From assembly GCA_022821275.1 (NCBI GenBank), contig JAJEDY010000091.1:1-64000 (forward strand): a stretch of 64,000 nt of DNA, in the 5' to 3' direction. This DNA is from Candidatus Latescibacterota bacterium. Lineage in GTDB: Bacteria > Latescibacterota > UBA2968. Both the position numbers and the translations under genes were made by a program. Positions 1-64,000 of the stretch are shown one piece after another. The notes under the pieces are model-generated. The model saw nothing but the letters and a program-made list of their open reading frames with translations, was not told the DNA's origin and searched no databases. The first letter of the stretch is position 1; each line of letters begins with the position of its first letter.

Positions 1-105
1 TTATCGGTAAGCCCTGAATCGGAGCAAAAAATTAGGCAAATAGGGTGGATATATCGGCGATATGGGGCGTTTTGGCTAGCATCAGGCGGTTGATTTGACA
101 ACTTT

Positions 106-1089
106 TCAAAGACTGTTCGGGTTTTTAAAACAGCTTCTAAGCGACACACTGAAAGATTTTACAAGACCGGAATCAATTAAAGAAGACTTCAATGAATTTG
201 AGGGTTTATCCAAAAGGCGGTCCAAAATGAGCAGGCCCGCATAGTCGAGATGGCCTAAATAGGGGGTGTACCAGCCTTTTCTAAATCTGGTAAGACTGAG
301 ATTTTTGGAAGTGTGTTTTAATCTTTTTCCGAGTACTTTACGGTTGGGATATTGAGGTGCTGGCAATTTGCTCGATAATTCGCCAGGTATTTGCTCATTG
401 CCATAAGCTTTATTGAGTTTTGTTAGTACGTGGTCAACATCCACATCACCTATGACAACGACCAATCTCTTTTGCAAACGCATAAAATTCTCATAATAAT
501 CTTTCAAACCAACTGGTCCAATTTTTTTTATAAAGTCCTCCGTTCCGATATCATCAAAGTTTTTCTTTCCAGAGATTAAGCCAAAAAAATAATTTGCAGA
601 TCTGTTTGAAAAATTTGTCTGTCTGCGACTTCTTTCAGTCAGGATGATTTTCTTTTCTCTTTCAACAACTTCTTCATTGATCACTGTGTTGTAATATCTT
701 TCCGCATCTATATCGACGGCGAGGTCAAGTTTGTCCTTTGGAAATCTCAGTATGAAGCGTGTAAAATGATAAGAAGTAGAGGCATTTTTTTCTCCTCCAT
801 TCTTGCTAACGATTTGGTCCTGGCTTGACATAAGATGTTCCAAGAAGTGTATTCGCCCTTGTTCACCTTCCGCTTCATCTGCCCATCCAGCGCTGTAGTA
901 GGTATGGTATTCAAAGGTCGGAATTGTTCGATCCTCAACGATAACAGCGTCGAGGTTGGGATTGATGGTGTAGTGCTGGGCGACGAGTTCTTCGGATAAT
1001 GCCGCTGTGCCAATAAGCTGATAAGAATGGCAAGTGCCCGTCGGCAAGACGCATACGAGGAATGAGATGATCGCGCAGGTTTTTATCAT
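106..1089 (-). CDS. M16 family zinc peptidase, probably C-terminally truncated
   Basis: Insulinase/processing-peptidase-like protein of 327 aa. A hydrophobic N-terminal signal (about residues 1-22) points to export. The inverted zinc motif HxxEH is at residues 81-85 (HFLEH), and the downstream helix with the third ligand is visible around the ERSRR segment. The second M16 domain begins near residue 190 (KLPAPQYPNRKVLGKR region) and stops abruptly after about 130 residues with LRSCFKNPNSL. Family members are normally 410 aa or longer. The break lies just after a T4A5 run (about 124-132), and a +1 frame there stays open to the window edge. A frameshift or decay is therefore likely, although the continued frame does not read clearly as M16. 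There is no convincing Shine-Dalgarno before the start. It stands alone on the minus strand. Confidence 0.75.
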   Translation of the reverse strand: MIKTCAIISFLVCVLPTGTCHSYQLIGTAALSEELVAQHYTINPNLDAVIVEDRTIPTFEYHTYYSAGWADEAEGEQGRIHFLEHLMSSQDQIVSKNGGEKNASTSYHFTRFILRFPKDKLDLAVDIDAERYYNTVINEEVVEREKKIILTERSRRQTNFSNRSANYFFGLISGKKNFDDIGTEDFIKKIGPVGLKDYYENFMRLQKRLVVVIGDVDVDHVLTKLNKAYGNEQIPGELSSKLPAPQYPNRKVLGKRLKHTSKNLSLTRFRKGWYTPYLGHLDYAGLLILDRLLDKPSNSLKSSLIDSGLVKSFSVSLRSCFKNPNSL

Positions 1090-1390
1090 GTTCGATACTC
1101 AGCAAAGTTGGAAGTAGCTACTTCGTCTATATGTCTATATACATTCTCGCACTACTCAGTATAAAATCTGGAGGTTCTTCCAGCAAGTGCGAAAGAACCT
1201 TCTTAAGTCCCCGCGTATTTGTGATTCCCACTGCGTATTGCTGTTTTTTTTAGTTTTGAGATTGAGTATGAAAAAAACTATGAACAGATTTCCCATTCAC
1301 AGTTCGGCAACGCTGGATCGCGGTTCACAACACTGCCTCGATGACGGGCGGGCACGGGGGCACCGCCCCTACAGATATGGCTATGTCTGC
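1090..1390. other. Intergenic region between M16 gene and ABC exporter
   Basis: About 300 bases with no supportable gene. Both flanking genes are on the minus strand, so this holds the end of the exporter operon and the upstream region of the M16 gene. The only structure seen is a GC-rich stretch near 1345-1370 with a short hairpin (GGGGC, loop ACC, GCCCC at 1357-1369) and a repeated TATAGAC near the M16 start. Neither is strong enough to call a terminator or promoter. Confidence 0.4.
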
Positions 1391-3349
1391 TCACCTCGAT
1401 CTCGACTGCAATTCCTTCTTCCCCTTTTCAACCTCTTCCACCGCCGTCATAATCCCCTCAATAAACTCATCTGCCGCATCTTCTTTCTGCTTTTGCTGCT
1501 GTTCGTAGAGCAAGCGATAGACTTCGCACTCTTCCAGCAAATCGTCGTGGAAACCCCAGCCTGCCATGCGACCATTATCCAGCACCAGAATGCGATCCGC
1601 CCGCATCGCCGTAGAAATCCGGTGCGTAATCACAAACGTCGTGCGCCCCTCCATCAAGTGATCCAACGTCTCCTGAATCTTCGCCTCTGTCTTTGCATCC
1701 AACGCCGAAGTCGTATCGTCCAAAATCAGAATACTGGGATCGGTGACAACAGCCATCGCAAAAGCCAGACGCTGCTTTTGACCGCCCGATAAATTGGTAC
1801 CCCGCTCCTCGACAGGCGCTTCGTATTTCTCTGGCAGCGTCATAATAAAATCGTGCAACTCAGCCGCCTTAGCCGCAGCCATCACCTGCTCGGGCGAAGT
1901 ACCGGCCTGACCGTAGAGAATATTATCGGCAATCGTCCCGGAAAACAGAACGGGTTCCTGGGGCACCATGCTGAGGTGCTGTCGCAGTGAAGAAATTTTG
2001 ACATCTTGTATATCGTAATCATCCAGAATAATTTTCCCCTCTGTGGGTTCATAAAGACGCATCAACAAACTAACCAGCGTACTCTTCCCCGACCCCGAAG
2101 GCCCAACCACAGCCACCGTCGTGCCCGGTCGCACGACAAACTTGAGATCTCTAAGAACGTAATCGCCCGTCTCTGTATAGCGAAACGACACATTGCGAAA
2201 TGCCACGCGCCCGCGCACTTTGTCGAGGGTCTGTGCATCTTCCCTATCCCGAATAATCACCTCCTCATCCAGCACCTCAAACACGCGACTGATCACCACC
2301 AGCATCTGTTGCAATGTCGCATTCACATTGGCAAGTGCGACCAGTGGCGAAAAGAGATTCCCCATCGACATAGAAAAATAAACCAATTCTCCAACCGTCA
2401 TCATACCGCCGCGAACCTGCAACGCGCCAAAATAAAAGATCAGACCCATTGCAACCCCCCCCACAACCGAACAGACTGACCCCAGGCCAGAACTCAAAAC
2501 AGACTGTTTGACGCCCAAACGATACAACCCGATCAGACGCTTGAAAAAGTCCCGAAACTCCCGTCTTTCTCGCGCATAAGACAGAATGAGGCGAATCCCC
2601 TTAGAGCGTTCTTCCAGCAGTGCAGAAACCTCGGCATAATCCTCTCGAAACCGCATAAAAACATTTGCTATTGGACGCTGAAACACCTTATAGGTCACGA
2701 CATACGCGGGCAATGCAACAAAAGCCATCAGCGCGAGCTCCACATCTATCGTAAACAGAATCGCCGTCCCCATCAAAATGCGCGCAACATGCCGTAGTGT
2801 CTCTATAAATGTCGTCGTAATCTCACTCTGCAACAACCCCACATCATCCACAATCCGCGCCATAATCCGTCCGGTTTGCTGGCGATCAAAAAACGTCATC
2901 TGCAACTGCTGTACCTTCTCGTGCAGAGCCAGGCGAATGCGGAAAACAATCCGCTGCCCCACATAGGCAATACTATAGGTATAAAACCAGTTGAGCGTGG
3001 CAAAAAACGATCTCACGACCAGGTAGAGAATAAAAATCCACCCCAACCATTCCAGTTTTTCCGTACGCGTCTTGGGCAGCATTATCCCGCCTTCTTTGCC
3101 CAGCCCCGGAATCGTTGCCTGTGGATCTCGCTTTGGGCGTCTCTCCTCTTGAATCAAAGACTGCATGTGGGCTTCTGAAACGACTTCACCTGCGGGTTTG
3201 AGTTGCAAAACCTCGTCAACCGTGATTTTTGAAATAAACCCGAGTAAAAACGTATAGGACGACGTAATAGTGGCCATCATAATGACCATTAACATACGCC
3301 CCCAATACGGCTTGATATACAAAATGGTAAATCGCTTTAAGTTTTCCAT
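1391..3349 (-). CDS. ABC exporter subunit with degenerate Walker B (heterodimer partner 1)
   Basis: Fused membrane domain and ATPase of 652 aa, type IV exporter fold (MsbA/BmrA-like). An N-terminal six-helix domain with an extra hydrophilic insert at about 45-85 is followed by an ATPase with Walker A GPSGSGKST (about residue 415) and a canonical signature LSGGQ (about 520). The Walker B reads LILDDTTSALD, so the catalytic Glu is Asp. The gene starts 4 bases after the stop of the partner exporter gene, which has the reverse pattern (normal DE, altered signature). This is how heterodimeric exporters such as BmrCD or TM287/288 build one degenerate and one active ATP site. Substrate (lipid, drug or peptide) cannot be inferred. 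The C-terminus is charged and Lys-rich. Confidence 0.93.
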   Translation of the reverse strand: MENLKRFTILYIKPYWGRMLMVIMMATITSSYTFLLGFISKITVDEVLQLKPAGEVVSEAHMQSLIQEERRPKRDPQATIPGLGKEGGIMLPKTRTEKLEWLGWIFILYLVVRSFFATLNWFYTYSIAYVGQRIVFRIRLALHEKVQQLQMTFFDRQQTGRIMARIVDDVGLLQSEITTTFIETLRHVARILMGTAILFTIDVELALMAFVALPAYVVTYKVFQRPIANVFMRFREDYAEVSALLEERSKGIRLILSYARERREFRDFFKRLIGLYRLGVKQSVLSSGLGSVCSVVGGVAMGLIFYFGALQVRGGMMTVGELVYFSMSMGNLFSPLVALANVNATLQQMLVVISRVFEVLDEEVIIRDREDAQTLDKVRGRVAFRNVSFRYTETGDYVLRDLKFVVRPGTTVAVVGPSGSGKSTLVSLLMRLYEPTEGKIILDDYDIQDVKISSLRQHLSMVPQEPVLFSGTIADNILYGQAGTSPEQVMAAAKAAELHDFIMTLPEKYEAPVEERGTNLSGGQKQRLAFAMAVVTDPSILILDDTTSALDAKTEAKIQETLDHLMEGRTTFVITHRISTAMRADRILVLDNGRMAGWGFHDDLLEECEVYRLLYEQQQKQKEDAADEFIEGIMTAVEEVEKGKKELQSRSR

Positions 3350-3353
3350 AACC

Positions 3354-5129
3354 TCAACTCGCCATAGCCTCTACAGCCTCTTCAATAGAACCCGCAGCCT
3401 GCTGCTCGTAAAGCTGGCGATACCTTCCTTCGGGTATTTGCAACAATTCGCTGTGCGTCCCCTGTTCAACAATCTCGCCGTGATCCATCACAACAATAAT
3501 ATCCGCGTTGACGATCGTCGATAATCGATGTGCAATAGCAAAGGATGTGCGCCCCTTTAACACTCTGGTCATCGCCTTTTGTATCAGTGCCTCCGACAGG
3601 GAATCGAGCGACGAAGTCGCTTCATCGAGAATTAAAACCGCCGGATTGGTCAACACGGCTCTCGCGATGGCGAGACGCTGTTTCTCTCCCACAGACAGCT
3701 TGATGCCATCTTTTCCCAACATCGAATCGTAGCCCTCGGACGTACGCATAATAAATTCGTGAATCTCGGCAATGCGCGCCGCCTCGATCAACTCTGCCTC
3801 TGTGGCATCTGCCCGCCCATACAGCAAATTCTCCCGGATCGTCCCATCAAACATCACCGAATCTTGCAACACCTGTCCAATTTGCGTGCGCAAGGTCCGC
3901 AACTTAACATCTCGCAAATCGTGACCATCAATTGTAATACGCCCTTCCTTCACATCGTAAAAGCGCATCAACAAACTCGTCAACGTCGTCTTGCCGCATC
4001 CCGTATGTCCCACCAGTGCAACCATCTGTCCCGGCTGCACCTCGAGGTTGATACCCTTCAAAACCGGCTCATCTTCTTTGTACTCAAAATGCACATCTTC
4101 AAATTTAATATGCCCTTTTATCGGCGGCAATGCGACAGCATCTTCCTTGTCCGCAATCTCTATGGGAAAATCTAAAATTTCCAAAACGCGATCCACAGAT
4201 ACCATCACGGATTGAAGATGCATGGCAATTTGAGTGAGATTGAGAATAGGCTGAAACATTCGGCTCGAATAAGAAAAAAAGGCCATCACAGCCCCATAAG
4301 TCATTTCCCCCTCAATCACGTAATAACAGCCCAAACAAAAAATCACCGTATTGCGCAATCCCGACACCCCCCAGGACCCCGCCATATAGCCAGCGCGATT
4401 TGTGGCAGTCTGCATCGCCGCGTCCAAACTCTGGTGCGTATCCTCTGCAAATGCGCGGTGTTCTCTGCGTTCTCGTCCATAAGATTTCACCAGTTGCACC
4501 CCGGCCAACCGCTCTTGTAGTCCAACCGACACCTGATCCATTTTTCTGCGCCAGAGACTGTACGACTCTCGCATTGGCGTGCGCCACCCATAATAATTGA
4601 AAAAATACAGGGGCATCAGCAAAAGCAGCAAACACCCCATCTTCCAATTCAACCCCATGCACAGCGCAAGCGCCACCCAGAACGACACAAAATCAACGAG
4701 AATGCCCAGCATGCGCGACGTCACCATACTGCGCACACTCGCAATATCAGACATAATGCGCGACATAATCTTGCCCGTACCCATCTCGTCGTAAAAGCGC
4801 ATGGGCAATTTCAACATGTATTCATACGTGAACCTCCGCATACTCGTCGTTATCCCCCACCCCACATACGCATTGGTGAATGAGACCCAAACGCGCATCG
4901 CAGCGGACGTGATAGGCAGGCAAATCGAAATAAACAGAAGCACTTCCAGCAAGTGCCAATTGCCCATGGTAATGACATCATCGATGATAAACTTCATCAC
5001 CAGCGGGGGCAGCATGCTCAGTGCCGTCATCGTCGCTGTCAGACAAAACAGCAAGATCAGGCGCGATTTAAAAGGCGTAACAAAATGCGCGAGCTTGCGC
5101 AGCTTGTCGGTATTGCTCTCGTCTGCCAT
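3354..5129 (-). CDS. ABC exporter subunit with altered signature motif (heterodimer partner 2)
   Basis: Membrane domain plus ATPase, 591 aa. Walker A GHTGCGKTT lies near residue 375 and Walker B LILDEATSSLD near 497 with the catalytic Glu present. The signature is LSVGEKQR instead of LSGGQ. In a heterodimer this altered signature would face the Walker A/B of the downstream partner, whose catalytic Glu is Asp, giving one inactive site. It is the first gene of a two-gene operon; the second begins 4 bases after its stop. A sigma70-like promoter lies about 105 bases upstream on the minus strand. It is divergent from the RNase HII-YraN gene. The substrate is unknown. Confidence 0.94.
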   Translation of the reverse strand: MADESNTDKLRKLAHFVTPFKSRLILLFCLTATMTALSMLPPLVMKFIIDDVITMGNWHLLEVLLFISICLPITSAAMRVWVSFTNAYVGWGITTSMRRFTYEYMLKLPMRFYDEMGTGKIMSRIMSDIASVRSMVTSRMLGILVDFVSFWVALALCMGLNWKMGCLLLLLMPLYFFNYYGWRTPMRESYSLWRRKMDQVSVGLQERLAGVQLVKSYGRERREHRAFAEDTHQSLDAAMQTATNRAGYMAGSWGVSGLRNTVIFCLGCYYVIEGEMTYGAVMAFFSYSSRMFQPILNLTQIAMHLQSVMVSVDRVLEILDFPIEIADKEDAVALPPIKGHIKFEDVHFEYKEDEPVLKGINLEVQPGQMVALVGHTGCGKTTLTSLLMRFYDVKEGRITIDGHDLRDVKLRTLRTQIGQVLQDSVMFDGTIRENLLYGRADATEAELIEAARIAEIHEFIMRTSEGYDSMLGKDGIKLSVGEKQRLAIARAVLTNPAVLILDEATSSLDSLSEALIQKAMTRVLKGRTSFAIAHRLSTIVNADIIVVMDHGEIVEQGTHSELLQIPEGRYRQLYEQQAAGSIEEAVEAMAS

Positions 5130-5233
5130 ATCGATCTCATCTCAAAAATAAGTTGCAGATTTTTGGATCTCGACGCTTCTTTAATCTATGTATCATTAGG
5201 CAATCATAAATGGTATTTAAGAATGGCTACCAA

Positions 5234-5262
5234 AATATAAAGATACCTTTTAATTAAATCAA
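5234..5262 (-). promoter_or_regulatory. Sigma70-like promoter of the ABC exporter operon
   Basis: On the minus strand, TTGATT (5257-5262) and TATATT (5234-5239) are separated by exactly 17 bases, giving a leader of about 100 bases before the exporter start at 5129. Four of six and five of six positions match consensus. Assigned from sequence only. Confidence 0.5.
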
Positions 5263-5310
5263 GCATCGGGATTCAGATCTCGCAAAAAAATAGCCCATCC
5301 TATCACAGCC

Positions 5311-6594
5311 ATGAAAAATATCTCAACAATGACCATCGCGCAAATTCGCGCCCACATCAAATCTGTCAATCGCCCTGATGAGGCAGACCTCCACGCACTC
5401 GAACAAGACCCTCGCGCCGGTGTTCGCGCAATCGCAGAACAGGTGAGGAAAAAGCAAAAGGCACAAGTCCGTGAGAACGCACGCCTCGAACAAATGCTCA
5501 CCATAGAAAAAAAACTCAGAGAACGGGGCATCCAGCACATCGCAGGCGTAGATGAAGCCGGGCGAGGTCCTCTCGCGGGTCCGGTTGTCGCCGCGGCGGT
5601 TATCCTCCCGGCAGATACAATCATCCCCGGCTTGAACGACTCCAAAGCACTATCCGAAAAACGCAGAGCAGAACTTTTTGAAACCATCCACAATACAGCC
5701 CTCGCCATTAGCGTGGGCAAAGCGTCTCCACAAGAAATAGACAAATACAACATCCGCAACGCCACTCACCAGGCCATGTGCGAGGCACTCGCCGCCCTCA
5801 GCATCTCACCCAACCGCGTGCTCATCGATGGCAATGCCCTCCCCGACAGTCCTTTCCCCGAGCAATCAGTCATAGGTGGTGACCGGAAGTCTCTTTCCAT
5901 CGCCGCAGCATCTGTCATCGCCAAAGTAACGCGCGACCGCCTGATGATCAATTACCACGCGCAATACCCCGCTTATGGCTTTGCCCATCACAAGGGATAT
6001 GGCAGCGCCGAACACCTCGCCGCCCTGGAAAAACACGGCCCCTGCCCCATCCACCGCCGGTCTTTCCGAGGTGTCTTTGAAGCCAGGTGCTCTGAGGACT
6101 TTAAAATTTTTGCCGAAGGCATTCAAACCGCCACAAACCTCGACCAACTTCAAGCCATAGGAAATACCATTGCCAGTGCCAGCAAACATATCCCACAGGA
6201 TGAGGTCCAGGCCCTGCGCCTGCTATTTCGCAAACAACGCACTCGCCTGCAACAATCCGGTCCCAAAGGCGAACAATTGGCAGAAAAATTTATAGAACAA
6301 AAAGGATATAGCATTCGCACACGCGGATTTCGCGCCCTGGGCGGTGAAATCGACCTCATTGCGGTGAAAAACGACGTTCTGATCTTCGTCGAAGTCAAAA
6401 CCGCGACCACCCCACATTTTGGACAGCCAGAAGCATGGGTAACGCCTGCCAAACAAGCGCAAATCATCAAAGTCGCAAAAGCCTACCTGCGACAACACCC
6501 CGACCACGCGGCACCGCGATTTGATGTCATCGCCATTGACCTGACACAATCGCGCCCTGCCATCCGCCACTACGAAAATGCTTTTACGGCTTAG
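5311..6594 (+). CDS. rnhB: Ribonuclease HII fused to a YraN/UPF0102 nuclease-like domain
   Basis: 427 aa with two recognisable parts. Residues about 75-262 are RNase HII, which removes RNA from RNA-DNA hybrids: GVDEAGRG at 79-86 supplies Asp and Glu, followed by NDSKALSE, DGNALP and HHKGYG. Residues about 305-427 match YraN/UPF0102, a restriction-endonuclease-like fold, with GEIDLI and a VEVKTA motif forming the D...E-K site. The two genes are often adjacent in bacteria; here they share one reading frame with a linker of about 40 residues. The N-terminal 70 residues resemble the extension of Firmicute-type RNase HII. An alternative start lies at Met7 (5329). No strong Shine-Dalgarno is seen for either. 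Divergent from the ABC exporter. Confidence 0.92.
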   Translation: MKNISTMTIAQIRAHIKSVNRPDEADLHALEQDPRAGVRAIAEQVRKKQKAQVRENARLEQMLTIEKKLRERGIQHIAGVDEAGRGPLAGPVVAAAVILPADTIIPGLNDSKALSEKRRAELFETIHNTALAISVGKASPQEIDKYNIRNATHQAMCEALAALSISPNRVLIDGNALPDSPFPEQSVIGGDRKSLSIAAASVIAKVTRDRLMINYHAQYPAYGFAHHKGYGSAEHLAALEKHGPCPIHRRSFRGVFEARCSEDFKIFAEGIQTATNLDQLQAIGNTIASASKHIPQDEVQALRLLFRKQRTRLQQSGPKGEQLAEKFIEQKGYSIRTRGFRALGGEIDLIAVKNDVLIFVEVKTATTPHFGQPEAWVTPAKQAQIIKVAKAYLRQHPDHAAPRFDVIAIDLTQSRPAIRHYENAFTA

Positions 6595-6616
6595 AGCCAA
6601 TTTTACCTCTAAAACC

Positions 6617-6645
6617 TTGACAATACCACCTCTTACCTTTATCTT
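6617..6645 (+). promoter_or_regulatory. Sigma70-like promoter of hisS-aspS
   Basis: TTGACA at 6617-6622, a 17-base spacer, and TATCTT at 6640-6645, about 40 bases before the hisS start. The -35 is a perfect match and the -10 matches at four of six positions. Confidence 0.6.
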
Positions 6646-6687
6646 CGTTTTCTGTTATAAAAAATAATTTGCAACGGATATACACCC

Positions 6688-7980
6688 ATGCCACAGTTGA
6701 TTCCAAAAGTAAAAGGCACCCGCGATTTTTATCCCGAAGACTGGGCCTACCAGAAGTGGCTCTGCGAGAAATTTATCGGCGTTGGCAACCTCTTCGGATA
6801 CAGAGAATACGAAAGCACAATACTCGAATACATGGCCCTCTATCTGGGTAAAAGCAGCGAAGAAATCGTCACCCAGCAGACATTTACGCTATCTGATCGG
6901 GACGACAAACAACTCGTCATGCGCCCAGAACTCACGCCCACACTCGCGCGCATGGTCGCTCAAAAAGAGGGCGAACTCACTTTCCCCATCCGCTGGCAAT
7001 CCTACGGCAGGTTCTTCCGCTACGAGCGCCCCCAACGCGGTCGAGGCCGTTCCTTTTTTCAATGGAATATCGACGCGCTCGGCAGCGATAGCTATCTGGC
7101 CGACGCCGAAATAATCACCATAGCTTGCACACTATTCAAACAACTCGGTCTCAGTAACGAACACGCCACTATCAAAGTCAACGATCGACAGGCCCTCGAA
7201 AATTTAATCGCCAGAGAACTGGCCCTATCGCCCGAGGATATCAAACCCGTTTTTGGGGCCATTGACCGCATAGACAAAATGCCCGAGGAAAAATTTCGCA
7301 CCTATCTCACCGATGATCTGGCTCTCAGCGCAGGTCAAATCGATACCCTCTACGAAATCCTCCAAACAGCAGACCTGACGTTTTCCCCCTATCTCCAGCG
7401 CATATTTGAGCAACTCGACCAAAATGGCGTTACAGACCTCGTAGAACTCGATCTCAAAATCGTGCGCGGTTTTGACTACTATACGCGCACAGTATTTGAA
7501 GCGTGGGCAAAAACCTCATTGCGCCGCGCCCTCTTTGGCGGTGGTCGTTACGACAATCTCACGCGTCAAGTAGGCGGCAAACGCCAGGTACCGGGCGTGG
7601 GATTTGCAGTCGGCGATATGGCCATCACCGAATTGCTAAAAGAAATAGACACCTATCCCCAACTCGAAACGCCCGGCGCCCGCGTCTTTGTTACGGTATT
7701 CTCAGAAGATCTGCTCGCCCATTCGTCTTCTTTTGCCGAAAAACTGCGCCAGGAGGGTATCGCAACAGAACTTCACCTGATTCCGGGACAGCGTCTCGAT
7801 AGACAATTCAAATATGCAGATCGCCAAAATATTCCCTTTGCAGCGGTGATTGGACCAGATGAGGCATCTGCAAATACCATCGTACTCAAAGACCTCAAAG
7901 CGCGCGCGCAACAAATTTTTTCACAAAACGACCTGTGCGCGATAAAAACAACGCTTAAAAACGGAATTACCCAAGCGTAG
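6688..7980 (+). CDS. hisS: Histidyl-tRNA synthetase
   Basis: Class II aminoacyl-tRNA synthetase charging tRNA-His, 430 aa, the usual bacterial length. The N-terminal KGTRDFYPED is typical. Motif 2 spans YGRFFRYERPQRGRGRSFFQ. The histidine-binding RGFDYYTRTVFE and the glycine-rich GGGRYDNL are present, and a C-terminal anticodon-binding domain starts near residue 335. It is the first gene of a two-gene operon with aspS, whose start is 9 bases after its stop. tRNA-His is also encoded in this window (21438-21515, minus strand) with its G-1 identity base. Confidence 0.98.
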   Translation: MPQLIPKVKGTRDFYPEDWAYQKWLCEKFIGVGNLFGYREYESTILEYMALYLGKSSEEIVTQQTFTLSDRDDKQLVMRPELTPTLARMVAQKEGELTFPIRWQSYGRFFRYERPQRGRGRSFFQWNIDALGSDSYLADAEIITIACTLFKQLGLSNEHATIKVNDRQALENLIARELALSPEDIKPVFGAIDRIDKMPEEKFRTYLTDDLALSAGQIDTLYEILQTADLTFSPYLQRIFEQLDQNGVTDLVELDLKIVRGFDYYTRTVFEAWAKTSLRRALFGGGRYDNLTRQVGGKRQVPGVGFAVGDMAITELLKEIDTYPQLETPGARVFVTVFSEDLLAHSSSFAEKLRQEGIATELHLIPGQRLDRQFKYADRQNIPFAAVIGPDEASANTIVLKDLKARAQQIFSQNDLCAIKTTLKNGITQA

Positions 7981-7989
7981 GAGACAGCC

Positions 7990-9765
7990 ATGTCAGAGTC
8001 GCTCGGCGACTGGAAACGCACGCACAATTGCGGCGAATTGCGCATCGAAAATGTAGGCGAAGAAGTCTGCCTGATGGGTTGGGTTGGCAAAAGACGCGAC
8101 CACGGAGGCGTCATATTTGTCGATTTGCGCGACCGCTACGGCATCACCCAGGTGGTCTTTCGTCCCGATCTCGAAGCAGAAACACACGCCATTGCCGAAA
8201 AAATTCGCAACGAATTTGTCCTCGCTATAAAAGGCAGAGTTGAACCGCGCCCAGAAGGCATGACAAATCCCAAACTGCCCACCGGTGCCATCGACATCGA
8301 ATGTTCAGATCTGCGTCTTCTCAACGAAGCGGACACCCCGCCATTTGCCATAGAACCCGACATTGACGTCAACGAAGAACTGCGCCTGCGCTATCGCTAC
8401 CTCGACCTGCGCCGCCCCGACATGCAACAAGCCCTGTTCCTGAGACATAATGCCGCACAGGAGACGCGCAAATATTTAATCACTCAGGGCTTTCTCGAAA
8501 TCGAAACGCCCTTTCTCATGAAAAGTACACCCGAAGGTGCGAGAGATTACCTCGTCCCCTCTCGCGTTCAAATGGGCAACTTCTATGCCCTGCCCCAATC
8601 GCCTCAAACCTACAAGCAGTTGCTCATGATCGCCGGCTATGATCGCTACTTTCAAATCGTGCGCTGCTTCCGCGATGAAGACTTGCGGGGCGACCGCCAG
8701 CCCGAGTTTACCCAAATTGACATAGAAATGGCATTTGTCACAGAAACCGATGTCATGCAACTCGCAGAAGGGCTTACGCGGCACCTGTTTGAGCATGTCA
8801 TAGGCTTTGATATCCCCTCTCCCATACCACAAATGACCTATCGCGAGGCGATTGACCGCTTTGGAACTGATCGTCCGGATACGCGCTTCGGCCTCGAAAT
8901 CGTCGATATTGCAAAAGCAGCTCTCGCTTCAGAATTCCGGGTCTTTAAATCCGTAATCGATTCCGGTGGACAAGTTCGCGCCATTAATGCCAAAGGATGT
9001 GCAAACTACTCGCGCAAACAAATCGACGACCTCACGGCTTTTGTTGCACAACACGGTGCTAAGGGACTCGCCTGGATAAAAGTGACAGACCAGGGGCTTG
9101 AATCATCAATTGTCAAGTTCTTTCCCGATCAGGCCCAACAAATGCTCAGAGAATTACTCGACGCACAGACGGGAGACCTGCTTTTATTTGTCGCTGATCA
9201 ACCCGCAGTTGTGGCGAACGCACTGGGCAATCTGCGCTTAGAACTCGCGCGGCAACAAGACCTTATGACGACCAGTGACTTTGGTTTTTTATGGGTGACG
9301 CAGTTCCCCCTCCTCGAATTTGATGACGTCGAAAAACGCTATGTGGCCTGTCACCATCCCTTTACTTCCCCCCTGGAAGCGGACCTCGATGAGCTTGAAA
9401 CAGCCCCGGGCGATGTTCGCGCCAGAGCTTATGATCTCGTTCTCAACGGCAATGAAATTGCTGGCGGAAGTATTCGTATCCACAATAGAGAAATCCAGGA
9501 GCGCGTGTTTCGCATGTTGGGGATATCCGAAAGCGAGTCGCGGGAAAAATTCGGCTTCTTACTCGATGCCTTTCGATACGGCGCGCCTCCCCATGGTGGT
9601 ATCGCGTTTGGATACGACCGCCTAATTGCCCTCCTGGCTGGCAAAACATTTATCCGAGACGTCATTCCATTCCCAAAAACCAATACAGCAGCATCGCTCA
9701 TGGATGGGGCACCATCTATAGTAGATCCCGTCCAACTCCGCGAACTCGGCCTGCGATTATTGTAA
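7990..9765 (+). CDS. aspS: Aspartyl-tRNA synthetase
   Basis: Class II synthetase of 591 aa, standard for the bacterial type that carries the extra GAD insertion. The N-terminal OB-fold anticodon-binding domain includes GWVGKRRDHGGVIFVDLRD. Motif 2 is RCFRDEDLRGDRQPEFTQ and motif 3 is HGGIAFGYDRLIALL. An AGGAG (7980-7984) precedes the ATG by 5 bases. Co-transcribed with hisS. Whether it is discriminating (Asp only) or non-discriminating (Asp/Asn) cannot be settled here. No asnS or gatCAB is in the window. Confidence 0.98.
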   Translation: MSESLGDWKRTHNCGELRIENVGEEVCLMGWVGKRRDHGGVIFVDLRDRYGITQVVFRPDLEAETHAIAEKIRNEFVLAIKGRVEPRPEGMTNPKLPTGAIDIECSDLRLLNEADTPPFAIEPDIDVNEELRLRYRYLDLRRPDMQQALFLRHNAAQETRKYLITQGFLEIETPFLMKSTPEGARDYLVPSRVQMGNFYALPQSPQTYKQLLMIAGYDRYFQIVRCFRDEDLRGDRQPEFTQIDIEMAFVTETDVMQLAEGLTRHLFEHVIGFDIPSPIPQMTYREAIDRFGTDRPDTRFGLEIVDIAKAALASEFRVFKSVIDSGGQVRAINAKGCANYSRKQIDDLTAFVAQHGAKGLAWIKVTDQGLESSIVKFFPDQAQQMLRELLDAQTGDLLLFVADQPAVVANALGNLRLELARQQDLMTTSDFGFLWVTQFPLLEFDDVEKRYVACHHPFTSPLEADLDELETAPGDVRARAYDLVLNGNEIAGGSIRIHNREIQERVFRMLGISESESREKFGFLLDAFRYGAPPHGGIAFGYDRLIALLAGKTFIRDVIPFPKTNTAASLMDGAPSIVDPVQLRELGLRLL

Positions 9766-9921
9766 TCACAACGGACTGCAATGCATCCAAAACTTTTTCT
9801 TGACTTTCTGTATCTTATGTAGTACTTTGTCTAAAAGTCTTGATGTTAGAATTTTTAACTTTGTTTTAAGTCCTGATAATTCAAATATTTACAGCAACCA
9901 TTCTGGGGAGGCAGTCGGCTT
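9766..9921 (+). promoter_or_regulatory. Upstream region of lipoprotein/LysM operon, weak promoter candidate
   Basis: AT-rich spacer. TTGACT (9800-9805) with TACTTT 17 bases later (9823-9828) is a possible but weak promoter. No terminator is evident after aspS. A GGGAGG at 9906-9911 serves as the ribosome-binding site for the next gene. Confidence 0.3.
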
Positions 9922-10167
9922 ATGAGACGACTCAAAAAAGCGGCAGGTTGTGGACTGTTACTGGTTATGTTATCTGGATGTTGCACGCCAATGGCCTCAA
10001 GATCGCAACTCCAAATGCTCGAAGAAACGCGTAAAGCTGCCGAATCGGCTGAATCCGACCTCGCAGCCTGTAAGCAACACCGGGCCGAGTTGGAACGCCA
10101 GTTGGCACAAAAAAAACAGGTTCTGGCCGAGTGGCAAAATATCTTAAGTCAGTGCAACAGATCTTGA
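9922..10167 (+). CDS. Small coiled-coil lipoprotein
   Basis: 81 aa. The N-terminal lipoprotein signal ends in the lipobox LSGC (residues 17-20), so Cys20 is the probable lipidated residue, followed by a second Cys. The mature part is one charged heptad-like helix (about residues 32-75, EETRKAAESAESDLAACK, then an ELERQLAQKK stretch), resembling small periplasmic coiled-coil lipoproteins. Cysteines near 52 and 78 are notable in a helix. It lies 40 bases before the LysM protein gene, which also has a coiled coil, so an interacting envelope pair is plausible. No specific family is recognised. Confidence 0.8.
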   Translation: MRRLKKAAGCGLLLVMLSGCCTPMASRSQLQMLEETRKAAESAESDLAACKQHRAELERQLAQKKQVLAEWQNILSQCNRS

Positions 10168-10207
10168 GCCAATAATTTTCTTATGGTGTGGGAAAGGAGT
10201 TGTTCGG

Positions 10208-11050
10208 ATGACAGGTATGAAACGTTTCGGATTTTTTCTCATTTGTTGTGCAGTTGCCCTTTTTGTTTTTCCTCAAAAGGGAATTGCCCAGATGGAAATG
10301 ACCTATGACGAATACAGGATGAAACTTACAGAACAAGAGCAACGGCTTGCAGAACTTAAACAGGCTCTGCTTGAATGCCAAACTGCATCTAATGACCTTT
10401 CTAATCAGATTTCAAGCCTGGATGGCCAGATTAGTCAAATCAAACAGCAAGTTTATGAACTTGTTGAATCCGATGAAGCAGGGGTCAACGAATACATGCA
10501 AGAACTCGGTCGCATTGAAGGTCGCCTTATGGGCTTGCGCAGCCTGGCAAAAGATGCCCTTTTTGAAGTTCGAGATGAAATTGATCAAATAGAAGCCCGC
10601 GTATCAGAGCTTAAAACGGACAAAAGATCTTGTTTCCCAGCTGCACAGGCAAAACTGGCCAGTATTGATCAATTACTCGAGCAAGTTAAAGCGCGAATGC
10701 CTCGCAAACGCATTCGACAATATTCCGTTGTCAGAGGTGATAATCTCTGGAAAATCGCCAAAAAAGACGATATTTATGGCGATCCTTATCTCTGGCCTCG
10801 TATCTATGTTGAAAACCGGGATAAAATTAAACATCCCGATATAATTTATCCCAAATGGGTTCTCAACGTTCCTTTTGGCGTCGATATCAATCAACATCTC
10901 GTGATGAGTGGTGAAAATCTCTCGTCCATCGCGGGCAAAGTGTACAATGATGTCACCAAATGGAATCGGATCTATCAGGCCAACAAAACACAGATATTTG
11001 ATCCGAGCATGATTTTCCCAGCTCAAGTATTCGATATTCCGGCAAACTGA
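10208..11050 (+). CDS. Secreted LysM protein with coiled-coil region
   Basis: 280 aa. Signal peptide residues 1-27 (cleavage after GIAQ). A long coiled coil follows at about 35-165, with many Glu, Gln and Leu. Two LysM-type peptidoglycan-binding modules form the C-terminus: the first starts at YSVVRGDNLWKIAKK (about 176) and includes YGDPYLWPRIYVENRD; the second starts at HLVMSGENLSSIAGK (about 235) and ends in the sequence PAQVFDIP. AAGGAG lies 8 bases before the start. It probably forms an operon with the lipoprotein upstream and ends at a strong terminator. Likely an envelope scaffold or wall-associated protein; no catalytic domain is present. Confidence 0.88.
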   Translation: MTGMKRFGFFLICCAVALFVFPQKGIAQMEMTYDEYRMKLTEQEQRLAELKQALLECQTASNDLSNQISSLDGQISQIKQQVYELVESDEAGVNEYMQELGRIEGRLMGLRSLAKDALFEVRDEIDQIEARVSELKTDKRSCFPAAQAKLASIDQLLEQVKARMPRKRIRQYSVVRGDNLWKIAKKDDIYGDPYLWPRIYVENRDKIKHPDIIYPKWVLNVPFGVDINQHLVMSGENLSSIAGKVYNDVTKWNRIYQANKTQIFDPSMIFPAQVFDIPAN

Positions 11051-11132
11051 CCTCAACCTTTTCGATCCCAGAATTTGGATCTTTCATAAATACAATGGAA
11101 GGTTCATCTATCAATCTCTAACTCTAAAATAG

Positions 11133-11180
11133 AACTCTCATTCCCGTAGTCTGTTTGGGAATGAGAGTTTTCTTTTTTCA
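11133..11180 (+). terminator. Rho-independent terminator after LysM gene
   Basis: Perfect 13-bp stem: AACTCTCATTCCC (11133-11145) pairs with GGGAATGAGAGTT (11157-11169) across an 11-base loop, followed by a T-rich run (TTCTTTTTT). It lies only about 13 bases before the GTG start of ybeZ, so ybeZ must have its own promoter or read-through. Confidence 0.85.
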
Positions 11181-11192
11181 ATACTTCAAATC

Positions 11193-12176
11193 GTGGAAAA
11201 TAGAGAACTCTCCCATAGATTATCTTTGCGCGACGTTGACCTCTTATCGTTATACGGTCACAACGATGCAAATTTGCTCGCTCTTGAAGACCGCTATGGC
11301 GTGCGTTTGACCGCCCGTGGAGATCAGCTGAATGTCCAGGGACCGCAACACAAAGTTCAACGCGTCTCTGGTCTATTAGAAGAAATGATTTCATGCCTTC
11401 GGCGCGGCGATCAATTTGATCCTTTGCACCTGCTTGCGCCACCGTCAGAAAATAGCGAATCTGAAATTGGCGAATACGCAAAACCCGTTCTTTCAACACC
11501 CAAAATCCTCATTCGCCCCCGTTCGCAGACTCAGGTTGCTTACTCTGCCGCTATAGAAAACCACGATATTGTTTTTGGTATTGGGCCTGCGGGCACGGGC
11601 AAAACTTATCTGGCGGTCGCAGCGGCTGTTGCCGCACTAAAAAGCAAACACATCTCCAGAATTATCCTGACGCGGCCAGCCGTAGAAGCAGGCGAAACCC
11701 TGGGATTTCTTCCGGGAGATATACAGGATAAAGTCGATCCCTATTTGCGTCCACTCTACGATGCACTGCGCGACATGCTATCCGATACACAATTGCAACA
11801 CCTTATGGAGATGCACACACTTGAAATTGCACCGCTTGCATTCATGAGAGGACGCACCCTGAATAACGCATTTGTCATTCTCGACGAGGCGCAGAATACC
11901 ACCGTCAACCAGATGAAGATGTTTCTCACCCGCCTCGGCAATAATGCCAAAGCCGTCATTACGGGTGATATAACACAAATAGACCTGCCACCCGGTATTC
12001 AGTCTGGACTTATACACGTCCAACACATCCTGTCTCATATAGAAGCCATAAAATTTGTCAGTTTTTCTGAGAGAGATGTTGTACGACACCCACTGGTTCA
12101 AAAGATTATAACAGCTTACGAACAAAACGATCATTCCCAGGAACCAGATGAAGAAGAGGCGCTGCCAAAGCCATGA
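11193..12176 (+). CDS. ybeZ: PhoH-like ATPase (YbeZ)
   Basis: 327 aa PhoH-family P-loop protein. An N-terminal KH-like/PhoH-associated region (about 1-90) precedes the ATPase domain with Walker A GIGPAGTGKT (about residues 130-139) and Walker B FVILDEAQNT (about 228-237). Family members are linked to RNA metabolism and ribosome maturation together with YbeY, which is encoded two genes downstream. The start is a GTG directly after the upstream terminator with no obvious Shine-Dalgarno; no better in-frame start exists. Its stop overlaps the next gene start (ATGA). The C-terminus is acidic. Confidence 0.94.
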   Translation: MENRELSHRLSLRDVDLLSLYGHNDANLLALEDRYGVRLTARGDQLNVQGPQHKVQRVSGLLEEMISCLRRGDQFDPLHLLAPPSENSESEIGEYAKPVLSTPKILIRPRSQTQVAYSAAIENHDIVFGIGPAGTGKTYLAVAAAVAALKSKHISRIILTRPAVEAGETLGFLPGDIQDKVDPYLRPLYDALRDMLSDTQLQHLMEMHTLEIAPLAFMRGRTLNNAFVILDEAQNTTVNQMKMFLTRLGNNAKAVITGDITQIDLPPGIQSGLIHVQHILSHIEAIKFVSFSERDVVRHPLVQKIITAYEQNDHSQEPDEEEALPKP

Positions 12177-14428
12177 TGTTCTTTAGAAAACGCCAACGCG
12201 ACCGCACGCGACCGACGAGACAACAGTGGAAACAGCGCGGAAGGCAAGCCTTTCGCATTGTGTTGATGCTCGTCCTCTTAGGCGCACTAACCCTCTTATT
12301 TCCCACGCAACAGCATTACGAGTACAGTGCCTTCCGCGAGGGTGCGATTGCGCCCAATGAGGTCATTGCATCTGTATCATTCAGCGTGTACAAAAGCGAG
12401 GAGGCATACCAGGATGAAGTTGCAGAAGCCCGTCGCCAGATTTTGCCGGTTTTGCGCTATGATAGCACGGTGCAGCAAAACAAACTGAATGCATTCAAAA
12501 CATTTCTAAACGAAATAAAAAAACACGCGGGATCCGGGTTAGACGAATCGCTTCTACAAGCGCTACGGCTTTCACACCCGGAGATTGGTCCCCTATCTGA
12601 ATCCACCCTGAAACATCTCATACCCGTATCTCGGAGGCGATTACCCAGTCGCAATAGATTGACCTCTACAATCGAGAAGATCCTTCAAAACACTTACCAG
12701 AATGGGATTCTCGACCAGGAAATAAATACCGTCGAAGAAGGGTATGAAGAAGTTATACTTCTGAAAAATGAAGCAGAAAGCCGAATTGGCGTTGATGAAC
12801 TCGTCGATATAGAAAATTTTAACTCGGGGATCCAACAAACCATAGAACAACAATTGCCAAAGGCAAGCACGATGGAAATGAGAGCGGGTAGTGAGCTGAT
12901 CCTCGCCTATCTATCCCCCAATATTGCCTATGACGCTACAGAAACGCAGAGACGCAGAGATGAAGCCGCCAGCAATGTCTCACGCGAAAAAGGCGGAAGC
13001 GTTCTCCAGGGCGAGCGCATTATTGACAAACACGACCGTATAACATCTGACGACATAGATAAACTCAGGTCACTGGCCGAACATATCAACCAACGTCGCC
13101 AGCAAGACCCATTTATCTACTTCATTCAACGAGGTGCTGGGCTATCACTTTGCGCGTTGACACTTATAATATTTTTTGTTTTTCTAAAATTTTATCGTCC
13201 TGATCTTTATCGCCCCTCCAAAAACATCGTAATGTTTGGCATCATTATTTTAATCCCGACTGCCCTGGCCGATTACGCCGCGCAAAGCCAGGCCATATCG
13301 CCTTTTATCATTCCCGTTGCACTATCTGCAATGCTGGCAACCGTGCTCTTTGATGCCGTCGTCGGCATAGTAATTACCCTTGTCGTTACAACGCTTTGTG
13401 CCAGCATTCTCGGCGAACTCCAATACGGGATCATCTTTCTCACCACAGGCATTATTGGCGCATTTTCCGTACATCAGGTGCGCCATCGCAGAGATTTTTA
13501 CCGCCCGGGCCTGTATTTGATTGCCGCTTATGCTCTGACAATTACCTCTACAGTTGGGCTGCTTTTTCCCTATGACAATACCGCCGAATTTCTCACGGAA
13601 ATACGTGAAGATTTATTCTGGGGCATTGTGTCTGCCTGCGGTTCCTTAATCCTCACCATTGGATTACTGCCCGTATTCGAAAGTGTTTTCAATGTCGTAA
13701 CATCGATGACATTGCTCGAATTGGCGGACTTAAACCGCCCGCTGTTGCGCAATTTGGCCCTTCGCGCGCCTGGCACCTTTAGTCACAGCATAAACATGGC
13801 CAATATCTCGGAAGAAGCCGCGGTCGCAATAGGCGCAGACCCCTTGCTCGCGCGCGTGGGGTGTTATTACCACGATATTGGAAAAATGAGACGTCCGCAC
13901 TATTTTATAGAAAATCAGCACGGCGTGAATCCTCACGACGAATTGCAACCTCAAATAAGTGCCCTGATTCTCATCTCTCATGTCAGGGACGGGATCGAAT
14001 TGGCGCAAGAAGAAGGGCTTCCTCCGGCAATCATCGATCTCATCCCACAGCACCATGGGACTTCAGAAATGACTTCGTTTAAGCACCAGGCACAACTCAT
14101 AGACGAGCAGGCAGTCCGCGATGCAGACTTTCACTATCCCGGTCCCAAACCCCAGACCAAAGAAGCGGGTATTATCAACCTCGCAGACGCTGTTGAATCT
14201 GCGACGCGATCTTTGCCCAACAATGATCCAGACGAGATTAAAAAGCTCGTCCAAACAATTGTCAAAGGTCGTTATGATGCTGGAGAACTGGATGAATGCG
14301 ATCTTACATTGCGCGACCTGACCAGAATCCAGGAAGCCTTTTTGCCCGTCTTGCAGGCTACGCACCACCCTCGAATACCCTATCCATGGCAAGTGCAACA
14401 ACAAGAACACCAGGCCGCGAGCGGATGA
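12173..14428 (+). CDS. pgpH: 7TM receptor-HD phosphodiesterase (PgpH/YqfF family)
   Basis: 751 aa membrane protein. One N-terminal TM helix (about 28-45) is followed by a large extracytoplasmic 7TMR-HDED region (about 50-315), seven TM helices (about 318-510) and a cytoplasmic HD domain with YYHDIGKM (about residue 565) and later HHGT. Characterised PgpH proteins hydrolyse cyclic di-AMP to pApA; the same is inferred here. Genomic order phoH-like, HD protein, ybeY matches the conserved Firmicute and green-sulfur-bacterial cluster. The start codon overlaps the ybeZ stop by 4 bases and its own stop overlaps the ybeY start. Confidence 0.93.
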   Translation: MMFFRKRQRDRTRPTRQQWKQRGRQAFRIVLMLVLLGALTLLFPTQQHYEYSAFREGAIAPNEVIASVSFSVYKSEEAYQDEVAEARRQILPVLRYDSTVQQNKLNAFKTFLNEIKKHAGSGLDESLLQALRLSHPEIGPLSESTLKHLIPVSRRRLPSRNRLTSTIEKILQNTYQNGILDQEINTVEEGYEEVILLKNEAESRIGVDELVDIENFNSGIQQTIEQQLPKASTMEMRAGSELILAYLSPNIAYDATETQRRRDEAASNVSREKGGSVLQGERIIDKHDRITSDDIDKLRSLAEHINQRRQQDPFIYFIQRGAGLSLCALTLIIFFVFLKFYRPDLYRPSKNIVMFGIIILIPTALADYAAQSQAISPFIIPVALSAMLATVLFDAVVGIVITLVVTTLCASILGELQYGIIFLTTGIIGAFSVHQVRHRRDFYRPGLYLIAAYALTITSTVGLLFPYDNTAEFLTEIREDLFWGIVSACGSLILTIGLLPVFESVFNVVTSMTLLELADLNRPLLRNLALRAPGTFSHSINMANISEEAAVAIGADPLLARVGCYYHDIGKMRRPHYFIENQHGVNPHDELQPQISALILISHVRDGIELAQEEGLPPAIIDLIPQHHGTSEMTSFKHQAQLIDEQAVRDADFHYPGPKPQTKEAGIINLADAVESATRSLPNNDPDEIKKLVQTIVKGRYDAGELDECDLTLRDLTRIQEAFLPVLQATHHPRIPYPWQVQQQEHQAASG

Positions 14429-14850
14429 AGACACTTGAAATTACAACTTTGGTCGATGTGTGCGGTCTGAATATCCCCAGCTTAGAAGCTGTAGTAAAAC
14501 AACTGCTTTCAGACAACGAGGTGCATCTTCCCATTTCGTGCGTTTTAACCCATGACGCCCATATCCAACAGCTCAACAAAAAATATCGGAACATAGACAA
14601 AACGACCGATGTTCTTTCATTTGAGCTTTCCGATGCGATCCATCCAGAGGCGCATTATTGTGGAGAGATATACATTTCAGTAGATCGCGCGCGACAGCAA
14701 GCAAAAGCACATAACCGATCCCTACAGGCGGAAATAACACACCTGACAGTGCATGGGACCCTGCATTTGCTGGGATTTGAACACGATACCTCCGAGGGGT
14801 ACACGCAAATGCAAAACGAAGAAAACAAATACCTGACGCTGATAGAATAG
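14425..14850 (+). CDS. ybeY: Endoribonuclease YbeY
   Basis: 141 aa, normal length. The C-terminal metal-binding motif HGTLHLLGFEHD matches the family H-x3-H-x5-H signature. YbeY takes part in 16S rRNA 3' end maturation and ribosome quality control. The open frame extends upstream to 14296, but that part lies inside the HD gene in another frame. The ATG at 14425, overlapping the upstream TGA as ATGA, gives the family-typical N-terminus (MKTLEITT), so translational coupling is likely. Partner PhoH-like YbeZ is two genes upstream. Confidence 0.96.
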   Translation: MKTLEITTLVDVCGLNIPSLEAVVKQLLSDNEVHLPISCVLTHDAHIQQLNKKYRNIDKTTDVLSFELSDAIHPEAHYCGEIYISVDRARQQAKAHNRSLQAEITHLTVHGTLHLLGFEHDTSEGYTQMQNEENKYLTLIE

Positions 14851-14886
14851 CCTCTTGCCATAAACAATCATTACCGCGGAAGGAGC

Positions 14887-16203
14887 GTGATTTTTTTGGA
14901 CGATCCTTGGCCAGCAATCTTTATAACCATCGCTTCTATTGTCCTGACAGCAGCATTCTCCAGGCTCGGCGCCATTGGTGTTTCGCGCACAACCCTCGAA
15001 CGCCTGCACGAAGAGAAAATAGCACGCGCAGGACTCTACCTCTGGCTCTATCGCTCCCGTGATTTTGTCTCACTAATGGTTTTGCTCGGGCAGACAATCG
15101 CCATATCCATAGGTGCGCTGGCACTGCTATCCATTCTTTTTCAAATGCTCAAACCGGGATTCTGGCTGTATCCCGTCGCAGCATTGCTCATCTCGCTTTA
15201 TGTATTTATCGCCCTGATCATTCGCAGCATCGTCCCCCCCTACCGAAGAGAAGAAGGGTCAGACCGCCCGTTGCCCTTTTTGCCGATATGCTTTTTGCCC
15301 CTTTACTTTCTTCTCGTCATTCCCACACTTTTGTTGCAAAAGGCGCAAACAATTTTCTTGAGCGAAGACGATAGCAAAACACTAAAAGAAGAAGAGTTGC
15401 GGAGTATCGTCGAATCCGAGACAGAAGAAGGCACAATCGAAGCAGAAGAAAGAGAAATGATCGAGGGCATCTTTGAATTTGACGAAACAACGGTCAAAGA
15501 GGTGATGATCCCGCGCATCGATATGATTTCTGCTGAGATAACGGCCACGCCCAAAGAGCTTCTCGAGTTGATTCAAAAATCATGGCACTCGCGAATCCCT
15601 ATTCATGAAGAACGAATCGACAACATTAAAGGCGTCGTTTATGTCAAAGATATTTTGCTCAATCTGGCGACCAATCAGCCGTGGTCTATCCCGGAGATCA
15701 TGCGTGCGCCATACTTTGTGCCAGAAAATAAGACACTCGCCGAATTAATGGCCGAATTTAAGCGCGAAAAAGTACACATGGCAATTGTCGTCGGAGAATA
15801 TGGCGGCACGTCTGGCCTCATCACAATGGAAGATATTATCGAAGAAATCGTCGGCGAAATTCAAGACGAATACGACGATGAGGAACCGCTTTTTGAATGG
15901 CATAAGGAGGGCAAAATACTCGTCGCAGATGCGCGCATTGACATCGAAGACCTCAATGTCGTGCTCAACGTCGAACTGCCACAAAACGGTTATGAAACGC
16001 TCGGTGGATTTATATACAACGTGCTTGGACACGTACCTCAGGTAGATGAAACGTTAGAACACGGAAATCTATTGATTGAAATCCGCGAAGTCGTTGGACA
16101 GCGCATTACACAGGTAAAAATTACCAAACGTGAAGAGCCTTTACAGGACGGGCCAAAACGCGACGAAGAGATACAAATGCAAAATGACAAACCCCAGAAA
16201 TAG
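14887..16203 (+). CDS. CNNM/CorC-type transporter-associated protein (DUF21-CBS-CorC_HlyC)
   Basis: 438 aa. An N-terminal DUF21 membrane domain with about four TM segments (residues 5-155) is followed by a CBS pair (about 195-325; VMIPRIDMISAE, then MEDIIEEIVGEI) and a C-terminal CorC_HlyC domain (about 335-425). Relatives are implicated in magnesium/cobalt homeostasis; older databases call them hemolysin-like. The GTG at 14887 is only 1 base after the GGAAGGAG box, so the in-frame TTG at 14896, 10 bases downstream of that box, may be the real start. It follows ybeY by 36 bases, the usual neighbourhood for this family. Confidence 0.93.
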   Translation: MIFLDDPWPAIFITIASIVLTAAFSRLGAIGVSRTTLERLHEEKIARAGLYLWLYRSRDFVSLMVLLGQTIAISIGALALLSILFQMLKPGFWLYPVAALLISLYVFIALIIRSIVPPYRREEGSDRPLPFLPICFLPLYFLLVIPTLLLQKAQTIFLSEDDSKTLKEEELRSIVESETEEGTIEAEEREMIEGIFEFDETTVKEVMIPRIDMISAEITATPKELLELIQKSWHSRIPIHEERIDNIKGVVYVKDILLNLATNQPWSIPEIMRAPYFVPENKTLAELMAEFKREKVHMAIVVGEYGGTSGLITMEDIIEEIVGEIQDEYDDEEPLFEWHKEGKILVADARIDIEDLNVVLNVELPQNGYETLGGFIYNVLGHVPQVDETLEHGNLLIEIREVVGQRITQVKITKREEPLQDGPKRDEEIQMQNDKPQK

Positions 16204-16258
16204 CTTGACAATAACCCCAAAATCCCGTTCTTTTCTATTGCTTATCTGGACATAAGGT

Positions 16259-16335
<77 letters not shown>

Positions 16336-16342
16336 AAAAAAT

Positions 16343-16372
16343 AAGGGAACCGAAATTTTCGGTTCCCTTTTA
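16343..16372 (+). terminator. Rho-independent terminator after tRNA-fMet
   Basis: Stem AAGGGAACCGAA with TTCGGTTCCCTT around a minimal AT loop, followed by TTATTTG. It sits directly behind the tRNA. On the other strand the A-rich side gives a U run, so it could also serve the minus-strand XRE gene (bidirectional). Confidence 0.85.
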
Positions 16373-16393
16373 TTTGTTTTCATCTTGTCTTCA

Positions 16394-16771
16394 TCAGGCA
16401 TCGAGCAAGGATCGAAACGCAGCTTTGAAATTATGGGGTGCGCTCCGCCAGAGTTGAATTCCCTCAATAATATCATCGGTTTCTGATTTGAATATCGGCT
16501 GTAATACCTTCCTCAGTTCGGCGACCTGTATTGTCTTCTGGCTGGTATTTTGATCTGTCAACAAGTCTTCGACACTTCTGCCCAGCACATCTGCAATTTT
16601 TGCCAACACGGGAATTGACCCGCGTTGTTTGCCCTTTCGAATATCACTGTAATAGGGCGCACTAATCCCAACCATTTTGGCGATCTCCTGGCCCTGTAAA
16701 CCCGATTCGCGTTGCCAGCGCCGAATCTTCTCACCTGCTATATCCTTGTTATAAAGCTCTCGCCTCGTCAT
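16394..16771 (-). CDS. XRE-family helix-turn-helix regulator
   Basis: About 125 aa. The helix-turn-helix spans residues about 10-65 (RRWQRESGLQGQEIAKMVG, then APYYSDIRKGKQRGS), the classic Cro/C1 shape. The rest is a short, partly acidic C-terminal region with no recognised sensor domain. The frame is open to 16825, but the ATG at 16771 has AAAGGAG seven bases upstream and gives MTRRELYN, so it is preferred. The gene is 16 bases downstream of the methyltransferase on the same strand, so the two may be co-transcribed. Targets are unknown. Confidence 0.85.
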   Translation of the reverse strand: MTRRELYNKDIAGEKIRRWQRESGLQGQEIAKMVGISAPYYSDIRKGKQRGSIPVLAKIADVLGRSVEDLLTDQNTSQKTIQVAELRKVLQPIFKSETDDIIEGIQLWRSAPHNFKAAFRSLLDA

Positions 16772-16787
16772 GCACATACTCCTTTTT

Positions 16788-17570
16788 TTAGTGAGAATAC
16801 TTCTCCACCTCGACCAACCACGCAATATCGTTCAGATCGTGAAACACGATATCCTCGGCCCCAATGCCGCATGCACCCAGATTGGACAAAATGCTATCTC
16901 GCGTCCACCTTGCAGACCAAAAGCCCTCGGCAGTCGCCACAAATCGCGCCCCCAAAGGCGTCACAACGCGTTGCCCTGTATGCTCGTAGAAATCGACTTG
17001 CGCGGCCTCTGTTTTTGGCACATCCTTATACATAGTGAAAAATGCTGAACCACCGATTTTCAGAGCGCCATAAAAACGAGAAATCGTCTGAATAAACCGC
17101 GGATTGCGGTCGAGATACGCATCGGTGTACAATTTGAGATCATCGGATTTATCTCTGATATTGCCCGGGGTAAAATACAGACAGAAAACGAGGTCGTAAA
17201 ACGCTTCCTCTACCACAGCCTCGGCGGCATCGCCTATAAATATCTGTGCATTGTCAATGCGTTCTTGTTTCCACAGCGCGCGTGCCTCCTCAGCCATTTC
17301 GGGCGATATTTCAAAGCCGTGATACAAAAGACAGTGCGGCGAGAATAACACGGCGTGATAGCCATTACCACACCCGATATCCGCAATTTTGTATGGACCA
17401 TGCCGAAGCCGCTCGATGAGAATCTCGTCCTGCCTCTGCCGAGCCTCTCTAATCGGCTCGGGACAATAGGACGACTCAAGCGCGCGCTTGACGGCTTCAT
17501 TTTCAGATTCCAGCGATATATGGCTCACTATTTCCTCTTTGCCTCTCAAATTTGGTTTTTGCTTATTCAT
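16788..17570 (-). CDS. SAM-dependent methyltransferase, class I
   Basis: About 260 aa. SAM-binding motif I reads IADIGCGNGYHAVLF (about residues 60-74), then motif II region YHGFEISPEM, acidic loop IFIGDAAEAV and motif IV-like YDLVFCLYFTPGNI. No targeting sequence or membrane segment. The longer frame begins at a TTG (17594); the ATG at 17570 (MNKQKPNL) is more likely. Neither has a clear ribosome-binding site. Substrate class (small molecule, lipid or protein) cannot be told. Divergent from the outer-membrane protein gene across an AT-rich 250-base spacer. Confidence 0.85.
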   Translation of the reverse strand: MNKQKPNLRGKEEIVSHISLESENEAVKRALESSYCPEPIREARQRQDEILIERLRHGPYKIADIGCGNGYHAVLFSPHCLLYHGFEISPEMAEEARALWKQERIDNAQIFIGDAAEAVVEEAFYDLVFCLYFTPGNIRDKSDDLKLYTDAYLDRNPRFIQTISRFYGALKIGGSAFFTMYKDVPKTEAAQVDFYEHTGQRVVTPLGARFVATAEGFWSARWTRDSILSNLGACGIGAEDIVFHDLNDIAWLVEVEKYSH

Positions 17571-17718
17571 GTAGAAATCTGCTGCACAGGTCAAGCTGTA
17601 AATACCGATAATTTATGTATCCCAAAATCAATACTGTATTATTTTTACAACACCTGTGCATTAAAAACACACCTGTAACTCTTTCTCAAAGGTTACAAAA
17701 TAATAAAAAAACCTATTA

Positions 17719-17744
17719 AAAACAATTACTTATATAATTGTTTT
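17719..17744. promoter_or_regulatory. Perfect AT-rich palindrome upstream of the OMP promoter
   Basis: AAAACAATTA (17719-17728) and TAATTGTTTT (17735-17744) pair perfectly around CTTATA. It lies 11 bases upstream of the OMP -35 element in the divergent spacer with the methyltransferase gene. An operator for an HTH regulator is plausible; the XRE protein two genes away is one candidate. Confidence 0.45.
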
Positions 17745-17755
17745 TCAAAAAATAA

Positions 17756-17784
17756 TTTACGGCACAGATTTTGCTTACTATAAT
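17756..17784 (+). promoter_or_regulatory. Promoter of outer-membrane protein gene
   Basis: TTTACG (17756-17761), a 17-base spacer and a perfect TATAAT (17779-17784), about 35 bases before the start codon. A perfect AGGAGG box follows at 17808-17813. Confidence 0.65.
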
Positions 17785-17818
17785 AATAGCCGGGGCCATA
17801 TATTTTCAGGAGGTTACC

Positions 17819-18739
17819 ATGTCATATATTCGACTGTTTTTGCTCGCCGCTCTCGTCTGCTTGCCCGTCAATGCATCATCTGCACCGCACACTGAATCCC
17901 CGCTCAAAAAATCCAAAGCCCAATTATCGGGTTCAGTAGAACGCGGTAGCAGTGACATTGGCATCAACACCAGAGGCGAAATAACGATCCACATCCCCGA
18001 AGGCACCCTTGCGCTTCCGACTGATTCGCTCTCTACAGTGCCCAAAGGCCCATCCGGTCCCTATGCCCCTTGCATCCTCGGTGGTCCCGGACAATCAGTT
18101 CACAGTAATCCAGCCAGACTATCGCCCGTATATACACCGCTTCCGGACCCGATGAAAATGCTCAATCAAATCGGAATTTTCTTTTCAACAGCCAGTGGCG
18201 GATTTGGCTCTCGCATCAATTATGATCATAAAGTATCCCCAAACACGCGCTTTACCGCCAGTCCAGAATTTCTCACCTATAGCTTATCCAGAGCCAGCAC
18301 TATTCTGGGAGACTTGATGCCCCTGGGTACAACGCGAATCACCCTGATCACCATACCCATCGGCCTCCAACGCCACTTTGCGCCCACATCGCGCATCAAT
18401 CCCCATATTGGATTTGGTTTTGGCCCCATCATCCGGCTGGATCACCGATCACACCGACTGGGGTACTACGGGAATAATTTGGGTTTAGACAGAATAGTTC
18501 GCAATAGACACAACAGCCTCAACCTCACGGTACCTCTTACCCTTGATGATTTCCCAAGTACCTCCTTAACCCTGGGCGGTCATCTCGCTTCCGGTTTGAA
18601 TATTCATTTCGGATCCAAAAAAGAACTCGCCCTCACCATTGAAGGCCGCTACACCCTGGCACGATTCATCGACGCGCTGGGTTCACCCGGCGATTTTAGT
18701 GGGCTATCGCTTGCTATAGGATTTGGAAAAGCATTCTAA
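17819..18739 (+). CDS. Predicted outer-membrane beta-barrel protein
   Basis: 306 aa. Signal peptide about 1-20 (MSYIRLFLLAALVCLPVNA). After a low-complexity, Pro/Ser-rich segment (20-110), the rest alternates short amphipathic strands: FFSTASGGFGSRINYDHKV, TRITLITIPIGLQRHF, NPHIGFGFGP and the C-terminal LSLAIGFGKAF. The last residue is Phe, typical of outer-membrane barrels recognised by BamA. The start ATG 5 bases after a perfect AGGAGG is chosen over an upstream ATG at 17771. Own promoter and terminator make it a single-gene unit, probably well expressed. Specific function is unknown. Confidence 0.78.
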   Translation: MSYIRLFLLAALVCLPVNASSAPHTESPLKKSKAQLSGSVERGSSDIGINTRGEITIHIPEGTLALPTDSLSTVPKGPSGPYAPCILGGPGQSVHSNPARLSPVYTPLPDPMKMLNQIGIFFSTASGGFGSRINYDHKVSPNTRFTASPEFLTYSLSRASTILGDLMPLGTTRITLITIPIGLQRHFAPTSRINPHIGFGFGPIIRLDHRSHRLGYYGNNLGLDRIVRNRHNSLNLTVPLTLDDFPSTSLTLGGHLASGLNIHFGSKKELALTIEGRYTLARFIDALGSPGDFSGLSLAIGFGKAF

Positions 18740-18757
18740 AAACCACCACATAAAATC

Positions 18758-18798
18758 AAAAATGGGACGCATCCGGTAAATGGTGGGTCCCATTTTTT
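18758..18798 (+). terminator. Rho-independent terminator after OMP gene
   Basis: AAAAATGGGAC (18758-18768) pairs with GTCCCATTTTT (18787-18797); the right arm runs into a T tract. Symmetric enough to act in either direction. Confidence 0.85.
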
Positions 18799-18839
18799 GT
18801 ACACGCTATTGAATTTGACACACATCTGCAATTCCCCTC

Positions 18840-18869
18840 TTGACAGTACCCTATATTTAGTACTATAAT
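18840..18869 (+). promoter_or_regulatory. nrdR: Promoter of nrdR
   Basis: TTGACA (18840-18845), 18-base spacer, TATAAT (18864-18869). Both hexamers are perfect. The first NrdR-box-like element lies inside the spacer. Confidence 0.75.
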
Positions 18870-18894
18870 TTGAGCAACACACAATATCATGTTG
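18848..18894 (+). promoter_or_regulatory. Tandem NrdR boxes upstream of nrdR
   Basis: Two elements resemble the published NrdR box (acaCwAtATaTwGtgt): ACCCTATATTTAGTAC at 18848-18863 and ACACAATATCATGTTG at 18879-18894, each about 12 of 16 positions. Their centres are 31 bp apart, the three-turn spacing known for tandem NrdR boxes. The first overlaps the promoter spacer and the -10 start. Autoregulation of nrdR is inferred. Confidence 0.6.
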
Positions 18895-18918
18895 ATTTTA
18901 AGAAAGGAATCCCATTTC

Positions 18919-19371
18919 ATGAAATGTCCTTATTGTGGCGTGATCGAAGATAAAGTAGTCGATTCCAGATCGAGCAAAGAAGGCACCGCCATTCGACGAC
19001 GCCGGGAATGCCTGGGATGTGAGCGTCGATTTACGACCTACGAATACATCGAAGACACGCCTCTCACCGTTATCAAATCCGATGGACGACGCGAAATTTT
19101 TGACAAAAACAAACTCATGGACAAAATCCGGCTCTCCTGCACCAAACGTCCGATCTCAACAACTCAGATCGAGGAAATCGCCGACCGAATCGAAGACCAA
19201 CTCGTAAGCAGAGGCGAACGCGAAATAGAAGCCAAACAGCACATTGGCGAACTTGTCATGACAGAACTCAAACGCCTCGACGATGTTGCCTACGTGCGCT
19301 TTGCCTCTGTGTATCGCCAATTCAAAGACCTCAGCGACTTTGAAAAAGAACTGCGGCAATTTGAAAAGTAA
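18919..19371 (+). CDS. nrdR: Transcriptional repressor NrdR
   Basis: 150 aa, family-typical. An N-terminal zinc ribbon, MKCPYCG...CLGCERRF, is followed by an ATP-cone domain (about 48-138; [16 protein letters not shown], then [11 protein letters not shown]). NrdR represses ribonucleotide reductase genes according to bound ATP/dATP. The frame is open from 18889, but the ATG at 18919 gives the conserved MKCPYCG start and has AAAGGAA upstream. No nrd reductase gene is in this window. Convergent with the cytochrome gene, with only 20 bases between. Confidence 0.97.
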
Positions 19372-19391
19372 AACGGGGAAGAAGCCCTCAC

Positions 19392-19979
19392 TCACCTCTC
19401 TAAAAACCTCGCTTTTCCATCATGGCAAGTCTGGCACGTTGCCGGCTTGCCCGTTTTAATATCCAATAAACGATCCGTAAACTTCTCCATCATCATGCGT
19501 GCGACGACCTTATTGGGCGTGGGTGTAACGGGATCGAGCCGACCATCGCGCCTTCTCACATGACAATAGTCGCATGTCTTCACGCCCAATGCCTTCTGCA
19601 TTTCTTTCATCATCGCCACAATTTCTCCACGCGACATGCCAGCCAACCGCGAGGGTTTGGCTGCACTCGTATCGCGCACCACAAACCGCGCCGTACCCGT
19701 GTGGCAAAAAGCACAATCAATTGATTTTCCCGCTGTTGTTACCAGACCATCCACAAAATGATGTTTCATATAAAGCGCTGTTTTCTTGAGCGGAGATGGT
19801 GCTTTGTAATCATGTTCACCTGCCTCATTTACAGACGGATGGCAATACTTGCACTTTACCCCCAGCGCTTTAGAAATCGCTTCCATACCCTCGTCGCTCG
19901 TATCCAGAACGTGGTGGTCGTCCGCGTGTGTATCGGTCCAAAGCAATATAACTACACAAAAAAAAACAAAGCGTCTCAC
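19392..19979 (-). CDS. Secreted tetraheme c-type cytochrome with internal duplication
   Basis: 195 aa. Signal peptide residues 1-19 (cleavage near THA-DD). Four CxxCH heme sites: CKYCH (about 43), CAFCH (about 88), CDYCH (about 136) and CQTCH (about 179). The order forms two similar halves: each begins ...KALGVK-C..CH, followed by KxxxYMKxxF- or RMMMEKFTD-like helices and ends in C..CH.G.ARF. This resembles the photosynthetic reaction-centre cytochrome subunit fold, where tandem diheme units are common, but no reaction-centre genes are here. Its start overlaps the end of the upstream phosphodiesterase by 4 bases. Probably a periplasmic electron carrier; the partner is not known. Confidence 0.88.
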   Translation of the reverse strand: MRRFVFFCVVILLWTDTHADDHHVLDTSDEGMEAISKALGVKCKYCHPSVNEAGEHDYKAPSPLKKTALYMKHHFVDGLVTTAGKSIDCAFCHTGTARFVVRDTSAAKPSRLAGMSRGEIVAMMKEMQKALGVKTCDYCHVRRRDGRLDPVTPTPNKVVARMMMEKFTDRLLDIKTGKPATCQTCHDGKARFLER

Positions 19980-21334
19980 AAAGTTCCTCCCACGACTCGA
20001 CCATCCACCCCATCAGGACTTTCCTGCCCCAACAGAGCCAGCATTGTAGGCAAAATATCCATCACCGTCGCGTCATCAGATGCCAAACCAGGCGCATTGG
20101 CAAACCACAGCGCATCATCAAAGGTATGCGTGCCATTCACCGGGCTGGCTTCGAACAAAACGCGCTTTTCAAAACCGCCCTTCAAATCATATCCCCGCGC
20201 AGGCACTGCCATAAGATCGGGTGCCGCATCGAGGTCGTCACCAACAAATGCCTCTTCGCGCATCAACACGCGATCAATAACTGGCGCCCCACCGTCGGGA
20301 TCGCGAATTTCCATCAGCGCATCTGCCACATCTCGTCGGACCTGCTCGTATTCAGCACCTGCCTGCACGCAACCCTCGCGCTCTCTGCCCTTTAAATTTA
20401 CGTAAAATCGCCCGGGTAATAATGAATAACACCGCGTTCGGGGATCCAGATCTCTCAACTGCTTTGGTTCAGGCACTGCAAAAGACAACAACCCCATTTG
20501 TTGCAGCCAAAAATTCAAATGCACCTCGCGCTGTAGGGTGCAAAAACCGTGATCCGACACAATCATGAGCAGTGTATCGCTGTATAACCGTGAAACCAGT
20601 TCCCCTATGATCTCATCCACGCGCGCGTAAAACCGATTAAACCATGCGGTGTGCGACACATCACCTCGCTCTACATCGCCCCAAAGAAAATGATGCAGCC
20701 GATCGGTATCCATAAAATGCGCCACAAATAAATCCCACGATTCCTGGGCGTAATACTTGAACATAGCTTCTGCTCGTCGGTTGAGTGCCCAGAATATCTC
20801 GTCGAGAAATTTCTGGCGATTTTTCCGTGCTTGCCAGGCGTCAATATCGATCAAATACCCCATGGATTCCAGTTCAGAAGCTATTGCAGGCGGATACGTT
20901 GCTCGCTTCAAATCGGGTGACAGAAAGCCCGAAATCAAGATCCCATTGACTTTGCGAGGGGGAAAAGTAGTGGGCACCCCCATAGAAAAAACCCGCTGTC
21001 CCATATTGCCAAACAGATCAACCCATGTCTTGCTGCGCAACGTCCTCGAAGATGGAATAAACATCTCATGTGTTTGGGGAACGCGATCAATAAATCCAAA
21101 AATCCCGTGCTTACCCGGGTTACAACCCGTCGCAATTGATGCCCATGCCGTTGACGATACCGTAGGCAGCACCGACGTCATAGACATCAGTGATCCCTGA
21201 ACGATCAACTGCTGAAAATTGGGCATAATCCCCTCGGCGATCAAACGTTGCAACAAACTATGGGGCATGCCATCCAGACCCAGAACAACGACGCGACTAA
21301 ATTTGGCTCTATTTCGCGAAAAAAAATTAAGCAT
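19976..21334 (-). CDS. Type I phosphodiesterase/nucleotide pyrophosphatase-like protein
   Basis: 452 aa, alkaline-phosphatase superfamily. VVLGLDGMP (about 17-25) carries the first metal Asp. The nucleophile region SVLPTVSSTAWASIATGCNPGKHGI is split by T/S residues near 58-63, and IVSDHGFCTLQREVHLN (about 265) supplies the D-H metal ligands. Relatives hydrolyse phosphodiester or pyrophosphate bonds; the substrate is open. There is no signal peptide, so it is cytoplasmic by prediction, while the co-transcribed downstream gene encodes a secreted cytochrome. Members of this subfamily often appear as 'alkaline phosphatase family protein' in environmental genomes. Confidence 0.88.
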   Translation of the reverse strand: MLNFFSRNRAKFSRVVVLGLDGMPHSLLQRLIAEGIMPNFQQLIVQGSLMSMTSVLPTVSSTAWASIATGCNPGKHGIFGFIDRVPQTHEMFIPSSRTLRSKTWVDLFGNMGQRVFSMGVPTTFPPRKVNGILISGFLSPDLKRATYPPAIASELESMGYLIDIDAWQARKNRQKFLDEIFWALNRRAEAMFKYYAQESWDLFVAHFMDTDRLHHFLWGDVERGDVSHTAWFNRFYARVDEIIGELVSRLYSDTLLMIVSDHGFCTLQREVHLNFWLQQMGLLSFAVPEPKQLRDLDPRTRCYSLLPGRFYVNLKGREREGCVQAGAEYEQVRRDVADALMEIRDPDGGAPVIDRVLMREEAFVGDDLDAAPDLMAVPARGYDLKGGFEKRVLFEASPVNGTHTFDDALWFANAPGLASDDATVMDILPTMLALLGQESPDGVDGRVVGGTL

Positions 21335-21437
21335 CTATCTGCCTGAAAATAAAACAGGGCTTTTAACCCCTTATATAGAGAAGCTAAAAGCCCAAGATAC
21401 TGAATAAAATCGCTTCAGCACATGCATAGTAAAAATA

Positions 21438-21515
21438 TGGGGTGAGTGAGGGGATTTGAACCCCCGACCTCCTGGGCCACAACCAGGCGCTCTGACCGAC
21501 TGAGCTACACCCACC
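21438..21515 (-). tRNA. tRNA-His (GTG)
   Basis: 78 bases with encoded CCA. The extra G at position -1 opposite discriminator C73, the histidine identity pair, is encoded. Acceptor GTGGGTG/CACTCAC has one G-U pair; anticodon stem CCTGG/CCAGG, loop TTGTGGC. It is 15 bases downstream of tRNA-Arg and probably co-transcribed. Confidence 0.97.
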
Positions 21516-21530
21516 ACACAAAGTGCAAAA

Positions 21531-21604
21531 CACTCCCGGCAGGGCTCGAACCTGCGACCTACTGCTTAGAAGGCAGTTGCTCTATCCAGCTGAGCTACGG
21601 GAGC
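21531..21604 (-). tRNA. tRNA-Arg (TCT)
   Basis: 74 bases, CCA not encoded. Acceptor GCTCCCG/CGGGAGT, D arm GCTC...GAGC, anticodon stem ACTGC/GCAGT with loop CTTCTAA (TCT), T arm GCAGG-TTCGAGC-CCTGC. First of a two-tRNA unit with tRNA-His. Confidence 0.97.
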
Positions 21605-21672
21605 AAAAGAACCTGCCCTTGAGGATTCTATCAAGGGTTGAACAGATACCAGACACATCCTGTGTGAAAGCA

Positions 21673-21701
21673 AAATTATCATATTGATCAAAAAGTGTCA
21701 A
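21673..21701 (-). promoter_or_regulatory. Candidate promoter of tRNA-Arg/tRNA-His
   Basis: Minus strand: TTGACA (21696-21701), 17-base spacer, TAATTT (21673-21678), about 70 bases upstream of tRNA-Arg. The -35 is perfect; the -10 is weak. Confidence 0.45.
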
Positions 21702-21825
21702 GCAAAAGTAATGTCTCTTCCCCAACCACGCCTGAACTGCAGATCCTTTGCGAAGCTTCATTCCCATGCGATAAGAGGCAGATTTTACACCTCAATTTGC
21801 GCCAAATGCCAGTATTTTTTTGAAC

Positions 21826-21854
21826 TTGACAACTATTCTTTCCATGATGATATT
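21826..21854 (+). promoter_or_regulatory. Promoter of tetR-like gene
   Basis: TTGACA at 21826-21831 and GATATT at 21849-21854, spacer 17, about 40 bases before the start codon. The stretch 21605-21825 otherwise holds only a small CCCTTGA/TCAAGGG hairpin (21616-21637). Confidence 0.5.
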
Positions 21855-21893
21855 TTTTAGTTAATTATTCATCTCAAGAGTAATGGTCCCCAC

Positions 21894-22511
21894 ATGCCCA
21901 GAAAACGACTCACACAGGCCGAACGGCGCACTCAAATTACCGAAGTGGCAATGACGCTTTTCGCCACCAAAGGATTTACCGGTACCACCACGCGCGCCAT
22001 TGCCCGTGCAGCAGATGTTTCGGAAGCCATTATCTTCAGGCATTTTGCGACCAAAGAAGACTTATACAATGCCATTATCACATACACAGTTGAAAAACGT
22101 TCAGAACAGTGGGATCGAGACACAACCCCTCCGCCAGACCCGCGCAATATCGAATACCTCTTGCGCGATTTTGCCCAGACATTTGTCAATCGCAATCGCA
22201 GAGATTCGACATTCATACGCCTGATGATGTACAGCGCACTCGAAGATCACAAATTTCGAGAAAAATTTTTCGCAATTTACAGCAACCCACACATGCGATC
22301 CCTTCGCCAGGCCATTCAAACCGGTGTCGATCAGGGCCTGTTTTGCGCGGTTGACCCGCTTGAATCGCTTCGCTCTTTCTTCTATGCACTCCTGCAATAC
22401 TGCATTAGCCGTTTTGTCGCGAGAAATGAAACCGATACGCCAGAGCGCGATGACGCCATGATTGAAAATCTCGTGACAATTTTTGTGCGCGGACTGCGAA
22501 TGGACGAATAG
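21894..22511 (+). CDS. TetR-family transcriptional regulator
   Basis: 205 aa. N-terminal TetR_N helix-turn-helix, residues about 8-55: QITEVAMTLFATKGFTGTT, then AADVSEAIIFRHFATKEDLY. The C-terminal ligand domain is not recognisable at family level; it contains a TetR-C-like helix RLMMYSALEDHKFREKFF. The gene ends inside a short tandem repeat (GACGAATA units) that supplies the stop codon, so the last residues (RMDE) may not be ancestral. The downstream HD gene is on the same strand, 110 bases away. No efflux gene is adjacent to suggest a target. Confidence 0.92.
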   Translation: MPRKRLTQAERRTQITEVAMTLFATKGFTGTTTRAIARAADVSEAIIFRHFATKEDLYNAIITYTVEKRSEQWDRDTTPPPDPRNIEYLLRDFAQTFVNRNRRDSTFIRLMMYSALEDHKFREKFFAIYSNPHMRSLRQAIQTGVDQGLFCAVDPLESLRSFFYALLQYCISRFVARNETDTPERDDAMIENLVTIFVRGLRMDE

Positions 22512-22604
22512 ACGAATAGACGAATAGACGAACCCCACCCAACCACCCAACTACTATCGCTGATGAACTGCTGACGCAGTTGTACCCCGTTCCGCTGATT
22601 CGTC
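22502..22604. repeat. Dispersed intergenic repeat bounded by GACGAAT/ATTCGTC
   Basis: Begins with three to four copies of GACGAATA overlapping the tetR stop codon and ends with ATTCGTC. Its right half (22557-22604), read as reverse complement, is clearly similar to 32426-32482 behind the M48 gene: both contain GACGAATCA, then a TACAACTGCG block, then CAGCA, then CATCA-CG. It is therefore a dispersed repeat in two orientations. Confidence 0.6.
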
Positions 22605-22622
22605 TTTTACTTTTATCCTCTC

Positions 22623-23978
22623 ATGATCGATTTACGCTTTCTCGAAGAAGGCAAAGCTATTCGGGATCCCATTTGGGGCTATATCCACATACCGCCCGAT
22701 TTTTTACCCCTCGTTGATGCCGAAGAGTTTCAACGCCTTCGCGATATATCGCAACTCGGACACGTCTTGCTCGTGTATCCCGGAGCCCGCCACTCGCGTT
22801 TTGAACACGCTTTAGGCGTGTTTCACATAGCGGGCCATTTCCTCAAGCAACTGCTCAAAACCCAGCCCCCTCCAGATATTGATATCGACGATGTGCGCGT
22901 ACTTCTCGCGGCGAGTTTGTTGCACGACATCGGCCATTATCCCTTTTCGCATCTGCTCGAAGAAATGCAGATGTTTTTTATTGACCATGAAACGCGGGGG
23001 CGCTACATCATTGAAGATCCGAATACAGAAGTTCACGCCGCACTTCTCAAAGTGGGCATTGATCCCCAGCGCGTTGCAAATGTTATCGATTACCATCAGC
23101 GCACCATTCCCGACCGCGATACGCGCCTTGCCCACATTCTCAGCGGTACGCTCGATCCCGACAAAATCGACTATCTTCTGCGCGACGCGCGCTACTGCGG
23201 TGTCCCATTTGGCGAGAGCGTGAACAGAGACCGCCTCCTATCCTCAATTACATATCATCGAGCAACACAACGCCCCGCTATCACTTATAAAGGCGTATCT
23301 GCGGCTGAAGCACTCATCTTTACCAGTTATCTGATGTATCGCAATGTCTATTGGCATCACGCGGTTCGCTCAGCCAACGCCATGTTCAAGCGCGGAATAC
23401 AGGACCTTCTGGCGCATCCCAACTGTTCGCTGACGGAAGATGATTTTGACCGCGCCACCGAATCTGACCTGCTTCACCGCCTCGAAAAAGAACACACCGA
23501 CCTCGGGTTCCCCTACCGAACCAGCCTGATTGGCCGTCTCAAAAGACGCAAGCTCTTCAAAGTTGGTCGCATATTCTTTCCCCATGAATACGCGCACAAC
23601 CTCATAAATTTGTTCCGTCTCCTCTATGATGCACCCGACCAGCGGCGGGAACTCGAGATGGCCTTTTGTGCCCATCTTTCCTCAAAGCACAACCTCAACC
23701 TCAGCGGCGATGAAATACTCCTCGACATTCTCCAATTTGACAAAAGTCCCGAGGTAGATCTCAAAGTATTTTTTGACGCCCACATCCCCGTAGAAAAATC
23801 AGAACCTCTGAGCTTTGATGATCCAGAAGTCTCTTTGCTTAAAAACTATCTAATCGACAATTTTGAAGCACAGGCAAAAGTGGTGCGTATTTTTTGCGAC
23901 GATATTCCCAATCTGCGTCAGGCCGTGCGCGACGAGGCCTGCGCCTTCTTGAAAAATTGGGGGAAAGTCAGTGCTTGA
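22623..23978 (+). CDS. HD-superfamily phosphohydrolase (dGTPase-like)
   Basis: 451 aa. The N-terminal DPIWGYIHI...FQRLRDISQLG and YPGARHSRFEHALGV are the hallmark of the SAMHD1/YwfO-like branch. The HD pair is HDIGHYPFSH (about residues 97-106). Later Asp of the metal site lies in GTLDPDKIDYLLRDARYCGV (about 180). Relatives hydrolyse (d)NTPs or act on other phosphate esters; activity here is inferred only as hydrolase. There is no Shine-Dalgarno in front of the ATG. Confidence 0.92.
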   Translation: MIDLRFLEEGKAIRDPIWGYIHIPPDFLPLVDAEEFQRLRDISQLGHVLLVYPGARHSRFEHALGVFHIAGHFLKQLLKTQPPPDIDIDDVRVLLAASLLHDIGHYPFSHLLEEMQMFFIDHETRGRYIIEDPNTEVHAALLKVGIDPQRVANVIDYHQRTIPDRDTRLAHILSGTLDPDKIDYLLRDARYCGVPFGESVNRDRLLSSITYHRATQRPAITYKGVSAAEALIFTSYLMYRNVYWHHAVRSANAMFKRGIQDLLAHPNCSLTEDDFDRATESDLLHRLEKEHTDLGFPYRTSLIGRLKRRKLFKVGRIFFPHEYAHNLINLFRLLYDAPDQRRELEMAFCAHLSSKHNLNLSGDEILLDILQFDKSPEVDLKVFFDAHIPVEKSEPLSFDDPEVSLLKNYLIDNFEAQAKVVRIFCDDIPNLRQAVRDEACAFLKNWGKVSA

Positions 23979-24115
23979 TAAAATGGCCGAAAAGTTTTAT
24001 ATTGCTCACTTCTAAACACAGACCAGTCAAACTCCCTTTATCTGTGTTTGTTAAAAGTTCTATATTCCCCCTCAGCCATAGATAAATCACGCTCACCTTT
24101 ACCTGGATTTATTGT

Positions 24116-25042
24116 ATGAAAAAATACCTGACTCTAATGTTTATCTCCCACAACGAAGGTTATATCAAGGAATACCATCTCTCACGACCCAAATTTATCG
24201 GCATCATAAGTGCATTATGCCTGCTCCTATTGCTCTCACTCGGCTATGTTGCCACAATTGGCAAGCGGGAAAGACTCGCCGAACTCAAGGAGGAAAATAC
24301 CGCACTCCAACGCGAATTTGTCCTGATTCAAGATGAATTGGAAAACATGCGTCACAATATGGATCAGCTACAGGAAAAAGATCGCATCATGCGCGCCTGG
24401 GTTGACCTGTCTGAACCGAGTGACGACGTCCGTCAAATAGGTGTGGGAGGTGGAGATGCCATGCTGCCAGAATGGGAAAACGCTGTTTCAGACGACGTCT
24501 CAGACCTTCTGACAGATAGCCGCACCAATATGGATCAACTCTTGCGAGAAGCGCACGTTTTGCAAGCCAGCTTTGATACGATCTTAACAGTGCTCAGCAA
24601 AGACATCCAAATGCGCCAGCACATACCGTCAATTACCCCCGTTCGGATGGAAAATCCGAGAATATCATCGGGATTTGGCTACCGTCGCGATCCATTCACC
24701 GGGCGCAGACAATTTCACTCTGGCATCGATTATCCCGGTCGCAGGGGCACGCCCATTCTCGCCACAGCCGATGGGAAAATAGATAAAATTGATTTCAACA
24801 GTCGTTTGGGATGGTACGTGATTATCGACCACGGCTATGGCCTGCAAACCCTGTATGGGCACCTGAACAGAAAGCCACATATCAAGCTCGGAACGCGCGT
24901 CAAACGCGGTGCAAAAATCGGCGAGATGGGCAGGACAGGACGCTCAACAGCCCCTCATCTCCACTACTCAGTTTACAAAAATGGCAGATCCGAAAACCCC
25001 AAACATTACATCTTCGACCAGAGAATGCGCTCTTTGTTTTAG
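24116..25042 (+). CDS. Membrane-anchored M23 (LytM) peptidase
   Basis: 308 aa. A short cytoplasmic N-terminus, one TM helix (about 24-46), a coiled coil (about 50-100) and a C-terminal LytM domain (about 185-300). Zinc ligands: HSGIDYPG (H and D) and HLHYSVYKNG (H). The metal site appears intact, so it can be an active cell-wall endopeptidase, or an activator in the manner of NlpD/EnvC. The N-terminal sequence MKKYLTLMFISHNEG matches a common layout of M23 proteins of environmental bacteria. The next gene starts 18 bases after its stop and may be co-transcribed. Confidence 0.94.
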   Translation: MKKYLTLMFISHNEGYIKEYHLSRPKFIGIISALCLLLLLSLGYVATIGKRERLAELKEENTALQREFVLIQDELENMRHNMDQLQEKDRIMRAWVDLSEPSDDVRQIGVGGGDAMLPEWENAVSDDVSDLLTDSRTNMDQLLREAHVLQASFDTILTVLSKDIQMRQHIPSITPVRMENPRISSGFGYRRDPFTGRRQFHSGIDYPGRRGTPILATADGKIDKIDFNSRLGWYVIIDHGYGLQTLYGHLNRKPHIKLGTRVKRGAKIGEMGRTGRSTAPHLHYSVYKNGRSENPKHYIFDQRMRSLF

Positions 25043-25060
25043 CGAATCAAAGGACAAACC

Positions 25061-26371
25061 ATGAGTTCCAGTACACTTTCCGTTTACAGTTCGCTATTTG
25101 TCGCAACGGTCTGGTCTGGACATCCCGTCGGGTTTGATCTATTGACCCACGGCAATGTGCAATTTATCGCGTTTTACAATGCCGAGCGCAAAATGACCGT
25201 TGGAATGCGAAAGATAGACGAAGAAACATGGACATTTGCACACCCCAAAGGTATATGGCTGGAGAATCGGGACCGACAGTCTTCGGAGATCGGATGGGAC
25301 AGCCACAATTCACTGACCATGGCCATCGACGACGATGGCCATATTCATTTGTCCGGCAATATGCATGTAGATCCGCTGATTTATTTTCGCACAACGCGGC
25401 CACTCGATGTCACGAGCTTTGAACGCATAGACTTTATGGTCGGCAAAAATGAGGATCGCTGTACCTACCCCGTATTTATGCGCGGTCCCAATAATGAATT
25501 GATTTTTCGATATCGAGATGGTAGTAGCGGCAATGGGGTCGATTTTTACAATATGTATGATATTCAGGCCAGAACATGGCACCGGATGCACAGTACACCA
25601 TTGCTCGATGGCCTCGACCGCATGAATGCGTACGCCCGCATGCCCGAAAAAGGACCTGACGGAAATTATCACATGGTCTGGATCTGGCGCGATACACCCG
25701 ATTGCGCGACCAATCACAGTATTTCTTATGCCTGTAGTCCAGACCTCATGTCCTGGGAAACAGGCGGCGGCGATACACTAACTTTACCAATTACAATAGA
25801 AAGCGGTGCCACTGTTGATCCCGTCCCCCCAGGAGGTGGATTGATCAATATGACGCAATCACTGGGTTTTGACGACCAGAAACGCGTCGTGATCAGCTAT
25901 CACAAACACGACGAAAATGGATACACACAGGCCTATTGTGCGCGTTTGGAAAATGGCAAATGGGTATTTTACAAGGTGAGTGATTGGACCTATCGATGGG
26001 AATTCGGAGGCGGTGGCTCTATCGGTGCAGAAATTCGATTGGGCGGTGTCAAGCCAGAGGCCGATGGCGGTCTCAGCATGAGTTACTGGCATATAAAAGA
26101 AGGCCAGGGGATCTGGAAACTGCATCCCCAAACCCTGCAAGTGATCGGGACATACCCACCGCCGGATAACGAGATTCCCGATGAATTGGAACAGGTGACA
26201 TCTGGTTATCCGGGCATGACTGTCAACCTGAGCGGTGCTCGCGGCAAGGGGATACGCCCCGAAGAGCAATACGTCTTGCGCTGGGAAACACTGGATCGCA
26301 ACCGCGACAGACCCAGAGAAAAAATTCCACCACCGAGTGAATTGAGACTCTATATCCTTCGTAAAAAGTAA
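25061..26371 (+). CDS. BNR-4 repeat protein (beta-propeller, candidate polysaccharide-active enzyme)
   Basis: 436 aa. Contains the BNR-4 family signatures DSHNSLTMAIDDDGHIHLSGNMH (split positions about 87-109), an RDG-type turn, and WIWRDTPDCATNHSISYACSPD. The family adopts a seven-bladed propeller, and some members are ulvan or rhamnogalacturonan lyases (PL24/PL25-like); others are uncharacterised. No signal peptide is visible, which argues against a secreted lyase unless export is unusual. AAAGGAC precedes the ATG. The sulfatase and DapA-like genes within 8 kb fit sulfated-polysaccharide use, but they are not one operon. A terminator follows. Confidence 0.82.
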   Translation: MSSSTLSVYSSLFVATVWSGHPVGFDLLTHGNVQFIAFYNAERKMTVGMRKIDEETWTFAHPKGIWLENRDRQSSEIGWDSHNSLTMAIDDDGHIHLSGNMHVDPLIYFRTTRPLDVTSFERIDFMVGKNEDRCTYPVFMRGPNNELIFRYRDGSSGNGVDFYNMYDIQARTWHRMHSTPLLDGLDRMNAYARMPEKGPDGNYHMVWIWRDTPDCATNHSISYACSPDLMSWETGGGDTLTLPITIESGATVDPVPPGGGLINMTQSLGFDDQKRVVISYHKHDENGYTQAYCARLENGKWVFYKVSDWTYRWEFGGGGSIGAEIRLGGVKPEADGGLSMSYWHIKEGQGIWKLHPQTLQVIGTYPPPDNEIPDELEQVTSGYPGMTVNLSGARGKGIRPEEQYVLRWETLDRNRDRPREKIPPPSELRLYILRKK

Positions 26372-26405
26372 AAAAAGCCCTCCGATAATCACCGGGGGGC
26401 TTTTG
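26372..26405 (+). terminator. Terminator after BNR-4 gene, probably bidirectional
   Basis: AAAAGCCCTCCG (26373-26384) pairs with CGGGGGGCTTTT (26393-26404), one G-U wobble. It lies between two convergent genes, with an A run on the left and a T run on the right, so it can serve both. Confidence 0.8.
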
Positions 26406-26416
26406 GGTTGCGTTCA

Positions 26417-27670
26417 TTATGCGCCAAGTGCCCACCCCACAGGTAGTGCCACAATGCCATTGCCCAGATCGTGAATGCGAGGGTCATTAGAGAGCACCAG
26501 TCCCTGCAGAATGGGTTTGTCTAAAATTTCGTCGAGTTTGCGCAAATGGCGGGCATCTGTAAAACTAATGCGTTCCGCCATTTTTATTTCGATAGGTACA
26601 AATCCCTTTTCGGTTTCGAGCAGCAAATCGACTTCGCGTCCATCAGCCGTGCGCAGATGATAACAATCAATGGGCAACCGACTGTTTTGAATCTGTTTGT
26701 AAATTTCGGCAATAACAGCACTTTCAAATTCATGGCCGGTGGATTGACCTCGACGATTGAGCAACGCACGCTGGATGCCTGGATCGAGAAAATGAACTTT
26801 TGGTGCTTTGGACAGGCGTTTGTTCAGGTTGCGAAACCACGGTTGTAACAAGATGACCTGGTAGCTTATTTCGAGATAAGAAATGAAGCGCTTGACGGTT
26901 TTGGATGTGACGCCGGCAAGTTGAGCCAATTCATTCATGTTGAGCAATGCGCCAGTCAGGCCTGCCAATGCACGCTGCATGCGAGCAAAAGGAGTGAGAT
27001 CGCGCAAATTGGCGAGGTCGCGCAAGTCGCGCTGAAGATAGGTTTGGATGTAGTCATGCAACCAGTCGTATTTATCACGGGCTGTGAGCATGGGATCAAC
27101 GATGGCTGGCATGGCACCAAAATTCAGATAATGTGCCATGTGGTGTGCTACCTGTGCGTAGCGTTCGTTCTGAAGTGGCATACCCGAATACAAAATATCG
27201 CGTTCACCTGTTTTCAAAAAATGGATAAATCTGGAATCTATAATGGTGTCATTCCAGGAATCCGTCATCATTTCCGGCAATGTAAGAGGGTACAGCTCAA
27301 TGAGGGAGATACGCCCGGCCAAACTTTCGCGGATCTGTTCCATTAACAGAATTTGGCTGGAACCGAGCAAGATACTGCGGGCATCGGGATACTGATCGTA
27401 AACAGCTTTGATAGACTCTATAATCGCAGGTGCTTTTTGCACTTCATCCAGAATGACATTGGGATACTGTTGGTACCACTGTGCAGCCGAAAGCGCAGTG
27501 AAATCTGGACGCGTGATCGGATCATCGAGGGAAATATATGAATAATCGGGAAATCCCGTTTGTACCAGTGTGGTCTTGCCCGTTTGTCGCGCTCCTGTCA
27601 AAGCAATGAGACGCCCCAGTTTGGTAGCGGATTTTTGTTTAATGAGAGAAAGAATAGTTCTATTTTTCAC
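26417..27670 (-). CDS. AAA_14/DUF4143 ATPase
   Basis: 417 aa. N-terminal AAA_14 ATPase: Walker A GARQTGKTTL (about 25-34), Walker B VILDEVQK (about 73-80), sensor LLGSSQ (about 100-105). The C-terminal DUF4143 nuclease-like domain (about 200-390) carries EFESAVIAEI and GREVDLLLE...PIEIKMA, an endonuclease-type D/E-x-K arrangement. Function of this widespread family is not established; it is often near mobile or defence genes. Upstream lies a cluster of three TTTACGC-type repeats that could be an operator. It is convergent with the BNR-4 gene and divergent from the DapA-like gene. Confidence 0.9.
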   Translation of the reverse strand: MKNRTILSLIKQKSATKLGRLIALTGARQTGKTTLVQTGFPDYSYISLDDPITRPDFTALSAAQWYQQYPNVILDEVQKAPAIIESIKAVYDQYPDARSILLGSSQILLMEQIRESLAGRISLIELYPLTLPEMMTDSWNDTIIDSRFIHFLKTGERDILYSGMPLQNERYAQVAHHMAHYLNFGAMPAIVDPMLTARDKYDWLHDYIQTYLQRDLRDLANLRDLTPFARMQRALAGLTGALLNMNELAQLAGVTSKTVKRFISYLEISYQVILLQPWFRNLNKRLSKAPKVHFLDPGIQRALLNRRGQSTGHEFESAVIAEIYKQIQNSRLPIDCYHLRTADGREVDLLLETEKGFVPIEIKMAERISFTDARHLRKLDEILDKPILQGLVLSNDPRIHDLGNGIVALPVGWALGA

Positions 27671-27685
27671 ATTCCACCTCTTTTA

Positions 27686-27756
27686 GCGTAAAATTTGGAC
27701 TCTAATTCCATAATTTACGCCAAATTTTGGAATAAACAACTATAATTTACGCCAAA
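27686..27756. promoter_or_regulatory. Three-copy TTTACGC operator-like cluster
   Basis: ATAATTTACGCCAAA occurs at 27710-27724 and again at 27742-27756, exactly 32 bp apart (three helical turns). A third, inverted copy (GCGTAAAATTTGG) is at 27686-27698, 15 bases upstream of the DUF4143 ATPase start. The cluster lies in the divergent spacer with the DapA-like gene, and a TATAAT is embedded at 27741-27746. A shared regulator site is inferred. Confidence 0.45.
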
Positions 27757-27868
27757 ATGTCTAAGCAGATGTGATCCGCAGGTGGAATTTTTTTGTTTGG
27801 AAATGCCACTTTATAAACTATTATTTTACATATATACATTTTATGAGTGTTCTAAAAAAGGAGACAAC

Positions 27869-28831
27869 ATGAGTACTGATACATTTCGCGGGGTATTGAC
27901 CATTCCCTCAACGCCGTTTGCGCAAGATGGAGATGTCGATTGGGGCGATCTCAAACGCGTGCTGGATTTTTGTATCGCCTGTGGTGCACACGGAATTGTC
28001 TGGCCCGTAAATGCCAGTAGTTTTCCCGTACTGACCGACCAGGAACGCCTGCACGGGATGCAGATGGTCGTAGAAAACACCGCTGGGCGCATTCCAGTGA
28101 TTCTCGGCGTACAGGGGGCAAGTAGTAATCACGCGGCAATGTTCGCGCGGCACGCACAGGCATTGGAAGCCGATGGCGTCATCGCAATGGCTCCCTATAT
28201 AGAGCCAATCGAGGACGAAGATACAATGGTACACTATTACCAGGCGATAGACCGCGAAGTGAACATGCCAATTTTTATACAAAATCACACGCGGGGTAGC
28301 GAGCTGTCAATCGCCACAGTGGTGCGCTTGGTCAACGAAGTAGAACACATAGAATACGTTAAGGAAGAGGTCTTCCCCCCAACACATATGATTACGGGCT
28401 TAATCGAACAGGCCGGGCCAAAATTAAAAGGCGTATTTGGCGGAGCCAGTGGCCGCTATTTATTGCTCGAACATCCGCGCGGCGTAGCCGGACAAATGCC
28501 GGGCTGTCACATAACAGATGTCGTGGTGCGCCTGTGGAATGCCCTGGAAGCTGGAGAATTGAAAGAGGCAAAACGCGTATATGGCATCATGGCTCCCCTA
28601 TTCGCGCTCGAGACAATAAAAGGCACAAATTATCCCGAAATACTGCGCCGCCGCCAGGTCATCACAAGCTCACACAGCCGTTTGACTACCCGCTTCCCAA
28701 CTCAAGATGCGTACGATCACGAGGCGCTCGACGATATTTTGCGGGACCTGGAGCCGCTATTTACATGGAACGAAAAGCCATTGCTATACGGTCCTCCCGA
28801 ATGGCTTAAGCTCAATGATCGAACGGGTTAA
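27869..28831 (+). CDS. DapA-family aldolase/lyase-like enzyme, atypical active site
   Basis: 320 aa TIM barrel of the dihydrodipicolinate synthase family. The N-terminal GVLTIPSTPFAQDGDVD and the Schiff-base Lys in IEYVKEE (about residue 165) are recognisable. Two classic features are changed: the GTTGE loop is replaced by WPVNASSFPVLT (about 45-56), and the catalytic Tyr of the YN-P motif is replaced by Gln in IFIQNHTRG (about 135-143). It is therefore unlikely to be a true DHDPS. Relatives act on sugar acids or other 2-keto acids. The ATG at 27869 with AAAAGGAGA upstream is chosen over an earlier in-frame ATG at 27782. Confidence 0.87.
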   Translation: MSTDTFRGVLTIPSTPFAQDGDVDWGDLKRVLDFCIACGAHGIVWPVNASSFPVLTDQERLHGMQMVVENTAGRIPVILGVQGASSNHAAMFARHAQALEADGVIAMAPYIEPIEDEDTMVHYYQAIDREVNMPIFIQNHTRGSELSIATVVRLVNEVEHIEYVKEEVFPPTHMITGLIEQAGPKLKGVFGGASGRYLLLEHPRGVAGQMPGCHITDVVVRLWNALEAGELKEAKRVYGIMAPLFALETIKGTNYPEILRRRQVITSSHSRLTTRFPTQDAYDHEALDDILRDLEPLFTWNEKPLLYGPPEWLKLNDRTG

Positions 28832-28867
28832 ACCGGCCTTTATAAATAATCGCTCAATCTCCAATTC

Positions 28868-31300
28868 ATGATACGGAACATGCACCTGAAATCATTGTCT
28901 CGATTGACAGTTTATTTTTTTCTCCTTTGGGGATCCATCTCATCCGGCAATGCCCAGGAGGTCTCGTTAGTGCCTCAGGACACGACGGCTGCAGGCCGCT
29001 GGAGCCTTATAGCTGGCACTGCTTTTTTAAATGCCGGTGAACAGCCCTACATAGACCTGGAAGGCAACATGTGGTGGGGACACCAGGATGATGTCTTTGT
29101 GCTGAGACAAAACCAATTATCACAAATAACTGTGGGATGGCCTGTGGATGCGATGGTGCAAGATTCAACGGGGGCCATGTGGTTTTTTGGACATCACAGA
29201 GATTCGCTCATTGCAGCGCGATACGCCAGTACGATACAGGAGATAACGAAGACAAAGTTAAAGTGGAATTTGATTGTGGGCCCCCCAGCGGTTATAGATG
29301 GCAAAGGGCGATTTTGGATGCGTGCTCAACCTTTATATAAACGCGGATCAACAGGTAACTATGGCATCTTAGAGTATTCCAATGGTCACTGGTTTTACCA
29401 CACAACTGAAACAGGACTCAGGAGCGACCGTATTTACGACCTGGCCATAGATCAAAAAGGCCACCTCTGGACCGCGACTTACAGAAGTGCCAGCCAATAC
29501 CGAGACGGGCAATGGCACAATTTTAATCATACAGACGGTTTAAGCAATCAGAAGGTGTATCGAATTGTAGTGGGAAAAAATGGCGACATCTGGTGTACGC
29601 ATGGCAATCGCGATGATATTTCCGTTTATGACGGTGATAAATGGCGCGTGATCAACACGGATTCCGGTATGCCCTTTGGGGAAGTGCGAGCAGCACTTTG
29701 TGCGCGAGATGGCACCTTCTGGTTTGGTGTACATTATGATGATATTACAGATCCGGAACAAAGCGGTCTGGTTCGATTTGACGGACAATCGTGGCTTGTA
29801 TTGACGGAAAGGGACGGATTACCGGGCAATCACGTTCTGAAAATTTCTGAACTACTGGACGGAAAGCTGTTATTGCAGGTTCGAAAACCAACATCAACGG
29901 TATTTGAGTCAGACACGACGCCGCTGCAAATTTCCAATCAGGCACTGGTAATATTTGAACCCGATACAACGCGATGGGCACGCGTTTCGGGACATGTTGA
30001 AAATCGGGATGGAACAGCTATAGATCACATTGCAGTGTCTCTAACAACACCTGAAGGGCATGTAAAAGCGAGCACTGTCACCAATGCTCAGGGTTTCTAC
30101 GAAATGAGAGTCTTGCCCGGTAAATACAGGGTTCAAGTGCCAGCAGCCTGGGGTGGAAAACGCGACATAGCCGTAGCCTCTGGCGAGGTTGTCAGGAACG
30201 TGGATATTCGTCCCTTTTGGGTTGCCGATTCTGAAACGCGCGATACCGTTTTCGTTCTTGTTTTTTTCTTTTTCATTGTCATAGCACTCGCGAGCTTGCT
30301 CTATATCGTCATCCGCGCATTCGCCGTGCAACCGCTCAAAGTACCCGAACTGGGTGAAGAACACACACCCCTCCATCTTCGTTTTCACGGAAATGGGAGT
30401 AGCTTATTTGGCATTTTTGTGATCAATGTGTTGCTCACGCTCCTCACGCTCGGGGTGTATTATTTTTGGGGCAAGGCAAAAATTCGGCGTTACATGCACA
30501 GCCAAACGGAATTGCACAACAGCCGGTTCTCAAACCACACCACTGGCGGCGAACTCTGCATTGGCTGGATTAAAGCCATTATTTTAATCGTCACAATCGT
30601 ATTGATTTCGGAAATACCCTCGTTTTTCTGGGAAGACATGACGCACGAGTGGATCACCCTGCTCGCGTTTTACGGACTTCTGCTTTTTGTATTTTTACCA
30701 CTGGCCATTGTGGGGTCTCTGCGCTTCAGACTCAGCCGAACTTCTTATCAGGGCATCCGTTTGTCCTTCAGAGGCAACAGTAAAACATTTTTCAAAATCT
30801 ATTATATCGGGCTGTTAAAAACGCTATTCACCCTGGGGTTATACTACCCCTATTTTGAAACGAAGATTCGCCTATTCCTGACCAGGAACGTGCGGTTTGG
30901 CACGGGGCGTTTTAAGTTTTTCGGCACAGGGCGCAACCTATTCTGGTATTTTGTGCTAAATTTGTTACTCACGCCTTTTACACTGGGCCTGTGCTGGTAT
31001 TGGTACTCCGCACTCAAGACGCGCTACTATTGGTCTTGCACCACATTCGAAGGCATTTCATTTCACTCGACCGTTGTTGGCAGTCGCCTTCTGTTCCTGA
31101 AAGTCGAAAATTTTATATTACTCGCCATTTCCCTCGGGTTGGCGTGGCCCTGGGTTGCGGTTCGCAATAACAGATTTCTGTGCGACTATCTCGTTTTGTC
31201 CGAACAACCGGATTTTTCCAGTATTGCCCAAGACTTTTCAGATGCCGGAGCAACGGGTGAAGGCTTGAGTGATTATCTGGATTTTGAATTTGAGTTTTAG
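28868..31300 (+). CDS. Beta-propeller / regulatory-like domain / DUF898 membrane fusion protein
   Basis: 810 aa. Signal peptide (about 1-29). Residues about 35-370 are repeats of the two-component-regulator propeller type (GLRSDRIYDLAIDQKGHLW; GLSNQKVYRIVVGKNGDIW). About 372-445 is a carboxypeptidase-regulatory-like beta sandwich (VSGHVENRDG...NAQGFYEMRVLPGKYRV). One TM helix lies at about 457-482. From about 498 to 795 is a DUF898 (YjgN-like) membrane domain, whose repeats RFHGNGSSLFGIF, SFRGNSKTFFKIY and FKFFGTGRNLFWYF each begin a two-helix unit. The propeller and sandwich are extracytoplasmic. The M48 protease gene starts 4 bases downstream. DUF898-M48 neighbours are known elsewhere; the N-terminal sensor fusion is unusual. 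A sensing or sorting role is inferred. Confidence 0.85.
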   Translation: MIRNMHLKSLSRLTVYFFLLWGSISSGNAQEVSLVPQDTTAAGRWSLIAGTAFLNAGEQPYIDLEGNMWWGHQDDVFVLRQNQLSQITVGWPVDAMVQDSTGAMWFFGHHRDSLIAARYASTIQEITKTKLKWNLIVGPPAVIDGKGRFWMRAQPLYKRGSTGNYGILEYSNGHWFYHTTETGLRSDRIYDLAIDQKGHLWTATYRSASQYRDGQWHNFNHTDGLSNQKVYRIVVGKNGDIWCTHGNRDDISVYDGDKWRVINTDSGMPFGEVRAALCARDGTFWFGVHYDDITDPEQSGLVRFDGQSWLVLTERDGLPGNHVLKISELLDGKLLLQVRKPTSTVFESDTTPLQISNQALVIFEPDTTRWARVSGHVENRDGTAIDHIAVSLTTPEGHVKASTVTNAQGFYEMRVLPGKYRVQVPAAWGGKRDIAVASGEVVRNVDIRPFWVADSETRDTVFVLVFFFFIVIALASLLYIVIRAFAVQPLKVPELGEEHTPLHLRFHGNGSSLFGIFVINVLLTLLTLGVYYFWGKAKIRRYMHSQTELHNSRFSNHTTGGELCIGWIKAIILIVTIVLISEIPSFFWEDMTHEWITLLAFYGLLLFVFLPLAIVGSLRFRLSRTSYQGIRLSFRGNSKTFFKIYYIGLLKTLFTLGLYYPYFETKIRLFLTRNVRFGTGRFKFFGTGRNLFWYFVLNLLLTPFTLGLCWYWYSALKTRYYWSCTTFEGISFHSTVVGSRLLFLKVENFILLAISLGLAWPWVAVRNNRFLCDYLVLSEQPDFSSIAQDFSDAGATGEGLSDYLDFEFEF

Positions 31301-31304
31301 ATTT

Positions 31305-32426
31305 ATGGCACGAGATACACACATCTGGCACGCGCACTTTTACGATGGGCAAACAGCACAGCCCCATACCGTACAGATAGAAGTTTTGGCGAATGGCCTT
31401 GAGATAATATTTTCTGACCGCCCACCTGAAATCTGGACTTACGAAAGTTTTCGTCAGACCGAGGGCTTTCACAGCGGAGAATTGGTCCGGTTTGAAAAGA
31501 GCGATACCTTTGGACAAGCACTGGTAATAGACGATGTGAAAATTCTGGAGGTCATGCGGGAACGCAATTCCGCTTCGGGCTTTCACAATCCAAAGTTCCG
31601 CCCTTACCGGGTCCCTCTTGTCGGTGTTTCTCTCGTTTCTATTGTGTTTATTATCTGGCTCCTCTACGGCCATATACTACCCGTGTTCATCGATGGCATC
31701 GCACGCATTGCGCCCGTTGTCTGGGAAGAATCACTTGGCCGATCCGTTGTCGCGTATATCGCCCCAAAAAAAGACCGCTGCCAGGATGAAATTTATACTG
31801 AGGTCTTTGATGAAATCGGCACCCGTTTGACCGCACCGACAAACTTGCCCTATACATTTCGCATTTACGTCGTCAAGAACGCCCACGTAAATGCCTTCGC
31901 GCTTCCCGGCGGCTATATGGCAATTACAACCGGCTTTCTAAAACGCGTAAAATCGGCTGAGCAAATCGCCGGTATAATCGCACACGAGATGCAGCATGTC
32001 GTGCAAAGACACGGCACGCGGGCTGTCTTGCGAGAAATGTCCACGCGCACACTTATTGCAGCTATTTCCGGAGGTGATGAAGGTCTGGACTACGTGCTTG
32101 ACGGGGCCGCCCTGGCAGGTGCCCTGCGTTTTTCGAGAGACCACGAGTCCTCTGCTGATATCGAGGGCATGAAAATGATCCTGGATGCGAAAATCGACCC
32201 AAAAGGAATGGTCGAAGCGTTTGAAATCCTTCTCGAAATAACGGGAGATATGCCAGATGGTATGGTCTATGCTTCAACCCACCCCTTGACAAAAAATCGC
32301 ATTCGTTCACTATCGCCCTATTTAGATTCCCTGAAAGTCGATCCCATTCCAATTGTCTCCGACTCAACCTGGGCGCGTTTCGCACAAGCAATTCGCGTGG
32401 GCCAGTGTAGGCGAATCAACGAATAG
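31305..32426 (+). CDS. Membrane-anchored M48 metalloprotease
   Basis: About 373 aa. The N-terminal 90 residues form a small beta-rich domain (IWHAHFYDG, LVIDDVKILEV), followed by a TM helix (about 103-125) and an M48 peptidase domain. Zinc site: HEMQH (about 226-230) with the third ligand in RDHESSADIEG (about 285). The usual flanking NAFALPGGYMAITTGFL is intact, so it is probably active. Relatives of the Oma1/LoiP/BepA kind handle envelope protein quality control. The start at 31305 (MARDTHIW) lies 4 bases after the DUF898 fusion gene, so coupling is likely. The C-terminus (RRINE) ends in a GAATAGACGAAT tandem repeat that supplies the stop codon. Confidence 0.92.
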   Translation: MARDTHIWHAHFYDGQTAQPHTVQIEVLANGLEIIFSDRPPEIWTYESFRQTEGFHSGELVRFEKSDTFGQALVIDDVKILEVMRERNSASGFHNPKFRPYRVPLVGVSLVSIVFIIWLLYGHILPVFIDGIARIAPVVWEESLGRSVVAYIAPKKDRCQDEIYTEVFDEIGTRLTAPTNLPYTFRIYVVKNAHVNAFALPGGYMAITTGFLKRVKSAEQIAGIIAHEMQHVVQRHGTRAVLREMSTRTLIAAISGGDEGLDYVLDGAALAGALRFSRDHESSADIEGMKMILDAKIDPKGMVEAFEILLEITGDMPDGMVYASTHPLTKNRIRSLSPYLDSLKVDPIPIVSDSTWARFAQAIRVGQCRRINE

Positions 32427-32530
32427 ACGAATCAACGAATAGACGGAGTGGGATACAACTGCGCCAGCAACTCATCAACGGAGTGGTTTACAATCCGCGT
32501 CTATCCGCGTCATCCATTTAATCCGTGATC
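32411..32530. repeat. Intergenic repeat cluster behind M48 gene
   Basis: Alternating GAATCAAC and GAATAGAC units (32411-32445) run into a segment similar to the reverse complement of 22557-22604. They are followed by CCGCGTCTAT/CCGCGTCATC units (about 32493-32512) and AATCCGTGATC just before the sulfatase ribosome-binding site. No gene is visible in it. Confidence 0.6.
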
Positions 32531-32543
32531 AAAGGAGTAAAAA

Positions 32544-33893
32544 ATGTCGAACTCCCGTCCAAATATCCTCTGGCTTTTTCTCGAAGATGTGAACCCGTGG
32601 ATGAGTTGTTATGGCGACCAGACCATACAAACGCCGAATATAGACGCGCTCGCTACCTCGGGCGTAAAATTTGATCGGGCATATCAAACCTCTGGCGTGT
32701 GCTCGCCCTCTCGCTCGGCGACAATTACGGGAATGTATCAAACCACCATAGGCGCGCACAACCACACCAGTTCATACCCCCGTTTGCCCGAAGGGATAAA
32801 GACAATACCCGAGTATTTTCGAGACGCCGGATATTACACATTTAACGAAGGCAAAACGCATTATAACTTTGTCTTTGAGTTAGATACCTTATTTAACCAC
32901 CATGGAAGCATGGATTTCAAAGGGGCAAAAGATGGAAGCGACTGGTCGGGCTGTCCACACGACCAACCGTTCTTCGGACAAATTCAGCTTCGGGGCGGCA
33001 AAAGCATAGGCTTGCTCAAAGGACCGGGCATTGATCCCGCCTCGGTACCCGTGCCATCGTTCTATCCCGATCACGAAATCATCCGCAGAGAAATTGCCCT
33101 GCACTACGACTGTATCCTGCACACAGACCGGCAGGTGGGATGGATTTTGGAGCGATTAGAAGAAGATGGATTGCGCGAAAATACGATCATATTTTTCTTC
33201 AGCGATCACGGGATGCGGTTGCCGCGGCACAAGCAATTTATCTATGAAGGCGGCCACAAAGCCCCATTGATAATTTCATGGCAAGGCGATACAGATGTCG
33301 TAAAACCCGGAAGCGTGCGCTCCGATCTCGTCAGCGGCATCGACATCGGTCCCACCTCCCTCGCGCTCGCTGGCCTCGATGTGCCCGATTACATGGAAGG
33401 CCAAAATGTGTTTGGCGACCATTTCGTCGAACGCGACTACGTGATAGCCGCAAAGGATCGCTGCGACTTCACAATAGATCGCATGCGCACGGTGCGCACC
33501 CAGCGATATCGCTATGTGCGGAACTTTATGACCGATCGGCCCTTTATGCAGGCGCAGTACCGGGATGGATCGGATTATATGGAACTGATACGCACCATGA
33601 ATGCCAACGGCGAACTGACGCCCGAGCAGGCATTTTTCTGGGCAGAAGAACGCATCGCAGAAGAATTTTACGATTGTGATGCCGACCCCGAAGAGGTGAA
33701 CAACCTCGTAGATGATCCAGACCATGCCGAAGCCTTGCAACACCACCGCGATATCCTGACCCAGTGGATTGCACAGACCGATGACAAAGGCCAATATCCC
33801 GAACCCGAAACCGGCTTGCGATGGGCGCTGAAGAGGTGGGGAGAAAAGTGTGTAAATCCGGAATATGATAAAATAAAAAAGGAGACACAATGA
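32544..33893 (+). CDS. Sulfatase, type I (formylglycine)
   Basis: 449 aa. The signature CSPSR (residues 53-57) is the formylglycine site, followed by SATITGMYQT. The first metal-binding region is LFLEDVNPWM, with Glu-Asp in place of the usual Asp-Asp. FFSDHGMRLPRHKQF (about 213-227) gives the D-H ligands and a basic pair. There is no signal peptide, so it is predicted cytoplasmic. AAAGGAG lies upstream. It overlaps the next sulfatase gene by 4 bases. The activating formylglycine-generating enzyme is not encoded in this window. The substrate is a sulfate ester, likely from a carbohydrate, but it is not resolved. Confidence 0.93.
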   Translation: MSNSRPNILWLFLEDVNPWMSCYGDQTIQTPNIDALATSGVKFDRAYQTSGVCSPSRSATITGMYQTTIGAHNHTSSYPRLPEGIKTIPEYFRDAGYYTFNEGKTHYNFVFELDTLFNHHGSMDFKGAKDGSDWSGCPHDQPFFGQIQLRGGKSIGLLKGPGIDPASVPVPSFYPDHEIIRREIALHYDCILHTDRQVGWILERLEEDGLRENTIIFFFSDHGMRLPRHKQFIYEGGHKAPLIISWQGDTDVVKPGSVRSDLVSGIDIGPTSLALAGLDVPDYMEGQNVFGDHFVERDYVIAAKDRCDFTIDRMRTVRTQRYRYVRNFMTDRPFMQAQYRDGSDYMELIRTMNANGELTPEQAFFWAEERIAEEFYDCDADPEEVNNLVDDPDHAEALQHHRDILTQWIAQTDDKGQYPEPETGLRWALKRWGEKCVNPEYDKIKKETQ

Positions 33894-35590
33894 CCAGACC
33901 AAATATTCTCGTGATCTTGACCGACGATCAGGGTTGGGGCGATTTGAGTGTACACGGCAACACAAATCTCAACACCCCAAATGTGGATTCTCTCGCACGA
34001 GATGGCGCGCTATTCGACCGATTTTTCGTCTGCCCGGTATGTGCGCCCACGCGGGCAGAGTTTTTGACAGGACGCTATCATCTGCGCGGCGGTGTCCACG
34101 GCGTGAGCACCGGCGCCGAGCGATTGAACCTCGATGAAACAACCATAGCCGACGTATTCAAAGCCGCTGGATACGCCACGGGCGCTTATGGCAAGTGGCA
34201 CAACGGCACGCAACATCCCTATCACCCGAACGCACGGGGATTTGACGAGTTTTTTGGGTTCTGTTCCGGGCACTGGGGACAATATTTCGATGCCGAACTC
34301 GAGCACAATGGCGAACTCACCCGCGGAAAGGGATACTTACCCGATGAGTGTACAGACCGCGCCATGGATTTTATGGCGGCAAATGTCGAACGCGATCAAC
34401 CGTTCTTCTGCTATCTCCCTTACAATATCCCACACACCCCATTTCAGGTACCCGACGAGTTCTACGATCCATTCCGCGACAAACCGATTGAGATGCTGGC
34501 GACCAGCCCCAATCAAGAAGACATAGACCGCACGCGGGCGGCGCTGGCTCTATGCGAAAATATCGATTGGAACGTGGGACGATTGCTGGACAAACTCGAC
34601 GAGTTGGAAATCGCGGAAGAGACCATTGTATTTTATTTTGGAGACAATGGACCCAATGGCGCGCGATGGAATGGCGGGATGAAAGGCACAAAGGGATCCA
34701 CAGATGAAGGCGGCGTACGCGTGGCGGGTTTGATGCGCTGGAAGGGGCATATTCAAGCGGGTACAGTCATTGAAGAAATCGCCGGCGCGATTGATTTATT
34801 GCCCACATTTGCCGACCTCGCGGATATCGACCTGAAAGTTGAAAAACCCATAAATGGACGCAGCCTCAAACCCCTGCTATTGGGCGAAGATGTCGAATGG
34901 TCTGACCGCATCATCCTATCACACCAGCGGGCGCAATTGAGCGCGCGCAATCAGCGATTCCGATTGGATACAGAGGGCAAGTTGTACGATATGGTCGCGG
35001 ATGGTGGACAGACTACAGATGTATCCGAAGAACACCCCGATGTACATGCGGCATTGTCAGATGCGACAGCAAAATATCACGCCGAAGTTCTGCCCGTCAA
35101 CGACGACCGACCCTTTGCCACGGGCTACTGGGAAACGACCCGCTTGCCCGCGCGAGACGGGGTGCATCACGGCACAGTCCAGCGCAGTGCTGGCGCGCCC
35201 AACTGTTCTTATTTTACGCACTGGACCGAGGTAGGTGATCGGATGACCTGGGATATTGAAGTCGGCACAACGGGCGACTATGAAGCAGCGGTTTATTATA
35301 CCTGCCCGGAAGAAGATACAGGATCAACCATTGAGCTATCATTTCACCCCTCGCAAGGGCAGGTAACAAAAGTGCAAGGACAGGTGACCGACGCACACGA
35401 CCCACCACTAATCGGCGCAGCAGATGACCGCTGGCCTCGCGGCGGCGAGTCCTACGTGAAGGATTTTGAGCCATTGACACTGGGAACAATCCACCTGAAC
35501 GAAGGCAGAGGAACCTTGACCTTGCGCGCCCTCGACGTACCCCATTCACAGGTGATGGATGTGCGGCGGGTGATGCTGATCCGCAGATGA
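33890..35590 (+). CDS. Sulfatase with C-terminal beta-rich module
   Basis: 566 aa. The metal motif ILTDDQGWGDLS (about 10-20) and formylglycine site CAPTR (51-55, Thr variant of C-x-P-S/T-R) are followed by AEFLTGRYHLRGG. FYFGDNGPNGARWNGGMKGTKGS (about 245) is the second metal region. Residues about 440-560 form an extra beta-sandwich-like module (WDIEVGTTGDYEAAVYYTCP ... LNEGRGTLTLRAL) resembling carbohydrate-binding or arylsulfatase-appended domains. There is no signal peptide. It starts within the stop of the upstream sulfatase (ATGA). The last codons (IRR, stop) lie in a dispersed repeat starting at 35579, so the natural C-terminus may have been altered. Confidence 0.92.
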   Translation: MTRPNILVILTDDQGWGDLSVHGNTNLNTPNVDSLARDGALFDRFFVCPVCAPTRAEFLTGRYHLRGGVHGVSTGAERLNLDETTIADVFKAAGYATGAYGKWHNGTQHPYHPNARGFDEFFGFCSGHWGQYFDAELEHNGELTRGKGYLPDECTDRAMDFMAANVERDQPFFCYLPYNIPHTPFQVPDEFYDPFRDKPIEMLATSPNQEDIDRTRAALALCENIDWNVGRLLDKLDELEIAEETIVFYFGDNGPNGARWNGGMKGTKGSTDEGGVRVAGLMRWKGHIQAGTVIEEIAGAIDLLPTFADLADIDLKVEKPINGRSLKPLLLGEDVEWSDRIILSHQRAQLSARNQRFRLDTEGKLYDMVADGGQTTDVSEEHPDVHAALSDATAKYHAEVLPVNDDRPFATGYWETTRLPARDGVHHGTVQRSAGAPNCSYFTHWTEVGDRMTWDIEVGTTGDYEAAVYYTCPEEDTGSTIELSFHPSQGQVTKVQGQVTDAHDPPLIGAADDRWPRGGESYVKDFEPLTLGTIHLNEGRGTLTLRALDVPHSQVMDVRRVMLIRR

Positions 35591-35680
35591 ACGCAGATGG
35601 GCGCAGATGAAAGGCAAAACCCAAAAAATCCGCAAAAAAAACGCGAATAATTTGAGCGTTTTTCGCAGATAGACGCAGAT
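35579..35680. repeat. 10-bp-period CGCAGAT repeat, copy 1
   Basis: The 30-base unit at 35579-35608 has GCAGAT every 10 bases (ATCCGCAGATGAAC, then GCAGATGGGC, then GCAGAT). It overlaps and supplies the sulfatase stop codon. A partial copy (GCAGATAGAC/GCAGATGAAG) follows at 35665-35680. An identical inverted copy lies at 42214-42243. Confidence 0.8.
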
Positions 35681-35723
35681 GAAGGCGAGGAGTTTGAGCA
35701 GTACGCCAGGTTGTAGCTAACTA

Positions 35724-35758
35724 AAAAATTGCACTTGACAGAGTGCAATTTTTTTCTT
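35724..35758 (+). terminator. Terminator between sulfatase and restriction locus
   Basis: AAAAATTGCACT (35724-35735) pairs with AGTGCAATTTTT (35742-35753) around TGACAG; a T run follows. Near-symmetric, it can act on either strand. It separates the sulfatase operon from the type I locus. Confidence 0.8.
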
Positions 35759-35827
35759 TATATCGCAGGAATGTCTTTTCTGTAATATAATTTTACAACA
35801 GGCAACCCTTATATTTTACCAGTAATT

Positions 35828-36412
35828 ATGAAATACAAGCTCAAAGATATCGCCCTTGTTCAGATGGGCCTCTCCTTCCGTTCTCGAATTGAGCCGGACG
35901 CGGATGGAAATATGGTCGTCATTCAGATGCGCGATCTAACAGAAGATAACAAGTTAGATCATAGCAATCTGACTACAATTAATATAAACGACATAAATGA
36001 ACGTCATCTGGTGCAGTATAAAGATTTGATTTTCCGCTCTCGAGGTAGAACTACTACTGCCGCAATCATCGACCAGGAACCGGGTCAAGCAGTTGTTGCG
36101 GCCCCGTTGTTTCTCATTCGGGCTACAAGCGAAAAAGTACTTCCAGAATATCTATACTGGTTTATCAACCTGTCCTCATCTCAAGCATTTTTACACAGCA
36201 GGGCGACCGGAACAATGATGATTATGATAGGCAAATCGGCTCTCGATGCTTTGGAAATACCTCTCCCCAATCTGGAAACACAGGAGCAAATTGTCGCCCT
36301 CGCCGATTTGTTAAATAAGGAACAAAGGCTGATGAGAGATTTGGCAGAGCAGAAGGAAAAACTGGTCAAAGCAATTCAGATGCGATTGGCAACTGAATCT
36401 GAAAAACCTTAA
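35828..36412 (+). CDS. Half-length type I restriction specificity (HsdS-like) protein
   Basis: 194 aa, about half a normal HsdS. It holds one target-recognition domain (residues about 1-150: YKLKDIALVQMGLSFRSR, ending at EIPLPNLETQEQIVALADLL) and one conserved spacer helix (about 160-190). A half S subunit can dimerise to recognise a symmetric site. Alternatively this is a donor or remnant for recombination with the full-length hsdS 3.6 kb downstream. It sits 24 bases before hsdM in the same direction, so co-expression is likely. No frameshift or second domain remnant is seen after its stop. The upstream terminator isolates it from the sulfatases. Confidence 0.88.
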   Translation: MKYKLKDIALVQMGLSFRSRIEPDADGNMVVIQMRDLTEDNKLDHSNLTTININDINERHLVQYKDLIFRSRGRTTTAAIIDQEPGQAVVAAPLFLIRATSEKVLPEYLYWFINLSSSQAFLHSRATGTMMIMIGKSALDALEIPLPNLETQEQIVALADLLNKEQRLMRDLAEQKEKLVKAIQMRLATESEKP

Positions 36413-36436
36413 ATCAACAGGAGTAAAAAAGAAAAC

Positions 36437-37948
36437 ATGAACAATCAAATCCAACAAAAGGACATCAACAACGCTGCCTGGGCTGCTTGCGACACCTTTC
36501 GCGGAGTGATGGATGCAGCCGGATATAAGGACTACATCCTCGTAATGCTGTTCCTGAAATATATTTCCGATGTCTGGAAAGACCACTACGAAGAATATCA
36601 AAAAAGATACGGCGACAACGATGAACGCATCCGGCGCAGGCTGCGGAATGAGCGTTTTGTTTTGCCGGATGGCAGTAGCTTTTACAACCTTTATGAACAA
36701 CGCTCGGCTCCCAATATCGGCGAACTCATCAACATCGCGCTGGAAGCGATTGAAACGGAAAACAAACAGAAATTGGAAGGTGTTTTCCGCAATATAGATT
36801 TCAATAGTGAAACAAATCTCGGCAGAACCAGAGACCGCAACCGCCGTCTGAAAACACTGCTGGAAGATTTCAACAAACCCGAATTGAATATGAGTCCCAA
36901 ACGGGTTTCAGAGGATGTGATTGGCAACACCTACATCTACCTGATTGAACGTTTCGCATCTGACGCGGGTAAAAAAGCCGGTGAGTTCTACACGCCACAC
37001 AAGGTATCCGAACTGGTGGCAAAACTGTGCGCCCCCAAACCCGGTGCCCGTATTTGTGACCCCGCCTGTGGATCTGCGGGTCTTCTCATTGAAGCCGCGC
37101 GCGTGGTAGGCGACAAAAACTACGCCCTTTACGGAATGGAAGTGAACGGCAGCACCTGGGCGTTGGCGCGTATGAATATGTTTCTGCATGGGGCCGATGC
37201 AGCACGCATCGAATGGTGCAACACGCTCACTGCCCCGGCACTGGTGGAATCCGACCGACTGATGAAATTCGATAATGTGGTCGCCAATCCCCCGTTTTCG
37301 CTTAATAAGTGGGGCGCGGAAGATGCCGAGGCAGATATATACAACCGCTTCTGGCGCAGTCTGCCTCCCAAATCCAAGGGCGATTATGCGTTCATTAGCC
37401 ACATGGTAGAAGCAGCTTTGGAAAAACAGGGACGGGTTGCTGTTGTGGTCCCACACGGCGTTTTGTTCCGGGGCGGCGCAGAAGGGCGCATTCGCCAGCA
37501 CCTCATCGAAGAAAATTTGCTCGACGCTGTCATTGGCTTGCCGGGTAATCTGTTCCCCACGACCTCAATACCAGTCGCCATTCTGGTCTTTGACCGCTCG
37601 CGTGAACAAGGGGGGCCGAATGAGAACTACAAAGATATCTTGTTCATTGATGCAAGCCGAGAATATCAGGCAGGCAAGAATCAAAATGCATTGCTGGACG
37701 AACACATCGATAAAATCACCAGCACTTATAAAAAATGCCAGGATGTGGACAAATACGCCCACCTCGCCACCTTTGAAGAAATCGAGGAAAATGACTTCAA
37801 CTTGAACATTCCGCGTTATGTAGATACGTTTGAAGAAGAAGAGGAGATTGATATTGATGCCGTGCAGCTTGAGATAGATCGGTTGGAAGATGAATTGAGT
37901 GTGGTGCGGGGGGAGATGGGGAGATTAATAAAAGGGATCCGCAGATGA
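36437..37948 (+). CDS. hsdM: Type I restriction-modification DNA methyltransferase HsdM
   Basis: 503 aa. An N-terminal HsdM_N helical domain (about 5-150) is followed by an N6-adenine methylase. Motif I is CDPACGSAGLL (about residue 207), with Ala where Gly is usual, and the catalytic motif IV is NPPF (about 283-286). GEFYTPHKVSELVAKL precedes motif I as expected. The last residues (KGIRR, stop) fall within a CGCAGAT repeat (37937-37966), as for the sulfatase upstream. It acts with HsdS for site-specific methylation and with HsdR for restriction. Confidence 0.97.
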   Translation: MNNQIQQKDINNAAWAACDTFRGVMDAAGYKDYILVMLFLKYISDVWKDHYEEYQKRYGDNDERIRRRLRNERFVLPDGSSFYNLYEQRSAPNIGELINIALEAIETENKQKLEGVFRNIDFNSETNLGRTRDRNRRLKTLLEDFNKPELNMSPKRVSEDVIGNTYIYLIERFASDAGKKAGEFYTPHKVSELVAKLCAPKPGARICDPACGSAGLLIEAARVVGDKNYALYGMEVNGSTWALARMNMFLHGADAARIEWCNTLTAPALVESDRLMKFDNVVANPPFSLNKWGAEDAEADIYNRFWRSLPPKSKGDYAFISHMVEAALEKQGRVAVVVPHGVLFRGGAEGRIRQHLIEENLLDAVIGLPGNLFPTTSIPVAILVFDRSREQGGPNENYKDILFIDASREYQAGKNQNALLDEHIDKITSTYKKCQDVDKYAHLATFEEIEENDFNLNIPRYVDTFEEEEEIDIDAVQLEIDRLEDELSVVRGEMGRLIKGIRR

Positions 37949-37976
37949 ACGCAGATAGGCGCAGATAAGAACAGAT
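37937..37976. repeat. 10-bp-period CGCAGAT repeat, copy 2
   Basis: 30-base unit identical to copy 1 except one base (A for G in the second spacer). It supplies the stop codon of hsdM (CGC AGA TGA). Confidence 0.8.
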
Positions 37977-38373
37977 GAGGATGAGGCTGATGGGTGTAGA
38001 TGATAGGAGAGATGAGGAGACTTACGCGATTATTGGTGCTGCTATGGCAGTGCATAATGAGCTGGGATGTGGTTTTCTTGAGACAGTTTATCAAGAGGCG
38101 TTGGAGCAGGAGTTCTTATTCCAGACGATACCTTATATTCGCGAAAAGAAATTGGCGATATGGTACAAAGGGCAGGTGATGCAATCCTATTACCAGGCAG
38201 ACTTTATATGCTTTGATTCTGTGATCGTCGAATTGAAGGCTTTACAGAAACTGTCCGGTGTTGAAGAGGCACAAGTTATTAACTACCTCAGGGCATCAGG
38301 CTTAAACAAAGCCCTGCTCATCAATTTTGGCACATCGAGATTAGAGTACAAAAGACTGGTGTTTAATCTGTGA
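37975..38373 (+). CDS. GxxExxY family protein (PD-(D/E)xK fold)
   Basis: 132 aa. The family motif GFLETVY (about 33-39) follows [15 protein letters not shown] nuclease-like core follows: [22 protein letters not shown] gives D...E-x-K around residues 73-85. Members are small predicted nuclease-fold proteins common in environmental genomes and often near mobile or defence genes; no function is established. The exact start is uncertain: Met6 (37990) gives MGVDDRRDE. It is inserted between hsdM and the hsdS gene. The 3' 40 bases, including the stop, are duplicated at 38518-38557. Confidence 0.85.
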
Positions 38374-38557
38374 ACATCTGCGAATAATAAAGGATCCGCG
38401 GATGAACGCAGATAAACGCAGATATTTGAATCTGGAGAACTATAATCAGATTCAGTTATTAGGAAATTCCGAACAACTGCCGTCGACGATAAAAATTACA
38501 ATACCCAGTTCTACTACTACAAAAGACTGGTGTTTAATCTGTGAACATCTGCGAATA
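38347..38557. repeat. 40-bp direct duplication of the GxxExxY gene 3' end
   Basis: A perfect 40-base match between 38347-38386 and 38518-38557 carries the codons YKRLVFNL, stop and the start of a repeat (AACATCTGCG). The second copy is preceded by an unrelated frame, so it is a duplicated fragment, not a second gene. Confidence 0.85.
38394..38423. repeat. 10-bp-period CGCAGAT repeat, copy 3
   Basis: Divergent unit (ATCCGCGGATGAAC, GCAGATAAAC, GCAGAT), same orientation as copies 1 and 2. Confidence 0.7.
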
Positions 38558-38648
38558 TCTGCGGATAATGAAAAGGATCAAGCCTTGAGCAAGCAATCCT
38601 CAAAAGAACGGACTTAAAACGCAACTGTTCGGAATTTCCGAATAGCTG
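38453..38648. mobile_element. 196-bp inverted-repeat element, MITE-like candidate
   Basis: 27-base ends at 38453-38479 and 38622-38648 are inverted copies with 23 of 27 matches, centred on the palindromic core GGAAATTCC/GGAATTTCC. The interior holds the 40-base duplicated fragment and no complete gene. No target-site duplication is evident, so mobility is speculative. The region 38374-38701 otherwise contains only repeats and the toxin remnant. Confidence 0.35.
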
Positions 38649-38705
38649 CTGCCGATTGAACGCGCAAAAACTTATTGGCAAAATTACAAGGAGACCCTAC
38701 GATGA
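38646..38705 (+). pseudogene. C-terminal remnant of a HI1419/RelE-type toxin
   Basis: An open stretch just after an in-frame TAG (38643-38645) reads LLPIERAKTYWQNYKETLR, stop. This resembles the DI-AK-YW-DYK tail of HI1419-type addiction toxins. The TGA overlaps the antitoxin ATG (ATGA, 38702-38705), exactly as intact toxin and antitoxin genes couple. Only the last 19 codons remain, abutting the inverted-repeat element. Recognition is from memory of the family tail, so it is tentative. Confidence 0.4.
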
Positions 38706-39022
38706 GAGAAATGAGAAATTATCGCGACTACTTAATCGAAAAGTTTTCGGATATCGATAAAGCTCTCTCCTTCCTTGAAGTCGCATTGGAAGAGCACGAA
38801 AAAGATCCAGATAGTGCCGCGCTTTATTACGGATTCAGCGCGGCTGTTGAAGCACAAGGCGGTGCGCGAGAATTTGCCCGAAAGACGCATAGCAATCCTC
38901 AAGACGTGGCGAATGCCATGTTAAACAAGGACGAGACGCTGATTGCGAACATCATCGCCCAACTGTCCGCGACGCAACGCGAGATTTCTGAAACAGAGGA
39001 ATTGCAGACGGTCAAGACCTGA
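38702..39022 (+). CDS. HI1420-like addiction-module antitoxin relative, copy 1
   Basis: 106 aa. The N-terminal MREMRNYRDYLIEKFSDIDKAL... and the central AVEAQGGAREFARKTHSNPQDVANAM match the layout of the HI1420-type antidote (YRDYLIE-L-D---A--YL, then a degenerate helix-turn-helix GG---A-). The HTH is weak and the tail (ISETEELQTVKT) is unusual. AAGGAG lies 8 bases before the ATG at 38702; an upstream TTG frame (38675) is not needed. The matching toxin survives only as a remnant directly upstream. A paralog with a nearly identical 3' half lies at 39341. Confidence 0.7.
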   Translation: MREMRNYRDYLIEKFSDIDKALSFLEVALEEHEKDPDSAALYYGFSAAVEAQGGAREFARKTHSNPQDVANAMLNKDETLIANIIAQLSATQREISETEELQTVKT

Positions 39023-39340
39023 AATTGTAGAAGGTATCCGCAGATTACGCAGATTACGCAGATTACGCAGAAAAGGCAGATGGAAGGACAAAAACATGAA
39101 CGTCATGTGTGACTTTAGGATAATGGTGAAAAAAACAAGCAATCAGTGGTCAGCAGTCAGCAAAACAAGGATTCTATAGCCGTCATTGCGGCAGGGTGTT
39201 AGCCGCAATCCAGTGGTTTTGACTTTCTTATATCTGTTTGTCGGTATTATTCTGTGGCGATTTTGAAGTCACACATCGCGTAAACATGAGCAAGAAATCA
39301 GACAGTTGAGTACTAAGGATGAAATAACGGAGTTTCTGCT
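39023..39340. other. Intergenic region with repeats between the two antitoxin-like genes
   Basis: No supportable gene. 39035-39070 has three tandem GCAGATTAC units (a 9-base variant of the CGCAGAT repeat). The rest includes a TCAGTGGTCAGCAGTCAGC stretch (39142-39160) and a CATTGCGGCAGGG...AGCCGCAAT segment that can form a small hairpin (GCGGC/GCCGC). No clear promoter was found. Confidence 0.6.
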
Positions 39341-39667
39341 ATGAGAAAAATGAGAAGATACCGCGATTTCTTGATTGAAGAACTTGCTGATGCTGAAATT
39401 GAGGAGACCCTCTCCTACCTGCAAGTCTCACTGGAAGAATACCAAAAAGACGGGTATGGCGATGTCCTGTATATTGCTTATGAGACGGCGATTAAAGCGC
39501 AAGGCGGTGCGCGAGAATTTGCGCGAAAGACGCATAGCAATCCCCAAGATGTGGCGAATGCCCTGTCAAACAAAGACGAGACGCTGATTGCGAACATCAT
39601 CGCCCAACTGCCCGCGACGCAATGCGAGATTTCTGAGACAGAGAAATTGCAGACGGTCAAGACATAA
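39341..39667 (+). CDS. HI1420-like addiction-module antitoxin relative, copy 2
   Basis: 108 aa. Paralog of the preceding gene. From AQGGAREFARKTHSNPQDV to the end the two proteins are almost identical, and the DNA differs at about 13 of 173 bases. Their first 50 residues differ widely (FLIEELADAEIEETLSYLQVSLEEY versus YLIEKFSDIDKALSFLEVALEEH). This mosaic pattern suggests gene conversion of the 3' half. No toxin gene or remnant is visible upstream. GGAG at 39330-39333 may serve as the ribosome-binding site. Function, including DNA binding, is inferred weakly from the family. Confidence 0.65.
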   Translation: MRKMRRYRDFLIEELADAEIEETLSYLQVSLEEYQKDGYGDVLYIAYETAIKAQGGAREFARKTHSNPQDVANALSNKDETLIANIIAQLPATQCEISETEKLQTVKT

Positions 39668-39769
39668 AGCAGGAAGGCAAAAGCGATGAGCAGAAAAGCG
39701 CAAGATGATGTGTTGCCTGTCTGTCCCCGCCTCTGGCAGACAGGTGGACGCAGATGAAAAGATTGAAAT

Positions 39770-39991
39770 ATGGATAAAAAACTTTCAGAAAATCCTACCG
39801 AGATTGTCAGCGGAAGCAAAACTTCTGATGATCGTGCAGCCGGTCTTGTTCAGTTAGTCCAGTCATGGATTGATGAGGACGATACTGACGAACAGCGGGA
39901 AACGCTCGAGTACCTCATTCACGCTTTGGATGAAGACCGACTCTCCAATCGCAAACTCTTCCCGAAGAAACTGAAAGGAAAGAGTTGGTAA
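39770..39991 (+). CDS. Small acidic hypothetical protein in the restriction locus
   Basis: 73 aa. The conserved-looking part is LVQSWIDEDDTDEQRETLEYLIHALDEDRLSNRKLFP (positions about 27-63), strongly acidic then basic at the end (KKLKGKSW). I have the impression of a common small conserved protein near toxin-antitoxin or restriction genes, but assign no function. There is no strong ribosome-binding site. It lies 37 bases before hsdS. An antitoxin or inhibitor role is speculation. Confidence 0.55.
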   Translation: MDKKLSENPTEIVSGSKTSDDRAAGLVQLVQSWIDEDDTDEQRETLEYLIHALDEDRLSNRKLFPKKLKGKSW

Positions 39992-40028
39992 GCCAGAATT
40001 ACTGCACAGTTCTATAGGGGATAACAGA

Positions 40029-41279
40029 ATGACAGTGCAAAATGGACCGTTGCCGAAGGGATGGCGGGAAGTGCGGTTGGGAGAAATCAGCAAATTCTCC
40101 AAAGGAAGTGGTATTACAAAGAGTGAAGTTAGGGATACAGGAGTCCCTTGTATTCGCTATGGGGAACTCTATACCAAACACAATTTAAAGGTGCGAAATT
40201 TTTACTCTTTTATCAGCAACAAAGATTTAGACAAACGTAAACTTATTAAAAATAACGATCTTCTTTTTGCAGGTTCAGGTGAAACAAGAGAAGAAATAGG
40301 AAAATGTGCATCTTTTAATCACGATATAAGAGCATACGCAGGAGGTGATGTAATAATTTGTTCTCTTGATCCCAAAGAGGTTCGTGCAGACTTTGCATCC
40401 TGTTATCTGAATACAATAGGAAGAAAACAAATGAATAGATTAGGGCAGGGCAACTCGATAGTTCATATTTATAGCCGCTACCTGGAGGATGTTGTAATTC
40501 CCCTACCTTCTATTGAAGAACAAAAAGCCATTGCGTCGTTGCTGGAAAAATGGGACACGGCCATTGAGAAAACTGAGGCACTGATAGAGGCGAAGGAGAA
40601 GCGGTTTAAGTGGTTGCTGAAAACGCTCATCAGCGACCAGCAGAATAATCCTGAATGGCGTGAGGTTGGCGTGAGGTTGGAGGATGCTTGTGAGGTTATT
40701 GTCAGTCCTGTTGACAAAAAGACCGTTGATGAGGAGTTGCCCGTCAAATTGTGCAATTACACAGATGTTTATTACAACAATACCATTGATTCCAAAATTA
40801 ACTTTATGGCTGCCACAGCCAAACCCCGAGAAATAGAAAAATTTTCGATTATTACAGACGACGTAATCATTACCAAAGATTCTGAAACCCCCGATGACAT
40901 TGGTGTTCCTGCCTATGTCAAAGAGACCATTGACAACCTGTTATGCGGCTATCATTTGACAATTCTTCGCCCAAAGAAACAGACGATAGGAAAATATATG
41001 TGTTATGCCTTGACTTCTCCGAGAGTAAAGTATGACTTTTACAGGTTTGCGAATGGAATTACACGCTTTGGCCTGACAAAAGAATCGTATCAAAAAATCA
41101 AAATCCCACTCCCCCTACCTCCCGAACAAAAACGGATTGCGAACATACTTGATACCGCGAAGGAAGAAGTCGAATTTCTCGAGCAACTCGCTGAACAATA
41201 CCGAACACAAAAACGCGGATTGATGCAGAAATTATTGACTGGAGAATGGAGAATCAACACAAACTTAGGAGAGCATTAA
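40029..41279 (+). CDS. hsdS: Type I restriction specificity subunit HsdS
   Basis: 416 aa, full length with two target-recognition domains: residues about 1-165 (WREVRLGEISKFSKGSGIT ... IPLPSIEEQKAIASLLEKWDTAIEKTEAL) and about 210-385 (ending IPLPLPPEQKRIANILDTAKEEVEFLEQL), each followed by the conserved spacer helix. Each domain specifies half of a bipartite site. It is separated from hsdM by 2 kb of accessory genes and repeats, unlike the usual adjacent order, and a second half-length S gene lies before hsdM. The next gene begins 2 bases after its stop. Confidence 0.96.
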   Translation: MTVQNGPLPKGWREVRLGEISKFSKGSGITKSEVRDTGVPCIRYGELYTKHNLKVRNFYSFISNKDLDKRKLIKNNDLLFAGSGETREEIGKCASFNHDIRAYAGGDVIICSLDPKEVRADFASCYLNTIGRKQMNRLGQGNSIVHIYSRYLEDVVIPLPSIEEQKAIASLLEKWDTAIEKTEALIEAKEKRFKWLLKTLISDQQNNPEWREVGVRLEDACEVIVSPVDKKTVDEELPVKLCNYTDVYYNNTIDSKINFMAATAKPREIEKFSIITDDVIITKDSETPDDIGVPAYVKETIDNLLCGYHLTILRPKKQTIGKYMCYALTSPRVKYDFYRFANGITRFGLTKESYQKIKIPLPLPPEQKRIANILDTAKEEVEFLEQLAEQYRTQKRGLMQKLLTGEWRINTNLGEH

Positions 41280-41280
41280 A

Positions 41281-42012
41281 ATGGCCAAGAAACGTAAGCC
41301 TATTCCTACTAAGGTAGTCAATGAAGTCATGCTTCGTTCTGCTCTGACTTGTTGTGTCTGTAAAAAGCGAGATAACACTATTCAAACCCATCACATAGAC
41401 AAAGATCCCTCCAACAATGATATTGAGAATTTGGCAGTTCTATGTTTGGAGTGCCACAATAAGGCCCACATTCGAGGAGGGGTCGGGAGACATTTGACGG
41501 CTTCTCTCATTTTTACATACAGAGAGGAATGGTACAAAATGGTTAAGATCGAGAAGGTCAAGGAAGCGATGCGTAGCGCAAGAAGGGTTCTTGAAGACGC
41601 CCCACACGCATATATCGAGACGATTCCAGAGATTAGACAAAAACTTTTGAAAACTGCTCAGCCAGAGTGGGATTCTGGAGTGACAATAAGAATGGTCAAG
41701 GCACATTCTAAATACATTGATGGGCTAAAAAATATCTTGGTAAAATTAGCGGCCTTTTTTCCAAAGGGAGCATTTGGGTCGGGAGATAAACACGAATTCT
41801 TTAGTGAAATCATATCTTCCAAATTTAAGTGGCATAGTTCGCTCACTGAAACACAATTCGCAGGTGGGACAATTGCAGGTGTGATCTGCGGAGGGGCTGT
41901 ATCCTCAGAGGTAGAAAAGATGGTAGAAGATATGGTGCAGACTTTACTGTATTCCGAATATAGTTTATGGAAAACATGGAAGAAGGAATGGGATTTGGCT
42001 ATTCCCGCTTAG
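41281..42012 (+). CDS. HNH endonuclease-domain protein in type I locus
   Basis: 243 aa. The N-terminal HNH module (about 19-60) has CCVCKKRDNTIQTHHIDKDP...NLAVLCLECHNKAH; the two Cys pairs (zinc) and the HH...N...H residues are all present. The C-terminal about 170 residues (from YREEWYKMVKIEKVKEAMRS) have no family I can name; a hydrophobic Gly/Ala-rich stretch (FAGGTIAGVICGGAV, about 197-211) is notable. It starts 2 bases after hsdS and precedes hsdR, so it is probably expressed with the restriction system. It could be an added nuclease arm or an independent defence gene. Confidence 0.82.
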   Translation: MAKKRKPIPTKVVNEVMLRSALTCCVCKKRDNTIQTHHIDKDPSNNDIENLAVLCLECHNKAHIRGGVGRHLTASLIFTYREEWYKMVKIEKVKEAMRSARRVLEDAPHAYIETIPEIRQKLLKTAQPEWDSGVTIRMVKAHSKYIDGLKNILVKLAAFFPKGAFGSGDKHEFFSEIISSKFKWHSSLTETQFAGGTIAGVICGGAVSSEVEKMVEDMVQTLLYSEYSLWKTWKKEWDLAIPA

Positions 42013-42289
42013 AAACCATTTTAAAACCCACATCGGGCGGTATTGAGCATCACCGTTCCTGAACTATGGGTATCCTGCGGTAGAGCCGATGCCGCTCTAT
42101 CTGCTTTCATAAACAAATAACCCATCTGACCAGAAAATTCGTTCACCCTTGCATCTAACGGCATTTCCTCTGGACCTTGCTCAAAATACCTAACTATCTT
42201 TCTTAAGGGTTTTATCTGCGCCCATCTGCGTTCATCTGCGGATAATATTCATCTGCGGATTCATCTGCGGATAAAACAGGAACAAAGCA
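42013..42289. other. Spacer between HNH gene and hsdR
   Basis: No gene is called. On the minus strand a frame stays open from about 42237 to 42023 (containing MPLDARVNEFSGQMGYLF and DTHSSGTVMLNTARCGF) but lacks a convincing start and family; possibly a gene fragment. 42214-42274 is occupied by CGCAGAT repeats in inverted orientation, running to within 15 bases of the hsdR start. Confidence 0.4.
42214..42274. repeat. 10-bp-period CGCAGAT repeat, inverted copy before hsdR
   Basis: 42214-42243 is the exact reverse complement of the 30-base unit at 35579-35608. Two further ATTCATCTGCGG units follow. Together the two identical copies flank the half-S to HNH segment as a 6.6-kb-spaced inverted pair. 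Confidence 0.85.
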
Positions 42290-45200
42290 ATGCCTACCTT
42301 CCTCTTCAGCGAAAAACACCTCTCCCAGATCCCCGCTCTGCAACAGCTAATGAACATGGGCTACCGGTATCTCTCCCCCGAACAGGCGATGGTAGAACGC
42401 GGTGGGCGCGCCTCCAATGTGCTGCTGGAAAACATCTTGCGCGATCAGCTAAAAAAAATAAACCGCATTCGCTACAAAGGCGGTGTGTATCTGTTCAGCG
42501 AGGAGAATATTCAATCCGCCATTCAGAAAATCAAAAATGTTCAATACGACGGCTTGCAAAAAACAAACGAAGCGATCTACGACCTGATAACACTTGGCAC
42601 ATCACTCGAACAAACCATTGAGAGCGATTCCAAAAGCTATACCCTGAACTATATCGACTGGAAAAATCCCGCGAACAATGTGCTTCACGCCACAGCGGAA
42701 TTTTCCGTTGAACGCTCCCGCAGCATGGAAACCGCAAGACCCGATATTGTGCTGTTTGTGAATGGCATTCCCCTTGTCGTAATCGAATGCAAAGGCCCCG
42801 ATGTAGATGTGGAGCAGGCCATATCTCAAACAATCCGCAATCAGGGCGAAGAATACATCCCGCGACTTTTCATTTACGCACAGTTATTATTGGCTATAAA
42901 CAAAAATGAGGCAAAGTACGCAACGGTAGGAACTTCAAAGGCGTTCTGGAGTATTTGGGACGAAATGGAAGATTCTACTCACGCAGTGAATGCCAGCATC
43001 AATAAATCCCTTTCCGCTGAAGACAAAGACGCCCTGTTTCGTGGCGACTTCGCCCTGGCACAACCGCACTTTGCCGCACTTGAAAGCACAGGCGACCGAC
43101 TGGTCACGGAACAGGACAAATGTCTTCACAGTTTATGCCGCCCAGAGCGTCTGTTAGAACTGATTTACGGCTTTATCGTCTTTGACCTTGGCATCAAAAA
43201 AATTGCCCGATACCAGCAATTCTTTCTCGTTCGTTCCGCAGTAAATCGCATCAAACAGATAGATAATACGGGACGTCGCCAGGGCGGTATAGTCTGGCAC
43301 ACACAGGGGTCTGGAAAATCCATCACAATGGTCATGCTCGCCCGTGCTCTGGCTCTGGACCTCGAACTGAACAACTCCCGAATGATTCTCGTTACAGACC
43401 GCAAAGACCTGGATAAACAACTCGGCAACACCTTTGCGGCGTGTGGACTGATCATGGAGCGAGCGACAACCGGACGAAATCTGATCAAACACATCAAAAA
43501 CAAAGTAGGCATCATCACGACGCTGATCAATAAATTTGATACGGCACTTTCTGCCGAAAAATACGTTGATGATTCAGCGAATATTGTCGTCCTCGTAGAT
43601 GAAAGCCACCGCACAAATTTCGGTTCTCTCGCAGCGCGCATGAGGCAGATGTTGCCCAATGCCTGTTACATCGGTTTCACGGGCACGCCATTGCTCAAAA
43701 GAGAGAAGAACAGTTTTGTCAGATTTGGAGGTCTTATTGAACCGCATTACTCCGTGCGACAGGCGATCAAAGACAAAGCAGTGGTTCCCCTCCTTTACGA
43801 AGGTCGGCATGTAGAGATAGAGCAAAACCAAAACGCGGTTGATTTGTGGTTCGAACGCCATACGGTAAACCTGACAGAGCAACAAAAAGCCGATTTAAAA
43901 AGAAAATATTCCCGTGCAGATGCACTCAACCAGGCAGACCAGGCCGTCTATATGCGCGCGTTTGACATAAGCACCCACTACCGCGTAAACTGGCAGGACA
44001 CCCCATTTAAGGCGCAACTTGTAGCACCCAACAAGGCGACTGCCCTGAAGTATCGAGAATTTTTCAGTGAGATAGGTACTGTTTCATCAGAGGTCGTTAT
44101 TTCTCCCCCGGATATGCGAGAGGGGCATGAGGAGGTAGGCGAAGAGACAGATGAGGTCAACGCATTCTGGAACACAATGATGGCCCGTTACGGTTCTGAG
44201 GATCAATACAACAAGCAAATCATCGCACAGTTCAAACACGCGGACGAACCGGAAATTTTGATTGTAGTGGATAAACTCATCACCGGATTTGACGCGCCCC
44301 GCAATACCGTACTCTATCTGTGCCGCATGTTGCGCGAACACACACTGCTCCAGGCCATTGCCCGGGTTAATCGCGTACACGAAAATAAGGAATTTGGCTA
44401 TGTCGTCGATTATGCCAATGTGCTGGGTGAACTGGACAAAGCACTAAACGAATACGACGCGCTTGCGGATTTTGACAGAGAGGACCTCGCCGATGTCCTG
44501 GTCTCCATCCAGGAAGAAATACAAAAATTGCCGCAACGTTACTCCGACCTCTGGGACATATTCAAAGAAATTAAAAATTCCCGCGAGGAAGAACGCTACG
44601 AAGTCCTGCTATCCGACGACGCATTGCGAGAGGATTTTTATGAACGCCTCACGGAGTACGGTAAGACCCTCGCCATCGCGCTTTCATCTGAGCAGTTCAT
44701 TATGCAGACCGACGAGGCGCAACTCAAACGCTACAAAAGCGACCTCCTGCGTTTTGAGAAACTGAGAAAGGCCGTCAGACTGCGCTACGCCGAAGCCGTT
44801 GATTACGGCGACTATGACTCCCGAATTAAAAAGTTGCTAAATACGCATATTCAGGCAAACGAGGTCACCCAATTAAACGATCCCGTGGATATTTTTGATG
44901 ACAACGCCTTTTCTATAGTCAGAGAGACGCAAGCCATCTATCGCACCCAAAACGCGGCGGCAAACGCCGACCATATCGCGCATGCGACCAAACGCAAGAT
45001 TACCGAAAACATGGACAAAGACCCCGCGTTTTATGAGAAATTCTCAAAACTCATTCAGGAGGCAATAGACGATTTCAGGCAGCAACGGATATTAGCCCTC
45101 GACTATCTGCAAAAGGTGAGCGATATTCGAGATAAGATCGAAAACACACAACGCGATGATGTCCCCGATGAGATTCGCAATAACCGTGAAGCCTGTGCGT

Positions 45201-45484
45201 ATTTTGGCGCAATTAAACCTTGTTTGTCAAAAATTGATATGGATGACAGCCAGACCGATGACATAGCAATAAAAACAACGCTTGCCATTCAAACCGCGAT
45301 AGATAAAAATTGGAAGGTAGATTTTTGGAACGATAGCGACGCGCAAAATGACGTAAAAAATGAGATGGATGACTTCTTCTACGATGTGGTGGAAGATGTA
45401 TATGGCATTGATTTATCGTCAGAGCAGATGGACGAAATGATCAGCCAAACAATGCAGATCGCCAAATTCTGGAGGCCCGCTTAA
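42290..45484 (+). CDS. hsdR: Type I restriction endonuclease subunit HsdR
   Basis: 1064 aa, usual length. The N-terminal nuclease has RPDIVLFVNGIPLVVIECK (about 145-163; D...E-x-K). The SF2 translocase follows: Walker A HTQGSGKSIT (about 336-345), DESH box VLVDESHR (about 434-441), TGTPL (about 462), late motifs ITGFDAPRNTVLYL and LLQAIARVNR (about 662-695). The C-terminal helical domain binds the methylase complex. HsdR cleaves unmethylated DNA after ATP-driven translocation. All catalytic motifs look intact. Its last base overlaps the start of the metalloprotease gene. Confidence 0.98.
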   Translation: MPTFLFSEKHLSQIPALQQLMNMGYRYLSPEQAMVERGGRASNVLLENILRDQLKKINRIRYKGGVYLFSEENIQSAIQKIKNVQYDGLQKTNEAIYDLITLGTSLEQTIESDSKSYTLNYIDWKNPANNVLHATAEFSVERSRSMETARPDIVLFVNGIPLVVIECKGPDVDVEQAISQTIRNQGEEYIPRLFIYAQLLLAINKNEAKYATVGTSKAFWSIWDEMEDSTHAVNASINKSLSAEDKDALFRGDFALAQPHFAALESTGDRLVTEQDKCLHSLCRPERLLELIYGFIVFDLGIKKIARYQQFFLVRSAVNRIKQIDNTGRRQGGIVWHTQGSGKSITMVMLARALALDLELNNSRMILVTDRKDLDKQLGNTFAACGLIMERATTGRNLIKHIKNKVGIITTLINKFDTALSAEKYVDDSANIVVLVDESHRTNFGSLAARMRQMLPNACYIGFTGTPLLKREKNSFVRFGGLIEPHYSVRQAIKDKAVVPLLYEGRHVEIEQNQNAVDLWFERHTVNLTEQQKADLKRKYSRADALNQADQAVYMRAFDISTHYRVNWQDTPFKAQLVAPNKATALKYREFFSEIGTVSSEVVISPPDMREGHEEVGEETDEVNAFWNTMMARYGSEDQYNKQIIAQFKHADEPEILIVVDKLITGFDAPRNTVLYLCRMLREHTLLQAIARVNRVHENKEFGYVVDYANVLGELDKALNEYDALADFDREDLADVLVSIQEEIQKLPQRYSDLWDIFKEIKNSREEERYEVLLSDDALREDFYERLTEYGKTLAIALSSEQFIMQTDEAQLKRYKSDLLRFEKLRKAVRLRYAEAVDYGDYDSRIKKLLNTHIQANEVTQLNDPVDIFDDNAFSIVRETQAIYRTQNAAANADHIAHATKRKITENMDKDPAFYEKFSKLIQEAIDDFRQQRILALDYLQKVSDIRDKIENTQRDDVPDEIRNNREACAYFGAIKPCLSKIDMDDSQTDDIAIKTTLAIQTAIDKNWKVDFWNDSDAQNDVKNEMDDFFYDVVEDVYGIDLSSEQMDEMISQTMQIAKFWRPA

Positions 45485-46194
45485 TGTCGGAAACTCAGTA
45501 CGCCATCACATACGCGGGCGAATCTATTCCCTTTCATCTGAGTTATTCCAACAGGAAGTCTATCGAAATTGCCGTTCACCCAGATGGCTTAGTGACAGTA
45601 AAAGCACCACTGGAAACAGATAAAAACCTCATCGAGCGTCGCGTTTACAAGCGGGCGCGTTGGATAAGACGCCAGATCCGCTATTTCGCACAATTTGACC
45701 CGCGGACTCCAGAGAGGCGATTTGTCGGAGGAGAAAGCCACCTGTACCTGGGCAAAAAATATCGGCTGAAAATAAGACAGGCCGAAGCGGACAAGGTCTT
45801 GTTAAAGCATGGATTTTTTTACATCGCAACGGTTAATAACGAGCCAGAACATATCGCGATGTTGCTTGGAGAATGGTACCGTAGCAAGGCGAATATTTAT
45901 TTTCTAAAAGTGTTTGAAGAATGCTGGCGTCCCTTTCAAAAAAAAGAGGTGAATAAACCCACCCTCAAAATTCGCAATATGAAAACGCGCTGGGGCAGTT
46001 TGAGCAGCAGAGGCAGCCTGACATTGAATTTGGAACTCATCAAAGCACCCAGAGAATGTATTGAATACGTTGTTATCCACGAGCTATGTCACCTGTTTTA
46101 CCCCAATCACGGGACAGAATTTTATAACTTGCTTGAGCGCATGCTCCCCGATTGGATAAAACGAAAGCACAAATTGGAAATGGCACTGTCTTAG
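45484..46194 (+). CDS. YgjP/DUF45-like metallopeptidase
   Basis: 236 aa. Zinc motif HELCH (about 199-203) within VVIHELCHLFYPNHGTEFYNLLERMLPDW, the standard DUF45/WLM-like arrangement with a later His (NHG). The upstream IRNMKTRWGSLSSRGSLTLNLELIKAP matches YgjP. Proteins of this kind often sit directly behind hsdR in type I operons. Here the ATG overlaps the hsdR stop by one base, so translation is coupled. Proteolytic control of the restriction complex is an attractive inference, not shown. Confidence 0.92.
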   Translation: MSETQYAITYAGESIPFHLSYSNRKSIEIAVHPDGLVTVKAPLETDKNLIERRVYKRARWIRRQIRYFAQFDPRTPERRFVGGESHLYLGKKYRLKIRQAEADKVLLKHGFFYIATVNNEPEHIAMLLGEWYRSKANIYFLKVFEECWRPFQKKEVNKPTLKIRNMKTRWGSLSSRGSLTLNLELIKAPRECIEYVVIHELCHLFYPNHGTEFYNLLERMLPDWIKRKHKLEMALS

Positions 46195-46206
46195 AATCAG
46201 TTCCAA

Positions 46207-47523
46207 TCACAACCTGTGCAATTTTTGCGATAAATTTTCAACAGGTGTAAACACCCACTGTTTTCCAACTTTTACCGCATTGAGCAATCCATGAGCCTGT
46301 AAATTCAGCAAATCTGTACGTGCGGTCTGATAAACCACATTGTGGCTATTCTGGTGGCCATAGATTGTATATCGATGGCGGGGATGACGAAGTGCGTGAC
46401 TCAAAAGTGCGCGTTGTCGATGATTGAACACGGCAGAATTTTTCAACACCTGATCAATACCTTCAAATAGTCGCGCTTTGCGTTTGATATATTGATGAAA
46501 TACATCCACAGTTTGCTCAATAACGCGCAATTGGTATAAAATAAAATAAGTCAAATCATTGTCATCCGTCTCAGTGTACAAAAAGGATCGGCTATATTTT
46601 GCAGGAGCCTTGCGCAAAATTTGGGAAATAGACAAAAACTTAAACAGCCCGTAGCCATTGTGTAGCATCGACCAGTAGAACAGTGCGCGTGCGGTGCGCC
46701 CATTGCCATCGACAAACGGGTGGTCATATCCCAACCAGAAATGCAATATAATCGCTCGAAGCGCCGGATGAATAAACCAATCTGGCGTTTTGCCATTGGC
46801 AAAATCGCACATTGCCTGCAGGCGCTTGGGCAGTTCTTCGGCAGGCGGCGGACGGTGCAAAACCTCACCAGTAATAAGATCGGCAACATGAACAGATTCT
46901 TTTGCATACCGAAAACGACCTGTTCCCGAAGGATCGTCCAGAGTATCTTCTGTCACCAGGCGGTGCAGATGAAAAATCAGGTCTTGAGTTAAGGGCTGAT
47001 CTTTCAACTCGCCAATTGCATTCATGGTGAGATAATTATTCAAAATCATCTGCTCACTGCGATTCTGTGGGACTCGTCCAGTGCGGAGCATCTCTCTGGC
47101 AACCTGACGTGTGGTTGTGGCACCTTCGAGTTGGCTAGATGTAATGGCCTCTTCAATCAGTGAATCCACGAAGTAGATATTGGAGAACTCAGATGAGATA
47201 GCCTGTTCGAGCAGACCAGAAAAACCAGGTCTTCCCAGATCAATTTGATGCAAATACTCGAGAATAGGGTCTATAATCAAAGCACGAAAAGGGATTCCCG
47301 AGCAATCGACAAGTGGGATTTCTTTCCACAATGCCCCACGGTATAGCTTAATGCCCAACCACCACTCGCGATGTGTCAGTCCTCCGGGGGGCGTTCGATA
47401 TCGCAACTCATCCCAATGCAAGTAGTCAGACATATCTACTTCCGAAATCAAATGTGGAAGTCGTCCAACTTCCACATCGCGCATCAGATCATCAAAAGCT
47501 GGTGGTGTTTGAGGTCTTTTCAT
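46207..47523 (-). CDS. Fic-domain protein, class II (intramolecular inhibition)
   Basis: 438 aa. Fic core motif HPFVDGNGRTAR (268-279) is complete, so AMP or other nucleotide transfer is likely. An inhibitory motif (S/T)xxxE(G/N) is at SSQLEG (129-134), N-terminal to the Fic core, which defines class II. The C-terminal region (about 365-438; FNHRQRALLSHALRHPRHRYT ... TARTDLLNLQAHGLLNAVKVGKQWVF) looks like a winged helix that could bind its own promoter. It is convergent with the restriction operon, 12 bases from the metallopeptidase stop. A duplicated operator-like block lies upstream of its start. Confidence 0.93.
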   Translation of the reverse strand: MKRPQTPPAFDDLMRDVEVGRLPHLISEVDMSDYLHWDELRYRTPPGGLTHREWWLGIKLYRGALWKEIPLVDCSGIPFRALIIDPILEYLHQIDLGRPGFSGLLEQAISSEFSNIYFVDSLIEEAITSSQLEGATTTRQVAREMLRTGRVPQNRSEQMILNNYLTMNAIGELKDQPLTQDLIFHLHRLVTEDTLDDPSGTGRFRYAKESVHVADLITGEVLHRPPPAEELPKRLQAMCDFANGKTPDWFIHPALRAIILHFWLGYDHPFVDGNGRTARALFYWSMLHNGYGLFKFLSISQILRKAPAKYSRSFLYTETDDNDLTYFILYQLRVIEQTVDVFHQYIKRKARLFEGIDQVLKNSAVFNHRQRALLSHALRHPRHRYTIYGHQNSHNVVYQTARTDLLNLQAHGLLNAVKVGKQWVFTPVENLSQKLHRL

Positions 47524-47527
47524 AATT

Positions 47528-47680
47528 GCTGTCCATTCATACTAAATGTTCATACTAATCTCATACTAATATATATAAAATTAGTATGAAAAGCTATCTA
47601 TACTTGTCCATATCGCTGTCCATTCATACTAAATGTTCATACTAATCTCATACTAATATATATAAAATTAGTATGAAAAG
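47528..47680. promoter_or_regulatory. Duplicated promoter/operator block upstream of fic
   Basis: Two perfect 66-base copies (47528-47593 and 47615-47680), period 87. Each contains direct TTCATACTAA repeats and an inverted pair CATACTAAT/ATTAGTATG flanking a TATATATAAA core, a likely -10 region under an operator. The spacer lies between fic (minus) and the SDR gene (plus). Autoregulation by the Fic C-terminal winged helix is inferred. Confidence 0.6.
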
Positions 47681-47771
47681 TCACCCATACTTATTCATCA
47701 AAATATAGGGTTTGGGCACAAAACGTCGTATATTGTGAAACATCAAAATTTAAATAAAAAGGACTATATTA

Positions 47772-48614
47772 ATGGGATTACTCAAAGAAAAAGTCGCAAT
47801 CATAACGGGTGGCGCGAGCGGCATTGGTCGCGCCACTGCTCGCCTCTTTGTCGAAGAAGGCGCGCAAGTCGTCATCGCAGACATCCAGGAAGATAAGGGA
47901 CAAGCCGTCGCGGAAGAACTCGGCTCCAACGCCATTTTTCAGCACACAAATGTGAGACGGGAACCCGATATCAAAGCGATGATTAATCTCGCGGTCTCGC
48001 ACTTCGGACGCCTGGATTGCCTCTTTAACAACGCCGGATACGGTGGTGTGGCGGGACCAGTTGAAGAAACATCCATGCGGGGTTTTGACAAAACCGTGAG
48101 CATTCTCCTGCGCGGTGTCTTCATGGGCATCAAACACGCGGCTCCCGTGATGAAAAAGCAGGGATCGGGCAGCATCATCAGCACGGGATCTGTCGCGGGC
48201 CTTCGCACGGGCTATGGTCCGCATGTGTACAGCGCGTGTAAAGCCGCCGTCATACACCTCACCCGAACAACGGCAATGGAAATGGGACCTCACAACATCC
48301 GCGTCAACTGTATATGCCCCGGTGGCATTGCCACCCCCATATTTGCCCCGGCATTGGACCTCGCGCCCGAAGAATCCGACAAAGCATATCAACTCATGAC
48401 CGAAAAACTCGCTGGCGGACAACCTATCCATCGCGCGGGTCAACCCGAAGACATCGCACACGCAGCCCTCTATCTCGCCAGCGATCACGCCTCATTTGTC
48501 AACGGTCACGCCCTCGTCGTCGATGGCGGTCTCATCGGCGGTCAAAAATGGGACAGATCCTGGATCGCCCGGGAGGGGCTTACGTCTGATGAGGATATAC
48601 GAGAAGGAGAATAA
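47772..48614 (+). CDS. Short-chain dehydrogenase/reductase
   Basis: 280 aa classical SDR. Cofactor motif TGGASGIG (12-19), acidic VIADIQED after strand 2 (suggests NAD preference), NNAGYGG (about 92-98), catalytic Ser in SIISTGSVAG (about 137-143) and YSACK (about 153-157). Substrate unknown. The gene precedes a ribose-type sugar ABC transporter by 2 bases, so the substrate may be a sugar or polyol derived from imported material. AAAAAGGA lies upstream of the ATG. Confidence 0.94.
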   Translation: MGLLKEKVAIITGGASGIGRATARLFVEEGAQVVIADIQEDKGQAVAEELGSNAIFQHTNVRREPDIKAMINLAVSHFGRLDCLFNNAGYGGVAGPVEETSMRGFDKTVSILLRGVFMGIKHAAPVMKKQGSGSIISTGSVAGLRTGYGPHVYSACKAAVIHLTRTTAMEMGPHNIRVNCICPGGIATPIFAPALDLAPEESDKAYQLMTEKLAGGQPIHRAGQPEDIAHAALYLASDHASFVNGHALVVDGGLIGGQKWDRSWIAREGLTSDEDIREGE

Positions 48615-48615
48615 T

Positions 48616-49596
48616 ATGAACCGCATCCTGATCTCATTGGCTCTCATGCTCTTCATCGCTTGTGGTAGTGAACAAACCGGCTCGGCAAAAACGACCATTG
48701 CCGTCATACCCAAAGGCACAACCCACGAGTTCTGGAAATCTATTCACGCAGGCGCAGTCAAAGCGCAGCGCGAGTTAGACATAGAAATAATATGGAAAGG
48801 CCCGCTCAAAGAAGACGACCGCGAAGACCAGATCGCACTGGTCGAAAACTTCATCTCTCGCGGCGTTTCGGGCATTGTGCTCGCGCCCCTCGACGACACC
48901 GCCCTTCGCGTACCCGTCGCCAATGCCGTAAGCAGCGGCATCCCGGTCGTCATTATCGACTCGGGGCTTCAAAGCGATGACTTCGTCTCCTTTGTCGCCA
49001 CCGACAATTATTTGGGAGGACGCCTCGCAGGTGCCGACATGGCCCAACGCCTGAACCAAAAGGGCAAAGTCATCATGCTGCGTTACCAAGAAGGCTCTGC
49101 CAGCACAATGAAACGCGAACAGGGATTCCTCGACGCAATTGGCGAGCATTCAGACATCGAAATTGTCTCATCAAATCAACACGGCGGTGCCACCACTGAA
49201 AGCGCGTATCAGGCCAGCGAAAACTTGCTCGCCCCACTGAAAGACGCAAATGGCAAACTCACCATCCAGGGCATCTTCTGCCCCAACGAATCCACCACAT
49301 TTGGCATGCTGCGTGCCCTGCAAGACGCGGGCCTCGCTGGCAGTGTCGTATTCATCGGCTTTGACAGCTCGGAAAAACTCGTCGAAGCCCTCGAAAACGA
49401 CCAGATCCACGGGCTTGTACTGCAAAACCCCTTTAAAATGGGCTACCTCGGCGTCAAAACCATAGTCGCACATCTAAAAAATCAACCCGTTGAAAAGCGC
49501 GTTGACACCGGTGTTGCCCTCGTCACCAAAGACAATATGAACGATCCAGACATCAAAGATGTATTAACACCAGACCTGGATAAATGGCTTAAATAA
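48616..49596 (+). CDS. Sugar ABC transporter substrate-binding lipoprotein
   Basis: 326 aa, type I periplasmic-binding fold (Peripla_BP_4, ribose/galactose-type). Lipobox FIAC with Cys16. Typical opening TTIAVIPKGTTHEFWKSIHAGAVKA, then GIVLAPLDDTALRVPV, and the hinge region VVFIGFDSSEKLVEAL. The start at 48616 follows GAAGGAG and gives a proper lipoprotein signal; the longer frame upstream is within the SDR gene. It pairs with the ATPase and permease 1.5 kb downstream. The secreted metallopeptidase gene lies between, starting 12 bases after its stop. Confidence 0.93.
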   Translation: MNRILISLALMLFIACGSEQTGSAKTTIAVIPKGTTHEFWKSIHAGAVKAQRELDIEIIWKGPLKEDDREDQIALVENFISRGVSGIVLAPLDDTALRVPVANAVSSGIPVVIIDSGLQSDDFVSFVATDNYLGGRLAGADMAQRLNQKGKVIMLRYQEGSASTMKREQGFLDAIGEHSDIEIVSSNQHGGATTESAYQASENLLAPLKDANGKLTIQGIFCPNESTTFGMLRALQDAGLAGSVVFIGFDSSEKLVEALENDQIHGLVLQNPFKMGYLGVKTIVAHLKNQPVEKRVDTGVALVTKDNMNDPDIKDVLTPDLDKWLK

Positions 49597-49608
49597 ATGG
49601 AGAAATAG

Positions 49609-51081
49609 GTGAAAAAACTTTTTCGAATTGCAATAATGATCACCGCCATCCCTTCAGTCGCCCTATCGCAGTTCTTACCCGACCTGACTGCGCTGAGCGA
49701 AACGATTAAGCCACAAGTATCGTCAATTCGATCGCTCAACTTTGTCCAGCCATTCACAATACGCTATCAGACAAACGCGGAAATCGCCGCCTTCTTAAAT
49801 GAACAGTTCAATGAATCTGTACCGCTAATAACTCGCCAAAACTACGATCTGTTTATCCGCGTCCTCGGATTGCACCGCGGCGGTATCCCTTTCGACTTCG
49901 AAGCGATGAAAAGGACCTTGCTGGAACAGGTTGGAGCCTATTACGATCCCGCAACACGTTCTGTCAACTTCCCGATAGGATCAATTTCCCCACAAATGCT
50001 TCGAGTGATTATAGCACATGAACTCACGCATGTGCTACAGGACCAGCACTTTGGACTCGACCGCTTGCAAAACAGCGCGACAAACAGCGATCAATTATTA
50101 GCCCATCAAGCTCTGGCCGAAGGGGACGCGACGCTGGTGGAATTCCTCTGGTCTTTTGATCGCGCAGGACAAGTGGTATCAGATGCAGAACTACAGCGAA
50201 TCATAAACAATATTATCAACACGGCCGTCAATGAAACGGACGAAATCCCCGATTTTCTATTTGAACAGCAAATTGGAATCTATTTCCGTGGGCTGGCCTT
50301 TGTATTTGAGTTGAAAAAACGCGGGGGTTGGGCAACAGTGAATCGCGCGTACACCACTCCGCCAATGTCGATGGAACACATCCTTCACCCGAACAAATAC
50401 TTCTCAGGGGAATCCTTCGAAGAGATCGCGCTTCCAAATTTGGCAAATGAACCCTTCGCAGGAGATTGGGAATTACTGGATCGGGATACACTCGGCGAAC
50501 TGGGCCTCAGAATCATCTTCAATACCTTTGATGTCAATACCCCATCACACTCGGCAGCCGCTGGCTGGCATGGCGACCAGTATGTCGTCCTCCAACACCG
50601 CCAGGATAATACACCCGCTCTCGTCCTATTCACGACCTGGGATACGGAACGGGACGCGACAGAGTTCAAGACCGCCTATGAAGACGTGCTCGCAATTAAA
50701 CGACGCGGATCCACAGACTTCAGAATTGAGCAACAAGGGACAGATGTGTTAATCTCTGAATCGTCTCGGGATCTCGACCTGTTATTTGCGTACCTCGAAA
50801 AAGTTCGCTTCACCCCCACAGTCGCGCTCGAAGGCTTCGATTTTGACGGCAACCTCGTGATCGGCTTCTCAGACTTCCTCCTATTCGCCGCCCACTTTGG
50901 CAAGACCAGTTCGGATCCGGAATTTGACCCGCGATTCGACATCGATTCAGATGGCATAGTCGGCTTCTCGGACTTCCTCGCATTCGCCTCTGCTTTTGGG
51001 AAACAAATTACGCGCAACTCAAAACCCGCTGTCGTGATTGACCCTCACATTATCTACCGCACGTTGGGATTTGTCAGATAA
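49609..51081 (+). CDS. Secreted metallopeptidase with paired EF-hand/dockerin-like repeats
   Basis: 490 aa from a GTG start (GGAG upstream). Signal peptide about 1-20. Zinc motif HELTH at 137-141 (VIIAHELTHVLQDQHFG) with a third ligand in LAEGDAT (E171), a gluzincin pattern. Residues about 406-465 hold two dockerin-like repeats: DFDGNLVIGFSDFLLFAAHFG and DIDSDGIVGFSDFLAFASAFG, each with a D-x-D/N-x-D-G calcium loop. Such C-terminal pairs recur on exported proteins of related environmental bacteria and may act in surface attachment. It is embedded in a sugar ABC operon, which is odd for a protease. Catalytic family beyond the zinc site is not recognised. Confidence 0.85.
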   Translation: MKKLFRIAIMITAIPSVALSQFLPDLTALSETIKPQVSSIRSLNFVQPFTIRYQTNAEIAAFLNEQFNESVPLITRQNYDLFIRVLGLHRGGIPFDFEAMKRTLLEQVGAYYDPATRSVNFPIGSISPQMLRVIIAHELTHVLQDQHFGLDRLQNSATNSDQLLAHQALAEGDATLVEFLWSFDRAGQVVSDAELQRIINNIINTAVNETDEIPDFLFEQQIGIYFRGLAFVFELKKRGGWATVNRAYTTPPMSMEHILHPNKYFSGESFEEIALPNLANEPFAGDWELLDRDTLGELGLRIIFNTFDVNTPSHSAAAGWHGDQYVVLQHRQDNTPALVLFTTWDTERDATEFKTAYEDVLAIKRRGSTDFRIEQQGTDVLISESSRDLDLLFAYLEKVRFTPTVALEGFDFDGNLVIGFSDFLLFAAHFGKTSSDPEFDPRFDIDSDGIVGFSDFLAFASAFGKQITRNSKPAVVIDPHIIYRTLGFVR

Positions 51082-51101
51082 AGCGGTCAGGCATATTCTC
51101 T

Positions 51102-52595
51102 ATGTCCATTCCCAAACATCCGCGCTTTGCCATGCGCGGCATTCGCAAAACCTTTGGCGCGACCATTGCGCTCGACAATGTCGATTTTGTCGTTTCACCC
51201 GGGGAAATCCACGCCCTCATCGGTGAAAATGGCGCGGGCAAAAGCACCCTGATGAAAGTGCTATCGGGAGCCTTGCAACCCGATGCCGGGGAAATGACCG
51301 TTGACGAATCGCCCTTCGCACCTGCCAATCCCCTCCAGGCGCGACAGCAGGGCGTGGTCATGATCTATCAAGAACTCTCCCTCGCGCCCCATCTAACCGT
51401 TGTGGAAAACGTCCTCCTCGGAATGGAAATCACGCGACGCGGGTTATTGCAAAAATTGGACATGCACGCCCTGGTTCAAAACGCGCTGACAGCACTCGAC
51501 CATGCCGATATCGACCCCCACGCGCGCGTGAGCACCCTCACCATTGCCGAACGGCAAATCGTAGAAATTGCACGCGCACTATCCGTTCAATGCCGCGTCC
51601 TCGTCCTCGACGAACCCACCAGCAGCCTCACGCGCGCAGATGCCAACCGCTTATTTCGCGTGATGCAACGCCTGAAAGCGCGAAATTTGGCAATCGTCTA
51701 TATCTCGCATTTCCTCGAAGAAATCAAAGAAGTCGCCGACCAATTCACAGTTCTGAGAGATGGGAAAAAGGCTGGCAACGGTCTGGTCGCTCCAACCCCC
51801 ATACCCGACATCGTCCACCTCATGGTCGGTCGGCAAATCGACGACTTTTTTCCCCGCTCCAATCGCACACCGGGCGAGCCACTCCTCGACCTCAAAGACC
51901 TCGCTGGCGACCCTCTCCCTCACAGCGCATCCCTCGTCTTGCACCGCGGAGAAGTACTCGGTATCGGTGGACTCATCGGCGCGGGTCGCACGGAACTTTT
52001 GCGCGCCCTCTTTGGCCTCGATCCCATCCGCAAAGGCCATATCACCTTCGCGCACAACACAGTCCGCGCAACACCTGCACAGCGTCTTGCCCAGGGAATG
52101 GGATTGCTCAGCGAAGACCGCAAAGACGAGGGCCTCGCCCAGTCGATGAGTCTGACCGATAACCTCACCCTCTCGCGCTTGCCCAGAGGAATCATCTCTC
52201 CCAAAAAACTGCGCGCCATTGCCCACCAGTGGATATCTCGTCTCGGCATTCGCACATCGGGACCTGCACAACCCATTGCAGACCTCTCCGGTGGCAACCA
52301 GCAAAAAGTCGCACTCGCCCGCCTGCTCCACCACGACGTGGCGTGCCTGCTTTTGGACGAACCCACGCGCGGCATCGACATTGCCAGCAAAGCCGACATC
52401 TACCACCTGATTGACCAACTCGCAACACAGGGCAAAGCCATCCTCCTCGTAAGCAGTTACCTCCCCGAACTCCTCGGGATATGCGACCGCATCGCCGTCA
52501 TGTACCGCGGCCGCCTCGGCCCCGCGCGTCCCGTTGATCAGTGCAGCGAACACAGCCTCATGCTCGAAGCGACCGGACAGGAGGTGACCGCGTGA
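51102..52595 (+). CDS. Sugar ABC transporter ATP-binding protein (RbsA/MglA type)
   Basis: 497 aa with tandem ATPase domains. The first has GENGAGKST (about 41-49) and the second the degenerate loop GLIGAGRTEL (about 292-301), typical of RbsA/XylG/MglA. Signatures: VSTLTIAERQIVEIARAL (first) and LSGGNQQKVALARLL (second); LLLDEPTRGID is the second Walker B. Walker B of the first is LVLDEPTSSLT. It drives import with the permease downstream, whose GTG overlaps its stop. Sugar specificity is not determined. Confidence 0.96.
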   Translation: MSIPKHPRFAMRGIRKTFGATIALDNVDFVVSPGEIHALIGENGAGKSTLMKVLSGALQPDAGEMTVDESPFAPANPLQARQQGVVMIYQELSLAPHLTVVENVLLGMEITRRGLLQKLDMHALVQNALTALDHADIDPHARVSTLTIAERQIVEIARALSVQCRVLVLDEPTSSLTRADANRLFRVMQRLKARNLAIVYISHFLEEIKEVADQFTVLRDGKKAGNGLVAPTPIPDIVHLMVGRQIDDFFPRSNRTPGEPLLDLKDLAGDPLPHSASLVLHRGEVLGIGGLIGAGRTELLRALFGLDPIRKGHITFAHNTVRATPAQRLAQGMGLLSEDRKDEGLAQSMSLTDNLTLSRLPRGIISPKKLRAIAHQWISRLGIRTSGPAQPIADLSGGNQQKVALARLLHHDVACLLLDEPTRGIDIASKADIYHLIDQLATQGKAILLVSSYLPELLGICDRIAVMYRGRLGPARPVDQCSEHSLMLEATGQEVTA

Positions 52596-53530
52596 ATCAT
52601 CTCTCGCGCTTTGCCCCCTTGCTCGGCCTCTTTATGGTTTACGGACTATTCGCCATTCTCGGTCCCGACAGCTTTAGCAGCGGCCGCAACCTCGAAACCA
52701 TCGCGCGTCAAACAGCCATTGTCGGCACGGCAGCACTCGGCATGACCCTCGTCATCATCGCCGGGGGTATTGACCTCTCCGTCGGCTCCACCATAGCCCT
52801 GACCACCGTCACCATCGCCGCATCGCTCCAGGCTGGCCTGTCACCCCTTATTGCTGCGCCCATCGGCATACTCACAGGCGCGCTTTGCGGCTTAGTCAAC
52901 GGCCTGATCATCACCCGTTTTCGCGTCGTGCCTTTTATCGTCACCCTCGGCACGCTTCTGCTCGTGCGCGGCATTGCCAAAGGACTGGCAGGCGAACAAA
53001 AAATCGACGCTCCCCTCACCTATCTCATCGACCTGCTCGCAGCACTTCCGCGCGATGCGTGGTGGATATTCCCGCCCGGCGTATGGCTCCTCATCATCCT
53101 CGCCCTCCTCACGGGCGGATTCCTCGCCTATACGCGCCCGGGCAAACACATCGTCGCCATCGGCTCTAACGAAAACACCGCCCGCCTGTGCGGTATCCGC
53201 GTCGAAGCCACCAAATTACTCGTCTATGCCCTCGCTGGAACATCCGCAGGCATAGCCGGACTCCTCCAATTTTCTCGCCTCACCGTAGGCGATCCCACGG
53301 TCGCTGTGGGCCTCGAACTCGACGTTATCGCAGCCGTTGTCATCGGCGGGGGCAGCCTCTCGGGCGGCGAAGGCTCAGTACTCGGCAGCGTGGTCGGCGC
53401 CCTGATCATGACCGTCATCCGCTCAGGCTGTTCACAAATGGGCTTGCCAAATTGGGTGCAAGAAATCGTCACCGGTATTATTATCGTCATCGCCGTGGCA
53501 GTCGATAGATTGAGACATCGAGAAAGATAG
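52592..53530 (+). CDS. Sugar ABC transporter permease (RbsC type)
   Basis: 312 aa, BPD_transp_2 family with about 8-10 TM helices. Signature stretches TAALGMTLVIIAGGIDLSVGS (about 45-65) and AAVVIGGGSLSGGEGSVLGSVVGAL (split about 247-271) are characteristic. The GTG at 52592 overlaps the ATPase stop (GTGA) and has AGGAGG upstream, so it is preferred to the longer frame from 52541. It is the last gene of the transporter operon. Confidence 0.95.
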   Translation: MNHLSRFAPLLGLFMVYGLFAILGPDSFSSGRNLETIARQTAIVGTAALGMTLVIIAGGIDLSVGSTIALTTVTIAASLQAGLSPLIAAPIGILTGALCGLVNGLIITRFRVVPFIVTLGTLLLVRGIAKGLAGEQKIDAPLTYLIDLLAALPRDAWWIFPPGVWLLIILALLTGGFLAYTRPGKHIVAIGSNENTARLCGIRVEATKLLVYALAGTSAGIAGLLQFSRLTVGDPTVAVGLELDVIAAVVIGGGSLSGGEGSVLGSVVGALIMTVIRSGCSQMGLPNWVQEIVTGIIIVIAVAVDRLRHRER

Positions 53531-53663
53531 CGGATATCCACCACATCTCTGTTTTTTGCAACTTATTTTTATCACTTGAGTTAGAAAAAACATATCTTAT
53601 ATCTGCAAGGTGCAGATCCGAGCCAACGACATGGCTCATTCACCCATTACAAGGAGTACACCC

Positions 53664-54113
53664 ATGCAAACCCGACACACCCTCTCCCTCATCGCCCTTA
53701 TATTTTTCTTCATCACAGCCCCCACCTTTGCAGCCACCGTCGAAGTAGAAGGCGAAGGCACGCCAGCTTTGTACGTGGTCAAGGTGCATGCCGACTGGTG
53801 CGGCTCCTGCAAGGCACTGGTGCCCATTCTCGACGAAGTTCGAGAAACCATGTCTGCCGAGCCTGTTCTCTTTCTCACGTTGGACGTGACCGACGAAGAC
53901 CGCACCGGACAGGCCCGCCTGCTGGCCGCAGCTCTCGGCATAGAGCAACACCTCAAAACCAATAACAAGACCGGGCTGGTCCTGGTCATCAATCCCTCGG
54001 ATAAGGCCCTGCTGGAAACCCTGACCAGGGAAAACACCGCCGATGAAATGATCGGCAAAATTGAGGGCCATATTGCCGCAACTGAGGAGGAGGACGAGGA
54101 CATGGACATGTGA
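53664..54113 (+). CDS. Exported thioredoxin-like protein
   Basis: 149 aa. Signal peptide about 1-23. The redox motif is WCGSC (45-49) in VKVHADWCGSCKALVPILDEV; the fold's cis-Pro region is less clear (LVLVINPSDK). The C-terminus is strongly acidic (EEEDEDMDM). AAGGAG lies 8 bases before the ATG at 53664; the frame upstream from 53610 lacks a ribosome-binding site. It stands alone 130 bases after the sugar permease. Probably a periplasmic thiol reductase or a redox sensor; no partner is visible. Confidence 0.85.
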   Translation: MQTRHTLSLIALIFFFITAPTFAATVEVEGEGTPALYVVKVHADWCGSCKALVPILDEVRETMSAEPVLFLTLDVTDEDRTGQARLLAAALGIEQHLKTNNKTGLVLVINPSDKALLETLTRENTADEMIGKIEGHIAATEEEDEDMDM

Positions 54114-54209
54114 GGCAAGAGATCGAATTACGGTGCTCGGTCAGCAAATACTGACCGATGCACCTGAAAAATTAACTATATCAAAATTGCTACTTATCGG
54201 AATCGAAAC

Positions 54210-55487
54210 ATGAACAAAGACACCGCATTTCAAATGGGCGCCTCAAACCTGCGCTTTGGGGTGGGAACAACGCGCGAAATCGGCATGGACCTGTCCGACA
54301 TGGGCCTCAAGCGCGTCCTCGTCATTACCGATCCCAACCTCGTCGATCTGCCCCCTGTTCAAACCGCGAGAGAGAGCCTGGAATCCGAAGGCATTGAATA
54401 CGACCTGTTCGACCGCGTACGCGTGGAACCCACAGATATCTCTTTCAAAGACGCCATTGCAGTCGCCACAGAAGGCGCTTACGAAGGCTATGTGGCCATT
54501 GGGGGTGGTTCATCCATCGACACGGCAAAAGCAGCCAACTTATTTGCAACCTATCCCGACGATTTCTTTGCCTATATCAACGCGCCCATCGGCCAGGGCA
54601 AACCCGTTCCCGGCCCCGTCAAACCCCTCTTTGCCATTCCCACCACAGCCGGCACGGGAAGTGAAACCACGGGCGTAGCCATTATGGACCTCTCCGACCG
54701 CCACGTCAAAACTGGCATTGCACACCGCTATCTCAAGCCCGACCTCGCCATTGTCGATCCCGAAAACACGCGCACCATGCCGCCTTCCATCGCGGCGGCA
54801 ACCGGCCTCGACGTTCTCTGTCACGCCCTCGAATCCTTCACCGCCATCCCTTATACCGAACGCCCCAGACCCAATCGCCCAATCGAACGCCCCGCCTATC
54901 AGGGCGCCAACCCCATTTCCGACATGTGGGCGCTCAAAGCCATAGCAATGACCACGCAATACCTGCCTCGCGCAGTTCGGAACCCCGACGATGACGAAGC
55001 CCGCGCGCAAATGATCCTCGCCGCATCGCTCGCCGGTATCGGCTTTGGCAATGCCGGTGTTCACCTCTGTCACGGCATGTCGTATCCCGTCTCAGGTATG
55101 GTGCGAGACTTCAAACCCAAAGGGATGATCACTGACCACGCCACCATCCCACACGGCATGTCCGTCGTCCTCAACGCCCCTCCTGTCTTTCGCTTCACAG
55201 GCCCCGCGCAGCCTGAACGCCACCTTCGGGCAGCACAGATCATGGGCGCTGACATTTCCAATGCATCTCCCGAAGAAGCGGGCCACATCCTCGCCGATCA
55301 AGTCGTCGCAATGATGAAACAACTCGAAGTACCCAATGGCCTGTCGGCAATCGGATTCACCGAAAGCGACATCCCCGCACTCGTCGAAGGCACCCTCCCC
55401 CAACACCGCGTCACCAAACTCTCACCACGTCCCGCAGAAGCCGAAGACCTGGAGAACCTGTTCAAAGATGCAATGGTCGCATGGTGA
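54210..55487 (+). CDS. Iron-containing alcohol dehydrogenase, hydroxyacid-oxoacid transhydrogenase-like
   Basis: 425 aa group III dehydrogenase. GGGSSIDTAKAANL (about 96-109) and PTTAGTGSETTGVAI bind cofactor and substrate; metal His residues lie in LCHALES and HLCHGMSYP. Along its length it closely resembles mammalian ADHFE1: NLRFGVGTTREIGMDL, RVEPTDISFKDAI, RPAYQGANPISDMWA, AVRNPDDDEARA, GIGFGNAGVHLCHGMSYP and TLPQHRVTKLSPRP all have counterparts. ADHFE1 converts 4-hydroxybutyrate with 2-oxoglutarate to succinate semialdehyde and 2-hydroxyglutarate; that reaction is inferred here. A sodium/solute symporter gene follows. Confidence 0.92.
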   Translation: MNKDTAFQMGASNLRFGVGTTREIGMDLSDMGLKRVLVITDPNLVDLPPVQTARESLESEGIEYDLFDRVRVEPTDISFKDAIAVATEGAYEGYVAIGGGSSIDTAKAANLFATYPDDFFAYINAPIGQGKPVPGPVKPLFAIPTTAGTGSETTGVAIMDLSDRHVKTGIAHRYLKPDLAIVDPENTRTMPPSIAAATGLDVLCHALESFTAIPYTERPRPNRPIERPAYQGANPISDMWALKAIAMTTQYLPRAVRNPDDDEARAQMILAASLAGIGFGNAGVHLCHGMSYPVSGMVRDFKPKGMITDHATIPHGMSVVLNAPPVFRFTGPAQPERHLRAAQIMGADISNASPEEAGHILADQVVAMMKQLEVPNGLSAIGFTESDIPALVEGTLPQHRVTKLSPRPAEAEDLENLFKDAMVAW

Positions 55488-55572
55488 AATCAAAGGTTGC
55501 CATTCTGTTTCCGAAATATTATGATGTAAGCACCAACAGCATCGATATACAGGGATAACAGGAGGGCTTTTC

Positions 55573-57456
55573 GTGGACGCTAAACTAATCTGGCTTTTTG
55601 CTTTTGTGGGACTTTACTGGGCTTATTGCCTCTTCTGGGGTGTCAGAGGTGCCATTTCTTCGCGCACATCAACCGATTACTTCGTGGCCGGACGCACCAT
55701 TGGCTTATGGGTATTTGTCCTTGCGGCCACCGCCACCAGCTTTTCCGGCTGGACCTTTGTAGGACACCCTGGCAAAATCCTCATCGATGGCCTGCCCTAC
55801 GCATTTGCCTCCTTCTATGCGCTCACAATTCCCTTTACTGGCGTGCTCTTTTTGCGCCGCCAATGGGTCGTAGGACGAGCCTTTGAACACATTACCCCCG
55901 GCGAAATGTACACCACCTACTACGGTGGTAATGCCATGCGCCTGCTCACAGTTCTCGTAGCCTTCCTCTTTTCAGTACCTTATCTCGGCGTACAACTCCG
56001 CGCCTCTGGCGACCTCTTTCACGTACTCACCGACGGCATGATCGGCATTGAAATAGGTATGTTCGCCCTCTCTGCCATTGTTATGATCTACGTCGCATCC
56101 GGCGGTCTTCGCTCCGTAGCCTATGTTGACTGCGCCCAATGCGTCTTGCTCGCCCTCGGCATTATCATCCTGGGCGGCATCGCCATCAGCTTTGCAGGCG
56201 GTTGGGGCGGGTTTACCGACGGCCTTGCAGCCTATGTCAAACAAGACCTCGCATCGGGTCAAAAACTCACCCCCGCCGGCCACTCAAACATCGTAGCTAT
56301 GCCGGGAACTATCCAGGCCGTATCTTCAGGAGCCGAAGCACAGGGCAGCGTGTGGACCGGCATGATGTGTCTCACCTACATGTTCGCGCTCATGGGCATT
56401 CAATCCTCACCCGCCTTTTCCATGTGGTGCTTCTCCAACAAAACCAGCGAACCCTTCCGCTGGCAGCAAGTCGTGGCATCCTCGATTATCATCGGCATCA
56501 TCCTCTTCACCTTCACCATCTTTCAGGGCATTGGGGGCAACATCCTCATCGCAAACGGCATCTTTGAATCCGCCAATGACAAAAACCTCGTTCCCCAACT
56601 CATCAACCTGCTCACCGACTCGGCTCCCTGGCTCGTTGGCCTGCTCGCGGTTTGTGCCCTCGCCGCAATGCAATCCACCGGAGCCGCCTACATGTCCACC
56701 TTCTCGGGCATGGTCACCCGCGACCTCTACAAACAGTACGTCGCCCCCGACGCATCGGACAGCGTGCAAAAACTCTGTGGGCGCATCTTCGTCATCGTCG
56801 TCACAGTGGTCGCGCTCTTTGTCGCCGCGCAATTCACCGGAGCCATCGTCATGCTCGGCGGCCTGGCCGTTGCCTACGGCTTCCAGATGTACCCGGCCCT
56901 CATGGGGGTATGCTACTTTCCCTGGCTCACCCGCAAAGGCGTAGTCTGGGGCCTTGTTGCCGGCCTTATTGCCGTCACCTTGACCGACCGCACAGTGGCC
57001 GTATTTGGACTGCCCTGGGGCGCATTCCCCCTCACCATTCACAGCGCGGGCTGGGGTATCTTCGCCAATTTGATCATTGCCCTGCTCGTCTCAAAACTTG
57101 CCTCGGAAAACAACGGAGAACGCGAAAAACGCCAAAAACACCACGCTTTCATCCAGGCCGTCTCTGGCCTCACCGACGACCAGAAGAAATGGGTGACACC
57201 GGCATGGATTCTCACAGTTTTGTGGTTCCTCATCGGATTCGGACCTTTTGCCACGGTTGGCAACACCCTATTTTCAGATCCCAATACCCCGGCCACCTGG
57301 GCACCTTTTGGCTTGCCCTCACTCTGGGTCTGGCAACTCATCATGCTGCTCTTCGGCATCTTCGTCATGTGGATGCTCGCCTTCAAAGTCGGCCTCTCCA
57401 AACCCGTTCCGATTGAAGATGTGACCTCGCAGCGCGAAGCGTTTTACAAAAAATAA
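55573..57456 (+). CDS. Sodium/solute symporter (SSS family)
   Basis: 627 aa with about 13-14 hydrophobic segments. Start GTG with AGGAGG 7 bases before. Family marks: TDYFVAGRTIGLWVFVLAATATSFSG (split, about 35-60), GGLRSVAYVDCAQCVLL (about 177-193) and the substrate-region helix ALAAMQSTGAAYMSTFSGMVTRDLY. Related proteins carry carboxylates, choline-like compounds or sugars. The gene is adjacent to the hydroxyacid dehydrogenase, so a hydroxy acid could be its substrate (inference). A hairpin follows the stop. Confidence 0.93.
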   Translation: MDAKLIWLFAFVGLYWAYCLFWGVRGAISSRTSTDYFVAGRTIGLWVFVLAATATSFSGWTFVGHPGKILIDGLPYAFASFYALTIPFTGVLFLRRQWVVGRAFEHITPGEMYTTYYGGNAMRLLTVLVAFLFSVPYLGVQLRASGDLFHVLTDGMIGIEIGMFALSAIVMIYVASGGLRSVAYVDCAQCVLLALGIIILGGIAISFAGGWGGFTDGLAAYVKQDLASGQKLTPAGHSNIVAMPGTIQAVSSGAEAQGSVWTGMMCLTYMFALMGIQSSPAFSMWCFSNKTSEPFRWQQVVASSIIIGIILFTFTIFQGIGGNILIANGIFESANDKNLVPQLINLLTDSAPWLVGLLAVCALAAMQSTGAAYMSTFSGMVTRDLYKQYVAPDASDSVQKLCGRIFVIVVTVVALFVAAQFTGAIVMLGGLAVAYGFQMYPALMGVCYFPWLTRKGVVWGLVAGLIAVTLTDRTVAVFGLPWGAFPLTIHSAGWGIFANLIIALLVSKLASENNGEREKRQKHHAFIQAVSGLTDDQKKWVTPAWILTVLWFLIGFGPFATVGNTLFSDPNTPATWAPFGLPSLWVWQLIMLLFGIFVMWMLAFKVGLSKPVPIEDVTSQREAFYKK

Positions 57457-57458
57457 AA

Positions 57459-57488
57459 AGAGCATTGGTGGATAATCCACCGATGCTC
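57459..57488. terminator. Hairpin after symporter gene
   Basis: GAGCATTGGTGGA (57460-57472) pairs with TCCACCGATGCTC (57475-57487) with one wobble. There is no T run on the plus side; an A-rich stretch precedes it. Terminator function in the plus direction is uncertain. Confidence 0.45.
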
Positions 57489-57506
57489 CTATATGGAGAT
57501 AGACGA

Positions 57507-57719
57507 ATGTCAAAGCATCACATCCCCCTAAAGTTGGATAAAACAGCACTTTCTATAGGATCACTCTCCGATACTTCGGAAGAACGTACATATTGGCTTA
57601 CTCAAACACCTCGCGAACGCCTGAAGCAAATCGAAATCCTTCGCCGGATCAATTATGGAAATCGAGCTACCAGACGACTTCAAAGAGTTCTTGAAGTTGC
57701 TCAACGAACATGGCGTTGA
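57507..57719 (+). CDS. Small antitoxin-like protein paired with DUF6036-type nucleotidyltransferase
   Basis: 70 aa. The part YWLTQTPRERLKQIEILRRINYGNRATRRLQRVLEV matches the small conserved protein that commonly precedes DUF6036-type nucleotidyltransferases. GGAG lies 8 bases before the ATG. It overlaps the next gene by 65 bases in another frame. Likely one half of a two-gene toxin-antitoxin or defence module; which half is protective is not known. Confidence 0.75.
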   Translation: MSKHHIPLKLDKTALSIGSLSDTSEERTYWLTQTPRERLKQIEILRRINYGNRATRRLQRVLEVAQRTWR

Positions 57720-58101
57720 ATATCTCTTGATTGGTGGCTATGCTGTCGGTTATTACGGCTACCCACGAGCCACTAACGATCTGGATATTTGGATTGCAGT
57801 CCATCCTCAAAATGCCGAACGCCTGATCGCTGTCCTGCAAGCCTTTGGATTCCCCACATCCGATCTATTTACAAATATATTTCTCAATGAAGAAGACATC
57901 ATTCGCATGGGCGTTCCTCCAATGCGTATTGAAATTATTCCATCTATCTCTGGTGTTGATTTTGATACGTGCTATGCAGAACGCATCGTCGATATCATAG
58001 ATGAAATTCAAGTTAATCTAATCAGTCTTGAACACTTAAAGGCGAATAAAAAAGCGAGCGGAAGATTCAAAGACCTCGACGATTTAGAACACCTTCCGTG
58101 A
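57655..58101 (+). CDS. Nucleotidyltransferase-fold protein (DUF6036/AbiEii-like)
   Basis: 148 aa. VEYLLIGGYAVGYYGYPRATNDLDIWI (split, about 20-46) carries the GG-x-A-x9-D-x-D core of minimal nucleotidyltransferases. A third acidic residue lies near RIEIIPSISGVDF. It begins inside the preceding small gene, so expression is coupled. Typical effectors of this fold add nucleotides to tRNA or proteins. A minus-strand hairpin terminator follows and does not terminate this gene. Confidence 0.85.
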   Translation: MEIELPDDFKEFLKLLNEHGVEYLLIGGYAVGYYGYPRATNDLDIWIAVHPQNAERLIAVLQAFGFPTSDLFTNIFLNEEDIIRMGVPPMRIEIIPSISGVDFDTCYAERIVDIIDEIQVNLISLEHLKANKKASGRFKDLDDLEHLP

Positions 58102-58120
58102 AAATTTCGAACCCTAAAAA

Positions 58121-58149
58121 AACGCCATCGGCGATTTGCCGATGGCGTT
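58121..58149 (-). terminator. Terminator of the minus-strand HEPN/MNT operon
   Basis: Perfect 12-bp stem AACGCCATCGGC (58121-58132) with GCCGATGGCGTT (58138-58149), loop GATTT. An A7 run at 58116-58122 becomes a U tract when read on the minus strand. It is about 170 bases downstream of the HEPN gene. The interval 58150-58317 contains nothing else recognised. Confidence 0.7.
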
Positions 58150-58317
58150 AGTACTGAATCTAGTGGTCGTTCCCATAACTTCGCGTGAAGCTTGCGAAGG
58201 TTCAGGAGCAGGGATATTTTAGACATCTGTCCACATACAGTTGAAAAAGCCGGTCACGTTTTAGACCTCCCGCCGAGATACCGGGCTAAGCTATGTTCTG
58301 GTCCATTGGCTGGTAAT

Positions 58318-58713
58318 CTATTCACCAACTTTATTTTTTACAAGAGACATAATTTTTTCAGCGACCTTCAGAGTAGAATGGGCGTCTTCCCGAGATGGAT
58401 CCACAAAATCGCCGGGATAGCGCACATCAACACCATAAGCCGAAAGCTCTGCACACGCTTCCCGAAAGCATGCCAGTGCTGCCAGTAAATCAATTGACAT
58501 ATCCAACAACGCAATCACATCATGGGTGTAAGGAAACACAATACCATTTGCTGTCAACAGTGCTTTTAGAGACTTTTCAACTGCCTGCTGGGCATGAAAA
58601 CACGGCGTGTCGGTTGGACCATCTTCTAATGCCAAGGTTTGCCGCGCCGTGATCACATCGTTTTCAGCTTTTTTAAGCCACTGGCGCGCAAACTCCGTCT
58701 GGGGATCGCTCAT
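58318..58713 (-). CDS. HEPN domain protein
   Basis: 131 aa all-helical HEPN protein. FARQWLKKAENDVITARQTL and CFHAQQAVEKSLKALLTANGI (residues about 38-58) are typical; YTHDVIALL follows. The RNase motif R-x4-6-H is not clearly present, so it may be a non-catalytic or modified type. It overlaps the end of the nucleotidyltransferase gene by 41 bases. MNT-HEPN pairs form toxin-antitoxin modules where MNT modifies and inactivates HEPN. The pair ends at the perfect minus-strand hairpin downstream. Confidence 0.88.
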   Translation of the reverse strand: MSDPQTEFARQWLKKAENDVITARQTLALEDGPTDTPCFHAQQAVEKSLKALLTANGIVFPYTHDVIALLDMSIDLLAALACFREACAELSAYGVDVRYPGDFVDPSREDAHSTLKVAEKIMSLVKNKVGE

Positions 58714-59047
58714 ACAATATCTTTCCCGTTGTCATTACATCTGTCACAATATGATTGACCACTCCTGAATAGCTTTCGACTTCCTGTGGTGTGTAAACCA
58801 GAATATCCAGAGGACAAGGGGCCGGTGCAAACAGCAGACGGATTTTTGCGGACCGTTTATGACGGGGCAAGTTCGACTCGACAACCACAAATAAATCCAG
58901 ATCGCTATCTTTCGCAGGCGTTCCCCTGGCATAAGATCCAAACAAAATCACTTGCAATGGATTGATATGATCCACGATTTTTTGCACAATCTGATTGATA
59001 ATTGCTTCAGAAATGACAGTGTTTGTTGTATCTAAAAAATGTGCCAT
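58673..59047 (-). CDS. MNT-type nucleotidyltransferase
   Basis: About 124 aa from the ATG at 59047 (MAHFLDTT). Core motif GSYARGTPAKDSDLDLFVV gives GS-x10-DxD; a third Asp lies in CPLDILVY. It is the partner of the HEPN gene downstream. The frame is open to a GTG at 59161, at the very end of the enolase gene, adding 38 residues (RFNVRDQKRFVDTFLDSGYI...). That extension has no family support, but a longer protein cannot be excluded. A GGGAT near the ATG is a weak ribosome-binding site. Confidence 0.87.
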   Translation of the reverse strand: MAHFLDTTNTVISEAIINQIVQKIVDHINPLQVILFGSYARGTPAKDSDLDLFVVVESNLPRHKRSAKIRLLFAPAPCPLDILVYTPQEVESYSGVVNHIVTDVMTTGKILYERSPDGVCAPVA

Positions 59048-59151
59048 CAGGCTATCCCTTGTTCCACAAATGAGCATGATCTTTCGAGCAATATAGCCCG
59101 AATCCAAAAATGTGTCAACAAACCGCTTTTGATCTCGGACATTAAATCTCT

Positions 59152-60189
59152 CTATTCCCACAGATCATCGTCGAACCACACCCCAAAACCCGGTCCCTCA
59201 CCTGGCGCCATTTTGCCATCCATCACTTGCGGCTGATCCCTCACCCACGTCATCCAGGGACGTCCACTTTCAGCCAGCGGATCGGGATCGAGCGCGACAA
59301 TCGCGTGCAGCGCCCACACCTCTCCCCCGCGATGTGGACACACCTCGACATCGTACTCCTTTGCCAATGCGTAAATTTTCACCAACTCTGTCAACCCACC
59401 GCACCAGCACACATCCGGTTGATAAATAGCGTGTAATCCCCTTTGCATCAGCACCTCAAATCCTTGCGCCGTATATTCGTGCTCGCCACTCGCAATGGGA
59501 ATGGGACTCTCGCGCATCAACCGCTCATAGCCATCAAAATCCTCTGGCAAAAGCGGCTCTTCCAACCAGTCCAAATTGAACTCAGCCAACCGATCCGCAG
59601 CACGCAATGTGCCCTCCACATCCCACCCCATTGACGCATCGCACATCAGTTGAATATCATCACCTACGACCGACCGCACATCCGCAAAAAAATCGGCTAT
59701 GGCATCTAACTCTTTGTGGGGATTCATCCCCCCAATCCCAAATTTTAATGCCTTATAGCCCAGAGCGAGTGCACCCTCGAGATCATCCCGCGACCACCCC
59801 GTGTGATACGATGGCACTGCCTTTCGCGTTCCCCCCAGCACCTCGACAAGTGGTTTATTCGCCCGCTTGCCCCGCAAATCCCACAATGCCAAATCTGCGC
59901 CACTAATCGCCATCATCGCAATCCCCTTGCGTCCATAAGCCGCGGTATGGCGATACATCGCATCCCACACCCCCTCGACATCCCCAGCATTCGCGCCAAT
60001 CAAAACCTCGCGCAACACCGTCTGAACCACGTGAATACCCGCCGCACCGCCCCCGCCAACACCGTATCCCGACAACCCATCATTCGTATCAATCCGCACC
60101 AGAATCTGTCCAATAGATCCGCGCCAACCAGCAGGTGCGCGATCCGCATCGGGCTGCACCGCGTGAACATGTGTAATGATCATATGCAA
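59152..60189 (-). CDS. Mandelate racemase/muconate lactonizing enzyme-family dehydratase
   Basis: 345 aa enolase-superfamily enzyme. Metal ligands: Asp in LMCDASMGW (about 188), Glu in WLEEPL (about 215) and Glu in ASGEHEY (about 241). The general base pair fits the mandelate-racemase group: His in CPHRGGEV (about 290) with Asp in YQPDVCWCGG (about 263). The second-strand base region is ALKFGIG. Most relatives are sugar-acid dehydratases, such as rhamnonate or galactonate types. It is divergent from the DUF1992 gene and directly upstream of the MNT/HEPN operon on the same strand. Substrate not determined. Confidence 0.92.
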   Translation of the reverse strand: MHMIITHVHAVQPDADRAPAGWRGSIGQILVRIDTNDGLSGYGVGGGGAAGIHVVQTVLREVLIGANAGDVEGVWDAMYRHTAAYGRKGIAMMAISGADLALWDLRGKRANKPLVEVLGGTRKAVPSYHTGWSRDDLEGALALGYKALKFGIGGMNPHKELDAIADFFADVRSVVGDDIQLMCDASMGWDVEGTLRAADRLAEFNLDWLEEPLLPEDFDGYERLMRESPIPIASGEHEYTAQGFEVLMQRGLHAIYQPDVCWCGGLTELVKIYALAKEYDVEVCPHRGGEVWALHAIVALDPDPLAESGRPWMTWVRDQPQVMDGKMAPGEGPGFGVWFDDDLWE

Positions 60190-60222
60190 TCTCCTATTGT
60201 AAAAAATTTATTACCCTGCTTC

Positions 60223-60251
60223 TTGATATGAAACCCGGTTCAGGGTATATT
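60223..60251 (+). promoter_or_regulatory. Promoter of DUF1992 gene
   Basis: TTGATA (60223-60228), 17-base spacer, TATATT (60246-60251); each hexamer has five or nearly five matches. It lies 18 bases upstream of the first possible start, favouring the later start at 60293. Confidence 0.55.
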
Positions 60252-60268
60252 TACTGCAAAGGACTTAT

Positions 60269-61033
60269 ATGCAAAATTCCCGGAGAAATATAATGGACAA
60301 AACAATCAGACGCACGCCCGATGGAGAGCCAGAAAGACGCACACCCGATGAAATGCTGCGAGATGCCGTATCAGACGACACCGATATTCCCGGCAAGGGC
60401 AAGCCACTCGACTTAAAAGCGTATTTCCGCCCCGATGTAGAACATCGCATGGCGGGCAAAATCCTGCGTGACAACAACGTGCTACCCGCACACCTCCAGG
60501 AACGCAAAGACGCAGAAGAACACCTCAAAAAAGCCGAAAAACACCTGCGACGCGCAACAAAAAAAATCGCGCCATTGCAAAAAGCGATTCTCCCCCTCGC
60601 GCAAACACTCATACGCACATTTTCCAACGACAAAGAGATGGGCGAATCACTGGGCCTGAATACACTACCAGAAAAATTTCATCCCCATTCGGAAACACCG
60701 CCCGCGTCCGATCTCCTTGAGACCATCAGCACCTTCGACCAATTGTGCAAACAATACAATGCGTGGGTGCGCGACCTGACATATCGATACCTCGAAAACC
60801 TGCGCCTCGCGCACGAAAATATCGAAGCCAGCAAAAAGCGGCAACTCGTCAACCGCTCGCTTTTGCCGGCATATGCGCCCATTGCCAGAGTCGATATCGA
60901 AGCGCAGAGAGAATACATACAAAAGCATTTCCCACTCCTGCCCGAACGCCCGCGCGACTGGCAATCGCGTCTCAAAACCTGGCAGCGGTCTCAACAACCA
61001 TCCCTCTGGCAGCGCATGTTTAAATCCGCTTAA
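60269..61033 (+). CDS. DUF1992 (DNAJC28-like) domain protein
   Basis: 254 aa. The DUF1992 signature is MLRDAVSDDTDIPGKGKPLDL...AGKILRDNNVLPAHLQERKD (residues about 29-77), the conserved core found in DnaJ homologue subfamily C member 28. The rest is a long helical region, basic and Glu-rich, ending in a Trp-rich tail (WQSRLKTWQRS). There is no J domain. Two starts are possible: 60269 (AAGGA upstream) or 60293 (GGAG upstream, MDKTIRRTP). Function of DUF1992 is unknown. Divergent from the enolase gene. Confidence 0.88.
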   Translation: MQNSRRNIMDKTIRRTPDGEPERRTPDEMLRDAVSDDTDIPGKGKPLDLKAYFRPDVEHRMAGKILRDNNVLPAHLQERKDAEEHLKKAEKHLRRATKKIAPLQKAILPLAQTLIRTFSNDKEMGESLGLNTLPEKFHPHSETPPASDLLETISTFDQLCKQYNAWVRDLTYRYLENLRLAHENIEASKKRQLVNRSLLPAYAPIARVDIEAQREYIQKHFPLLPERPRDWQSRLKTWQRSQQPSLWQRMFKSA

Positions 61034-61073
61034 CCACCATCACTTCTCCAGTTGTACTCATCTCCTGCATTTC

Positions 61074-61103
61074 ATCTGCGTCTATCTGCGTCCATCTGCG
61101 GAT
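61074..61103. repeat. 10-bp-period CGCAGAT repeat, inverted copy near ABC gene
   Basis: 30-base unit (ATCTGCGTCT, ATCTGCGTCC, ATCTGCGGAT), reverse-complement orientation and a few bases different from copies 1-2. It lies between the DUF1992 gene and the next ABC gene. Confidence 0.75.
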
Positions 61104-61120
61104 ACCACTTCTATCTTGTC

Positions 61121-61149
61121 TTGACGTATTTGCCAAATTCCAGTAATTT
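61121..61149 (+). promoter_or_regulatory. Candidate promoter of ABC/DUF1854 operon
   Basis: TTGACG (61121-61126), 17-base spacer, TAATTT (61144-61149), about 45 bases before the GTG. The -10 is poor. Confidence 0.35.
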
Positions 61150-61192
61150 ATAAGTAAGTAAACACTTTCTTCACTTTATTTGGAGTTGATCT

Positions 61193-63490
61193 GTGGCAAA
61201 CACTTCCGAGATAAATCTGCTGGAAATCCCCCCGCAGCACATTTTAGACGGCCTTATTCCATCGCAAGAAACGGTTCAGGTATCGGCCAGTACCGACATC
61301 CGTCTCGATGGGACGTATGGAACCGCCTATCTCCTCGCCACAAACAAATACTTATTTGCGATTAGCCCCAACGGCGATGCGACACCACACACAGAGCGCA
61401 TCCCACTTTCCGAAATTACCAATCTCGAAGTCAAAGACCTGTTTGGCAACAGCTTGCTCAAAGTCCGCACCGCAACCACAGGCGCCACACTCGCGCGATT
61501 TACCAAAGGCCAGAACCAGAAATTCAATCGGATAACGCACCGACTTGAAGCCCTTGTAAAAGACGCGCGCAAAACCGAAGACAAAATCGCCAAAGGCCAA
61601 CTTGGACGCGCGATTTCTGGCAGACGGTGCGACGTGTGCGGCACAATCATTTCCCGCAGGGTGGGAGTCTGCACCAACTGTCTCGACACCCGCAAACTGC
61701 TATATCGCCTGCTCGCCTATGCGCGTCCCTTCTGGAAACTCGGAACTCTGAGCCTTGCCCTGCTCCTCACCTCGACATTTATTGGCCTCACCCCACCACT
61801 TTTGATGCGCGAACTCATCGATGGCGTACTCGCACCTTCTGAAAATTATGAAACGACCTTCTTCCGCGACATCGCAAACAGTATATTTGGGATGCCAACC
61901 GGATACGAAATACTCTATTTTCTCGTGGGTCTGCTCCTGCTGATTAACCTCTCGCAATCGGGCCTTCGCGCCATACGCTCGTATATCCTGTCCGTTCTGG
62001 GGCAGAAAATCACCTACAACCTCAGAAATGAGGTCTATCAGCACCTCCACCGCCATTCTCTCAGCTTCTACAACGAGCGCGAAACCGGCACCATTATGGC
62101 CAGCATCACCCAGGATGTGGGCCGCCTGCAAGATTTTATCAGCGATGGCCTGCAAGAAATCATCCGCGACATCATCACCATCGCCTTTATATGCGGCATT
62201 CTCTTTTGGCTCAATGTCAAACTCGCCATCCTCGTCTTAATCCCCACACCCTTCCTGATTATTGCAACCCTCAAATTTGGTCACCGCCTGCATCGCACCT
62301 ATCGCGGCCTGTTTCGGCGTTGGGCTGCCATCAGCGCGCTCCTTGCCGACACCATTCCCGGCGTGCGCGTGGTCAAAGCCTTTGCACAGGAAAACCGCGA
62401 AGTGGGTAAATTTCAGACGCGCAGCGAAGACCTCCTTAAGGGTGAAATCAAAATTGCGGGCATTCGCAGCATCTTTGGCCCCGTCATGGCTTTTATTACA
62501 TCTATCGGAACGCTGATTATATGGCTCGTGGGAGGCTCCTCGGTTCTCGACGGCGCTTTGACCCTGGGAAACTTTGTGGCATTTACGCAATACATGTGGC
62601 GTTTTTACGGCCCTGTTGAAAGCCTCTGCCGCCTCAACCACCGCTTCCAACGGGCCGCGTCTTCTGCCGAACGCGTCTTTGAAGTGCTCGACACACAACC
62701 CGACGTAACCGATAGGCGCAGCGCATACGCCATGCCCGCCATTGAAGGGCGCATCCAGTTTGACGACGTGACATTTGCTTACGAAACCGACAAGCCCGTT
62801 CTCAAAAACCTCAATTTTACCGTTGAACCCGGCGAAATGATCGGCCTTGCCGGGCATTCTGGCGCGGGCAAAAGCACCCTGATCAACCTGATTTGCAGAT
62901 TTTACGATATCGATGAAGGCGCGATTTTAATCGACGGACGCGATATCCGCGATGTCGCCCTCAAATCCCTGCGCGATCAGATCGGCGTCGTTCTGCAAGA
63001 CCCCTTTCTTTTTAATGGGCCGATAGCCGAAAATATCGCCTATGGCAACCCCGATGCGTCACTCGACGAAATCGTCGCAGCCGCTAAAACAGCCAATGCC
63101 CACGACTTTATCCTCCGCCTGCCCGATAGTTACGACACACCCGTAGGTGAACGCGGCGTTCGACTCTCGGGTGGCGAAAGACAACGCATCTCCATTGCGC
63201 GCGCGATCCTGCGAAACCCGCGCATTCTCATTCTCGATGAAGCCACCTCCAGCATGGATACCGAGACAGAATCACAGATCCAGGAAGCCCTTTATAGACT
63301 CGTACAAGGGCGCACAACCTTTGCCATTGCCCATCGTCTCTCCACGCTCAAACACGCAGACCGCCTCTTTATCATCGACAAAGGCGAACTCGCCGAGATG
63401 GGATCACACGCCGAACTCATCGCCTATGATGGCATTTACGCGCGTCTTTGCCGCATGCAAACCGAACTGTCAAAACTCCGCGCGTGGTAA
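61193..63490 (+). CDS. ABC transporter with N-terminal PH-like domain and zinc ribbon
   Basis: 765 aa, GTG start with TTGGAG upstream. Residues about 1-130 are a beta-rich domain (YLLATNKYLFAISPNGD, IPLSEITNLEVKDLFGNSLLKV) reminiscent of a bacterial PH-like fold. Residues about 144-162 form a CxxC-CxxC zinc ribbon (RRCDVCGTIISRR, CTNCLD). A six-TM exporter domain (about 175-450) and an ATPase follow: Walker A GHSGAGKST (about 552), signature LSGGERQR (about 658), LILDEATSSMD (about 680). About 180 residues longer than a plain exporter. It precedes a DUF1854 gene by 23 bases. Similar ABC plus DUF1854 pairs are known next to cyanophycin genes; none is seen here. Confidence 0.92.
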   Translation: MANTSEINLLEIPPQHILDGLIPSQETVQVSASTDIRLDGTYGTAYLLATNKYLFAISPNGDATPHTERIPLSEITNLEVKDLFGNSLLKVRTATTGATLARFTKGQNQKFNRITHRLEALVKDARKTEDKIAKGQLGRAISGRRCDVCGTIISRRVGVCTNCLDTRKLLYRLLAYARPFWKLGTLSLALLLTSTFIGLTPPLLMRELIDGVLAPSENYETTFFRDIANSIFGMPTGYEILYFLVGLLLLINLSQSGLRAIRSYILSVLGQKITYNLRNEVYQHLHRHSLSFYNERETGTIMASITQDVGRLQDFISDGLQEIIRDIITIAFICGILFWLNVKLAILVLIPTPFLIIATLKFGHRLHRTYRGLFRRWAAISALLADTIPGVRVVKAFAQENREVGKFQTRSEDLLKGEIKIAGIRSIFGPVMAFITSIGTLIIWLVGGSSVLDGALTLGNFVAFTQYMWRFYGPVESLCRLNHRFQRAASSAERVFEVLDTQPDVTDRRSAYAMPAIEGRIQFDDVTFAYETDKPVLKNLNFTVEPGEMIGLAGHSGAGKSTLINLICRFYDIDEGAILIDGRDIRDVALKSLRDQIGVVLQDPFLFNGPIAENIAYGNPDASLDEIVAAAKTANAHDFILRLPDSYDTPVGERGVRLSGGERQRISIARAILRNPRILILDEATSSMDTETESQIQEALYRLVQGRTTFAIAHRLSTLKHADRLFIIDKGELAEMGSHAELIAYDGIYARLCRMQTELSKLRAW

Positions 63491-63513
63491 AATCCTTTTC
63501 TACAGGTATATCA

Positions 63514-64000
63514 ATGACTTCACACCCTGCCCTGACCGGCGACCTCTCCCTGCTCTCGCCCCGCGACATTCGCCTGTATCTCGACGATTTTGACGATCTG
63601 ACACTCGACCTGCGCGGTGAAATTCACAAGCGGATTGGTGTGCATCGCGCCTTTCCCCTCAACGCACCTGCAAAATTCATCGTACTTCAAAATTTAGACG
63701 GCAGCGAAATAGGCATCGTGCGCGACCTGGGTGATCTCGATTCAGATAGCCGAGATGCATTGGAAATAGCACTCGAACAGGCATATTTTATGCCGCGCAT
63801 TCTAAAAATAAATAGCATCATTTCCAATTTTCACGTCCCCACCTGGGATGTGGAAACAGATCGCGGGCATCGCGTATTTGAAATCCCCAGCAGCCGGCGC
63901 GACGTGCGCGTAATTGACGACGTGCGCGTGATCCTCCGCGATGCCGATGGCAACCGCTACGAGATCGTCGATTACCGCCGCCTCGACCCCGATAGCATTG
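63514..64000 (+). CDS. DUF1854 protein, partial (cut by window edge)
   Basis: First 162 residues of a longer gene. The DUF1854 hallmark is YFMPRILKINSIISNFHVPTWDVETDRGHRVFEI (split, about 91-124), preceded by FPLNAPAKFIVLQNLDGSEIGIVRDLGDLD. No signal or TM segment is visible. The ATG at 63514 follows the ABC transporter stop by 23 bases; AGG at 63504 is a weak ribosome-binding site. In public annotation DUF1854 proteins are linked with this type of ABC transporter, sometimes in cyanophycin contexts; that is recalled, not checked. The biochemical role is unknown. Confidence 0.88.
   Translation, partial: MTSHPALTGDLSLLSPRDIRLYLDDFDDLTLDLRGEIHKRIGVHRAFPLNAPAKFIVLQNLDGSEIGIVRDLGDLDSDSRDALEIALEQAYFMPRILKINSIISNFHVPTWDVETDRGHRVFEIPSSRRDVRVIDDVRVILRDADGNRYEIVDYRRLDPDSI

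What the first reader, a model, noticed from the sequence alone, without database searches (positions are those of the whole stretch)
5311..6594. RNase HII and YraN fused in one reading frame
rnhB and yraN are frequent neighbours; here one 427-aa frame carries both, with catalytic residues of each domain present. A physical link suggests YraN acts on the same nucleic-acid intermediates as RNase HII and may help define the unknown YraN role.
Basis: partly seen in the sequence, partly recalled or inferred. Interest (0 to 1): 0.5.

Follow-up and report, generated by a model that had tools for sequence, protein, structure and literature searches.

The report
RNase HII and YraN fused protein
One bacterial gene makes a single protein from two usually separate DNA-maintenance nucleases, and the same fusion recurs across groups of related bacteria, so it is real and old, but it is a variation on known parts whose joint job is untested.

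Summary
One 427-aa frame (5311-6594) carries a long-form RNase HII, a 58-aa helical linker and a YraN/UPF0102 PD-(D/E)XK domain, both active sites intact, the genome's only copy of each. It is no assembly error: 43 of 47 genomes of its class (a Latescibacterota lineage) have one frame across both domains, four of them single-contig, and none has two separate genes. The fusion recurs in the phylum of a Neomarinimicrobiota genome (98 of 109 genomes with a match) and in a third small lineage, with other linkers; one origin for the first two is weakly rejected (p 0.027). Elsewhere the genes are often adjacent, sometimes one in-frame stop apart, so fusion is easy. A shared substrate is plausible but unproven. 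YraN's role is not wholly unknown: a 2024 preprint (title seen only) calls it a helicase-associated nuclease of transformation. Here fused YraN persists in ten genomes without detectable ComM helicase, four of them at least 91% complete, hinting at a ComM-independent role. Reading: a bifunctional nuclease, a new variant of a known kind.

The parts
5311..6594 (+). rnhB-yraN fusion gene, 427 aa plus stop
   Evidence: conserved in relatives
5311..5532 (+). residues 1-74, N-terminal helical extension of long-form RNase HII (as in the S. aureus enzyme 5y9p)
   Evidence: NF000594 covers 7-255; 5y9p_A matched at query 5-255; helices in the model
5533..6078 (+). residues 75-256, RNase HII catalytic domain; D81 5551-5553, E82 5554-5556, D173 5827-5829, D209 5935-5937
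   Evidence: Pfam E 3.8e-44; invariant residues; Z 28.2 to 5y9p
6079..6252 (+). residues 257-314, helical linker with no Pfam match; its last predicted helix (296-330) runs on into YraN
   Evidence: 0 families; H262-272, H277-293, H296-330, block pLDDT 80-92
6253..6591 (+). residues 315-427, YraN/UPF0102 PD-(D/E)XK domain; E346 6346-6348, D348 6352-6354, E361 6391-6393, K363 6397-6399
   Evidence: Pfam E 3.2e-24; 3fov E 9.4e-15, Z 17.0; invariant residues

Best explanation
It is a genuine bifunctional nuclease. The RNase HII part nicks DNA at embedded ribonucleotides and cuts RNA in RNA-DNA hybrids; the YraN part is a Holliday-junction-resolvase-like PD-(D/E)XK nuclease that cuts branched or flapped DNA. 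A helical linker holds them at a 1:1 ratio on one chain, so the second cutter is delivered wherever RNase HII is recruited. It arose from the common rnhB-yraN gene pair, most simply by loss of the stop codon between them, and probably at least twice. Shown here: one intact frame, both folds predicted with high confidence, both active sites conserved, purifying selection on every segment, conservation across a class. Inferred: that both sites are active in the fused protein, the substrates, and any hand-over between the two sites.
For: Domains and residues. Single-copy in the genome. 43 of 47 class genomes fused in one open frame; of the other four, two have a broken frame (G053, G054), one is split by contig ends (G040) and one has no match (G044). 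Pairwise dN/dS 0.05-0.29 in all four segments against 8 of 10 same-genus genomes. AlphaFold2 mean pLDDT 93.5, pTM 0.74; VIA-align Z 28.2 to RNase HII 5y9p, 17.0 to YraN 3fov, 9.4 to archaeal Hjc 1gef. The same fusion with other linkers in two further lineages; AU test against one clade of the two main fused groups p 0.027. Adjacent unfused pairs in 40 of 80 named loci, 15 of those in the same frame with one stop between.
Against: No activity was measured, and one expressed UPF0102 protein in print showed no detectable activity (PMC10140301, passages). Linker length and sequence vary, so no fixed domain geometry is conserved. Fusion of neighbouring genes can be nearly neutral. Unfused pairs, or pieces of them, are in other families of the same phylum (9 of 17 genomes outside the class). 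The linker and contacts between domains rest on a model whose linker had almost no alignment depth.
Confidence: 0.65

Rival explanations
1. Neutral fusion (compatible with two active sites on one chain): the two enzymes keep separate jobs, and the tether only fixes their ratio. It formed because the genes were adjacent and was rarely reversed.
For: Adjacency is common and 15 of 40 adjacent pairs need only loss of one stop; linkers range from 11 to 63 aa in the phylum; two f10 genomes have a related linker on rnhB with yraN as a separate overlapping gene, so fused and split states may interconvert.
Against: No genome of the class with two separate genes (47 searched); repeated, probably independent fusions kept across a class and a phylum; the linker itself has dN/dS 0.18-0.26.
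Confidence: 0.45
2. A transformation protein: the fusion supplies YraN to the ComM helicase for long recombination tracts, and RNase HII is carried along.
For: YraN cited as a helicase-associated nuclease of transformation (PMC12455585, passages); own genome has ComM, DprA and ComEC.
Against: 10 of 45 fused genomes show no ComM by profile or protein search; four of these are at least 91% complete and one, G038, is a single contig. In G027, G028 and G019 DprA and ComEC also look broken or are not found while the YraN D-ExK residues stay (in G019 the middle residue of ExK is unread). comM was found in the locus of 3 of 53 named loci with yraN.
Confidence: 0.2
3. Assembly or frame error joining two genes.
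For: Frame-broken copies exist in three draft genomes (G002, G053, G054).
Against: Fused in four single-contig genomes and in 45 of 64 assemblies of the phylum, and in two further lineages.
Confidence: 0.01

Closest known systems
Bacterial RNase HII, long form (S. aureus 5y9p; T. maritima 3o3f; E. coli 7uwe)
   Same: Fold, N-terminal extension as in 5y9p, DE-D-D residues and GRG motif
   Different: Carries a 58-aa helical linker and a second nuclease domain at its C terminus
YraN/UPF0102 (R. palustris RPA0323, 3fov)
   Same: PD-(D/E)XK fold, E-x-D...ExK residues
   Different: 3fov is a free protein of 134 residues; here YraN is the C-terminal domain of RNase HII
Archaeal Hjc Holliday junction resolvase (1gef, 1ob9)
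   Same: Core fold of the YraN half, Z 9.4 for both
   Different: Sequence identity 17% and 13%; junction resolution not shown for YraN here
RNase HII-YraN fusions of the Neomarinimicrobiota phylum (L158 and relatives)
   Same: Same domain order; sole YraN match in the genome of L158
   Different: 13-aa linker in L158 and L200-L209; L158 starts at the catalytic domain, without the long N-terminal extension; probably a separate origin

Membership tests
RNase HII (type 2 RNase H) | Profile match over the curated cut-off | tested here: met
   PF01351 151.4 bits, cut-off 25.8; NF000594 321.3 bits, cut-off 243
RNase HII (type 2 RNase H) | Four catalytic acidic residues and the GRG motif | tested here: met
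   D81, E82, D173, D209, G84-R85-G86 invariant in 27 fused proteins; the role of each residue is recalled knowledge
RNase HII (type 2 RNase H) | Cleavage at single ribonucleotides in DNA | not testable with these tools
   Needs an enzyme assay
YraN/UPF0102 | Profile match over the curated cut-off | tested here: met
   PF02021 85.5 bits, cut-off 23.6
YraN/UPF0102 | PD-(D/E)XK residues (D then E-x-K) | tested here: met
   E346, D348, E361, K363 invariant in 27; motif ID-EVK described in PMC1189080 (passages)
YraN/UPF0102 | Fold of the solved member | tested here: met
   3fov Z 17.0, rmsd 1.5, 98 aligned
ComM-partner YraN of natural transformation | ComM helicase present in the genome | tested here: inconclusive
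   Present in the window's genome; not found in 10 of 45 fused genomes by profile and protein search
ComM-partner YraN of natural transformation | Physical or functional interaction with ComM | not testable with these tools
   Needs an experiment

The most novel reading that the evidence does not exclude
YraN has a housekeeping role outside transformation, in ribonucleotide excision or R-loop and flap repair, and these fusions are the enzyme in which RNase HII nicks first and YraN then trims or cuts the branched product on the same chain. More than one phylum reached this arrangement independently.
Probability: 0.25. Interest if true: 0.65.

Novelty: new variant of a known kind. Interest (0 to 1): 0.36.

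Why it matters
YraN is widespread and little studied. A natural tether to RNase HII, kept across a class and again in another phylum, gives a concrete protein in which the two activities can be tested together. Its survival in genomes without detectable ComM makes a second role of YraN directly testable.

Tried and rejected
Assembly error: rejected by single-contig relatives. Loss of nuclease residues: rejected. One shared origin of the Latescibacterota and Neomarinimicrobiota fusions: weakly rejected (p 0.027; quick tree, and the grouping was chosen after the trees were seen). Fused Latescibacterota alone as one clade is not rejected (p 0.33), nor with f10 and G002 added (p 0.39). An rnhB-yraN-comM-dprA cluster, expected from memory: comM in 3 of 53 loci, dprA in 0 of 53 (the profiles were built from proteins of this phylum and used at strict cut-offs, and 9 of the 53 loci had under 2.5 kb after yraN, so both can be under-counted). 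A known family for the linker: no Pfam match and no hit up to E 10 of a linker profile in the ORFs of L106-L185 and L200-L212. A paper on this fusion: none in the library by YraN + RNase HII, ribonuclease HII + UPF0102 or COG0792 + COG0164; rnhB + yraN gave one paper, whose passage lists both genes in a table; one search showed 20 of 95 papers, none with a title on it; YraN + nuclease gave six, of which passages of three were read. UniProt and InterPro could not be searched; fused entries may be annotated there.

Full report
What is there. The frame at 5311-6594 encodes 427 aa. Pfam gives RNase_HII at residues 78-253 and UPF0102 at 320-409. The NCBIfam model for the long-form enzyme covers 7-255, so the first 74 residues are the known N-terminal extension of long-form RNase HII, not something new. 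Between the domains lie about 58 residues with no Pfam match. Upstream are two ABC-transporter genes on the other strand; downstream are the histidyl- and aspartyl-tRNA synthetase genes. The genome has one RNase HII match and one YraN match, both here.

Where it comes from. The window's genome (5.66 Mb, 101 contigs, 97.5% complete) is in the same class as G060. A stretch of G060 is identical to part of DPVW01000224.1, titled Candidatus Latescibacterota bacterium UBA8231. The window is therefore in a Latescibacterota lineage, by inference.

Conservation in the phylum. Of 64 genomes searched, 45 have both domains in one open frame; all 45 were fetched and checked (48 loci there, three of them second copies of the same gene; one, G062, is cut by a contig end inside YraN). 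Three have a broken frame (G002, G053, G054). One is split over two contig ends (G040). One, G009, has the linker but its contig ends about 170 bases later and no YraN was found. Nine have two separate adjacent genes or pieces of them (G004, G005, G010, G012-G017). Two have only RNase HII or a fragment (G003, G011). Three have no match (G001, G007, G044). In the window's class (47 genomes): 43 fused, 2 broken, 1 split by contig ends, 1 without match, none with separate genes. G037, G038, G049 and G050 are single contigs and fused.

Active sites and selection. In 27 of the 45 fused proteins D81, E82, D173, D209 and G84-R85-G86 are invariant, as are E346, D348, E361 and K363. D173 lies in the segment that aligns with the D107 region of T. 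maritima RNase H2, the residue mutated in 3o3f. The YraN motif ID-EVK agrees with the description in PMC1189080 (passages read). Pairwise dN/dS against 8 of the 10 same-genus genomes is 0.11-0.20 in RNase HII, 0.05-0.23 in YraN, 0.18-0.26 in the linker and 0.12-0.29 in the N-terminal part.

Structure. The model (41 sequences) has mean pLDDT 93.5 and pTM 0.74. The linker is predicted as helices 262-272, 277-293 and 296-330, the last continuous with the first YraN helix. VIA-align gives 5y9p Z 28.2 (rmsd 1.7, 211 aligned), 3fov Z 17.0 (1.5, 98), 1gef Z 9.4 (2.5, 93). The linker had almost no alignment depth and no inter-domain error was reported, so the relative placement of the domains is not established.

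The linker. A profile of the 20 long linkers out of 27 finds the same element at the C terminus of the RNase HII of two f10 genomes (E 5.1e-8 and 2.5e-6), in G009, and in G002, G053, G054 and G040, but not, up to E 10, in L106-L185 and L200-L212. In the f10 pair yraN appears to start inside the rnhB stop (GTGA in L071, ATGA in L072). So either the tail came before the fusion or these are re-split fusions; the tree does not decide. Some lineages have a linker of only 11-17 or 36 aa.

Other lineages. Of 80 named loci (582 confirmed relatives, best 80 kept, so biased to similar sequences), 4 are fused (L107, L112, L141, L158), 40 have yraN within 700 bases, 9 have it 1.8-2.8 kb away, and in 27 no yraN was found in the stretch held. 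L141 is cut by its contig end late in YraN. In 15 of the 40 adjacent pairs the two lie in one frame with a single stop between. The fused YraN is the only match in each of those four genomes. In the phylum of L158 (titled Neomarinimicrobiota; L112's genome falls in the same group), 120 genomes were searched and 109 had a match (counted by hand from its rows). 98 have a match reaching into YraN in one frame; in 12 of these it stops about halfway through YraN, and only the ten fetched (L200-L209) were checked as fused. Seven have RNase HII with no YraN match (two of them with a stop in the match), four have fragments or one domain only. Of the seven, five are of 0.8-1.0 Mb, the others of 1.8 and 2.1 Mb, so YraN seems to be the part lost in small genomes; incomplete drafts are not excluded. 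In L141's small phylum 2 of 3 genomes are fused and the third shows only a fragment of RNase HII.

How many origins. The single-domain trees are poorly resolved. On joined domains the AU test rejects one clade of Latescibacterota plus Neomarinimicrobiota fusions at p 0.027, with the group named after the first trees were seen. With different linkers this favours two or more fusions, but it is weak evidence.

Function. YraN is cited as a 'helicase-associated nuclease' beside the helicase ComM in transformation (PMC12455585, two passages; the preprint of Hardy et al. 2024 is seen here by its title only, and is not held). The window's genome has ComM, DprA and ComEC on other contigs. But of the 45 fused genomes, 13 lack an over-cut-off ComM; three of these (G041, G058, G059) have fragments, and 10 (G006, G019, G026, G027, G028, G038, G048, G051, G057, G063) show no match better than E 1e-5 with a ComM protein from a genome of the window's genus (profile result, where not all candidates were scored). 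Four of the 10 are at least 91% complete, and G038 is one contig at 99%. In G027, G028 and G019 DprA and ComEC also look broken or are not found, yet their YraN motifs are kept (the middle residue of ExK is unread in G019). This is against a role only in ComM-dependent transformation, though most are drafts, with contamination of 4-9% in these four. One UPF0102 protein tested in print had no detected activity (PMC10140301, passages).

Verdict. The fusion is a conserved, recurring arrangement of two known nucleases. I found no description in the open-access library; databases of domain architectures could not be searched. A specialist would find it useful rather than startling; its value is as a test case for YraN.

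Noticed in passing
G038 (L013); A single-contig same-genus genome keeps the fusion but shows no ComM, and its DprA match contains a stop codon.
   Followed up: partly
G053 (L081) and G054 (L082): Two of five genomes of genus g13 have a broken frame within the YraN half; assembly error or decay could not be told apart.
   Followed up: partly
G073, G095, G153, G165, G169: Small genomes (0.8-1.0 Mb) of the second phylum show RNase HII without a YraN match and may have lost the YraN half.
   Followed up: no
L071:1500-1530 and L072 (f10 genomes): RNase HII carries the linker as a C-terminal tail and yraN appears to start inside its stop codon (GTGA/ATGA), a split version of the fusion.
   Followed up: partly
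G066, G186 (L141, L211): A third lineage with the fusion, 10-aa linker, in a phylum with three held genomes.
   Followed up: partly
window 1391-5129: Two adjacent ABC transporter genes (membrane plus ATPase domains) on the minus strand just upstream of the fusion.
   Followed up: no
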